36,040 nt of DNA from Thermobifida fusca NBRC 14071 = JCM 3263 (GTDB taxonomy: Bacteria; Actinomycetota; Actinomycetes; Streptosporangiales; Streptosporangiaceae): the NCBI RefSeq assembly GCF_001592045.1, contig NZ_BCWB01000053.1:1-36040 (forward strand). The letters run 5' to 3'. Positions 1 through 36,040 of this stretch are shown piece after piece; position 1 is the first letter of the stretch, and every line of letters begins with the position of its first letter. A model generated the notes under the pieces. The model did no database searches. It was given only the letters and a program-made list of their open reading frames with translations, and had not been told where the DNA came from. The position numbers were made by a program, and so were the translations under genes.

Positions 1-1724
1 CCGGACGCCGCTTCACCCCCGAGACCCTGCCGAAGAACTCCTGGGACCTGCGCAACTTCCTCTGGGCGCCTCGGCTGGGGTTCTTCGGCATCCAGCGCAT
101 CCACCTGCTGCGCGACGTCATGATCCTGGCTGGGGCCGGGGTCGGCGGCGGCTCCCTCAACTACGCCAACACCCTCTACGAACCACTGGACGACTTCTAC
201 AACGACCCGCAGTGGCGGGACATCACCGACTGGCGAGAAGAACTCGCCCCCTTCTACGACCAAGCCAAACGCATGCTCGGGGTGCGGACCAACCCCACCG
301 TCACCCCTGCGGACGTCCACCTGCGCCACGCCGCCGAGGCCATGGGGGTCGGCTCCACCTTCCACCTCGCCCCGGTCGGCGTCTTCTTTGGCGACGGCAA
401 GGACGGGGCGGCCACCCAACCGGTCTCCCCCGGCGAAGCCTGCCGCGACCCCTACTTCGGGGGTGCCGGCCCGACCCGGCGCGCCTGCCTGGAGTGCGGG
501 GAGTGCATGACCGGTTGTCGGCACGGCGCAAAAAACATGCTCACCGAGAACTACCTGTACTTCGCGGAGCGCCATGGCGCCGTCATCCACCCCATGACCA
601 CCGTGGTAGCGATCCGCGAACGCCCTGCCTCCCTCGGCGGCGGCTATGCGGTCGACACCGTAGCCACCGGTGCTTTCCGCACCCGGCGCGCCACCCGCAC
701 GTTCACCGCCCGCTACATCGTGCTCGCTGCTGGCACCTACGGCACGCAGCGCCTCCTGCACGCCATGCGCGACTCCGGGCTCCTGCCCCGCATCTCCCCC
801 AAGCTCGGCACGCTCACCCGCACCAATTCCGAAGCCCTCGTCGGCGCGATGACCAAGGCGATACGCCCGCCCCAGGACTTCACGCAGGGCGTGGCGATCA
901 CCTCCTCCATGCACCCTGACGCGCACACGCACATCGAGCCGGTCCGCTACGGCAAAGGCTCCAACGCGATGGGGCTGCTCACCACCATGCAAGTCCCCGG
1001 CGGGGGACGCATCCCCCGCTGGCTGCGCTTCCTCGGCGTAATCGCCGCCCACCCCTACCTCTTCATGCGCAGCCTGTCCGTGCGCCGCTGGTCGCAGCGG
1101 ACCATCATCGGCCTGGTCATGCAGTCCCTGGACAACTCGCTGACCACCTACACCCGGCGGGGACTGTTCGGCCGGCGGGTGCTGACCTCTCGGCAGGGCC
1201 ACGGCGCTCCCAACCCCACGTGGATCCCGGTGGCCCAGCAGTTCGCCGCCCAGATCGCCAAACAGATCGACGGCTACCCGGGCAGTTGCGTCAGCGAAAT
1301 CTTCGACATCCCGTTGACCGCGCACTTCCTGGGCGGCTGCCCGATCGGCGCCTCCCCCGAGGAAGGTGTAATCGACCCCTACCACCGGCTCTACGGCCAT
1401 CCCGGCATCCACGTGGTGGACGGGTCAGCCGTCACCGCCAATCTGGGCGTCAACCCGTCGTTGACGATCACCGCCCAAGCGGAACGCGCCATGGCGATGT
1501 GGCCCAACAAGGGGGAGCCTGACCCGCGGCCCGCTCCGGGCTCCCCCTACCAGCGGGTGGAGCCGGTCTACCCGGTCCGTCCAGCAGTGCCGGCAGGCGC
1601 CTACGCGGAGCTGCGGTTCACCCGCCGCATTGCGCTCCCCTTGGACGTGAGCCGACCGCAGCGCACCCCGGGAGGCACCGGCACGGACACGGTCAGGCGG
1701 ACCGATGCTCCGCCCGCTCCTTGA
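1..1724 (+). CDS. GMC-family oxidoreductase, cholesterol-oxidase-like (3' part, cut by window edge)
   Basis: The reading frame is open from base 3, so the gene starts outside the window and the N-terminal FAD dinucleotide fold is missing. What remains is the ChoD-like part of a GMC flavoprotein, which oxidises the 3-hydroxyl of a sterol or similar alcohol. The visible signatures are LLRDVMILAGAGVGGGSLNY, the cysteine cluster ECGECMTGCRHGAKN (CxxCxxxC, seen in the mycobacterial ChoD type) and the C-terminal block LGGCPIG...HVVDGSAVTANLGVNPSLTI, the FAD-closing GMC_oxred_C region with its conserved Asn. No signal peptide can be judged. The gene ends inside the 3' end of the convergent MerR gene (32-bp tail overlap). 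The sterol substrate is an inference; another bulky alcohol is possible. Confidence 0.85.
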   Translation, partial: GRRFTPETLPKNSWDLRNFLWAPRLGFFGIQRIHLLRDVMILAGAGVGGGSLNYANTLYEPLDDFYNDPQWRDITDWREELAPFYDQAKRMLGVRTNPTVTPADVHLRHAAEAMGVGSTFHLAPVGVFFGDGKDGAATQPVSPGEACRDPYFGGAGPTRRACLECGECMTGCRHGAKNMLTENYLYFAERHGAVIHPMTTVVAIRERPASLGGGYAVDTVATGAFRTRRATRTFTARYIVLAAGTYGTQRLLHAMRDSGLLPRISPKLGTLTRTNSEALVGAMTKAIRPPQDFTQGVAITSSMHPDAHTHIEPVRYGKGSNAMGLLTTMQVPGGGRIPRWLRFLGVIAAHPYLFMRSLSVRRWSQRTIIGLVMQSLDNSLTTYTRRGLFGRRVLTSRQGHGAPNPTWIPVAQQFAAQIAKQIDGYPGSCVSEIFDIPLTAHFLGGCPIGASPEEGVIDPYHRLYGHPGIHVVDGSAVTANLGVNPSLTITAQAERAMAMWPNKGEPDPRPAPGSPYQRVEPVYPVRPAVPAGAYAELRFTRRIALPLDVSRPQRTPGGTGTDTVRRTDAPPAP

Positions 1725-2454
1725 GGTGGTCGATGATCTGCGCGAAGTGATCACCCAGCGTCTCGTGCATGTGCCGGGACATGGCCTGGGCGAGGATCGC
1801 GTCGACCGCGATCTGCGCGAGAGGGCGGACACGGCGGATCACGTCGGCGACCTTGCCCAGGTCCTCGCTGTGGATGATCCCTTCCGGGGCGTAGGTAGCG
1901 ATGATGTGCTCCGAAACCTGCCGGTTGAGTGCTTCCGCGGCAGCGTCGATCCGGTCGCGGAGTTCTTGGGCGAGGTCCAGGACCGCGTCGAGGGACATGC
2001 CGATTTCGACGAGCTCCGCACCAGCGTGGAGCAGGCGCGGGCTGGGCACGCGGTACCGTTTCCCTTCCGGTTCGAGCAGGCCGAGTTCAACCGCCCGGGC
2101 CACCCGCTCAGGGGTGACCTGGTCGCCGAAGAGGTCGGTGAGCTCCTCCAGGGTCATGTAGCCGGGGATTTCGTCGGACCAGGGGTCGCCCACCGCGGAT
2201 TCGAACCCGAGCACTTCGGACAGGTTGCCGCCCCGCTCCCATACGCTGACTAGTTCGGCGATGTTGGCGAAGGTATAGCCGCGTTTGAGGAGTTGACCGA
2301 TGAGTCGCAGCCGGGCGAGGTGGACCTCGGTATAAATCCCTACCCGTCCTTCCCGGCGCGGCGGGGAGAGCAGTCCGCGGTCCTGGTAGACGCGGACGTT
2401 GCGGACGGTGGTGTTCGCCAGCCGGGCCAGCTCGTCGATGCGGTATTCGGCCAT
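1693..2454 (-). CDS. MerR family transcriptional regulator
   Basis: This is a 253-residue DNA-binding regulator. Residues 1-70 form a MerR winged helix-turn-helix (YRIDELARLANTTVRNVRVYQDRGLL, then the wing and RLRLIGQLLKRGYTFANI). Around residues 100-140 a second HTH-like stretch (MTLEELTDLFGDQVTPERVARAVELGLL) is followed by a helical C-terminal region. No cysteine pair of the metal-sensing MerR type is seen, so the effector is unknown. It is divergent from the AurF/DUF4873 operon, and a dyad in the shared intergenic region is the likely operator, so control of that operon plus autoregulation is the simplest reading. The ATG has only a G-rich stretch upstream (GGGGGC). Its 3' end overlaps the GMC gene. 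Confidence 0.88.
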   Translation of the reverse strand: MAEYRIDELARLANTTVRNVRVYQDRGLLSPPRREGRVGIYTEVHLARLRLIGQLLKRGYTFANIAELVSVWERGGNLSEVLGFESAVGDPWSDEIPGYMTLEELTDLFGDQVTPERVARAVELGLLEPEGKRYRVPSPRLLHAGAELVEIGMSLDAVLDLAQELRDRIDAAAEALNRQVSEHIIATYAPEGIIHSEDLGKVADVIRRVRPLAQIAVDAILAQAMSRHMHETLGDHFAQIIDHLKERAEHRSA

Positions 2455-2558
2455 GCCCCCACTCTAGGGAGTCCGCGCGTTCGGCTCCGATGCGCAGGGC
2501 GTTTCGGCACTGACGCCGGGTGGCGCTTCCCGGGTTGACCAGCCGCCTTTTTACCCCA

Positions 2559-2587
2559 TTGAATTGTGACAATAGTCATTGTAACGT
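2559..2587 (+). promoter_or_regulatory. Candidate MerR-controlled promoter with dyad
   Basis: An inverted repeat ACAAT-AGTC-ATTGT (core 2569-2582; looser arms GTGACAAT/ATTGTAAC at 2566-2585) sits between the MerR gene and the diiron oxygenase. A poor -35-like TTGAAT (2559-2564) and TAACGT (2582-2587) are 17 bases apart with the dyad between them. That resembles MerR-family promoters, although those usually have 19-20-base spacers. The repeat is seen in the sequence; the regulator assignment and exact hexamers are inferred. Confidence 0.5.
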
Positions 2588-2693
2588 TCATCGTAGGAAA
2601 CATGGGGTGTCCGCGCTCCACCCTGTGCGACCCCTGGGGACGGTTCCGTCCCCAGGAACCCACCGGCTCCACCACTTCCGGAGGAGAACCGCG

Positions 2694-3605
2694 ATGACCG
2701 CACCCGCCAAGGCCATCACTGACCGCGAGGACATCGCCCAACGGCTCCTGCGTTCCTCGGCTAAAGCCTCCTTCGACCCGCTCGTCGAAATCGACTGGGA
2801 CGCCCCCATCGACCCCGACCGCTACGCCATCCGCCCCGAACGGGTCTCGCTGTACGGCACCGAACTGTGGGAGCAGCTCAGCGAAGCCCAGCGCAAAGAA
2901 CTGAGCAGGCACGAGACCGCCAGCATCGCCAGCATCGGCATCTGGTTCGAAACGATCCTGATGCAGATGCTCGTCCGCCACGCCTACGACCGCGACCCCA
3001 CCAGCAACCACATCCAGTACGCCTACACCGAGATCGGCGACGAATGCCGCCACTCGGTGATGTTCGCCAAGATGGTGGGCAAGCTCGGTGCTCGCTACTA
3101 CCGTGTGGACGGCCTCACCCAGTTCCTCGGCCGGGTCTTCAAAACCATCTCCAACACGCCTCTGACCTTCAGCGCCGCACTGTACGTCGAAGAGATCCTC
3201 GACCAGCTCCAGCGCGAGACCATGGTGGACGAAGAACTCGAACCGCTGGTCCGCGCTGTCTCCCGGATCCACGTGGTGGAAGAAGCCCGGCACATGCGCT
3301 ACGCGCGCGAAGAGTTCCTGCGCTCCTGGCAGCACCGCAGCTGGCTGTCCAAGGCCTACAGCCGCCTGGTCCTCGGCCTGGTGGTCTACTTCGCCACCAC
3401 GCGGCTCATCCACCCGGACTGCTACGCAGCAGTAGGACTCGACCCGAAGGCCGCCCGCCGCGCCGCGCGCCGCAACCCCCACTGGCGCAAGAGCCTGACC
3501 TGGATGGCCAGCAAGGCCGTGGCGACTTTCGCTGAGGCAGGAATGATCCAAGGGCCCGCGAAGAAGCTGTGGCGCCGGGCCGGAGTACTGGAGGAGACCG
3601 CATGA
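2694..3605 (+). CDS. AurF-type diiron oxygenase
   Basis: A 303-residue protein of the p-aminobenzoate N-oxygenase AurF family, non-haem diiron enzymes that oxidise amines to hydroxylamine or nitro groups, usually in specialised metabolism. The helical bundle carries the metal-binding pattern: E74/E86, E117xxH120 (in EIGDECRH), E166/E167 (YVEEILDQ), H193 and E197xxH200 (HVVEEARH). The ATG was chosen because GGAGGAGA lies just upstream; the frame stays open further upstream but without family-like sequence. Its TGA overlaps the next ATG (ATGA), so the DUF4873 protein is translationally coupled. It is divergent from a MerR regulator. The substrate is unknown, and no biosynthetic genes for an obvious natural product are adjacent. 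Confidence 0.88.
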   Translation: MTAPAKAITDREDIAQRLLRSSAKASFDPLVEIDWDAPIDPDRYAIRPERVSLYGTELWEQLSEAQRKELSRHETASIASIGIWFETILMQMLVRHAYDRDPTSNHIQYAYTEIGDECRHSVMFAKMVGKLGARYYRVDGLTQFLGRVFKTISNTPLTFSAALYVEEILDQLQRETMVDEELEPLVRAVSRIHVVEEARHMRYAREEFLRSWQHRSWLSKAYSRLVLGLVVYFATTRLIHPDCYAAVGLDPKAARRAARRNPHWRKSLTWMASKAVATFAEAGMIQGPAKKLWRRAGVLEETA

Positions 3606-3925
3606 GCGGAATGGGCGACGACGAAGAGGAATACCACGGCACCGTCACCGCTGTCTTCGACGAGACCGAAGTCACCGTCACCGCGCACCTCGCCGGGCAC
3701 TTCGACCCGCTCAGCGGAGAGTACCGGTGGACCGGACGGCTCGTCGCCGATCCGGAGCTGGACCGGCTCTTCCGCCAGGGCCAGCGCGCAGTCCTGCTGC
3801 GCACCCCGGAAGGCTATGCGGGCAAAGGAGAGCTCGTTGAAGTCAACGTCTGGGGCGGCTACCGGGTGCGGGGACGCGGCCGACCCCCCTTCGCGGTCCC
3901 TGAACTCAGCGCTGAAGAGATCTGA
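3602..3925 (+). CDS. DUF4873 domain-containing protein
   Basis: A 107-residue protein with the DUF4873 pattern: YHGTVTAVFDE, then LAGHFDPLSGEYRWTGRL, and a glycine/arginine-rich end GGYRVRGRGRPPF. It looks like a small beta-rich soluble protein with no signal peptide or membrane segment. The ATG overlaps the stop of the diiron oxygenase by four bases and has GGAGGAG upstream, so the two are one operon. DUF4873 modules are commonly found beside or fused to oxygenases in actinomycetes (recalled), which suggests a partner or substrate-handling role, but no biochemical function is established here. Confidence 0.8.
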   Translation: MSGMGDDEEEYHGTVTAVFDETEVTVTAHLAGHFDPLSGEYRWTGRLVADPELDRLFRQGQRAVLLRTPEGYAGKGELVEVNVWGGYRVRGRGRPPFAVPELSAEEI

Positions 3926-3944
3926 CCTCTGGTCCCACCCGCCA

Positions 3945-3982
3945 GCGGTGGGGCGCCGGGACCACCGCCGACGCCCCACCGC
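3945..3982. terminator. Hairpin between convergent genes
   Basis: A perfect 11-bp stem, GCGGTGGGGCG (3945-3955) with CGCCCCACCGC (3972-3982), has a 16-base loop and lies 20 bases after the DUF4873 stop. It faces the convergent sugar-acid kinase. There is no U-tract, so it is either an actinobacterial-style terminator or an RNA-stabilising stem. Confidence 0.6.
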
Positions 3983-4134
3983 CCCTGTCGTCCCCAGGCA
4001 GGAGCGGCGCACCGGCGCTGCACACCGCAGCCGTCCTCCTCGTCGTTCTCCACGCCCGGATGCCCTGCGCCGCTGTCCCGCTGACAGCCGCCGTGCACGG
4101 CCGGACGGCTCCGGTTCGACTTGCCCGATGCAGG

Positions 4135-5481
4135 CTAGGCGCCCGCCGTGAACGGGAAATGCTCCACCACTTCCGCGCGGACCGTCCGCAGCCGGGTCTG
4201 CACAGCCCGGCGGAGCCGCCCCAGGCAGTCGGCGATCGCGGAACTGTCGCCCACCAACCCGCTCTTCGCGATCAGCGGGACACCGTCCAGCACTCCCCCG
4301 CCAAGCACACCGTGCACGGTCAGCGGGAGCATCTCCCCACCGATGTCGAAAGTCTGAACCCCCAGCACATCCAGCACGGCCGAAGTGAGATCGCCGCCGG
4401 CGATCAACATCCCGCTCGGACGTCCCAGCGCCCCGTCCTGCTCGTGCGCATCGGTCACCGCCGTGGCGATCACTTCCGCCAGCCGCTCCGGAATCAGGCG
4501 GCGCTGTGGCAGCGGCAACGCTGCGATCTCCGCCGCGGTCGCCCGCAACCGGAACACCACCACGTCGGGGAAGGCGTGGCTGGCCAGCGCATCAGCCAGG
4601 GTGTGGGCAAGCTTCTCCCGGCTGTCCTCGCGCTCCACGTCCTCGGGGGCGGCATCGACCCAGCGCACCGGTCCGGAGCGCACGACCGCGTCGAGCTGCC
4701 GCGCGGTCAGCTCGGTGACGCTGCCTACCGCGGCCAACAGCGGCCCGGCGGTGATGCCTTCGCCGTGCAAGTGCAGGGCCTCGGCCAACAGCACGCCGAA
4801 CGGTCCCGGGTCAGCGGCTAGCCACACGATGCCGTGCTCCCGGTGCGCCCGGGCAGCCGCCTCGGCTAGTTCCGCCAGGTAGGTGGTGGTGTCGGCGTCG
4901 CACAGCACCACCGGTTCATCTCCGGCGGCGAGCTCTGCTGTCAACAGCTCCGGGGTGACCTGGCGCACCGGGATGCGGCGGACCCGCAGCGAGCTCTGCT
5001 GCGCCACCACTTCGGCGACATCGGCAGCAGCGGTGGGGCTGAGCGGGTCGAGTGCCGCCTCGGTGCGGTCCACCGGGGTGCCGTCCAGCAACTGTACTCC
5101 GTCGACGGTCGTCCGGCCCGCGGCGGGGAAAGCGGGAACCACGATGACGCGCAGCCGGGTCTGCGGCGGACAGCGCTCCCGGACTTCCGTCCACGCGGCT
5201 TCGACTTCCGCGCCGAGGTTGCCGCGCAAGGTGGTGTCGATCCGCTTGATCACCAAGCCCACCGGCCATACCGCTTCGACGACGTCGGCGACGAGGTCGG
5301 TGGCCTGGTGGGGCGGCATGTGCCGGCTGTCGAGGTTGGCAACGATCACGTCGTGGTCTTCGGCCACCCGGGCGACCTGCTCGGGGGCGACCATGGTCAC
5401 GCGCTGTCCGGCACGCGCAAAACGCGCAGCGGTCGCAGCCGCGCCGATGAGATCGTCTGCGATGACGAGTACCTGTGCCAC
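4135..5481 (-). CDS. Four-carbon acid sugar kinase family protein (diverged)
   Basis: A 448-residue protein with the two domains of the DUF1537/OtnK family, which phosphorylates four-carbon sugar acids. The N-terminal domain shows VLVIADDLIGAA, KRIDTTLRGN and the GTPVDRTEAALDPLSP block. The C-terminal nucleotide-binding domain shows LIAGGDLTSAVLDVLG and LIAKSGLVGDSSAI. Several family signatures are altered: the usual GA(N/A)D motif reads GAAAT (no Asp), GGETS/GGDTS reads GGDLTS, and KSGxFGD reads KSGLVGD. The start is GTG with a weak GGTGA upstream; an ATG nearby is out of frame. There is no adjacent PdxA2-like dehydrogenase, aldolase or isomerase, so the gene is isolated from its usual pathway. 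Family membership is sure; substrate and activity are not. Confidence 0.85.
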   Translation of the reverse strand: MAQVLVIADDLIGAAATAARFARAGQRVTMVAPEQVARVAEDHDVIVANLDSRHMPPHQATDLVADVVEAVWPVGLVIKRIDTTLRGNLGAEVEAAWTEVRERCPPQTRLRVIVVPAFPAAGRTTVDGVQLLDGTPVDRTEAALDPLSPTAAADVAEVVAQQSSLRVRRIPVRQVTPELLTAELAAGDEPVVLCDADTTTYLAELAEAAARAHREHGIVWLAADPGPFGVLLAEALHLHGEGITAGPLLAAVGSVTELTARQLDAVVRSGPVRWVDAAPEDVEREDSREKLAHTLADALASHAFPDVVVFRLRATAAEIAALPLPQRRLIPERLAEVIATAVTDAHEQDGALGRPSGMLIAGGDLTSAVLDVLGVQTFDIGGEMLPLTVHGVLGGGVLDGVPLIAKSGLVGDSSAIADCLGRLRRAVQTRLRTVRAEVVEHFPFTAGA

Positions 5482-6117
5482 TTCACCATTTTCTCGTGCA
5501 CCACCGCTGGATCACGCGTCTGATCCGGCGGTGCTCCTGTTCTCTGCTGCGCCTGCTGCCTGCAGGCCTGCGCCTCTCAAGTCCACGATGGCCCTCTGGT
5601 CCGCTTCCGCGGTCCGGTGGTGGCGGGGTGCGATGGCCGCTACCGCGGTCCGCGGCCACCGGTGCTGTCAGGGCAGGCAGGCGGGGACGGCTCCGGCGGC
5701 CTGTCCCGGCTCAGTCGCACGCACCCCAATGATCAGCAATGCTCCCCTCATCGCCTCTTCTGCCTGATACGACGGGCTCAGCGCAGCCGCAGGACGCACA
5801 GACGAGGGACAGCCGCACCCCACTCACGGCATATCGCCTGATATCTCCGCTACCTCCCGTTTTATCCTTCTGCCTAAGCCCACAAGGCTCAAGAAAGGGA
5901 AGCCTCCGGTGTTTGCCAAGTTTTGTTCACTTATAGCGATCACACCGCTAATCTCCGGCGACCGCGGCAATCCGTTCCTAACTGGAACGCTTTCCACGTG
6001 ACAAAACCGTTACGGCAGGCATCGGCCAAATGTGTGGACTTTCACGGACAGAACTACTTGCATCGGATGTCTATGGAGCAGGTCACACGATGACCGGGCG
6101 GTACTGGAGGTACATGA
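5482..6117. other. 636-bp intergenic region upstream of the sugar importer
   Basis: No credible gene is seen. The left half is GC-rich with a 10-base direct repeat, CCGCGGTCCG (5607 and 5643). From about 5830 the base composition becomes AT-richer, suggesting promoters. TATAGC (5932-5937) could be a -10 box but has no well-spaced -35. A LacI-like dyad follows at 5983-5996. The importer's ribosome site is GGAGG (6106-6110), seven bases before the ATG at 6118. Confidence 0.6.
5983..5996 (+). promoter_or_regulatory. LacI-family-like operator upstream of the ABC importer
   Basis: TGGAA-CGCT-TTCCA is a 5-4-5 inverted repeat about 120 bases before the lipoprotein gene. It resembles LacI/CelR/MalR-type operators (TGNAANCGNTTNCA), but the central CG is displaced by one base. 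Sugar importers of this class are usually controlled by a LacI regulator, but none is encoded in this window, so the assignment is by analogy. Confidence 0.5.
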
Positions 6118-7464
6118 ATGCCCAAGTTCCCTGATCCGCGCGTCACAATCGCCGCGACACTCTCCCTCGTGCTGCTGACCGGAGGCTGCGCCTACCTGTC
6201 CGGTGGCGGAGGGTCGGCGGGAGCCGACCCGGACTCGCCGGAATGCGAACCCTACAAGCAGTGGCAGGACATCGGCGGCACCGTCTCGATCTACGCTTCC
6301 ATCCGGGACGTCGAGGCCGAACGGCTGGAACGTGCCTGGCAGAAGTTCGTCGACTGCACCGGAATCAAGATCCAGTACGAGGGCAGTGGTGAGTTCGAAG
6401 CCCAAGTCCAGGTGAAAGTGGACGGCGGCAACGCGCCCGACATTGCTTTCTTCCCCCAGCCCGGTCTGCTTGAGCGCTTCGCCAAGTCCGGTGACCTGGT
6501 CGCGGCCCCCGAGAGCGTCCAGAAGCTGGCCGAAGAAGGCTGGAGTGAGGACTGGCTGGACTACGCCACGTTCGACGGCGAGTTGTACGGCACCCCGCTG
6601 GGCGCCAACTTCAAGTCCTTCGTCTGGTACTCGCCCACGTTCTTCTCCGAGAACGGGTACGAAGTCCCACAGACCTGGGACGAGCTGATCGAACTTAGCG
6701 ACACCATCGCTGACGACGGAGTGAAGCCCTGGTGCGTCGGCTTCGAATCCGGTGACGCCACGGGCTGGCCCGGCACCGACTGGATCGAAAACGTCGTCCT
6801 GCGGGAAAACGGCCCCGACGTCTACGACCAGTGGGTCAACCACGACATCCCGTTCAACGACTCCAAGATCGCGGACGCGTTCGACCGGGCCGACACCATT
6901 CTGCGGAACCCTGACTACGTCAACGGCGGTTTCGGCAACGTGCAGAGCATCGCCATCACCTCGTTCCAGGAAGGCGGCCTGCCCATCCTGGACGGCCAGT
7001 GCGCCATGTACCTCATGGGCTCCTTCTACTCCGCCCAGTGGCCGGAAGGCACCGAGGTCGCCGAGGACGGCGATGTGTACGCGTTCAACCTGCCGCCGAT
7101 CAACCCGGATCAGGGCACCCCGGTCATGGGCGGTGGCGAATTCGTCGGCGCGTTCAGCGACCGTCCCGAGGTGGTCGCGGTCCGCGAGTACCTGGCTACC
7201 GCGGAGTTCGCGAACAGCCGGGCCGCGGAAGGCGCCTGGTTCTCCGCACACAAGGGCCTTGACCTCGACCTTCTGGAAGTTCCGACCGACCGTCTGGGCG
7301 CGGAGATCCTGCGCGACCCCGAAACCGTGTTCCGCTTCGACGGAAGCGACCTGATGCCGGCTGAAGTGGGAGCCGGAACGTTCTGGCGGGGAATGGTCAA
7401 CTGGATCAACGGCGAGGACACCGACGCCACGCTCGACTACATCGAGAACTCCTGGTCTTCCTGA
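6118..7464 (+). CDS. Carbohydrate ABC transporter substrate-binding lipoprotein (AglE-like)
   Basis: A 448-residue extracytoplasmic solute-binding protein of family 1. The N-terminus is a lipoprotein signal: a short charged start, a hydrophobic core IAATLSLVLL and the lipobox LLTGGC with the acylated Cys at residue 24. The mature part is typical of oligosaccharide binders: GTVSIYASIRDVEAERLERAWQ, GGNAPDIAFFPQPGLLERFA and a GTPLGAN/WYSPTFF hinge region. The closest recalled match is the AglE/alpha-glucoside group. It captures the sugar outside the membrane and delivers it to the two permeases downstream. No ATPase gene is present, so a shared MsiK-type ATPase is likely, as in many actinomycetes. 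GGAGG lies seven bases before the ATG. A strong hairpin separates it from the permeases. Confidence 0.9.
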   Translation: MPKFPDPRVTIAATLSLVLLTGGCAYLSGGGGSAGADPDSPECEPYKQWQDIGGTVSIYASIRDVEAERLERAWQKFVDCTGIKIQYEGSGEFEAQVQVKVDGGNAPDIAFFPQPGLLERFAKSGDLVAAPESVQKLAEEGWSEDWLDYATFDGELYGTPLGANFKSFVWYSPTFFSENGYEVPQTWDELIELSDTIADDGVKPWCVGFESGDATGWPGTDWIENVVLRENGPDVYDQWVNHDIPFNDSKIADAFDRADTILRNPDYVNGGFGNVQSIAITSFQEGGLPILDGQCAMYLMGSFYSAQWPEGTEVAEDGDVYAFNLPPINPDQGTPVMGGGEFVGAFSDRPEVVAVREYLATAEFANSRAAEGAWFSAHKGLDLDLLEVPTDRLGAEILRDPETVFRFDGSDLMPAEVGAGTFWRGMVNWINGEDTDATLDYIENSWSS

Positions 7465-7477
7465 CACAGTCCGCTGC

Positions 7478-7505
7478 TTCGGGACCGGCATCTGCCGGTC
7501 CCGAA
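7478..7505 (+). terminator. Intercistronic hairpin between binding protein and permeases
   Basis: TTCGGGACCGGCA and TGCCGGTCCCGAA form a perfect 13-base inverted repeat separated by only two bases, so the RNA would make an 11-bp stem with a small loop. It has no U-tract and lies 13 bases after the binding-protein stop, before the permease genes. In many importer operons such an element protects the upstream message or partly terminates, giving excess binding protein. Confidence 0.75.
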
Positions 7506-7530
7506 CCACCCCGATCGGAAGAGGACGGGA

Positions 7531-8517
7531 ATGGGTTTCTCCCTTGTCGACGAGCTTCCCAAGCTCCTGTGGTTGGTGATCGGTGTCGCGGGCTTCCTGG
7601 CTGTCATCGGCGCCCTGCTGCTCCTCGTGGATGCCGGACCCAGAAAGACCAGGACCGAATGGTGGCAGGCCACGCTCTTCCTGGCGCCCGCACTGATCCT
7701 GCTGATCCTGGGCCTGGTCTACCCGGTCATCCGTACCACGCTGCTGTCGTTCATGGACAGCAAAGGTGCGGCCTGGGTCGGCCTGGACAACTACATTGCG
7801 ATGTTCACGCAGCCTGAAATCCTGGTGGTCCTCCGCAACACGTTCCTGTGGGTACTGTTCGGGCCGGTGCTGGCCACCGCGATCGGGCTGTTCTACGCGC
7901 TGCTGGTCGACCGCAAACGGTTCGAATCAGTGGCCAAGTCGCTGATCTTCATGCCGATGGCGATCTCGTTCGTCGGCGCGAGCATCATCTGGAAATTCAT
8001 CTACGCCTACCGTCCCGCGGAAGCCGAGCAGATCGGTCTGCTCAACCAGATCATCGTGTGGTTCGGCGGTGAACCGCGGCTGTGGCTCCTGGACGCCCCG
8101 ATCAACACGCTGCTGCTGATCGTGGTGCTGATCTGGGTCCAAGCCGGCTTCGCGATGGTCGTGCTCTCCGCCGCAATCAAAGCCATCCCTGACGAGATCA
8201 TCGAAGCGGCCCGCATCGACGGCACCGGGGTGTGGACCCACTTCTGGAACATCACCCTGCCCTCGGTGTGGCCGACGCTCATGGTCGTGCTGATCACTAT
8301 CTCGGTGCAGACACTGAAAGTGTTCGACATCGTGCGCACCATGACCGGTGGCCAGTACGAGACGAGCGTCATCGCCAACGAGATGTACGCGCAGGCGTTC
8401 CGCTACGACAACCTGGGTATGGGATCGGCGCTTGCGGTGTTCCTGTTCATTCTGGTCATCCCGCTGATCATCCTGCAGATGCGCACCAATCGACGGCTGA
8501 GGGAGGAGCAGCGATGA
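7531..8517 (+). CDS. Carbohydrate ABC transporter permease (AglF/MalF-like)
   Basis: A 328-residue inner-membrane permease of the binding-protein-dependent sugar importer class (MalF/AglF side). An N-terminal membrane segment (LLWLVIGVAGFLAVIGALLLLV) and a second (ATLFLAPALILLILGLVYPVI) precede the core of further helices. The cytoplasmic EAA loop that docks on the ATPase is visible as EAARIDGTGVWTHFWNITLP. The ATG has GGAAGAGGA upstream. Its stop overlaps the next permease start by four bases, giving translational coupling and equal amounts of the two permeases. It pairs with the lipoprotein upstream; the substrate is probably an alpha- or beta-linked oligosaccharide. Confidence 0.92.
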   Translation: MGFSLVDELPKLLWLVIGVAGFLAVIGALLLLVDAGPRKTRTEWWQATLFLAPALILLILGLVYPVIRTTLLSFMDSKGAAWVGLDNYIAMFTQPEILVVLRNTFLWVLFGPVLATAIGLFYALLVDRKRFESVAKSLIFMPMAISFVGASIIWKFIYAYRPAEAEQIGLLNQIIVWFGGEPRLWLLDAPINTLLLIVVLIWVQAGFAMVVLSAAIKAIPDEIIEAARIDGTGVWTHFWNITLPSVWPTLMVVLITISVQTLKVFDIVRTMTGGQYETSVIANEMYAQAFRYDNLGMGSALAVFLFILVIPLIILQMRTNRRLREEQR

Positions 8518-9563
8518 GCACGTCCCCACAGTCCCCGCCCGCCGAGGAAGAAGGGGGCGGCGGCGTGCGCAAGCCCTCCTCGCCTCGCGCGGCGCGTGAC
8601 GACTACGCCACGCATGTCCCACCGCTGCGGGCAAAGGAGAACCCGGCCCACAGCCGCGAGTCGGCCGCGGCCCGCGTGCGGAAACGCCTGACCAGCACCA
8701 CCGCGAGTGCCATCGCGATCATCATCGCTGTCCTGTGGACACTGCCCACCGCCAGCCTGTTCCTCTCCTCCTTCCGTCCCGAGTTGGAGATCAAGACCAC
8801 TGGCTGGTGGACGATGTTCTCCGACCCGCAGCTCACCTTGAACAACTACCGCGAGGTGTTGTTCTCCCCCGGCCAGGGGCAGCTTGCCAGCTACTTCGTG
8901 AACTCTTTCGTCATCACGGTGCCGTCCACGGTATTCGTGGTGGTCCTCGCCGCACTGGCCGCCTACGCCCTGGCCTGGGTCAACTTCCCCGGCCGGGACT
9001 GGGTGTTCCTGGGGGTCTTCGCCCTGCAGATCGTGCCCCTGCAAATGGCCCTGGTGCCGTTGCTGCGGTTCTTCTCCCAGGGGGTGACGATCGGCGGATA
9101 CCAGATCCTGCCCGCCTGGGATCTGCCGGGCGCGTTCGCGTTCACCAACGTGTGGGTGGCCCACACCATCTTCGGCCTGCCGCTGGGGATCTTCCTGCTG
9201 CACAACTTCATCTCCCAGCTGCCGACCACCCTCTTTGAGGCGGCCCGGGTGGACGGCGCCGGACACGGCGTGCTGTTCCGCAAGGTGGTGCTCCCGCTCA
9301 CCGTCCCCGCCCTGGTGTCGCTGGCGATCTTCCAGTTCCTGTGGGTGTGGAACGACCTGCTGGTGGCGCTGATCTTCGCGGGCGGCGACGTGTCCACGGC
9401 ACCGCTCACGGTCCGGCTCGCGGAACTGGCGGGCACCCGGGGCAACGAGTGGCAGCGGCTCACCGCGGGTGCTTTCGTCTCCATGGTGATTCCGCTGCTC
9501 GTGTTCTTCACTTTGCAGCGCTACTTCGTCCGCGGCCTGCTCGCGGGCAGCGTGAAAGGCTGA
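8514..9563 (+). CDS. Carbohydrate ABC transporter permease (AglG/MalG-like)
   Basis: A 349-residue second permease of the importer. The first ~60 residues are a hydrophilic, Pro/Glu/Arg-rich cytoplasmic extension, longer than usual for MalG-type proteins, followed by about six membrane helices starting at TTASAIAIIIAVLWTLPTASLFL. The EAA motif is EAARVDGAGHGVLFRKVVLPL and the C-terminus YFVRGLLAGSVKG is characteristic of the family. The start was set at the ATG overlapping the upstream TGA, with GGGAGGAGCAG as ribosome site; longer upstream frames lie in the preceding gene. It forms the heterodimeric channel with the preceding permease. A strong hairpin follows the gene. Confidence 0.92.
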   Translation: MSTSPQSPPAEEEGGGGVRKPSSPRAARDDYATHVPPLRAKENPAHSRESAAARVRKRLTSTTASAIAIIIAVLWTLPTASLFLSSFRPELEIKTTGWWTMFSDPQLTLNNYREVLFSPGQGQLASYFVNSFVITVPSTVFVVVLAALAAYALAWVNFPGRDWVFLGVFALQIVPLQMALVPLLRFFSQGVTIGGYQILPAWDLPGAFAFTNVWVAHTIFGLPLGIFLLHNFISQLPTTLFEAARVDGAGHGVLFRKVVLPLTVPALVSLAIFQFLWVWNDLLVALIFAGGDVSTAPLTVRLAELAGTRGNEWQRLTAGAFVSMVIPLLVFFTLQRYFVRGLLAGSVKG

Positions 9564-9586
9564 GCCGTACGGACGTGAGTCCACGG

Positions 9587-9623
9587 TGCGGCCCCGGCAG
9601 GCTCTTCCCTGGCCGGGGCCGCA
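9587..9623. terminator. Hairpin ending the ABC importer operon
   Basis: A 12-bp perfect stem, TGCGGCCCCGGC (9587-9598) with GCCGGGGCCGCA (9612-9623), has a 13-base loop and starts 24 bases after the permease stop. It lies between convergent genes and so can serve both strands. No U-tract. Confidence 0.7.
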
Positions 9624-9664
9624 GCCGTCAGCGTCTCATTTCCCGCGGTCCACGGCAGGGTTGG

Positions 9665-10528
9665 TCAGGCGCGGAGCGCGGCGCGGGCCGTGTCCACCAG
9701 TGTGGTGCGGTAGGCCGCCCCGAACAGGCACACGTGCACCAGCAGCGGATGCAACTGGTGCAGCGGAATCCGGGCCCGCCAGCCCTCGGCGAGCGGCGCG
9801 ACCTCGTTGTAGGCGTCGCGGACCCGGTCCAGGTAGGGCAGGCCGAACAGCGCCAGCATGGCGAGGTCTGCTTCCCGGTGGCCACCGTGGGCCGCGGGGT
9901 CGATGACGACCGCGCCGTCGTCCTGCCACAGCACGTTGCCGTTCCACAGGTCGCCGTGGATCCGCGCCGGGGGTTCCGGGTCGCCCGCCAGGTGGTCAAG
10001 CGCGTCGAGCACTTTCTCCACGAGGCGGACGTCGCCCGGGGTGAGCGCGCCCCGGTCGGCGGCGCGGCGCAAGTAGGGCAGGATCCGCTGCTCGGCGTAG
10101 AACTCCGGCCACGTCGAACGCGGGGTGTTGTCCATGGGCAGCGGGCCGATGTAGCCGTCCCAGGTGGCACCGAAGGATTCGGCGCCCGCCAAGTGCATCG
10201 CGGCGAGCTGGTGGCCGAACCGTTCCGCTGCTTCGGGAGTGGGCGGCCGCTCGTCCACCCACTCCATGGCGAGGGTGCGGTCGTCCCACCCCGCTACCTG
10301 GGGTACCGGGGAGCCGAACGACCGCCCCAACCAGTCCAGGCCTAGCGCCTCGGCACGGAAAAGTCCGTCCAGTGCCGGGGCGTCGTCGGGAAGCGCTTTG
10401 ACGAAGAGCGGGGTCCCGTCAGCCAGTTCCACGCGGTAGAGATGCCACCGGTGGCTGTGTCCTCGCTCGGCAACGGCGGCAACCTCGCGACCGGTCAGTT
10501 CGGTCACTCTGGCAGCGACGGAATTCAC
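9665..10528 (-). CDS. Fructosamine kinase family protein
   Basis: A 287-residue protein of the fructosamine/ketosamine-3-kinase family, which phosphorylates sugar adducts on protein lysines so that they fall off (deglycation). The catalytic block HGDLWNGN (Asp193) and the metal-binding stretch VVIDPAAHGGHREADLAMLALFG are textbook. An N-terminal kinase lobe carries FVKAL (ATP-binding Lys44). Bacterial members mainly act on ribulosamines and erythrulosamines (recalled). The start is GTG with AAAGGGGAA upstream. It follows a low-molecular-weight phosphatase gene by 11 bases in the same direction, a pairing that fits removal of the phosphorylated sugar. An aminoglycoside phosphotransferase role is unlikely given the exact HGDLWNGN motif. 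Confidence 0.9.
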   Translation of the reverse strand: MNSVAARVTELTGREVAAVAERGHSHRWHLYRVELADGTPLFVKALPDDAPALDGLFRAEALGLDWLGRSFGSPVPQVAGWDDRTLAMEWVDERPPTPEAAERFGHQLAAMHLAGAESFGATWDGYIGPLPMDNTPRSTWPEFYAEQRILPYLRRAADRGALTPGDVRLVEKVLDALDHLAGDPEPPARIHGDLWNGNVLWQDDGAVVIDPAAHGGHREADLAMLALFGLPYLDRVRDAYNEVAPLAEGWRARIPLHQLHPLLVHVCLFGAAYRTTLVDTARAALRA

Positions 10529-10539
10529 CCGTTCCCCTT

Positions 10540-11055
10540 TCAGCGCGCGCTGAACAGCGCGGTGAGTTCTCCGACGAGCCCTTTCGATGCGGCCTCGATC
10601 ATGGTGAGCACGGTGATGAAGCCGTCTTCACCTCCGTAGTACGGGTCAGGCACCTCCGGGTTGGGTCCTACACCGGGAGCAAAAGAGCGGAACAGGCGGA
10701 TCCGGTCCTTGGTCTCCTCGTCCGGGGCGAGCCGGACCAGGTCCGCGAGGTTGTCGGTGTCCATCGCCAGGATCAGGTCCCGCTCCGGGAACCAGGAGGG
10801 GGAGAACTGGCGGGCGACATGCCCCGTCGGGTAGCCGTACTTCCGCAGCGTGGAGGCGGCACGCCGGTCCATGTCCGCCCCGACATGCCAGTTGCCGGTA
10901 CCTGCGCTATCTACCTGGACCCGGTCGGCGAGCCCAGCGCGGGCCAGGTCGGTGAGCAGGATCTTCTCCGCCATCGGAGAACGGCAGATGTTGCCGAGGC
11001 ACACCACGCAGATGCGGTACGGACCAGAGGGGTTACGGGGTTCGGGCAGGCTCAT
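10540..11055 (-). CDS. Low-molecular-weight protein-tyrosine-phosphatase
   Basis: A 171-residue phosphatase with the P-loop CLGNICRS (Cys19, Arg25 of the CX5R motif) near the N-terminus and the general-acid loop DPYYGGEDGF near the C-terminus. It hydrolyses phosphotyrosine or, for members linked to fructosamine kinases, sugar-amine phosphates. The ATG was chosen over an in-frame GTG 63 bases upstream because it gives the usual family length; neither has a strong ribosome site. It is the first gene of a two-gene operon with the fructosamine kinase, separated by 11 bases. Its targets are inferred from the neighbour, not from the protein itself. Confidence 0.9.
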   Translation of the reverse strand: MSLPEPRNPSGPYRICVVCLGNICRSPMAEKILLTDLARAGLADRVQVDSAGTGNWHVGADMDRRAASTLRKYGYPTGHVARQFSPSWFPERDLILAMDTDNLADLVRLAPDEETKDRIRLFRSFAPGVGPNPEVPDPYYGGEDGFITVLTMIEAASKGLVGELTALFSAR

Positions 11056-11139
11056 GGCACCAACCGTAGTCGAGAACCCGGCACTGCGCTCGGCCGTCCC
11101 GCATTCCGGGCGCAGCACGGTCCGCCCGCAGCGGCAGCC

Positions 11140-11571
11140 TCACCGGCTCGGCAGCCGCACCACCGTGACGAAGAAGTCGTCGATCTGCTGGACCACCTTG
11201 ATGAACTGGTCGAAGTCGACCGGCTTGGTCACATAGGCGTTGGCGTGCAACTGGTAGCTGCGGATGACGTCCTCTTCAGCTTCCGAAGTGGTGAGGACGA
11301 CGACGGGGATGCGGGCCAGGTCCTCGTCCTGCTTGATCTCTTGCAGGACCTCGCGCCCGTCTTTGCGGGGCAGGTTGAGGTCGAGCAGGACCAGGTGCGG
11401 CCGGGGCGCCTGAGCGTACTCGCCCTCACGGCGGAGGAAACGCAAGGCTTCCACCCCGTCAGAGACCACGTGCAGACGGTTGCCGACTTTGTGCTCCGCG
11501 AATGCCTCCCGCGTCATGAGGGCATCGCCAGGGTCGTCCTCGACCAGCAGCACCTCGATAGGTTGCACCAT
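11140..11571 (-). CDS. Single-domain response regulator (Rcp1/CheY-like)
   Basis: A 143-residue lone receiver domain without an output domain. The acidic pocket is EDD (residues 11-13), the phosphorylation site Asp64 (LLDLNLP), the switch Thr94/95 (VLTTSE) and Lys116 (TKP). The long beta4 region and the [11 protein letters not shown] motif resemble the Rcp1 group that partners phytochrome-like kinases. It ends a three-gene operon, 28 bases after the histidine kinase stop, and is the likely phosphate acceptor of that kinase. An ATG with GAGG upstream was preferred; an in-frame TTG five codons earlier is an alternative. With no DNA-binding domain it must act by protein contact or as a phosphate sink. 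Confidence 0.92.
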
Positions 11572-11599
11572 GCGGACCTCGTTCAATCCCCCAACCTTC

Positions 11600-13270
11600 T
11601 CATCTGTCGGCGCCAGCGGAGTCCGGTTCGGACCACGCGGTCAGCGGTGATGGCTCTTCGTCGGACTGGTCGTCGTCCTTGTCCGTGTCTACCGGCAGCG
11701 ACCAGCAGATCCGGGTTCCAGGCTCGTCGGAGTCCACGTCCAGCCAGATGCGTCCGCCGTGGAACTCCACGATCTTCTTGCACATGGCCAGACCGATCCC
11801 TGTGCCGCCGTACTTCTCGCGGGTGTGCAGCCGTTGGAAGATCACGAAGATCCGCTCGGCGTACTGCGGCTCGATGCCGATTCCATTATCGGCGCAACAG
11901 AACACCCACTCGTTCCCTTCGCGGCGGACACTGATGTGCACCCGGGCCGGATTGTCCCCGCGGAACTTCACGGCATTGCTGATCAGGTTGAAAAAGACCT
12001 GGGTGAGCAGGGTCTGATCGCCCTGCACTTCCGGGAGCGGATCCCCGGTGACCACGGCCTCGGCTTCCTCGAGCGCCGGTTCGAGGCTGGCGAGCGCGTC
12101 GTTGAGCGCGCTGTTGAGGTCCACGGTGGTGAAGTTCTTGGTCCGCCCCACCCGGGAGAACGCCAGCAGGTCGTTGATGAGGACCTGCATGCGTTTGGCT
12201 CCTTCGACCGCGAAGTCGATGTAGGCGTCGGCGCGTTCGTCCAGCTTCCCGTGGTAGCGGCGCTGGAGCAACTGGCAGAAGCTGGCGACCTTGCGCAGCG
12301 GCTCCTGGAGGTCGTGGGAGGCGACGTAAGCGAACTGCTCCAGCTCCAGGTTGGAGCGGCGCAGTTCTTCGGTTTGGCGTTCCAGCAGCTCCGACTGTTC
12401 TTGGAGGGCGCGCCGCGCGGTGCCGACTTCGTCGAGTTCGTGCACGATGCGCTCCCGCATGGCGTCCACGTTGCAGGCGACCCGTTCGATCTCGGGGGGT
12501 GCCTCCACTTCGATGCGGTGCGCGTAGTAGCCGTCCGAGACCTGCTGCAGGTGGCGGCCGAGCTCGTCGAGCGGGCGGAGCACCCAGTGCTGCAGCATCA
12601 CCCACAGGAAGCCGCACAGCACGATGATGACCACGACCACGAGGGTCAGCAGAGCGGCGAGCTGCTGGGTGGCGGAGTCCAGGTCTTTTTGGGCTTCGTC
12701 CAGTTCGACGCTGATGCGCCCCTGGGCGCTGCTGGACGCTTCCCGCAGATAGTTGAAGCGTTCTTCACCGCGTTGGACGTCGGCGTGGGTGAGTTCCTCA
12801 CCGTTGCGCACCTTGTCCAGGACTGGCTCGGCGAACTCGCTGCTCCAGGACTCCCCGGCAGCGAGCAGGGCTTCGATGTCGGAGTCGATGGCGGGGTTGT
12901 CTTGGGCGGCCTTCTCCAACTGGGGGAGGCTCGCCTCCAAGGTACGGCGGCCCTGCTCGTAGGGCTCCAGCGAGTCGAGTGTTCCGGTGGCCGCGTAGCT
13001 GCGGATGCCGTTGTCCTGGTTGTAGTAGGCGGCCATGGTCTGGTGCAGAGCGCTCTGTGCGGGAGTGAGCTGCTCTACCTGGCGGACCACCGCCTCGCGT
13101 GCTTCCAGCGCGGTGATGATGATGGTGGCGACCGAGGCGATGAGGACAATGCCTACGGAGCACAGCAGTACGATGACGCGCCGACGCAGGGACCAGGGGC
13201 GGGTGAGGATGCCGCCCGTGGCCGACGTCTCTCCGCTCCCCGGTGCGGTGTCGGAGTTCACGTGAGTCAT
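11600..13270 (-). CDS. Membrane sensor histidine kinase with CHASE3-like sensor and HAMP
   Basis: A 556-residue sensor kinase. Membrane helix 1 spans about residues 29-53. A ~150-residue extracytoplasmic helical region resembling CHASE3 ([25 protein letters not shown]) leads to membrane helix 2 (about 205-225). A HAMP linker and coiled coil ([25 protein letters not shown]) then lead to the HisKA dimer with His319 ([11 protein letters not shown]) and the ATPase domain (N-box [23 protein letters not shown]). The C-terminal ~35 residues are acidic and disordered. The start codon overlaps the stop of the phosphatase gene (ATGA), so production is coupled. The probable acceptors are the receiver downstream and the receiver domain of the phosphatase upstream. 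The stimulus is unknown. Confidence 0.92.
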
Positions 13271-14415
13271 TTCCCGTAAGTGATGAGCAGCATGGCAACG
13301 TCGTCCTGGAGCGGACCGCCGTTGTGCTGTTCGGCCTCGTCTACGAGACGTTCCGGCAGCTCCCCGATGGGGGTGCCCGAGGCGAGGATGTCTTCGACGA
13401 TGCGGGCGAGCCCGGTGACGCCGAGCCGGTCGGAGCTGTTGCCGTCGTAGGCGTCTACCAGGCCGTCGGTGTAGAGCATGAGGGTGGAGCCGCGGCAGAA
13501 GGAGAACCGCTCCACTTCTGCGGTGACGTCAAACAGCATGCCCAGCGGCGGCCCGGGCTCGGCTCGCACTTCAGTGACGCGCTGGTCGGGGCCAAGGACC
13601 AGCGGCGGGGGGTGGCCGAACAGCCGGAGCCGCGCTTCTTCGGTGTCCCGGTCGATGCTGACCTGGCAGAGGGTGGCGTACATCTCGTCTTGGGCGCGTT
13701 CGGTGACGAGGATCTTCTCCAGCGCGGTCAGCAACTGGTCTTCCGCGACCCCGCCCATCACCAAGGCGCGCCAGGCGATCCGGAGGTTGACGCCCAGCGC
13801 GGCTTCGTCCGGTCCGTGGCCGCTGACGTCGCCCACGATGAGGTGGGTGGTGCCGTCGCGGTCGACTGCGTCGAAGAAGTCGCCGCCGACCAGGGCGCGT
13901 TTGCGGCCTGGCCGGTAGAAGGACCGGGGCACCATCCGGGACTCGTCGAGTAACAGTTGCGGGAGGAGGCCTCGTTCCAGGCGCATGTTCTCCCGGGCGT
14001 GCAGTTCGGCCTCCCGTAACTGCCGCGCGTTTTCGTCGGCGCGCTGGCGTTCCACCGAATAGCGCAGGCTGCGAGCGAGCAGCGAGCCGTCGACTTGCCC
14101 TTTGACCAGGTAGTCCTGGGCTCCGGCAGCGACCGCGGCGATGCCTTCGTGCTCGTCGTCCAGTCCGGTCAGGACGACCACTGCGGCTGATTTCGCGGCG
14201 TCAAGGACCTCGCGCAGCAGGTCCATCCCGCGCGCATCAGGCAGGTTGAGGTCCAGAAGCACGCAACCGCGGAAAGAGGCCAGGTGCGGTCGGGCCTCGG
14301 CCAATGTGGTGAACCAGGTGATCTTGGCGTTGAGTGCGGTGTCCGCGAGGAACTCCTCGACGAGGAGCTTATCTGCGGGATCGTCCTCGATCAGGAGGAT
14401 GTCTACTGATTCCAC
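13267..14415 (-). CDS. Receiver-SpoIIE (PP2C) phosphatase, RsbU-like
   Basis: A ~382-residue response regulator with an enzymatic output. Residues 4-115 form a receiver with EDD (10-12), phosphorylation site Asp55 (LLDLNLPD), Thr83 and Lys105. A linker with coiled-coil character follows, then a PP2C/SpoIIE domain with metal ligands in GGDFFDAV, VGDVSGHG, YTDGLVDA and a final DDVAMLL. Such proteins dephosphorylate anti-sigma-factor antagonists (STAS proteins). No STAS or anti-sigma gene is present here, so the target is elsewhere. The GTG at 14415 was chosen for its CGAGG ribosome site; another GTG at 14496 is in frame and would add a Pro/Gly-rich tail. It is the first gene of the phosphatase-kinase-receiver operon. 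Confidence 0.88.
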   Translation of the reverse strand: MESVDILLIEDDPADKLLVEEFLADTALNAKITWFTTLAEARPHLASFRGCVLLDLNLPDARGMDLLREVLDAAKSAAVVVLTGLDDEHEGIAAVAAGAQDYLVKGQVDGSLLARSLRYSVERQRADENARQLREAELHARENMRLERGLLPQLLLDESRMVPRSFYRPGRKRALVGGDFFDAVDRDGTTHLIVGDVSGHGPDEAALGVNLRIAWRALVMGGVAEDQLLTALEKILVTERAQDEMYATLCQVSIDRDTEEARLRLFGHPPPLVLGPDQRVTEVRAEPGPPLGMLFDVTAEVERFSFCRGSTLMLYTDGLVDAYDGNSSDRLGVTGLARIVEDILASGTPIGELPERLVDEAEQHNGGPLQDDVAMLLITYGK

Positions 14416-14862
14416 GGCGCCTCGGAGGGGTGCGCTTCGTGTACCTGGGGGTGGGGGCACGTTCGGCGGCCCGTGCCCTGCTTGTCCAATGTCCACATAC
14501 CGCCTCTACGTCGACTGTCTCTTCAGCACCCGGGAGCAGATCGTGCGGGGTTCGGTGTCATGGCTCCCCTCCACTTCCGACACCGGAGTGCCGAGCGCCT
14601 GGCGGGGCGAGCGCACCGGGCGCAGTCGTCCAGCCCGGCTCCGTCCTCCCTCCAGGCTGGCTCGCGAAAGGTTCATGCCAGTCAAACGATAATGGCCCGG
14701 CTCTGCACGCCGCCAGCAGTGCAGGCCGGAAACGTCCCCCACCCCGCCTAAGAGCGGTGCGTGGTGAGGTCTGGACCGTTAGTAGGTCGTTCTTCGTGAC
14801 CAGGATAGCTCCCGGCTCCCCAGCGTACCCGCGCCGCGGGAGTGCGGGTAGCGATGTGGACA
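14416..14862. other. Intergenic region between divergent signalling and heme oxygenase operons
   Basis: About 450 bases without a convincing gene. It must hold the promoter of the leftward phosphatase-kinase-receiver operon, but I could not identify reliable hexamers. The open frames crossing it lack ribosome sites and family-like sequence. Confidence 0.5.
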
Positions 14863-14890
14863 ATTTCATGACGACATGTCGTCATGAAAT
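14863..14890. promoter_or_regulatory. 28-bp perfect palindrome, likely operator of heme oxygenase/TetR operon
   Basis: The half-site ATTTCATGACGACA is followed directly by its exact reverse complement. It is centred between 14876 and 14877, about 106 bases before the heme oxygenase ATG. The operon it precedes also encodes a TetR repressor, a class that binds such palindromes, so autoregulation is the simplest inference. It does not resemble the DtxR/IdeR iron box (TTAGGTTAGSCTAACCTAA). Confidence 0.8.
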
Positions 14891-14912
14891 ATTGTGCTCG
14901 TGGACTTTAAAC

Positions 14913-14923
14913 GACATGATGTC
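14913..14923. promoter_or_regulatory. Second, shorter dyad related to the upstream palindrome
   Basis: GACAT-G-ATGTC lies within ACGACATGATGTCATC and shares ACGACAT with the 28-bp palindrome 36 bases upstream. Between them lie TTGTGC (14892-14897) and CATGAT (14915-14920), 17 bases apart, a weak candidate promoter overlapped by both sites. This arrangement would suit repression by a TetR dimer pair. Confidence 0.45.
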
Positions 14924-14982
14924 ATCAAGATTGTCACCTTCCCACCCTCTTTCCTAAAACGGACACAAAGGAAGTAATCCCC

Positions 14983-15675
14983 ATGAGCACGGCACAGGCA
15001 ACCCAGGAGCGGTCCGACTCCCTCACCTTCTCTGAACGGCTCAAAGCGGGCACCCGGTCCTCCCACGACGCGGCTGAAGCCCACGACTTCTCCCAAGCGC
15101 TCGTCTCCGGCACCCTGCCCCGCCACGGCTACGTCGCCCTCGCCGCCCAGCACTACTTCATCTACTCCGCCCTGGAAGAGGTCGCCGAAACCCTCGCCGA
15201 CCATCCTGTCGGCGGTGCCGTGTACTTCCCGGAACTCCACCGCGTCCCCGCCCTGGAGCGCGACCTCGCCTTCCTGTGCGGCCCGGACTGGCGGGACACG
15301 ATCACCCCGCTGCCGACCACCCGGGCCTACACCGACCGCATCCGGTGGACCGTCCACTGGCCCGCCGGCTTCATCGCCCACCACTACACCCGCTACCTCG
15401 GCGACCTGTCGGGCGGGCAGGTCATCAAGCGCGTCGTCCAACGCGCCTACGGGTTCACCGACGGCGCAGGCTTCGAGTTCTACATCTTCGACCGTCTGGA
15501 CAGCCTGCCCCGGTTCAAGAAGAACTACCGGGCGGTCCTCGACGCCCTCGACCTGGACGAAGCAGAGCAGACACGGGTCGTCGACGAGGTCCGGCAGGCC
15601 TACCAGTTCAACAGCGAACTGATGGCCGAGCTGAACCGCTCCCTGGCGCTGGCCTCATCCAGCGACCTTGGATGA
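14983..15675 (+). CDS. hmuO: Heme oxygenase (biliverdin-producing)
   Basis: A 230-residue enzyme that opens heme to biliverdin, CO and iron. The proximal heme ligand is His28 (RSSHDAAE). The glycine-rich distal helix is YLGDLSGGQ (residues 138-146), which allows the kinked helix over the heme. The length and the RFKKNYRAVLDAL block match the HmuO/HO-1 family. AAAGGAAG precedes the ATG at good spacing. It is the first gene of a two-gene unit with a TetR regulator 46 bases downstream, preceded by a large palindrome. No heme importer genes are adjacent. Roles in iron acquisition from heme or in supplying biliverdin are both possible. Confidence 0.93.
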   Translation: MSTAQATQERSDSLTFSERLKAGTRSSHDAAEAHDFSQALVSGTLPRHGYVALAAQHYFIYSALEEVAETLADHPVGGAVYFPELHRVPALERDLAFLCGPDWRDTITPLPTTRAYTDRIRWTVHWPAGFIAHHYTRYLGDLSGGQVIKRVVQRAYGFTDGAGFEFYIFDRLDSLPRFKKNYRAVLDALDLDEAEQTRVVDEVRQAYQFNSELMAELNRSLALASSSDLG

Positions 15676-15721
15676 CGGCGAACCCCGGCCGGTCAGTGGT
15701 GAGGCATGCCACGATAGGGGT

Positions 15722-16375
15722 ATGCCTAAGATCTCGGCCCCCACCATCGCCGCGCACCGCGCCCAAGTGCTCGACCGCATCCTGGACGCGGTGGCCGTGC
15801 TCACCCGTGACCAGGGGATCGACGAGATCTCCATGACCGACGTGGCCGCGGTGTCCGGGATCACCCGCACCGCGCTGTACAACTACTTTCCCGACAAGCC
15901 CGCGCTGCTCTTGGCGTTCACCGAACGGGTGACCGCCAACTTCGTACAGCGCTGTGCAGAGGAGCTCCCCCAGGACGCTCCCGCGATCCAGCGGCTGGCC
16001 GGATTCATCAGCTTCCAACTGGAAGCCATCGTCGAACACCAGCACCCGGCCGCCGCTGAACTCAGCGCCAGTCTGGGACCGCAGGCCTACCAGCAGCTCG
16101 CCGACCATGTCGCGCCGATGCAGCATCTGCTCGTGGAGATCTTGCGCCAAGGCACGGAGAACGGGGAATTCGAACCGGTTCCCCTGGAGCACACCGCCAA
16201 ACTCCTGCTCGCACTCATCGGCTCCCAGCGCCTCCCCCTAGTCCGTGGGGAGATCGCCCTGGACGAGGCGCGCATCCTCGTCACCGAGTTCGCGCTGCGC
16301 GCCCTCGGTGTCGACCGGGACCACGCCGCAGCCGCGGCCCGCACCCGTCCGACCGAGCAGGCAAACGACCAGTAG
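15722..16375 (+). CDS. TetR family transcriptional regulator
   Basis: A 217-residue repressor-type regulator. The N-terminal TetR helix-turn-helix occupies about residues 12-58 (RILDAVAVLTRDQGIDEISMTDVAAVSGITRTALYNYFPDKPALL). The rest is a helical ligand-binding and dimerisation domain. The last ~15 residues are Ala/Arg-rich and likely disordered. The ATG at 15722 has GATAGGGG just upstream; the frame extends further upstream without homology. Placed 46 bases behind heme oxygenase in the same direction, it most likely represses its own operon through the 28-bp palindrome. The effector could be heme or biliverdin, but nothing in the sequence proves that. Confidence 0.9.
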   Translation: MPKISAPTIAAHRAQVLDRILDAVAVLTRDQGIDEISMTDVAAVSGITRTALYNYFPDKPALLLAFTERVTANFVQRCAEELPQDAPAIQRLAGFISFQLEAIVEHQHPAAAELSASLGPQAYQQLADHVAPMQHLLVEILRQGTENGEFEPVPLEHTAKLLLALIGSQRLPLVRGEIALDEARILVTEFALRALGVDRDHAAAAARTRPTEQANDQ

Positions 16376-16538
16376 CCTCCGCGTCCCAGCCCTTACGGCA
16401 GCACCCGGACAGCAGGCAGCCGCCCTGCGGCACCCCACTGCTCCAGACCGGGCTCCACCCCATCTTCCCCCCGGGCAGAGCCGGCTGGCTGAACGGGACG
16501 ACCCGCTCCGCGCTGCCGCGTCCCTGGGCGCCTGCCGA

Positions 16539-17480
16539 CTAGCTGCTCGACCGGGCAGCCTTCGGCTGGCAGAGCGCCGCCGCCAGCAACGCGGCCGCGG
16601 TCATCCCCGCGGCCGCGGCCCCGATCCGCAGCGCGGTGCGGACCCGCGCCCGGGTTCGCGCCCGCGCCACCGCATACGCCCGCTCCGCTTCGTCGAACCG
16701 GCCGGTGCACAGCCCCGGATCCAACTCCAGCTCCCGCCACACCCGCGGCCATGCCCGCAGCTCCCGGACCGGCACCGCACGGGGACGCGGCCCTGCCAGC
16801 CGCACTGACCCCGCAGCAGAACGCCGCGGCTTGAGCTGCGCCTGCTGCGGACGCTCTTCCAGCACCACCGGTTCCGGCCCCACGTAGAACAGCGGCCCCG
16901 GAGCGTTGTGCAGCAGCTCCGCGAGCAACTGCGCGCAGGCCCGCGCATCCCCCAAAGCGGTGTGCTGCCCGGTCGGCCAGTCTCCCCCGAGCGCGTGGCT
17001 GGCCCGGGCCAGCGAATACCGCTCCAAATGCACCTGCGACCGCAGCGTGCGCAGCGTGCACAGGCCGGGCAGCCCATCCGGCAGCCCTGCCGGGACGAAC
17101 TCGCTGGTCAGAAACGCGTTTTCGAAGTCGAGGTTGTGTCCCACCACGACCGCACCAGAGAACAGCGCGCAAAGCTCCGCCACGAGCTCCGCCGCACGGG
17201 GAGCTCCCACCACATCGCCCTGGGCAATACCGTGGAACTCCTGTCCGGTGACCTTGATCCGCGGGTCGACGAGCGTGGTGAACTCCCGGAGCACAGTGCC
17301 GTCCCCGCGCATCCGCACCACGGCGATCTCACAGACCCGGGCTCCCCCCTCAGGCCGGAGCCCGGTGGTCTCGACATCGACCACCGCGTACTCCAAGTCC
17401 CGCGCGCGGTACCTGCCCCGGCGCCGGCTCAGCGCCCCTATCCGCACAGCCTCGTGGCCCGCGCGCTTCTCGTGCGGCAC
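16539..17480 (-). CDS. DEDDh 3'-5' exonuclease domain protein with C-terminal membrane anchor
   Basis: A 313-residue protein whose residues 30-195 form a DnaQ/PolC-epsilon-like exonuclease fold: Exo I VVDVETTG (Asp35, Glu37), Exo II GHNLDFE (Asp118) and Exo III HTALGDAR (His173, Asp178), so all catalytic residues are present. After a basic linker (many Arg, about 215-285) comes a hydrophobic stretch, ALRIGAAAAGMTAAALLAAAL (about 285-305), and a short Lys/Arg/Ser tail, which reads as a tail anchor. The GTG start has GAGGAG upstream. It is divergent from the flavoprotein gene. The substrate could be DNA or RNA. The membrane segment is Ala-rich and could be a buried helix instead. Confidence 0.85.
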   Translation of the reverse strand: MPHEKRAGHEAVRIGALSRRRGRYRARDLEYAVVDVETTGLRPEGGARVCEIAVVRMRGDGTVLREFTTLVDPRIKVTGQEFHGIAQGDVVGAPRAAELVAELCALFSGAVVVGHNLDFENAFLTSEFVPAGLPDGLPGLCTLRTLRSQVHLERYSLARASHALGGDWPTGQHTALGDARACAQLLAELLHNAPGPLFYVGPEPVVLEERPQQAQLKPRRSAAGSVRLAGPRPRAVPVRELRAWPRVWRELELDPGLCTGRFDEAERAYAVARARTRARVRTALRIGAAAAGMTAAALLAAALCQPKAARSSS

Positions 17481-17730
17481 ATCCGTCTCCTCGTCTCGTC
17501 TCGCAGCCCGTTTCGCACTCGCTGCGGCGGGCCAGCCCTGACCTTACCTGCGGCCAGAGACGGTCCTGGCCGCTACCTCCCAGCTTCTCCCCCTCCCATC
17601 TGCGAGGATGCTGGGCACATCCGGGAAGTGGCACCGGCCGCGCACGGTTCCCGCCGGGTCCCGCCGCACCGGCCGAGCAGCCGTTGTACGTTCAGCACCG
17701 CGTCCAACCCATCGATCCGCGGAGCAACAG

Positions 17731-18933
17731 GTGCAGACCATCGTTATAGCCGGTGCCGGCATGGCCGGCCTCACCACCGCCGAAGCGCTGCGAGAGGCAG
17801 GCTTCGACGGAACCATCACGCTCGTCGGTGACGAACCCCACCGCCCCTACGAGCGGCCACCGCTGTCCAAAGAAGTCTTGACCAGCCAGAATTCCGGCAA
17901 AGGCGTGTGGCTGCGCACCGACGACGAGCTCGCCGCGCTCTCCCTGGACCTTCGCCTGGGAGTGCGGGCCATGGCGCTGCGCCCCAGTGACCGGGCAGTG
18001 GAGCTGTCCGACGGGACCTCCCTTGTCGCCGACGCCGTGGTGGTCGCCACCGGGGCCCGGGCCCGCCGCCCCCGCACCGACCTGCCCGGCGTCCACGTCC
18101 TCAGAACCCTGGACGACGCCGAAGCGCTCCGCGCCGACCTGCTGCGCTACGGCCGGGTCGCAGTCGTGGGAGCGGGATTCCTCGGCGCTGAAGTCGCTGC
18201 CAGCGCCCGCGCCCTCGGAGCAGAGGTCACCCTGCTGGAAGCCGCGGACACGCTGCTGCCGCGGGTCGTCGACCCCCGGATCAGCGCGGTCTTCGCGGAA
18301 CTCCACCGCGACCACGGGGTGGACCTGCGTCTCGGAGTGCCCGTGACCTCCTTTGCGGGCACCCACCGGGTCGAGCGGATCGAACTGGCCGACGGAACCT
18401 CCGTAGCGGCCCCCGTCGTCGTCGCCGGGATAGGGGTCCACCCCAACACCGAGTGGCTGTCCGGATCGGGGGTGCTGCTCGACCCCGAGGTGGGCGGAGT
18501 CTCCTGCGACCCGTACTTGGCGACCTCGATCCCCCACGTGTACGCCGTCGGCGACCTCGCCGCCTGGCCCCACCCCCGCTACGGCGGCCGGATACGGCTC
18601 GAGCACTGGGCCAACGCTGAAGAGCAGGCGCGCCTGGCCGCCCACAACCTGCTCGCCGGGGAAGGAGCCCGGCGCCCCTACACCCCGGTGCCGTATTTCT
18701 GGTCCGACCAGTACGGCCGGAAAATCCAACTGCTGGGCCAGGCCTCCCCCGCCGACACCGTGGAGATCGTGCACGGCTCGGTGGCGGACCGCAAGTTCGT
18801 CGCCTTCGTCGGCCGCCAGGACCGGCTCGTCGGAGTGCTGGGCATGCGGTCCACACCCCGGGTGATGCGCTACCGCCCCCTCCTGGAAGAACCCACATCC
18901 TGGGCCGACGCCCTGGCTGCCGCGCAGCAGTAG
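17731..18933 (+). CDS. FAD-dependent NAD(P)H:ferredoxin/rubredoxin reductase
   Basis: A 400-residue pyridine-nucleotide-disulfide oxidoreductase-like flavoprotein of the class that passes electrons from NAD(P)H to a ferredoxin (BphA4/CamA type). It shows the FAD-binding GAGMAG at the N-terminus, PYERPPLSKEVL, a second Rossmann motif VAVVGAGFLGAEVA for NAD(P)H, VYAVGDLAAWPH for FAD, and a C-terminal reductase domain (VPYFWSDQYGRKIQLLG). There is no redox-active disulfide. The start was placed at GTG 17731 because GGAG lies six bases upstream and the FAD motif begins at once; an in-frame ATG 123 bases earlier adds unrelated sequence. No ferredoxin or P450 gene is adjacent. A hairpin follows the stop. 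Confidence 0.9.
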   Translation: MQTIVIAGAGMAGLTTAEALREAGFDGTITLVGDEPHRPYERPPLSKEVLTSQNSGKGVWLRTDDELAALSLDLRLGVRAMALRPSDRAVELSDGTSLVADAVVVATGARARRPRTDLPGVHVLRTLDDAEALRADLLRYGRVAVVGAGFLGAEVAASARALGAEVTLLEAADTLLPRVVDPRISAVFAELHRDHGVDLRLGVPVTSFAGTHRVERIELADGTSVAAPVVVAGIGVHPNTEWLSGSGVLLDPEVGGVSCDPYLATSIPHVYAVGDLAAWPHPRYGGRIRLEHWANAEEQARLAAHNLLAGEGARRPYTPVPYFWSDQYGRKIQLLGQASPADTVEIVHGSVADRKFVAFVGRQDRLVGVLGMRSTPRVMRYRPLLEEPTSWADALAAAQQ

Positions 18934-18936
18934 CGG

Positions 18937-18960
18937 GAGGGCTGCCGCGCGGCAGCCCTC
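18937..18960. terminator. Bidirectional hairpin between convergent genes
   Basis: GAGGGCTGCCGC is followed immediately by GCGGCAGCCCTC, a 24-base perfect palindrome three bases after the flavoprotein stop and six bases before the end of the convergent peptidase gene. The stem can serve as terminator in both directions. Confidence 0.75.
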
Positions 18961-18966
18961 ACACGC

Positions 18967-20457
<1,491 letters not shown>

Positions 20458-21519
20458 ATGTCGAGGACTAACGACACACGTGTCGTCAGCTACCAGCCAC
20501 TCGTCGCTCCCCACGACCTCCTGGCCGAACTGCCGATGGGCCCCGAGCGCACGGCACTAGTCGAGGAAGCCAGAGCCGAGGTGAAAAAAGTACTCGATGG
20601 GGAGGACGACCGGCTGCTGGTTGTCGTGGGACCGTGCTCCGTGCACGACCCCGAGTCCGCCCTGGACTATGCACGCCGTCTCAAGGCGCTGATCCCGTCC
20701 GTCTCCTCTGAATTGTGCGTGGTCATGCGGGTGTACTTCGAAAAGCCGCGCACCACCCTGGGATGGAAGGGCCTGATCAACGACCCCGGGCTCGACGGGA
20801 GCTTCGACGTCCACCGGGGCCTGCGGACCGCACGCAAACTGCTGCTCGACATCGGCTCCCTGGGCGTGCCCGCCGGCACCGAATTCCTCGACCCGATCAC
20901 CCCGCAGTACATCGCGGACGCGGTGACCTGGGGAGCGATCGGTGCGCGCACCACGGAAAGCCAGGTGCACCGCCAGCTCAGCAGCGGCCTCAGCATGCCC
21001 GTGGGCTTCAAGAACGGCACCGACGGCAACGTCCAGGTCGCCGTGGACGCCTGCCGGGCCGCAGCCAGCTCGCACACCTTCTTCGGCGTGGACCCGAGCG
21101 GCAGCGGCGCGGTCGTGTCCACCTCCGGCAACCCGGACTGCCACGTCATCCTGCGGGGCGGCCGCTCCGGCCCCAACTACGACGCGGACAGTGTCGCCGC
21201 CGCGCTCGACACCATCGAGGCCGCGGGCCTGCCGCGCCGCCTCATGATCGACGCCAGCCACGCCAACAGCGGCAAGGACCACCTGCGCCAGCCGGGCGTG
21301 GCCCAGGCCATCGCCGCCCAAGTCGCGGAAGGCCAGACCGGAATCATCGGGGTCATGCTGGAGAGCTTCCTGGTGCCCGGCGCCCAGAAGCTCGGCGACC
21401 CGGCCAAGCTCACCTACGGCCAGAGCATTACGGACAAGTGCATGGGTTGGGAGACCACCGAGGAGGTCCTGGCCCATCTGGCCGACGCCGTGCGCAGCCG
21501 CCGCAAGGCCACGTCCTAA
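20458..21519 (+). CDS. aroF: 3-Deoxy-7-phosphoheptulonate synthase, type I
   Basis: A 353-residue DAHP synthase that condenses phosphoenolpyruvate and erythrose 4-phosphate, the first step of the shikimate pathway. It is of the E. coli AroF/AroG/AroH type: VVGPCSVHD (metal-binding Cys60), VMRVYFEKPRTTLGWKGLIND, GTEFLDPITPQYI, ARTTESQVHRQL, GFKNGTDGN and DASHANSGKD. Many actinomycetes rely on the plant-like type II enzyme, so this may be an additional isoenzyme with its own feedback control. The N-terminal extension of ~45 residues is where AroFGH enzymes bind aromatic amino acids; which one is bound cannot be read here. The gene symbol denotes the class rather than the effector. A strong terminator follows. 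Confidence 0.92.
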   Translation: MSRTNDTRVVSYQPLVAPHDLLAELPMGPERTALVEEARAEVKKVLDGEDDRLLVVVGPCSVHDPESALDYARRLKALIPSVSSELCVVMRVYFEKPRTTLGWKGLINDPGLDGSFDVHRGLRTARKLLLDIGSLGVPAGTEFLDPITPQYIADAVTWGAIGARTTESQVHRQLSSGLSMPVGFKNGTDGNVQVAVDACRAAASSHTFFGVDPSGSGAVVSTSGNPDCHVILRGGRSGPNYDADSVAAALDTIEAAGLPRRLMIDASHANSGKDHLRQPGVAQAIAAQVAEGQTGIIGVMLESFLVPGAQKLGDPAKLTYGQSITDKCMGWETTEEVLAHLADAVRSRRKATS

Positions 21520-21528
21520 GCACTGCCC

Positions 21529-21578
21529 AGCGCCGGTGCGCGGCCTCCTCCCCCATCTGCCCGCCGCGCACCGGCGCT
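21529..21578 (+). terminator. Terminator hairpin after DAHP synthase
   Basis: A perfect 15-bp stem, AGCGCCGGTGCGCGG (21529-21543) with CCGCGCACCGGCGCT (21564-21578), and a 20-base loop start nine bases after the stop. There is only CCTTG afterwards, so no real U-tract. Confidence 0.75.
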
Positions 21579-21675
21579 CCTTGCTCGGCGACCACGCACT
21601 GCTAGGCTGAGAACACCGAATGCCCGCACGTCCCAGCCCAGGGACCGCTGCGCTGCCCGGTTTACCGGTGACCTT

Positions 21676-21707
21676 CCCGGTGCGCACCGGGGCGCCAGCC
21701 CTATGAT
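21676..21707 (+). promoter_or_regulatory. Promoter of the gcvT-gcvH-glyA cluster with palindromic operator
   Basis: TATGAT (21702-21707) is a good -10 hexamer. The -35 position is occupied by CCCGGTGC|GCACCGGG (21676-21691), a perfect 16-bp palindrome, with a smaller one, CCGGTTTACCGG, at 21657-21668. A transcript would begin near 21714, leaving a leader of about 143 bases. A factor bound to the palindrome would block or activate RNA polymerase there. Confidence 0.55.
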
Positions 21708-21713
21708 TGGCAC

Positions 21714-21856
21714 CGCCCCGGCAGACGGGACAGCGCTGTGCCACAGTCTTTCGCCGAAGGTGCAGACGAGCGCAGTTGAGGCCCTCTGGCGGACGCCATA
21801 GCGGGGGCGGCGCTCACCAGCCTCCGTTCACACCACCCTGTTCTTCGGGAGCGTCC
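21714..21856 (+). ncRNA. Long gcvT leader, possible glycine-riboswitch relic
   Basis: The stretch between the predicted start and the gcvT ATG is too long for a simple ribosome site and contains CGCCGAAGGTGCA (21752-21764), which recalls the conserved CGCCGAAGGGGCAA element of glycine aptamers that often precede gcvT. The other expected elements (GGAGAG and CUCUCAGGC) are not clearly present, so this is only a weak candidate. Confidence 0.2.
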
Positions 21857-22975
21857 ATGACCCAGCCTCCGACCAGCGATGCCCGCACGACACCGCTGTA
21901 TGACACCCATGTGGCTTCCGGCGCCACCATGGTGGAGTTTGCTGGCTGGCTGATGCCGCTGCGCTACCGCAGCGAAAGCGCCGAGCACCGGGCCGTGCGC
22001 GACGCCGCTGGACTGTTCGACCTGTCGCACATGGGGGAGATCCGGGTCCACGGCCCGCAAGCCGCCGACTGCCTCGACTATGCGCTGGTGGGACAACTGT
22101 CCACGCTCGCCGTGGGACGCGCCCGCTACACCATGATCGTCACCGAGCAGGGCGGCGTCCTCGACGACCTCATCGTCTACCGGTTGGCGGACGACGACTA
22201 CCTCGTCGTCGCCAACGCCGCTAACACTGGCACGGTGGCCGCCGCGCTGACCGAGCGGGCCGCCGGCTTCACCGCGACCATCACCGACGAAACCGCGGAC
22301 TACGCTCTCCTCGCGCTCCAAGGCCCCCAGTCCGCAGCCATCCTGGGACCGCTGACCGACGTCGACCTGTCGGCTCTCCGCCCCTACGCTGCCCAGCACG
22401 GCACTGTCGCCGGCACTGCCGTACTGCTGTCCCGGACCGGCTACACCGGTGAAGACGGGTTCGAAATCTACCTCCGGCCAGGAACAGCGGCCCCGGCGCT
22501 CTGGGACACGCTCGTGGAGGCCGGACAGCCGCACGGACTCCTGCCCGCCGGCCTCGCAGCCCGCGACACCCTGCGGCTGGAAGCGGGAATGCCGCTGTAC
22601 GGCAACGAACTCACCGCCGAGCTCACCCCCTACGATGCTGGGCTGGGCCGGGTCGTCAAACTCGACAAACCGGGAGACTTCGTGGGGCGTGCCGCGCTCG
22701 CTGCCCGCGCGTCCTCCGGCCCCACGCAGGTCCTGGTCGGCCTTGTCGGCCGCGGCCGCCGCGTCCCCCGCAAGGGGTACCCGGTGCTCCGCGATGGGGT
22801 TCCTGTGGGAACCGTCACCAGCGGCGCCCCCTCCCCCACGCTGGGCAAGCCCATCGCGATCGCGGCTGTCAAAGCGGGTACGGACCTTTCCAGTGGTGCG
22901 TTCGCCGTGGACGTGCGAGGCCGCGCTGAAGCGGTGGATGTGGTGGATCTGCCCTTCTACCGACGCACGTCGTGA
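21857..22975 (+). CDS. gcvT: Aminomethyltransferase, glycine cleavage T protein
   Basis: A 372-residue T protein of the glycine cleavage system. It transfers the methylene group from the lipoyl arm of H protein to tetrahydrofolate and releases ammonia. Key blocks are TPLYDTHVASGATMVEFAGWLMPLRY, GLFDLSHMGEIRV, GYTGEDGFEIYL and the C-terminal barrel with AxGAPSPTLGKPIA-like sequence. The start at 21857 has GGGAG upstream and gives the usual length; the frame is open further 5' without homology. gcvH and glyA follow in the same direction, but the P protein (gcvP) is not in the window. It is controlled by a promoter with a palindrome over the -35 region. Confidence 0.95.
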   Translation: MTQPPTSDARTTPLYDTHVASGATMVEFAGWLMPLRYRSESAEHRAVRDAAGLFDLSHMGEIRVHGPQAADCLDYALVGQLSTLAVGRARYTMIVTEQGGVLDDLIVYRLADDDYLVVANAANTGTVAAALTERAAGFTATITDETADYALLALQGPQSAAILGPLTDVDLSALRPYAAQHGTVAGTAVLLSRTGYTGEDGFEIYLRPGTAAPALWDTLVEAGQPHGLLPAGLAARDTLRLEAGMPLYGNELTAELTPYDAGLGRVVKLDKPGDFVGRAALAARASSGPTQVLVGLVGRGRRVPRKGYPVLRDGVPVGTVTSGAPSPTLGKPIAIAAVKAGTDLSSGAFAVDVRGRAEAVDVVDLPFYRRTS

Positions 22976-23039
22976 AGGCGCTGCCTGCGGCGGGTACGCC
23001 CTCCCCGTCAGGGCAGGGCAGATCTGAAGGTGTCAGGGC

Positions 23040-23059
23040 GGCGCACGTCCGCGTGCGCC
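23040..23059 (+). other. Hairpin between gcvT and gcvH
   Basis: GGCGCACG-TCCG-CGTGCGCC is an 8-bp perfect stem with a four-base loop in the 121-base gap. No U-tract follows. It may partly separate gcvT from gcvH expression or stabilise the upstream message. TGAATAAT just after it could be a -10 for an internal promoter. Confidence 0.5.
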
Positions 23060-23096
23060 TCTGCTGAATAATGGACAACACTCCTGGAGAGTCGAA

Positions 23097-23477
23097 TTGA
23101 GCGTTCCCGCGGAGCTGGGTTACACCAAGGAGCACGAGTGGGTGGCGATCAACGAAGGGATCGCTACCGTCGGCATCACAGCCTTCGCTGCCGAAGCGCT
23201 GGGAGACATTGTCTACGTCGAACCGCCGGAAGTCGGTTCGACCGTCACCGCCGGTGAAAGCTGCGGTGAGATCGAATCTCACAAGTCGGTCAGCGAGCTC
23301 TATTCTCCGGTTGACGGTGAGGTTGTCGATGTCAACCAGGCTGCGGTGGACGACCCCGAGTTGATCGGCTCCGACCCTTACGGCCGGGGCTGGTTGTTCA
23401 AGGTGGAGCTCGCTGAGGAGCCCGCCGATTTGCTCACCCCGGAGCAGTACACACAGCTCACCGAAGGTGAAGGTTAG
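23097..23477 (+). CDS. gcvH: Glycine cleavage system H protein
   Basis: A 126-residue lipoyl carrier protein that shuttles the aminomethyl group between the P, T and L proteins. The lipoylated lysine is Lys63 within [19 protein letters not shown], and the start [10 protein letters not shown] is characteristic. The initiation codon is TTG with GGAGA six bases upstream; no ATG or GTG fits, so the rare start is probably real and may limit its amount. glyA begins eight bases after its stop. Confidence 0.96.
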
Positions 23478-23484
23478 GAAACTC

Positions 23485-24756
23485 ATGACCGCCCAGAGCA
23501 CTTCGCTCACCCAGTCGCTGGCTCAGCTCGACCCTGAGGTCGCGGCAGCCGTGGACGCCGAGCTCGCCCGCCAGCGCGACACCTTGGAGATGATCGCCTC
23601 CGAAAACTTTGCGCCCCGGGCGGTGCTGGAGGCGCAAGGCACGGTGCTGACCAACAAGTACGCGGAAGGCTACCCGGGCCGCCGCTACTACGGCGGGTGT
23701 GAGCACGTGGACGTCATCGAACAGCTGGCCATCGACCGTGCCAAGGCCCTGTTCGGTGCCGAGCACGCCAACGTGCAGCCGCACTCGGGCGCTCAGGCGA
23801 ACACCGCCGTGTACTTTGCGCTGCTGCAGCCGGGCGACACCATCCTGGGCCTGGACCTCGCACACGGCGGGCACCTCACCCACGGCATGCGGATCAACTA
23901 CTCCGGCAAGATCCTCAACGCCGTGGCCTACCACGTACGCGAGTCCGACGGCCTGATCGACTACGACGAGGTCGAAGCGCTAGCCAAGGAGCACCAGCCG
24001 AAACTGATCATCGCGGGCTGGTCGGCGTACCCGCGCCAGTTGGACTTTGCCCGGTTCCGGGAGATCGCCGACCAGACAGGCGCCCTCCTCATGGTGGATA
24101 TGGCGCATTTCGCGGGTCTGGTCGCGGCTGGACTGCACCCCAACCCGGTCCCCTACGCCGACGTAGTGACCACCACCACCCACAAGACCCTGGGCGGGCC
24201 GCGAGGCGGGCTCATCCTGGCCAAGGAGGAGCTGGGCAAGAAGATCAACTCGGCGGTGTTCCCGGGGATGCAGGGCGGTCCGCTCCAGCACGTCATCGCT
24301 GCCAAGGCCGTAGCGTTGAAGGTCGCGGCCAGCGAAGAGTTCGCTGAGCGGCAGCGGCGCACCCTTTCCGGCGCGAAGATCCTCGCCGAGCGGCTCACCC
24401 AGCCTGACGCGGCCGAGGCCGGTATTCGGGTGCTGACCGGCGGCACCGACGTCCACCTGGTCCTGGTCGACCTGGTCAACTCGGAACTCAACGGCAAAGA
24501 GGCGGAGGACCGGCTGCACGAGATCGGTATCACGGTCAACCGCAACGCGGTCCCCAACGACCCGCGGCCGCCCATGGTCACGTCGGGACTGCGGATCGGC
24601 ACCCCGGCTCTCGCCACCCGCGGTTTCGGCGACGCCGACTTCGCTGAGGTCGCCGACATCATCGCTGAGGCGCTCAAGCCGGGCTTCGACGCGGCGACCC
24701 TGCGCTCCCGCGTCCAGGCGCTGGCCGCCAAGCACCCGCTCTACCCTGGACTGTGA
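23485..24756 (+). CDS. glyA: Serine hydroxymethyltransferase
   Basis: A 423-residue PLP enzyme interconverting serine plus tetrahydrofolate with glycine plus methylene-tetrahydrofolate. The PLP-binding lysine is Lys234 in [16 protein letters not shown]. Other family blocks are [60 protein letters not shown] and [18 protein letters not shown]. The ATG at 23485 is preceded by TTAGGAAAC; an in-frame GTG six codons earlier overlaps gcvH and is less likely. It is the last gene of the glycine/one-carbon unit and is followed by a strong hairpin. Together with gcvT and gcvH it balances serine, glycine and one-carbon units. Confidence 0.96.
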
Positions 24757-24764
24757 TTGTGCTT

Positions 24765-24793
24765 GTGCCCGGTGCCTCGGGGGTGCCGGGCAC
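24765..24793 (+). terminator. Terminator hairpin after glyA
   Basis: GTGCCCGG (24765-24772) pairs with CCGGGCAC (24786-24793). Two G-U pairs and two more G-C pairs extend the stem to about 12 bp with a TCGGG loop. It starts eight bases after the stop; no U-tract. Confidence 0.7.
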
Positions 24794-24839
24794 CCCGTAG
24801 GGCTTGTCGGCCCTCTACGCTTTTCTCTGCGGACGGCGC

Positions 24840-25244
24840 TCACGCCTCCAGCTCCCTGGGGTCCATCCACACCACTTCCCACAGGTGCCCGTCAAGGTCC
24901 TGGAAGCCCCAGGCGTACATTCCCTCGTTCTCTATCGGGTCGATAGACGGCCGTGCCCCCGCTTCGAACGCCCGGTTGACCAGCTCGTCCACTTCTTCTT
25001 TGCGGTCAGCGGAGACCGAGATGATGGACTCGGTGTTCTTGGCCGCGTCAACCAGCTCCTTCCGGGTGAACCGGCGGAAGAAATCGCGGGTGAGCAGCAT
25101 GACGGCACAGTCGTCGTTGATGACCATGCAAGCCGCGTTAGTGTCGGTGAACCGGGGATCGAAACGGAAGCCGAGCGCGGTGAAGAACTCCTGGGACTTC
25201 TGCAGGTCCTGTACCGCCACGTTCACAAAGATTTTTCGAGTCAC
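24840..25244 (-). CDS. VOC (glyoxalase/bleomycin-resistance fold) family protein
   Basis: A 134-residue protein with the vicinal-oxygen-chelate fold: KIFVNVAVQDLQKSQEFFTALGF at the start and AWGFQDLDGHLWEVVWMDP at the end are the paired beta-alpha-beta modules. The position usually filled by the first metal-binding His is Asn8, so classical metal-dependent glyoxalase activity is doubtful. Members of this subgroup are often annotated only as glyoxalase-like. The start is GTG with a weak ribosome site. It stands alone, convergent with glyA and downstream of the DUF6286 gene on the same strand (168-base gap). Confidence 0.85.
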   Translation of the reverse strand: MTRKIFVNVAVQDLQKSQEFFTALGFRFDPRFTDTNAACMVINDDCAVMLLTRDFFRRFTRKELVDAAKNTESIISVSADRKEEVDELVNRAFEAGARPSIDPIENEGMYAWGFQDLDGHLWEVVWMDPRELEA

Positions 25245-25412
25245 GAGCGCACCGTAACCGGCGGAGCTCCTGGTCAGCCGCAGCCCAGTTCGTGTTTCCC
25301 CTAGAGCAGACCGGAGTTTTACCGCCCTTCAGAAAGGCTGCGCCGAAAGATCACAGCTTGCCCCGGCTCTCGGCCGTGCCCCTGGCCCCGCGCCTCTCCG
25401 AAAGTATCCCGG

Positions 25413-26015
25413 TCACGTTTTGACACAGCGCACAGCGACCCGGATCTTCGGCTCTTTGAGCAGGGACAGTTCTCCGATCTTACGTTCCACCGCGTTGTGG
25501 ACCTCCGCGGTCACCTCGGCGATCCGGTGGGCCTCTGCGGCGGCACGGACCTTGACCCGCTGGCCGAACACGCTGACTCGTGCCTCGCGGACCCCGTCGA
25601 CTTCACACGCTGCCGTAGTCAAGATCCGCCGCAGCGCCCCTCGGGACACTCCTGCGGCGAAAGTCAGGTCGTGGGGGTGGCCCACGTCCCCGCGCCCCCA
25701 CCCGGGGAGCAGAGCCAGGGCGATCATCAGCAGGCTGATCAACACCAGTACAGCGGAGGCGACGTGGACCGCGGGGTCGCTCCACCGGGCCGCGGGCGTA
25801 TCGCCTGCCTGGCCTACAGGCAGCAGGCTCACCGGGCTTCCCGCAAGCGCGGAAATGACCTCTGCGGCAGCCAGCCCGGTCACTGTGACGAGGACACCGC
25901 CGACGACCACGACTGCCCACGAACGATACGGCCGAGGTGTGCGGACGGCAGCTTGATCTGCCGATCCGTTCGTCCCGGTCTCTGGACGGGTCAGCACCTC
26001 TTCCACCGCTGTCAT
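25413..26015 (-). CDS. DUF6286 domain-containing membrane protein (Asp23/Gls24-associated type)
   Basis: A 200-residue protein with a disordered N-terminus and two membrane segments (about 33-58, WAVVVVGGVLVTVTGLAAAEVISAL, and 84-104, ASAVLVLISLLMIALALLPGW). A cytoplasmic C-terminal domain resembles the Asp23/Gls24 fold (GVSRGALRRILTTAACEVDGVREARVSVFGQRVKVRA). In actinomycetes such proteins normally sit in clusters with Asp23-family envelope-stress proteins (recalled), but no such gene is beside this one here. The ATG has a GGGGGGACAGG ribosome site. A role in cell-envelope stress is a family-based guess. Confidence 0.78.
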   Translation of the reverse strand: MTAVEEVLTRPETGTNGSADQAAVRTPRPYRSWAVVVVGGVLVTVTGLAAAEVISALAGSPVSLLPVGQAGDTPAARWSDPAVHVASAVLVLISLLMIALALLPGWGRGDVGHPHDLTFAAGVSRGALRRILTTAACEVDGVREARVSVFGQRVKVRAAAEAHRIAEVTAEVHNAVERKIGELSLLKEPKIRVAVRCVKT

Positions 26016-26283
26016 GCCTGTCCCCCCATTCTCCGGGCGCCGCGTACGCGAGGGCGCCCGCTTCTTCTTCCACCCCGGTACTACTCTGTGAAGATCTGCG
26101 CCTACCCGCTTTTTTGCCTTCTGATTCGTGTCACGGAAAGTAATGTCCTGGTGTCCCCCTCCTCTGGGTAAAGTCCTCGTCTCGCGACCCCACTCCGGGA
26201 CACATCCGGACCTAGACGAATAACTCTTGGACTCCCTTCACCAGCGGAAATGCCCCTTACTCCTCCCATTCCCCATACTTCAA

Positions 26284-26299
26284 TGTGACTTTCATCACG
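26284..26299. promoter_or_regulatory. Crp/Fnr-family-like site
   Basis: TGTGA-CTTTCA-TCACG matches the Crp consensus TGTGAN6TCACA at nine of ten arm positions. It is about 270 bases upstream of the leftward DUF6286 gene. Given the length of the region, a chance match cannot be excluded. Confidence 0.3.
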
Positions 26300-26341
26300 G
26301 ATTGCATCACACATCTCTCCGCCGCACAGCACCGCCAAGCA

Positions 26342-26402
26342 AATACGGAGTGTGATCAACTTACCGCAAAACAGAGCGTGGCCTATAGCCACGCTCCGTA
26401 TT
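26342..26402 (-). terminator. purU terminator with an additional outer repeat
   Basis: On the minus strand, GAGCGTGGC and GCCACGCTC form a 9-bp hairpin with a five-base loop, followed by TGTTTTGC, about 80 bases after the purU stop: a reasonable intrinsic terminator. An outer repeat, AATACGGAGYGTG (26342-26354 and 26390-26402 complement), can extend the structure or compete with the inner hairpin, because CACGCTCCGTATT pairs with either partner. Confidence 0.7.
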
Positions 26403-26481
26403 CAGACCACCGTCACGGCGCCGCCGAGGCAGCGCTCTCCCCCACCCCGGCCCACCCCCGACGCCAGGAATCAGTGCACCG

Positions 26482-27339
26482 TCACCGGAACACCACCGTC
26501 TTGCTGCCGTTCAGCAGAATCCGGTGCTCCGCATGCCAGTTCACCGCGCGGGCCAGCGCCATCGACTCCAGGTCGCGGCCCACCTCCGTGAGCTGCTCCG
26601 GACTGAACGTGTGGTCCACCCGCGCCACTTCCTGCTCAATGATCGGCCCCTCGTCCAAGTCGGCCGTCACATAGTGCGCTGTCGCACCGATCAGCTTCAC
26701 CCCGCGGGCGTGCGCCTGGTGGTAGGGGCGAGCGCCCTTGAAGCTCGGCAAGAACGAGTGGTGGATGTTGATGATCCGTCCCGCCAGCTTCTGGCACAAG
26801 TCCTCAGAAAGCACCTGCATATACCGGGCCAGCACCACCAAGTCGATCTGGTAGGACTGGATCAGCTCCAGGACCCGCGCCTCCTGCTCCGGCTTGGTCT
26901 GCGGCGTCACCGGCAAGTGGTGGAAGTCCACCCCGTAAGACTTAGCCAGGAACTCCAAGTCCGGATGATTGGACACCACCGCTGCAATGTCCGCCTTCAA
27001 CGTGCCGCTGCGCTGGCGGTACAGCAGGTCGTTCAGGCAGTGCCCGTACTTGGAGACCATCACCAGCACCCGCATGCGTACATCACGGCGCCACAGGTCC
27101 CAGTCCATCGCGTACTCGGACGCCAACGCCGCCAAAGCTCCGCGCAGCGCATCCTCGTCCACCTGCGGACTTTCGGCGGTGAACTGGACCCGCATGAAAA
27201 ACCGGCCCGTGTAATGGTCGCCGAACTGCTGGCTCTCCTCGATATTGCACTGGTGGGCGGCCAGAAGGTTCGCCACCGCCGCAACGATTCCACGGCTGTC
27301 GGGGCACGACAGCGTCAGCACAAACTCGCGATCACTCAT
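26482..27339 (-). CDS. purU: Formyltetrahydrofolate deformylase
   Basis: A 285-residue enzyme hydrolysing 10-formyl-tetrahydrofolate to formate and tetrahydrofolate, which protects the free folate pool when one-carbon units are in excess. The N-terminal ACT domain (REFVLTLSCPDSRGIVAAVANLL), which senses glycine or methionine in other bacteria, precedes the formyltransferase fold with NIHHSFLPSFKGARPYHQA and GATAHYVTADLDEGPIIEQ, which contain the catalytic Asn-His-Asp set. The ATG lacks an obvious ribosome site. It sits about 1.7 kb beyond glyA on the opposite strand, so the region is a loose one-carbon cluster. A terminator-like structure lies beyond its stop. Confidence 0.96.
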   Translation of the reverse strand: MSDREFVLTLSCPDSRGIVAAVANLLAAHQCNIEESQQFGDHYTGRFFMRVQFTAESPQVDEDALRGALAALASEYAMDWDLWRRDVRMRVLVMVSKYGHCLNDLLYRQRSGTLKADIAAVVSNHPDLEFLAKSYGVDFHHLPVTPQTKPEQEARVLELIQSYQIDLVVLARYMQVLSEDLCQKLAGRIINIHHSFLPSFKGARPYHQAHARGVKLIGATAHYVTADLDEGPIIEQEVARVDHTFSPEQLTEVGRDLESMALARAVNWHAEHRILLNGSKTVVFR

Positions 27340-27514
27340 AGTTCACAGGGGACTTTCGACAAGGGAACGGCCGCACCCATCCGCGGTCTCATTAACTCAC
27401 CAGGGTAACCACGTCGGCCCCGTCCAGCCTTGATAAACCCGTCACGCGTCGCGCATGCCGTCACCCACAGCGACAAACCCGGACAATTCTCCTCAACTGT
27501 GGGATGCTCATCAC

Positions 27515-28720
27515 ATGAGCAGCCTCCGCAGACGGTACGCAACGGCCACCGCCCACCTGCAGGCCCCCTTCGCTATCGTCGACCTCACGGCCCTCCGCGA
27601 CAACGCCGCCGACCTGGTACGCCGCGCGGGCGGCACCCCCATCCGCGTGGCCAGCAAATCCGTGCGCTGCCGTGCCCTGCTTCGCGAGGTGCTCGCCTTC
27701 CCCGGCTTCTCCGGGATCATGGCCTACACCCTCCCCGAAGCGCTCTGGCTCGCCACCGACCCCGAAAGCGCCGACATCGCCACCGACATCCTCGTGGCCT
27801 ATCCCACCGTCGACGCCGACGCCATCGCCCGTCTCGCCGCCACCCCCGAAGCGGCAGCCAAAATCACCCTCATGGTCGACTCCGTGCACCACCTCGACCT
27901 CATCACCGCCGCCGCCCCCGACCCGGCCGCCCCCATCCGCGTCTGCCTCGACATCGACACCAGTTGGCAGCCACTCGGCCGCGCAGTCCGCATCGGCGCC
28001 TACCGCTCCCCGATCCGCACCCCACAGCAGGCCGTCGCCCTCGCCCGTGCCATCGTCCGCCGCCCCCAGCTCCACCTGGACGGCATCATGGCGTACGAAG
28101 CCCAGATCGCCGGAGTGGGAGACGCTCCCCCGGGCCGCCCGCTCTACGGAGCCGTGCTCCGTTGGGTACAGCAGCAGTCCCGCCGTGAACTCGCCCACCG
28201 CCGCGCCGCCATCGTCAACGCCGTCCAAGACATCACCGAGCTGCGCTTCGTCAACGGCGGCGGCACCGGCAGCCTGCACACCACGAGCCGGGACCCCGCC
28301 GTCACCGAAGTCGCCGCAGGCTCCGGCCTCTACCAGCCTCGCCTCTTCGACCACTACCGGTCAGTCAACCGCCGCCCCGCGGCGCTCTTCGCACTCCCCG
28401 TCGTCCGCCGACCCGCCCCCGGAGTAGCCACCGTGCTCGGCGGCGGCTACCTCGCCTCAGGCACCCCCGACCCGTCCCGTCTCCCCCAGCCCTACCTGCC
28501 CGCCGGGCTGCGGTTCAGCGCCACGGAAGGCGCCGGGGAAGTCCAGACTCCGCTACTCGGAGCGGCCGCCGACACGCTCGCCGTCGGAGACCTCGTCTGG
28601 ATGCGCCACGCTAAAGCAGGAGAACTCTGCGAACACTTCACCCACCTCCACCTCGTGGAAGGAAACCGCGTGACCGCTACCGTCCCCACCTACCGAGGCG
28701 AAGGCAAAGCGTTCCTGTAA
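27515..28720 (+). CDS. PLP-dependent amino acid deaminase/aldolase (alanine racemase-fold)
   Basis: A 401-residue fold-type III PLP enzyme of the D-threonine aldolase/D-serine dehydratase group. The PLP lysine is Lys48 (RVASKSVRC) after PFAIVDLTALRDNAADLVRRA; the barrel follows (LMVDSVHHLDLI, VCLDIDTSWQPLG, DGIMAYEAQIAG, FVNGGGTGSL). The C-terminal domain has HAKAGELCEHF, where His and Cys may bind zinc as in D-serine dehydratases. The ATG at 27515 has only a distant GGGATG upstream. An in-frame ATG 60 bases earlier exists but adds non-family residues. The gene is divergent from purU and stands alone. The substrate is not certain; D-threonine or D-serine type amino acids are the likely class. 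Confidence 0.87.
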   Translation: MSSLRRRYATATAHLQAPFAIVDLTALRDNAADLVRRAGGTPIRVASKSVRCRALLREVLAFPGFSGIMAYTLPEALWLATDPESADIATDILVAYPTVDADAIARLAATPEAAAKITLMVDSVHHLDLITAAAPDPAAPIRVCLDIDTSWQPLGRAVRIGAYRSPIRTPQQAVALARAIVRRPQLHLDGIMAYEAQIAGVGDAPPGRPLYGAVLRWVQQQSRRELAHRRAAIVNAVQDITELRFVNGGGTGSLHTTSRDPAVTEVAAGSGLYQPRLFDHYRSVNRRPAALFALPVVRRPAPGVATVLGGGYLASGTPDPSRLPQPYLPAGLRFSATEGAGEVQTPLLGAAADTLAVGDLVWMRHAKAGELCEHFTHLHLVEGNRVTATVPTYRGEGKAFL

Positions 28721-28726
28721 GCAGAA

Positions 28727-28770
28727 ACGGGTGGGGCCCGCCAGGAACCGTTCTGGCGGGCCCCACCCGT
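28727..28770. terminator. Strong bidirectional terminator hairpin
   Basis: ACGGGTGGGGCCCGCCAG (28727-28744) pairs perfectly over 18 bp with 28753-28770, with the loop GAACCGTT. It lies between two convergent genes, six bases after one stop and six bases before the other. Confidence 0.85.
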
Positions 28771-28776
28771 CACCAC

Positions 28777-29175
28777 TCAACGCTTGCTTCTCCGGCGCAG
28801 CAGGACCAGCACACCCACCGCGACCACCACACCGACACCGACCCCGACCAGGAGCGCGGGAGAAGGCGGCTGCCGCAACTCATACTCGGTCACCACCTCG
28901 TCCTCCCCGCTGACCAGGATGCTTCCCTCCGGCGGCTCCACGAAGCGGCTGCTCTTGCGACGCACCGGATTCCCGGACGCTATCGCGCGCGCCTCTTCCA
29001 CCAGTTGACTGCCGGCATGGCGGACTTTCGCCAGTCCGCGCTTGGCCACATTCTTGGGGTGAGTCCGCTCCACAAGCTCGTCGATCGATGCTGCCAGTCG
29101 CTGCTGGACTTGCTCGATCTCCGCCTGCACGGCCGCCGGATCACGTTGCGGTCCCACGGGCTTGCGTCTTGGCAT
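28777..29175 (-). CDS. DUF3618 domain-containing membrane protein
   Basis: A 132-residue protein. Residues 12-65 match the actinobacterial DUF3618 pattern (RDPAAVQAEIEQVQQRLAASIDELVERTHPKNVAKRG). A charged middle with GEDEVVTEYELR and a C-terminal membrane helix (ALLVGVGVGVVVAVGVLVLL) end in RRRSKR, so the bulk faces the cytoplasm. No function is established for the family. It starts 17 bases behind the CDP-alcohol phosphotransferase gene in the same direction, so the two form an operon, suggesting a membrane-associated role. Confidence 0.85.
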   Translation of the reverse strand: MPRRKPVGPQRDPAAVQAEIEQVQQRLAASIDELVERTHPKNVAKRGLAKVRHAGSQLVEEARAIASGNPVRRKSSRFVEPPEGSILVSGEDEVVTEYELRQPPSPALLVGVGVGVVVAVGVLVLLRRRSKR

Positions 29176-29192
29176 ACAGCCGCCTCCTTCCG

Positions 29193-30272
29193 CTACCGCA
29201 GGGTGGCCTGCGACGGACTCTCATCCGGGATCTGATCGGTGGTTTTCTCACCAGGCGGACGCGTGTCCCGCAACGCGTTCTCAATTCCGTCGACTACCCG
29301 GAAGAAGTCCAGCGTGGACAACCACAGTTTATAGACGATCAAGATCTCGAATACGAGGAGCAGAACACCCGCCGCCACGGTGATCCAAACAACCGCTGTC
29401 GCAGAGAACACTGCCGCCAACGGCGCCACGACAAACACCGCGGCCTGGAATTCGATTCCGCTCACCAGGTGAGTGCGGATACGCCGCCTCCGCAGGAAAT
29501 CCCAGAATTTCTGGTACCAGGGAAACCGGGTCCGAAACCCCTGGTGCAGGTCCACCCGGGGCAGCCGCACATCCGGCTGTTTCCCCGCCTCCCAGTCGGC
29601 GCTGTTCTCCTTCTCCGTCTGCGATCGCAGCAGGTCCTCCAGCACCGAAATGCCATGCCGCAGCACCGCCTGCTCCCCCAGGTCGCTCAACGGCTGGCCC
29701 GCTGCCCGCTTCTCATCCTTCTCGTCTGACTCCAGCATCGACAGCGTGGCCCGCGCCCATTCCAGCACCGCGGCCAGCCGGGACCGCATCTCCCGACGCA
29801 CCTTGTACACCTGGAGCGCATTCAGGTAGCGCAGCATGTCGCAGAAGACCACCGCCAGCGCCAACCAGACGAACACGATCCGACCGGTGAGCACGTACTG
29901 GCCGCCCATCAGCGCGATCGCGCACACCAGCACCCGGAACCGGTCGAAGACGTAGTCCATCCAAGAGCCGAACAGCGACTCCCTGCTGGTCAACCGAGCG
30001 AGTTTGCCGTCCATGCAGTCCGCAAGGAAACACAGGTAGTACAGGACGGCCCCCGCGATGAGAAACGGCCACAAGCCGACCGCGAAACACGCCGCCGCCC
30101 CCAGGCCGAGGAGCAGGACCGCCACCGTCAACTGGTTCGGTGTGATCGACGTCCGGTTAGCCACCAGACGGACCAGGCGGATCGCTAACGGATCAACCGC
30201 CCACACCGTCCACCACGAATCACGTTCCCGGCACGCACGGACACGCACCTCGTCCAGGGTGTAACTGGGCAT
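29193..30272 (-). CDS. CDP-alcohol phosphatidyltransferase family protein
   Basis: A 359-residue integral membrane enzyme that joins a CDP-activated lipid or alcohol to an acceptor alcohol. The complete signature Dx2DGx2ARx8Gx3Dx3D is present (Asp85, Asp88, Gly89, Ala92, Arg93, Gly102, Asp106, Asp110). Several membrane helices flank it. Between the helices around residue 160 and those from about 270 lies a ~100-residue charged, soluble insertion (SMLESDEKDEKRAAGQ...RRRRIRTHLV), which makes the protein much longer than the ~200-residue phosphatidylglycerophosphate or phosphatidylinositol synthases. The ATG has GAGGAG about ten bases upstream. The acceptor and product are unknown. DUF3618 follows in an operon. 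Confidence 0.87.
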   Translation of the reverse strand: MPSYTLDEVRVRACRERDSWWTVWAVDPLAIRLVRLVANRTSITPNQLTVAVLLLGLGAAACFAVGLWPFLIAGAVLYYLCFLADCMDGKLARLTSRESLFGSWMDYVFDRFRVLVCAIALMGGQYVLTGRIVFVWLALAVVFCDMLRYLNALQVYKVRREMRSRLAAVLEWARATLSMLESDEKDEKRAAGQPLSDLGEQAVLRHGISVLEDLLRSQTEKENSADWEAGKQPDVRLPRVDLHQGFRTRFPWYQKFWDFLRRRRIRTHLVSGIEFQAAVFVVAPLAAVFSATAVVWITVAAGVLLLVFEILIVYKLWLSTLDFFRVVDGIENALRDTRPPGEKTTDQIPDESPSQATLR

Positions 30273-30596
30273 TGTGGGTCAACTCCTCGAACACGAAGCC
30301 TGGGGAACGCTTCGGCCCTCCCCACCGGCAGCCAGCCGCGCGGCCTGGGATACGGCCCCGCACCTGTGGCGTTCGATGAAACGCGAGGTGGGCTTGGTTA
30401 ACCTTAAAGGCGGAGGGCCGGCCCGCAACACCCTCCGGTCCGCGCTTCCTCCCCTGCCCGCTCTGCCTGACCGACTCCGCTGATTTCACGACCCTGGCCA
30501 GACCAATCCATTTTTTTCCGCTCTTCTGCGTCATTTGCGGACTAGGGTGTGGAAACACGCGTTTGACGCAGAGTCCCCTACTTCGAGGAGTCCACG
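30273..30596. other. Intergenic region between divergent CDP-alcohol transferase and bcp genes
   Basis: About 320 bases with no gene. It contains a GGTTAACC palindrome (30396-30403), a run of seven T (30511-30517) and the inverted repeat at 30526-30571. TAGGGT (30543-30548), inside the inverted repeat, could serve as -10 for bcp, but no matching -35 is visible. Confidence 0.5.
30526..30571. repeat. Inverted repeat CTGCGTCA / TGACGCAG upstream of bcp
   Basis: Two perfect 8-base arms (30526-30533 and 30564-30571) are 30 bases apart just before the peroxiredoxin gene, enclosing the candidate TAGGGT box. They could be paired operator half-sites or a stem in the leader RNA. Confidence 0.5.
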
Positions 30597-31079
30597 TTGA
30601 GCGAGAACACTATTCGGCTCCACCCCGGCGACATCGCCCCTGACTTCACGTTGAACAGTGCTTCCGGGGCTTCCGTGACTCTCAGCGAAGTGCTCAAAGA
30701 TCACGACCGGGTGGTGGTGTACTTCTACCCGGCAGCGATGACCCCGGGATGCACCACCCAAGCGTGCGACTTCCGCGACAACCTCCACGACTTCAACAAG
30801 GCAGGGCTGACCGTCTTGGGTATCTCCCCCGACTCGCTGACCCGGCTGGCCAAGTTCGCCGAGCAGGAAGGTCTGACCTTCCCGTTGCTCAGCGACCCCG
30901 ACCGCTCGGTGATGACCTCCTACGGAGCTTTCGGCGAGAAGAAGAACTACGGCCGAATCGTGCAAGGCGTGATCCGCTCCACCTTCGTCATCTCCGCTGG
31001 ACGCACCGTGGAGCGGGCCTACTATAATGTGCGGGCCACTGGACACGTCGAGCGGCTCAAGCGTGACCTGGGCCTTTAG
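30597..31079 (+). CDS. bcp: Thioredoxin-dependent peroxiredoxin (BCP/PrxQ type)
   Basis: A 160-residue cytoplasmic thiol peroxidase that reduces hydrogen peroxide and organic peroxides. The start DIAPDFTLNSASG and the active site YFYPAAMTPGCTTQACDFRD show the peroxidatic Cys (PGCT) and the resolving Cys five residues later, the atypical 2-Cys PrxQ arrangement; the usual K in YPKDxTPGC is Ala-Ala-Met here. STFVISAGRTVERAYYNVRATGH completes the fold. The start is TTG with GAGGAG six bases upstream. It is a single gene with an inverted repeat in its promoter region, and a tRNA gene follows 178 bases downstream. Confidence 0.93.
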   Translation: MSENTIRLHPGDIAPDFTLNSASGASVTLSEVLKDHDRVVVYFYPAAMTPGCTTQACDFRDNLHDFNKAGLTVLGISPDSLTRLAKFAEQEGLTFPLLSDPDRSVMTSYGAFGEKKNYGRIVQGVIRSTFVISAGRTVERAYYNVRATGHVERLKRDLGL

Positions 31080-31257
31080 GGAGTTCACCGCACCACACCC
31101 ACGCACCTAGCCGGCACCCGCCTGCCCTGTCCCGCACCGGTGAGGGCACGACCGCTGTGGCACGTCCGCACGATTTGCATTTCCCCCCTCTGAACTGCCA
31201 ATCTCAGACAGAAGGCTTTCCGGTCTCACCACAGCCACGGGAAGTAGACCGAGCCAC

Positions 31258-31333
31258 GGGGCCGTAGCCCAACGGCAGAGGCGGCGGCTTTAGGTGCCGT
31301 GCAGTGCGGGTTCGAATCCCGCCGGCCCTACCA
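31258..31333 (+). tRNA. tRNA with anticodon UAG (nominal Leu, but class I shape)
   Basis: A complete 76-base cloverleaf can be folded by eye. The acceptor GGGGCCG/CGGCCCT is 7 bp with a terminal G-U. The D arm is GCC/GGC with a GG-containing loop. The anticodon stem GCGGC/GCCGT holds the loop TTTAGGT, and the T arm GCGGG-TTCGAAT-CCCGC is perfect. The discriminator is A73 and the CCA is encoded. The anticodon 34-36 is UAG, reading the leucine codon CUA, and the loop is the same as in E. coli tRNA-Leu(UAG). However, the variable region is only five bases (GCAGT), whereas leucine tRNAs are class II with a long variable arm. Its amino acid is therefore uncertain. Confidence 0.88.
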
Positions 31334-31340
31334 CAGAAAA

Positions 31341-31391
31341 ACACTGGCCGGAGAGAAGCGGAGAGGATCTCCGTCTTCCTCCGGCCAGTGT
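31341..31391. terminator. Compound hairpin after the tRNA gene
   Basis: ACACTGGCCGGAG (31341-31353) pairs with CTCCGGCCAGTGT-like sequence ending at 31391 (12-13 bp), and the loop holds an inner hairpin CGGAG/CTCCG (31359-31373). It lies eight bases after the tRNA CCA and 34 bases before the end of the convergent kinase gene, so it can end both transcripts. Confidence 0.75.
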
Positions 31392-31424
31392 CGTCTCAGG
31401 TCCGCTGCCGTCCCCGCAGTGCGC

Positions 31425-32684
31425 TCAGGTGCGGAACACCAGAGCCCACAAGACGACAGAGAGCAAGAGCAGGACGAACAGCCCCACTCCCGCAACGATC
31501 ACCGCCTGCTTCTTCCGGCTCCGCTTACTGCGGTGCTTACCGGAACTGGTCAAACCCAGTGCGTCGGTCGACTCGCGGATCGCGGTAAGCAGCGCGCTCA
31601 CCGACTCTGGACGGTGCCGTTGCAGGGCATCGGAGACGTGGCTGACCTGTTCCTGCAAGTTGGTGCGGAGGACTTCGGCACCGGCCCGGAAATGGTCGAC
31701 CGCGGAAAGCTTCTCGCGCTCCTGCTGGCGGCGCACCGCTTCAGCCATCCGCGCCGCGGTCTCCGGACTGGTCTCCGGGGCCCACGGGGCCAGCGAAGCG
31801 ATCCGCAGCATCGCGGTGGCGCTCTCCGCCGTCAGCCTCTCGTTAGGGTCGACCTTGAGCAGCCCCGCCAGGACCGGGGCCAGCGGCCCCGCGTTAGCGG
31901 CAGGCGGAGGCTCCTCCACGTCGTCGCCGCGCAGAATCGCGATGTAGCCCTTGCGGCCGTACGGAGGGTGCCCTTCCACCGCTGCATACAGGGTGGCGCC
32001 CAAAGACCACAGGTCCGAGGCCGGTCCCACCGGGCCCGCTTTAGCCCGCTCCGGGGGCAGATACGACGGCGAGCCGATGATCCGTCCAGAGCTGCTGAGC
32101 GCAGACTCGCCGGTCCACGCCGCAAGCCCGAAGTCCGTCAACACGACCCGGCCGTCCTCGCTGATCATGACGTTCTCGGGCTTGACGTCCCGATGCACGA
32201 TGCCCTCATCGTGTGCGGCCTTGAGCGCACTGATCAGTTGAAGGCCGATCTCAGCCACCCTGGGATACGGCAGTGGCCCCGCGATGTCGATAATCTCGGC
32301 GAGCGTCCGCGCCTCGACCAGTTCCATCACGATCCACGGCCGCCCGTCCTCGTTGACCACATCCAGAACGGTGACCACGTTGGGGTGGCTCAGCCGTCCC
32401 GCTACCCGAGCCTCGCGGGTGGTTCGGCGGAGCAACGAGTTCCGTTCATCCTCGGTCACGTCGTCCGGGAGACGCAGCTCCTTGATCGCGACCTCACGGT
32501 CGAGGACAAGGTCCGTGGCACGCCACACCGTACCGACCCCACCGCGGCCGATGGGCTCGCGCAGCACGTAACGGCCAGCCAGTACGCGCTCACTGCCGCT
32601 GGCCTGGCCGTCAACTGTGACAGAAGGCCGTCGGCCGGTGACGTCGGCTTTCGGCCGCTCTGTTGGAGGCTGTTCTATGGACAC
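31425..32684 (-). CDS. Membrane Ser/Thr protein kinase (PknB-like) without sensor domain
   Basis: A 419-residue Hanks-type kinase. The catalytic domain (about 38-300) has GRGGVGTVW, Lys68 (VAIKEL), the catalytic loop HRDVKPEN (Asp166), DFG Asp184, and SYLPPERA for APE. A charged juxtamembrane stretch ends in KHRSKRSRKK before one membrane helix (about 393-416). Only three residues follow, so there is no extracellular PASTA or other sensor. The start is GTG without its own ribosome site, four bases after the stop of a 7-codon ORF that has a strong site, so translation is probably coupled to that ORF. No phosphatase or FHA gene is adjacent. Substrates are unknown. Confidence 0.92.
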   Translation of the reverse strand: MSIEQPPTERPKADVTGRRPSVTVDGQASGSERVLAGRYVLREPIGRGGVGTVWRATDLVLDREVAIKELRLPDDVTEDERNSLLRRTTREARVAGRLSHPNVVTVLDVVNEDGRPWIVMELVEARTLAEIIDIAGPLPYPRVAEIGLQLISALKAAHDEGIVHRDVKPENVMISEDGRVVLTDFGLAAWTGESALSSSGRIIGSPSYLPPERAKAGPVGPASDLWSLGATLYAAVEGHPPYGRKGYIAILRGDDVEEPPPAANAGPLAPVLAGLLKVDPNERLTAESATAMLRIASLAPWAPETSPETAARMAEAVRRQQEREKLSAVDHFRAGAEVLRTNLQEQVSHVSDALQRHRPESVSALLTAIRESTDALGLTSSGKHRSKRSRKKQAVIVAGVGLFVLLLLSVVLWALVFRT

Positions 32685-32688
32685 GGCT

Positions 32689-32712
32689 TCAGAACATCGG
32701 GTCGTGGGCCAT
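32689..32712 (-). CDS. Seven-codon leader ORF (MAHDPMF) upstream of the kinase
   Basis: ATG GCC CAC GAC CCG ATG TTC TGA lies on the minus strand with a consensus AGGAGG (32718-32723) five bases before the ATG. Its stop is four bases before the kinase GTG, in a different frame. The kinase start itself has no ribosome site. This is the layout of a translated leader that loads ribosomes for reinitiation. It is too short for a functional protein, and conservation was not tested. Confidence 0.55.
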   Translation of the reverse strand: MAHDPMF

Positions 32713-32756
32713 GGCGGCCTCCTGTGGACTGCTTACGACGGTCAAGACGGGCAAGA

Positions 32757-32775
32757 GACGCGTCTTCCCGTTATA
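32757..32775 (-). promoter_or_regulatory. Candidate extended -10 promoter for the kinase, with palindrome at the start site
   Basis: On the minus strand TGG-TATAAC (TATAAC at 32775-32770) fits an extended -10 element. AGACGCGTCT (32757-32766), a 10-bp palindrome, covers the expected transcript start, about 50 bases before the leader ORF. No clear -35 is seen, as is common with extended -10 promoters. Confidence 0.45.
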
Positions 32776-32887
32776 CCAGCGCCAACCTACATCAGAGCAG
32801 GTAGTTGCCGCATTACAGCCGCTTAGGTCCATATTCGTTATCTCCTGTGGGCTGCACCACACGTCACTTGTCGTCTCTTGGGGATTC

Positions 32888-34270
32888 TTACCGGGAGGGA
32901 GCAGGCTTATCACCGGGCGCGGACCACAGCGTTTCCGGGTTCTGGACGGTCACGGGTCCGACACCGAGCTCCTCCAGCGGTCCCCGCAGCGACTCGGCAT
33001 CGCCCACCACGGTCACCACCGCGTCCTCGGGGTGCAGGTACTCCTGGGCAGCCTGGTTCAGGCCGTCGACGGTCAACTGCTCGTAGCCGGCGCGCAACCG
33101 GTCCACGTGGTCCTCGGGCAGGTCGTAGACGACCATTTCGATGAGCGCCCACGCCATGCGCCCAGCGCTGGCGTAGGTGACAGGCAGCCCGACCGTGTGG
33201 GACTCGCGGACCGCTTGCAGCTCCTTCTCGGTGACCCCCTCCTGCCGGAGTTGAGCGATCTGCTCCAAGGTCACGGTGATCGAGTGGGCAGTCGTGGGCG
33301 CGTCCACCTGGGTGCTGATGAGGAAGACACCGCTGTCCCGCCGCAGGTCGAAGCGGCTTCCCACACCGTAGGTGTACCCCAGCTTCTCCCGCAGTTCCAA
33401 GTTGAGCCGCGACGTGAACATCCCGCCCAGCACGTCGCTCATCCCCTCGGCCCGGGGCAGGTCTATCTCGGTGCGGCTCGGAGCGTGGTGGGCCAGCACG
33501 AACGCCGACTGCACCGATCCGGGGCGGTCCAGGATGATGATGCGGGGGCGCTCCCCTGGGGCTGTCTCGGGAGCAGTCGTGTGCCGCTGCGGGGCGGGGG
33601 CAGCATCCCCGAAGACTGCAGCGCCGAGCTCCTCCAAGTTCACCCCGGACAGGTCGCCGACGACGATGAGGGTCCCCGTCACCGCGGCAATGTGGTCTGT
33701 GTGGAAGCTGCGGGCGAGGTCCGGGGTGAGCCGCTGCTGGTAGACGTCTCCCCCGCTGAGCGGGACCGCGTAGCGTCCCGTGAAAAGCTGGCTGCCCACG
33801 GCCCGCGCGGCAAGCGTGGAAGCAACCGAGTTCTCCAACCGGAACCTTTCGGCGAGCTGGTCTCGGCGGCGCACGATGTCGTCGGGGCGCAGGGCCGGGG
33901 ACCGGACCGCTTCACCGAGGAGAGCCACCGCGTCTTTGAGCCGCTTGGTCGGGGCGTCAACGCCGGTGATGAAGCTGTCCCAGCCGACCCGGCTCACCCA
34001 TTCCGCGCCATAGCGTTCCAGCGCGGGAGCCAGGGAGCTGTTGCCGTCGACACCGTCCTCGAGCGCCTCGCTGACCAGCATGGCGGCTCCCCGGTATTCG
34101 TCGGATTCGATGTTCGCTCCCGCGGGATGCACCAACCGCACCGCGGCATAGGGCTGACCGGGAAGGTCGAGGGCGATGACGGTGCCGCTGCCCACCTTGA
34201 CACGGGTGGGCTTCGGGAAGACGTAACGGGCCGGTTCGCCAAGTGCGGGACGTGGCTGGAGGCTGGTCAA
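32888..34270 (-). CDS. M16 family peptidase-like protein, non-catalytic partner
   Basis: A 460-residue protein with the two-domain M16 (insulinase/processing-peptidase) fold but without the HxxEH zinc motif in its N-terminal half. The C-terminal half keeps the Arg/Tyr substrate-binding pattern LREKLGYTYGVGS expected of the inactive subunit of heterodimeric M16 enzymes. It is translated from TTG with AGGAGAG five bases upstream and follows the catalytic M16 gene by 61 bases, so the two probably form a dimer that degrades peptides in a closed chamber. No signal peptide is evident, which suggests a cytoplasmic location. Confidence 0.88.
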   Translation of the reverse strand: MTSLQPRPALGEPARYVFPKPTRVKVGSGTVIALDLPGQPYAAVRLVHPAGANIESDEYRGAAMLVSEALEDGVDGNSSLAPALERYGAEWVSRVGWDSFITGVDAPTKRLKDAVALLGEAVRSPALRPDDIVRRRDQLAERFRLENSVASTLAARAVGSQLFTGRYAVPLSGGDVYQQRLTPDLARSFHTDHIAAVTGTLIVVGDLSGVNLEELGAAVFGDAAPAPQRHTTAPETAPGERPRIIILDRPGSVQSAFVLAHHAPSRTEIDLPRAEGMSDVLGGMFTSRLNLELREKLGYTYGVGSRFDLRRDSGVFLISTQVDAPTTAHSITVTLEQIAQLRQEGVTEKELQAVRESHTVGLPVTYASAGRMAWALIEMVVYDLPEDHVDRLRAGYEQLTVDGLNQAAQEYLHPEDAVVTVVGDAESLRGPLEELGVGPVTVQNPETLWSAPGDKPAPSR

Positions 34271-34331
34271 GAGGACTCTCCTGATTCTCTTGTCTGTGGT
34301 CGATGCGCGGACTGTCGGTGACGGCTCTGGC

Positions 34332-35675
34332 TCAGGCGTTGGCGGTCTCGCTGGGAGCGACCTCGTAGCGGAGCGAGAACCGGTTCTCCGGGATGAGGTA
34401 CTGCTTGGCGCAGTCCACCACCTCGTCCGGGGTGATGGAGGCCCAGCGCATCGGCCAGGTGTACACCAGTTCGGGGTCGTCGAAAAGCTGGGTGTAGCCG
34501 CTGAGCGCGTTGGCGAGTCCAGCAGGGGTGGAGATGCCCTGGAAGTGGTCGCGTTCCAGTACGGCGCGGGCCCGCTCCAGCTCCTCTTCGCTGATTCCGT
34601 CGGCCAGGGCCGCGGTCTCTTCGAAGATGGCGTTTTCCAGTTCGGAGCCGCTCACCCCGTCTCGGGCGATCATGCTGATGAAGAACAGGGACTGGGTGTA
34701 GCGGAAGTCGAAGAGGTCTGAGGAAGCGCCGCCGTCGTCGTTGGCCAGCCCTCGCTCCACCACCAGCCTGCGGTAGAGACGGCTGCCCTGCCCTTGGCCG
34801 AGAACCGCGGAGGCGAGGTGCAGAATGTCGAACTCACGGGTCCCGTACGGGGGGATGCGGTGGACGATGAAGACCGCGGGGGCCGGAACCTGCTCTTCCA
34901 CGACCAGGCTCTTGGAGCCGAGCAGTCCTTCGAGCGATGCATCGGGGGCCTCAGCCACGGTCTCCCGCGGCGGGATACCACCGAAGTACTTTTCGACCCG
35001 ACGGTAGACGTCCTCGGAGTCCAGAGAGCTGACCACACTCAACACGAGGTTGTCCGGCCCGTAGTGGGTCTTGTGGAAGGAAAGCACGTAGTCGAGGTCG
35101 GCGGCGTCCAGGTCCTCCATGGAGCCGATCGTGGGGTGGTGGTACGGATGCCCCTCCGGGTAGGCGTGGGCGAGGATGCGTTCGAAAGCGGTGCCGTAGG
35201 GTTGGTTGTCGTAGCGCTGGCGACGCTCGTTCTTGACCACGTCCCGCTGGTTGTCCAAGACCTCCTGGGTGACCCCGTCGCGTAGGGTAGCGAGCCGGTC
35301 CGCCTCCAGCCACAGGGCGAGGTCGAGCGCGTGTTCCGGCACCGTCTCGTAGTAGTTGGTGCGGTCGCTGGAAGTGGAGGCGTTAAGTTCCCCGCCGAGC
35401 GCCTCGATCAGTCTGAAGTGTTCGCCTTTAGCCGCGTTGCCGCTGCCTTCGAACATGAGGTGTTCGAAGAGGTGGGCGAATCCGGTCCGGCCAGGCACTT
35501 CGTGGCGAGACCCGACGCCGTACCACAGGTTGATCGCCGCCACCTGCCCGGTGGCAGCCGGAGCAGTAACCAACCGGAGACCGTTGTCCAGTCGGTACTG
35601 CCTGATGTGTCCGGCCGCGCCGTTGCTCGTCACCAATCCCTCTACCCCCTGCTCAGCGGATGTCATGTTGATCAT
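34332..35675 (-). CDS. M16 family zinc metallopeptidase, catalytic subunit
   Basis: A ~447-residue zinc peptidase with the inverted motif HLFEH (His68, Glu71, His72) and the third ligand Glu150 (VVKNERRQ), 78 residues later, as usual for M16. The N-terminal strand GLRLVTAPAATGQVAAINLWYGVGSRHE and the segment GGELNASTSSDRTNYYETVP are typical. The start was set at the ATG at 35675; an in-frame ATG three codons later is equally possible, and a GTG/ATG region 144 bases upstream adds non-family residues. TATAGG lies five bases before the chosen ATG, so the message may be leaderless. It forms an operon with the non-catalytic M16 partner. Confidence 0.93.
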   Translation of the reverse strand: MINMTSAEQGVEGLVTSNGAAGHIRQYRLDNGLRLVTAPAATGQVAAINLWYGVGSRHEVPGRTGFAHLFEHLMFEGSGNAAKGEHFRLIEALGGELNASTSSDRTNYYETVPEHALDLALWLEADRLATLRDGVTQEVLDNQRDVVKNERRQRYDNQPYGTAFERILAHAYPEGHPYHHPTIGSMEDLDAADLDYVLSFHKTHYGPDNLVLSVVSSLDSEDVYRRVEKYFGGIPPRETVAEAPDASLEGLLGSKSLVVEEQVPAPAVFIVHRIPPYGTREFDILHLASAVLGQGQGSRLYRRLVVERGLANDDGGASSDLFDFRYTQSLFFISMIARDGVSGSELENAIFEETAALADGISEEELERARAVLERDHFQGISTPAGLANALSGYTQLFDDPELVYTWPMRWASITPDEVVDCAKQYLIPENRFSLRYEVAPSETANA

Positions 35676-35924
35676 TGAGCCTATAGCCCTCGAACAGCGG
35701 ACGGATATCGCCGTACCGCTCCTTCGGGACACCCTATGGGTCTCTCCGCTACTGTCGCGAGTTAACGAACCGATCCAGTCCGCCCCCAGCAGAAACGGAG
35801 CAGGGTGAGCGTACGCCATCCCGCTGACTGTTGGACGCGCTCAAGCAGAGAATGGTTGTTGCCGTGAGACTCGGACTGGACAACAGTGGACGACGGATAC
35901 GTGGCCGATATCCGTTCCCCGGAT
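35676..35924. other. Upstream region of the M16 operon
   Basis: About 250 bases without a supported gene. TATAGG (about 35680-35685 on the minus strand) may be the -10 of a leaderless M16 transcript. Frames reading through here in phase with the peptidase lack a ribosome site and homology. Confidence 0.4.
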
Positions 35925-35958
35925 AAAAAAATTGGGCCGCCTACATAAGGCAGCCCAA
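35925..35958 (-). terminator. Intrinsic terminator for a minus-strand gene beyond the right edge
   Basis: On the minus strand TTGGGC-T-GCCT / AGGC-G-GCCCAA forms a 10-bp stem with one mismatch and a five-base loop, followed by seven T. It is one of the few classical U-tract terminators in the window. No gene ending here lies inside the window on this strand, so it belongs to the neighbour to the right. Confidence 0.8.
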
Positions 35959-35974
35959 AAACAAATAGCTCCAG

Positions 35975-36035
35975 AAAAAGAAAAAGGAGGGCGGGAAAGG
36001 AGAATCTCTGTCCTCCTACGTCCACCCTCCTTTTT
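35975..36035. terminator. Second tandem terminator, U-rich on both strands
   Basis: AAAAAGGAGGG (35981-35991) pairs with CCCTCCTTTTT (36025-36035), with an internal GGAG/CTCC hairpin in the loop. On the minus strand the stem is followed by TTTTTCTTTTT, on the plus strand by TTTTT. Together with the hairpin at 35925-35958 it makes a double stop for the gene to the right. Confidence 0.8.
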
Positions 36036-36040
36036 GCGTG

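What the first reader, a model, noticed from the sequence alone, without database searches (positions are those of the whole stretch)
31258..31333. A class I-shaped tRNA carrying the leucine anticodon UAG
Seen: a complete cloverleaf with perfect T arm, encoded CCA, A73, anticodon UAG in the same loop as tRNA-Leu(UAG), but a five-base variable region. Established: bacterial leucine tRNAs are class II with a long variable arm, important for tRNA shape and for discrimination by synthetases. Inference: this is either a tRNA charged by another synthetase that would misread CUA, a leucine tRNA of unusual shape, or a tRNA used outside ordinary translation (for example as aminoacyl donor). I have an unverified recollection that similar genes occur in other actinomycetes.
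Basis: partly seen in the sequence, partly recalled or inferred. Interest (0 to 1): 0.78.

Follow-up and report, generated by a model that had tools for sequence, protein, structure and literature searches.

The report
Leucine tRNA without its long arm
This looks like a working leucine tRNA that lacks the long extra arm bacterial leucine tRNAs are said to have; it is the only tRNA found in its genome that can read the codon CUA, and it belongs to a large, little-noticed family of short leucine tRNAs in actinobacteria and phages.

Summary
In detail: a complete tRNA with encoded CCA, A73, anticodon UAG and a 5-nt variable region lies at 31258-31333. It is very probably a genuine leucine tRNA of class I shape.

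It is the only UAG tRNA found in its 100%-complete genome; tRNA-Leu(UAA) is class I too, while CAG, GAG and CAA are class II. It sits downstream of bcp, where many actinobacteria carry a class II tRNA-Leu(UAG). It has the E. coli leucine identity elements; in its genome the full set occurs in the five Leu tRNAs only. Fifty-seven class I Leu tRNAs with all five anticodons covary. In viral contigs the D-arm motif went with leucine anticodons in 110 of 110 tRNA calls, a control motif in 0 of 70. CUA codons mostly align with leucine. The class I model matches 148 of 150 family and 221 of 246 class genomes (only samples read).

A 2023 review says tRNA-Leu keeps the long arm everywhere except animal mitochondria; I found one sentence in print on a mycobacterial case. 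Charging by LeuRS is inferred.

The parts
31258..31333 (+). class I-shaped tRNA-Leu(UAG) gene, CCA encoded
   Evidence: ARAGORN, Rfam RF00005 55.1 bits, model R1 88.9 bits (the sequence is in its training set)
31267..31282 (+). D arm with leucine-type signature: 3-bp stem, C13/A22 mismatch, A14, A15 (31272), G18G19, A20a (31277), G21, A22
   Evidence: table; with A73 and U48 found in the five Leu tRNAs only of 52 own tRNAs; the motif goes with Leu anticodons in 110 of 110 viral tRNA calls
31291..31293 (+). anticodon UAG (reads CUA)
   Evidence: position 34 of the gene
31301..31305 (+). 5-nt variable region GCAGU in place of the 15-17 nt of this genome's class II Leu tRNAs; U48 at 31305
31306..31322 (+). 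T arm, perfect 5-bp stem, loop UUCGAAU
31330..31333 (+). discriminator A73 and encoded CCA
31341..31391 (+). strong hairpin after the tRNA gene, between it and the convergent kinase gene; possibly a transcription terminator, though without a U run
   Evidence: dG -42.7 kcal/mol, z -7.93, 0 of 200 shuffles as stable (folded with flanks); terminator scan found 0 sites
30597..31079 (+). bcp-like thiol peroxidase gene, upstream neighbour of tRNA-Leu(UAG) in 46 of 80 fetched bcp loci
   Evidence: gene name from my own reading of the protein

Best explanation
It is a functional, housekeeping leucine tRNA of class I shape. The cell's bacterial-type LeuRS charges it with leucine, reading A73 and the D-loop/T-loop corner with the A15-U48 pair and A20a rather than the long arm. 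On the ribosome its UAG anticodon reads CUA, and possibly other CUN codons by wobble. It stands at the chromosomal place where other actinobacteria have a class II tRNA-Leu(UAG), next to bcp. It is one member of a class I leucine-tRNA family that here also supplies UAA and in relatives often CAA, while GAG and CAG mostly stay class II. Shown here: gene, structure, covariation, sole UAG anticodon found in the genome, synteny, identity-element set, codon correspondence, distribution by model match. Inferred: transcription, charging by LeuRS, decoding, and the route of replacement.
For: Only UAG tRNA: 52 RF00005 hits in the 100%-complete genome, all read; Leu set = UAG and UAA class I, CAG, CAA and GAG class II; class II UAG pattern 0 hits in G000, class II Leu model 3 hits. 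One LeuRS over the family cut-off in the score-sorted, capped list. Identity set A73 + A15:U48 + N20-A20a-G21-A22 with 3-bp D stem: 5 of 52 own tRNAs, all Leu; these are E. coli elements, and E. coli tRNA-Leu variants without the long arm stay active (PMC9976931 section 12). Synteny: of 80 bcp loci, 46 have tRNA-Leu(UAG) within 800 nt downstream on the same strand, 27 class II and 19 class I. Covariation. D-arm motif in viral contigs: 110 of 110 tRNA calls Leu; control D-arm 0 of 70. CUA columns: consensus Leu in 18 of 25 distinct columns, 3 of 3 for this window's genome. In 98 family genomes listed as at least 99% complete, class I plus class II Leu matches equal 5 in 63, and each has at least 2 class I matches.
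Against: No expression or charging data. Seven of 25 CUA columns have another consensus (I 3, V 2, K 1, Q 1), and by uncollapsed sites Leu is only 20 of 37 (13 Ile, 11 of them one shared column); CUG gives 3888 of 4440. The same test for UUA is inconclusive: 2 sites, neither with Leu as consensus (F 7/L 5; I 11/L 8). A15-U48 with A73 also occurs in the three Lys tRNAs of this genome. Two of 110 viral tRNAs lack A73 and one lacks U48. Most family sequences of the class I alignment were found by a pattern that fixes part of the D arm, so their D-arm invariance is partly selection. Thirty-four of 98 genomes exceed five Leu matches, and not all matches were read. The core tree has no support.
Confidence: 0.93

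Rival explanations
1. The tRNA is charged by a synthetase other than LeuRS and inserts another amino acid at CUA, as tRNA-Thr(UAG) or tRNA-Ala(UAG) do in some yeast mitochondria.
For: Precedent in yeast mitochondria (PMC7609411, passages); the class I shape is that of most other tRNAs; 7 of 25 CUA columns have another consensus.
Against: No G3:U70 pair in 57 relatives (pair types GC 31, CG 25, UA 1); A73 in 57 of 57, so no Ser-type G73. The D-arm motif goes with Leu anticodons of both codon boxes, which share only A35. The commonest consensus at CUA columns is Leu. Class I and class II Leu matches together most often make five.
Confidence: 0.03
2. A tRNA used mainly outside ribosomal translation, for example as aminoacyl donor for peptidoglycan or antibiotic synthesis.
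For: I did not search the genome for aminoacyl-tRNA-using enzymes.
Against: It is the only UAG tRNA found in the genome; its neighbours, a bcp-like and a kinase gene, keep their order in related loci; tRNAs of the same structural type carry all five Leu anticodons.
Confidence: 0.01
3. A pseudogene, or a recently captured phage tRNA without a function in the host.
For: Phages carry relatives: Thermobifida phage P318, 92.2% over 64 nt.
Against: Stems intact; strong covariation across the family; conserved locus in 16 of 16 Nocardiopsis/Streptomonospora loci; no other UAG tRNA found.
Confidence: 0.02
4. On origin: the class I UAG gene arose in place from the class II gene by loss of the arm and reshaping of the D stem, rather than by replacement with a class I gene from a phage or from the genome's own tRNA-Leu(UAA).
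For: The place next to bcp is kept while the shape differs, with class I there in Nocardiopsis/Streptomonospora, two Nocardioides and one Catellatospora loci; outside anticodon and variable region the window tRNA reaches 0.73 identity to class II Leu tRNAs and 0.67 to other own tRNAs.
Against: The means overlap (class II Leu 0.62 over 28; the one Cys tRNA 0.67) and the tree split has support 0.0. Acceptor and anticodon stems differ from the class II UAG genes aligned. Class I UAA genes are present in other families and class I Leu genes in viruses, so donors are at hand.
Confidence: 0.35

Closest known systems
Class II tRNA-Leu of bacteria (Leu CAG, CAA, GAG of this genome; class II tRNA-Leu(UAG) beside bcp in other actinobacteria)
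   Same: A73, A14, A15-U48, G18G19, A20a-G21-A22, 3-bp D stem; locus beside bcp for UAG.
   Different: No long variable arm (5 nt against 15-17 nt in this genome); A9, C12-G23 and C13 where class II mostly has G9, G12-C23 and G13.
Animal mitochondrial tRNA-Leu without long arm (PMC9976931, passages)
   Same: A leucine tRNA without the long arm, charged by a LeuRS with A73 and A14 as main signals.
   Different: Organellar, and described there as loosely folded in the human case; the present one is a chromosomal bacterial gene with a regular GC-rich cloverleaf. Not a member.
Short-variable-loop tRNA-Leu(TAG) in a tRNA gene cluster of Mycobacterium mucogenicum-clade strains (PMC6582537, passages)
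   Same: tRNA-Leu(UAG) with a short variable loop; by description the same kind of molecule (sequences not compared here).
   Different: There an extra copy in a cluster that the authors think of phage origin, beside a normal class II gene; here the sole UAG tRNA found.
Phage-encoded class I tRNA-Leu genes (Thermobifida phage P318, Streptomyces and Mycobacterium phages, IMG/VR contigs)
   Same: Same D-arm signature, mostly A73 and U48; Leu anticodons.
   Different: Auxiliary genes of viruses; not known to be a host's only source of the anticodon.
tRNA-Thr(UAG)/tRNA-Ala(UAG) of yeast mitochondria (PMC7609411, passages)
   Same: UAG anticodon, CUA codon.
   Different: Other features (8-nt anticodon loop, or G3:U70), absent here.

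Membership tests
functional bacterial tRNA-Leu (LeuRS substrate) | discriminator A73 | tested here: met
   57 of 57 class I Leu tRNAs
functional bacterial tRNA-Leu (LeuRS substrate) | A14, trans-Levitt pair A15-U48, G18G19 and A20a (elements from PMC9976931) | tested here: met
   with A73 and the 3-bp D stem the set occurs in 5 of 52 own tRNAs, all Leu
functional bacterial tRNA-Leu (LeuRS substrate) | bases for D/T-loop contacts G18:U55, G19-C56, U54:A58 | tested here: met
   loop UUCGAAU and G18G19 present; the contacts themselves are inferred
functional bacterial tRNA-Leu (LeuRS substrate) | leucine anticodon, and codon used at leucine positions | tested here: met
   UAG; CUA consensus Leu in 18 of 25 distinct columns
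functional bacterial tRNA-Leu (LeuRS substrate) | a LeuRS in the same genome | tested here: met
   one bacterial LeuRS over the cut-off, 835-aa frame, 963 bits with its neighbours
functional bacterial tRNA-Leu (LeuRS substrate) | leucylation by LeuRS | not testable with these tools
   needs in vitro charging or acid-gel northern
class II tRNA-Leu | long variable arm (10 or more nt) | tested here: not met
   5 nt; class II model R2 gives 58.0 bits against 85.1-92.2 for the three own class II Leu tRNAs, which are in its training set
animal mitochondrial-type tRNA-Leu | organellar gene | tested here: not met
   contig of a bacterial genome with bcp-like and kinase neighbours
tRNA-Ala(UAG) | G3:U70 | tested here: not met
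   G3-C70 here; no G-U at this pair in 57 sequences
tRNA-Ser-like misreader | G73 and long arm | tested here: not met
   A73, 5-nt variable region
allo-tRNA (8/4 or 9/3 acceptor/T arms) | arm lengths other than 7/5 | tested here: not met
   7-bp acceptor and 5-bp T stem

The most novel reading that the evidence does not exclude
Class I leucine tRNAs are a distinct, old leucine-tRNA lineage shared by phages and Actinomycetota. It has displaced class II tRNA-Leu gene by gene across a bacterial class: UAA widely, UAG and CAA in several families, GAG and CAG in single lineages. The long arm, held to be a fixed mark of tRNA-Leu, is then dispensable in free-living bacteria. Phages would be the vehicle, and escape from factors that recognise long-armed tRNAs a possible advantage.
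Probability: 0.4. Interest if true: 0.85.

Novelty: new variant of a known kind. Interest (0 to 1): 0.73.

Why it matters
[quoted passage not shown] Here a bacterial genome has only short-armed leucine tRNAs for CUA and UUA, the genes read in its family show the same for these and often CUU/CUC, CUG or UUG readers, and the model matches in 221 of 246 genomes of its class. That makes two old questions testable in natural material: what LeuRS really reads, and what the long arm is for. It offers natural class I leucine tRNAs for genetic-code engineering and a signature for annotation: tRNAscan-SE's authors treat a missing long arm as a reason to doubt a Leu or Ser call (PMC8450103, passages). 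It also suggests that phage-type tRNA genes may take over core host decoding.

Tried and rejected
Misreading by another synthetase, non-translational use and pseudogene: see rivals. A second or special LeuRS serving the class I tRNAs: the genome has one LeuRS over the cut-off. In some relatives the LeuRS match is split near model position 142, as if by an insertion, and a few genomes have both kinds; G006, with a class II UAG pattern match, has the unsplit kind like the window's genome, so I saw no link to tRNA shape and dropped it.

A tree of 63 core tRNA positions put class I and class II Leu on one side of a split, but with support 0.0; not used for descent. Promoter and terminator scans gave 0 sites each. 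RNA folding alone is uninformative for the tRNA. Plasmid records: 7 with a match, listed only, not followed.

The pattern searches miss tRNAs with other D or T loops. In one search, 27 of 246 class genomes matched, 18 of 22 of the own family; four (G006, G178, G197, G256) did not, and six matches in family f20 and one in f19 (G169) have other variable loops and were not followed. One search contains matches that I read as a different tRNA (TTTAGGCAAGG type). The bcp loci are the best 80 of a capped list of 542.

Dropped before counts: identical sequences (one search kept 57 class I and 31 class II Leu tRNAs); the 52 of 150 genomes listed below 99% complete (contamination was not filtered); the control used 80 of 120 loci. 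In some searches stricter filters apply, match lists are capped, and most matches were not read. The 20 matches read lie near the top of its list; 19 were called Leu and one Phe(AAA). The 20 read gave the same numbers. I read the loop CTTAAAA of the two Phe calls as Leu UAA.

Literature: ten searches of open-licence PMC papers. They gave one sentence on a short-variable-loop tRNA-Leu(TAG) (PMC6582537) and one paper (PMC11541572) that names long variable loops 'especially' for tRNA-Leu-2, 3 and 5 of M. tuberculosis. Subscription papers and preprints were not searched. Seen as passages only: PMC7609411, PMC6582537, PMC11541572, PMC6297222, PMC5733544, PMC8450103, PMC10865867; PMC9976931 as passages and section 12. 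All others: search listing only.

Full report
What is there. ARAGORN and Rfam both find one tRNA in the window, at 31258-31333 on the + strand. It has a 7-bp acceptor stem, 3-bp D stem, 5-bp anticodon stem with loop UUUAGGU, a 5-nt variable region GCAGU, a perfect 5-bp T stem with loop UUCGAAU, A73 and encoded CCA. The neighbours are a bcp-like peroxidase gene (30597-31079, +) and a convergent Ser/Thr kinase gene (31425-32684, -) (names are my reading). Between tRNA and kinase lies a very stable hairpin, 31341-31391, -42.7 kcal/mol, z -7.93.

The genome's leucine tRNAs. The genome (3.64 Mb, listed as 100% complete) has 52 RF00005 matches; all were read. Leucine isoacceptors: UAG (this one) and UAA are class I-shaped; CAG, CAA and GAG are class II. 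No other UAG tRNA showed in the RF00005 list, in a class II UAG pattern or with a class II Leu model (three matches in G000). One LeuRS passes the family cut-off, an 835-aa frame (score-sorted and capped list).

Identity elements. A review (PMC9976931, section 12) lists for E. coli tRNA-Leu A73, A15-U48, G18G19, A20a and D/T-loop contacts, says that the sequence and folding of the long arm did not correlate with leucylation, and that variants without it stay active; it names A14 for the human mitochondrial case. The present tRNA has all of these bases. In a table of all 52 own tRNAs, the set A73 + A15:U48 + N20-A20a-G21-A22 with a 3-bp D stem occurs in five, the five leucine tRNAs, two class I and three class II; A73 with A15:U48 alone also occurs in the three Lys tRNAs. 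The molecule looks like a tRNA-Leu whose arm is gone, with a class I-type core (A9, C12-G23, C13).

Synteny. The 80 best bcp loci were fetched from named genomes. In 46 of 80 a tRNA-Leu(UAG) lies within 800 nt downstream on the same strand: class II in 27 (for example Brevibacterium, several Nocardioides, Actinomadura flavalba) and class I in 19 (16 Nocardiopsis/Streptomonospora, two Nocardioides, one Catellatospora); 10 have it elsewhere in the locus and 24 show none. The class I gene thus stands where the class II gene stands elsewhere. A locus labelled Nocardiopsaceae bacterium (L093) has class II, so the near relatives are not uniform.

A family of class I leucine tRNAs. A D-arm pattern in 150 genomes of the window's family matched 133. 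Reading 40 of the genes gave all five leucine anticodons in class I form. An alignment of 57 distinct class I Leu tRNAs keeps 99.4% of 1139 paired cells, with changes on both sides at 17 of 20 pairs; no shuffle reached the paired percentage or the covariation score, one of 500 reached the 17. Most of these rows were found with a pattern that fixes part of the D arm, so D-arm invariance is partly selection; the rows from bcp loci were not. Models R1 (class I) and R2 (class II) were built. On the genome's own tRNAs R1 gives 88.9 and 75.6 bits for the two class I Leu tRNAs and at most 62.5 for others; R2 gives 85.1-92.2 for the class II Leu tRNAs and at most 58.0 for others; these Leu tRNAs are in the training sets. 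In 150 family genomes R1 matched 148 (not G005, G017) and R2 148 (not G295, G367). In the 98 listed as at least 99% complete, class I plus class II matches equal five in 63, exceed five in 34 and fall short in one; all 98 have at least two class I matches, and 67 have exactly two class II matches. In six of six genomes read the class II pair is GAG and CAG; that class I then serves UAG, UAA and CAA there is inferred.

Wider distribution. In 246 genomes of the class R1 matched 221. Twenty high-scoring matches from other families were read: nine UAG, nine UAA, one CAA, and one that ARAGORN labels Phe(AAA) but whose loop CTTAAAA I read as Leu UAA. Weaker matches, such as most of those in family f20, were not read. 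In 119 genomes of the phylum 37 matched, 27 of these outside the class; 20 matches read were 19 Leu and one again labelled Phe(AAA). Some have other D-stem sequences with the same loop signature.

Viruses. The window tRNA has relatives in 60 phage records, first Thermobifida phage P318 with 92.2% over 64 nt, where an unannotated class I tRNA-Leu(UAG) is found. ARAGORN calls holding the motif: 110, all Leu (UAA 43, UAG 39, CAA 23, GAG 2, CAG 2, AAG 1); A73 in 108 and U48 in 109; 11 loci had no call. The control, a D arm of ordinary class I tRNAs, gave 70 calls in 80 of its 120 loci and no Leu (Lys 18, Thr 14, Asn 10, Trp 7 and others; 15 loci without a call). The D arm thus tells leucine identity. 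This is the strongest single argument against charging by another synthetase.

Codon test. Window genes and genes from loci and genomes with a class I UAG gene (stretches, bcp loci) were aligned to homologues, leaving out CUA/UUA residues in the homologues. Thirty-seven CUA sites had enough data: consensus Leu 20, Ile 13, Val 2, Lys 1, Gln 1. Eleven of the 13 Ile sites are one column shared by 11 related loci. Collapsed by hand to 25 distinct columns, 18 are Leu; for comparison CUG sites are 3888 of 4440 Leu. In the window's own genome 3 of 3 CUA columns are Leu. UUA had only two sites, neither with Leu as consensus, so the UAA tRNA is untested in this way. CUA is rare: 0.87 per 1000 codons in 14 window genes, 0.86 in the larger set.

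How it most likely works. Shown: gene, structure, sole UAG anticodon found, leucine identity set, codon correspondence. Inferred: LeuRS charges it through A73 and the elbow, and it serves as the CUA decoder. Not shown: transcription, charging, modification. How the class II gene was replaced is open; a phage tRNA, conversion by a class I UAA gene, or loss of the arm in place are all possible. tRNA-dependent lysogeny, in which a phage tRNA complements a host tRNA gene disrupted by integration (PMC10865867, passages), shows that phages can supply essential host tRNAs.

Novelty. Ten full-text searches found no systematic account. PMC6582537 has one sentence on a short-variable-loop tRNA-Leu(TAG) in a mycobacterial tRNA cluster. 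The review PMC9976931 says that tRNA-Leu keeps the arm outside animal mitochondria. I rate it a new variant of a known kind.

Noticed in passing
L039 (G000:C43:36565-36638) and class I rows: C33 instead of the near-universal U33 in the anticodon loop: own tRNA-Leu(UAA) has loop CCTAAAA; C33 is in 6 of 11 class I UAA rows and 3 of 4 class I GAG rows.
   Followed up: partly
31341-31391: Very stable hairpin (-42.7 kcal/mol, z -7.93) between the tRNA and the convergent kinase gene, without a U run.
   Followed up: partly
LeuRS matches: In some genomes the LeuRS match is split near model position 142, as if by an insertion (G026-G028, G031, G036, G040); G014, G025 and G005 have one of each kind, in G025 as neighbours.
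   Followed up: no
L460 2997-3070 (Thermobifida phage P318): Unannotated class I tRNA-Leu(UAG) just upstream of the terminase small subunit gene.
   Followed up: partly
L461 (Pseudomonas phage XD2): 19 tRNA genes in a 4-kb record stretch without annotated features, including two short-variable-loop Leu tRNAs, CAA and UAG.
   Followed up: partly
L214, L224, L225, L231, L257, L278 (viral contigs): The D-arm motif with a 5' acceptor strand but no tRNA called: 6 of 80 loci. Possibly attachment sites or tRNA fragments.
   Followed up: no
L129, L130 (G365:C1) and L124, L125 (G359:C13): Tandem class I tRNA-Leu(GAG) and (CAG) genes 83-84 nt apart, in genomes that also have two class II Leu matches.
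   Followed up: no
family f20 genomes (G129, G160, G208, G258): Class I-length matches to a UAG anticodon loop with another variable loop (TTTAGGTCCGGTGTGTCGTGGG), in genomes without a class II UAG pattern match.
   Followed up: no
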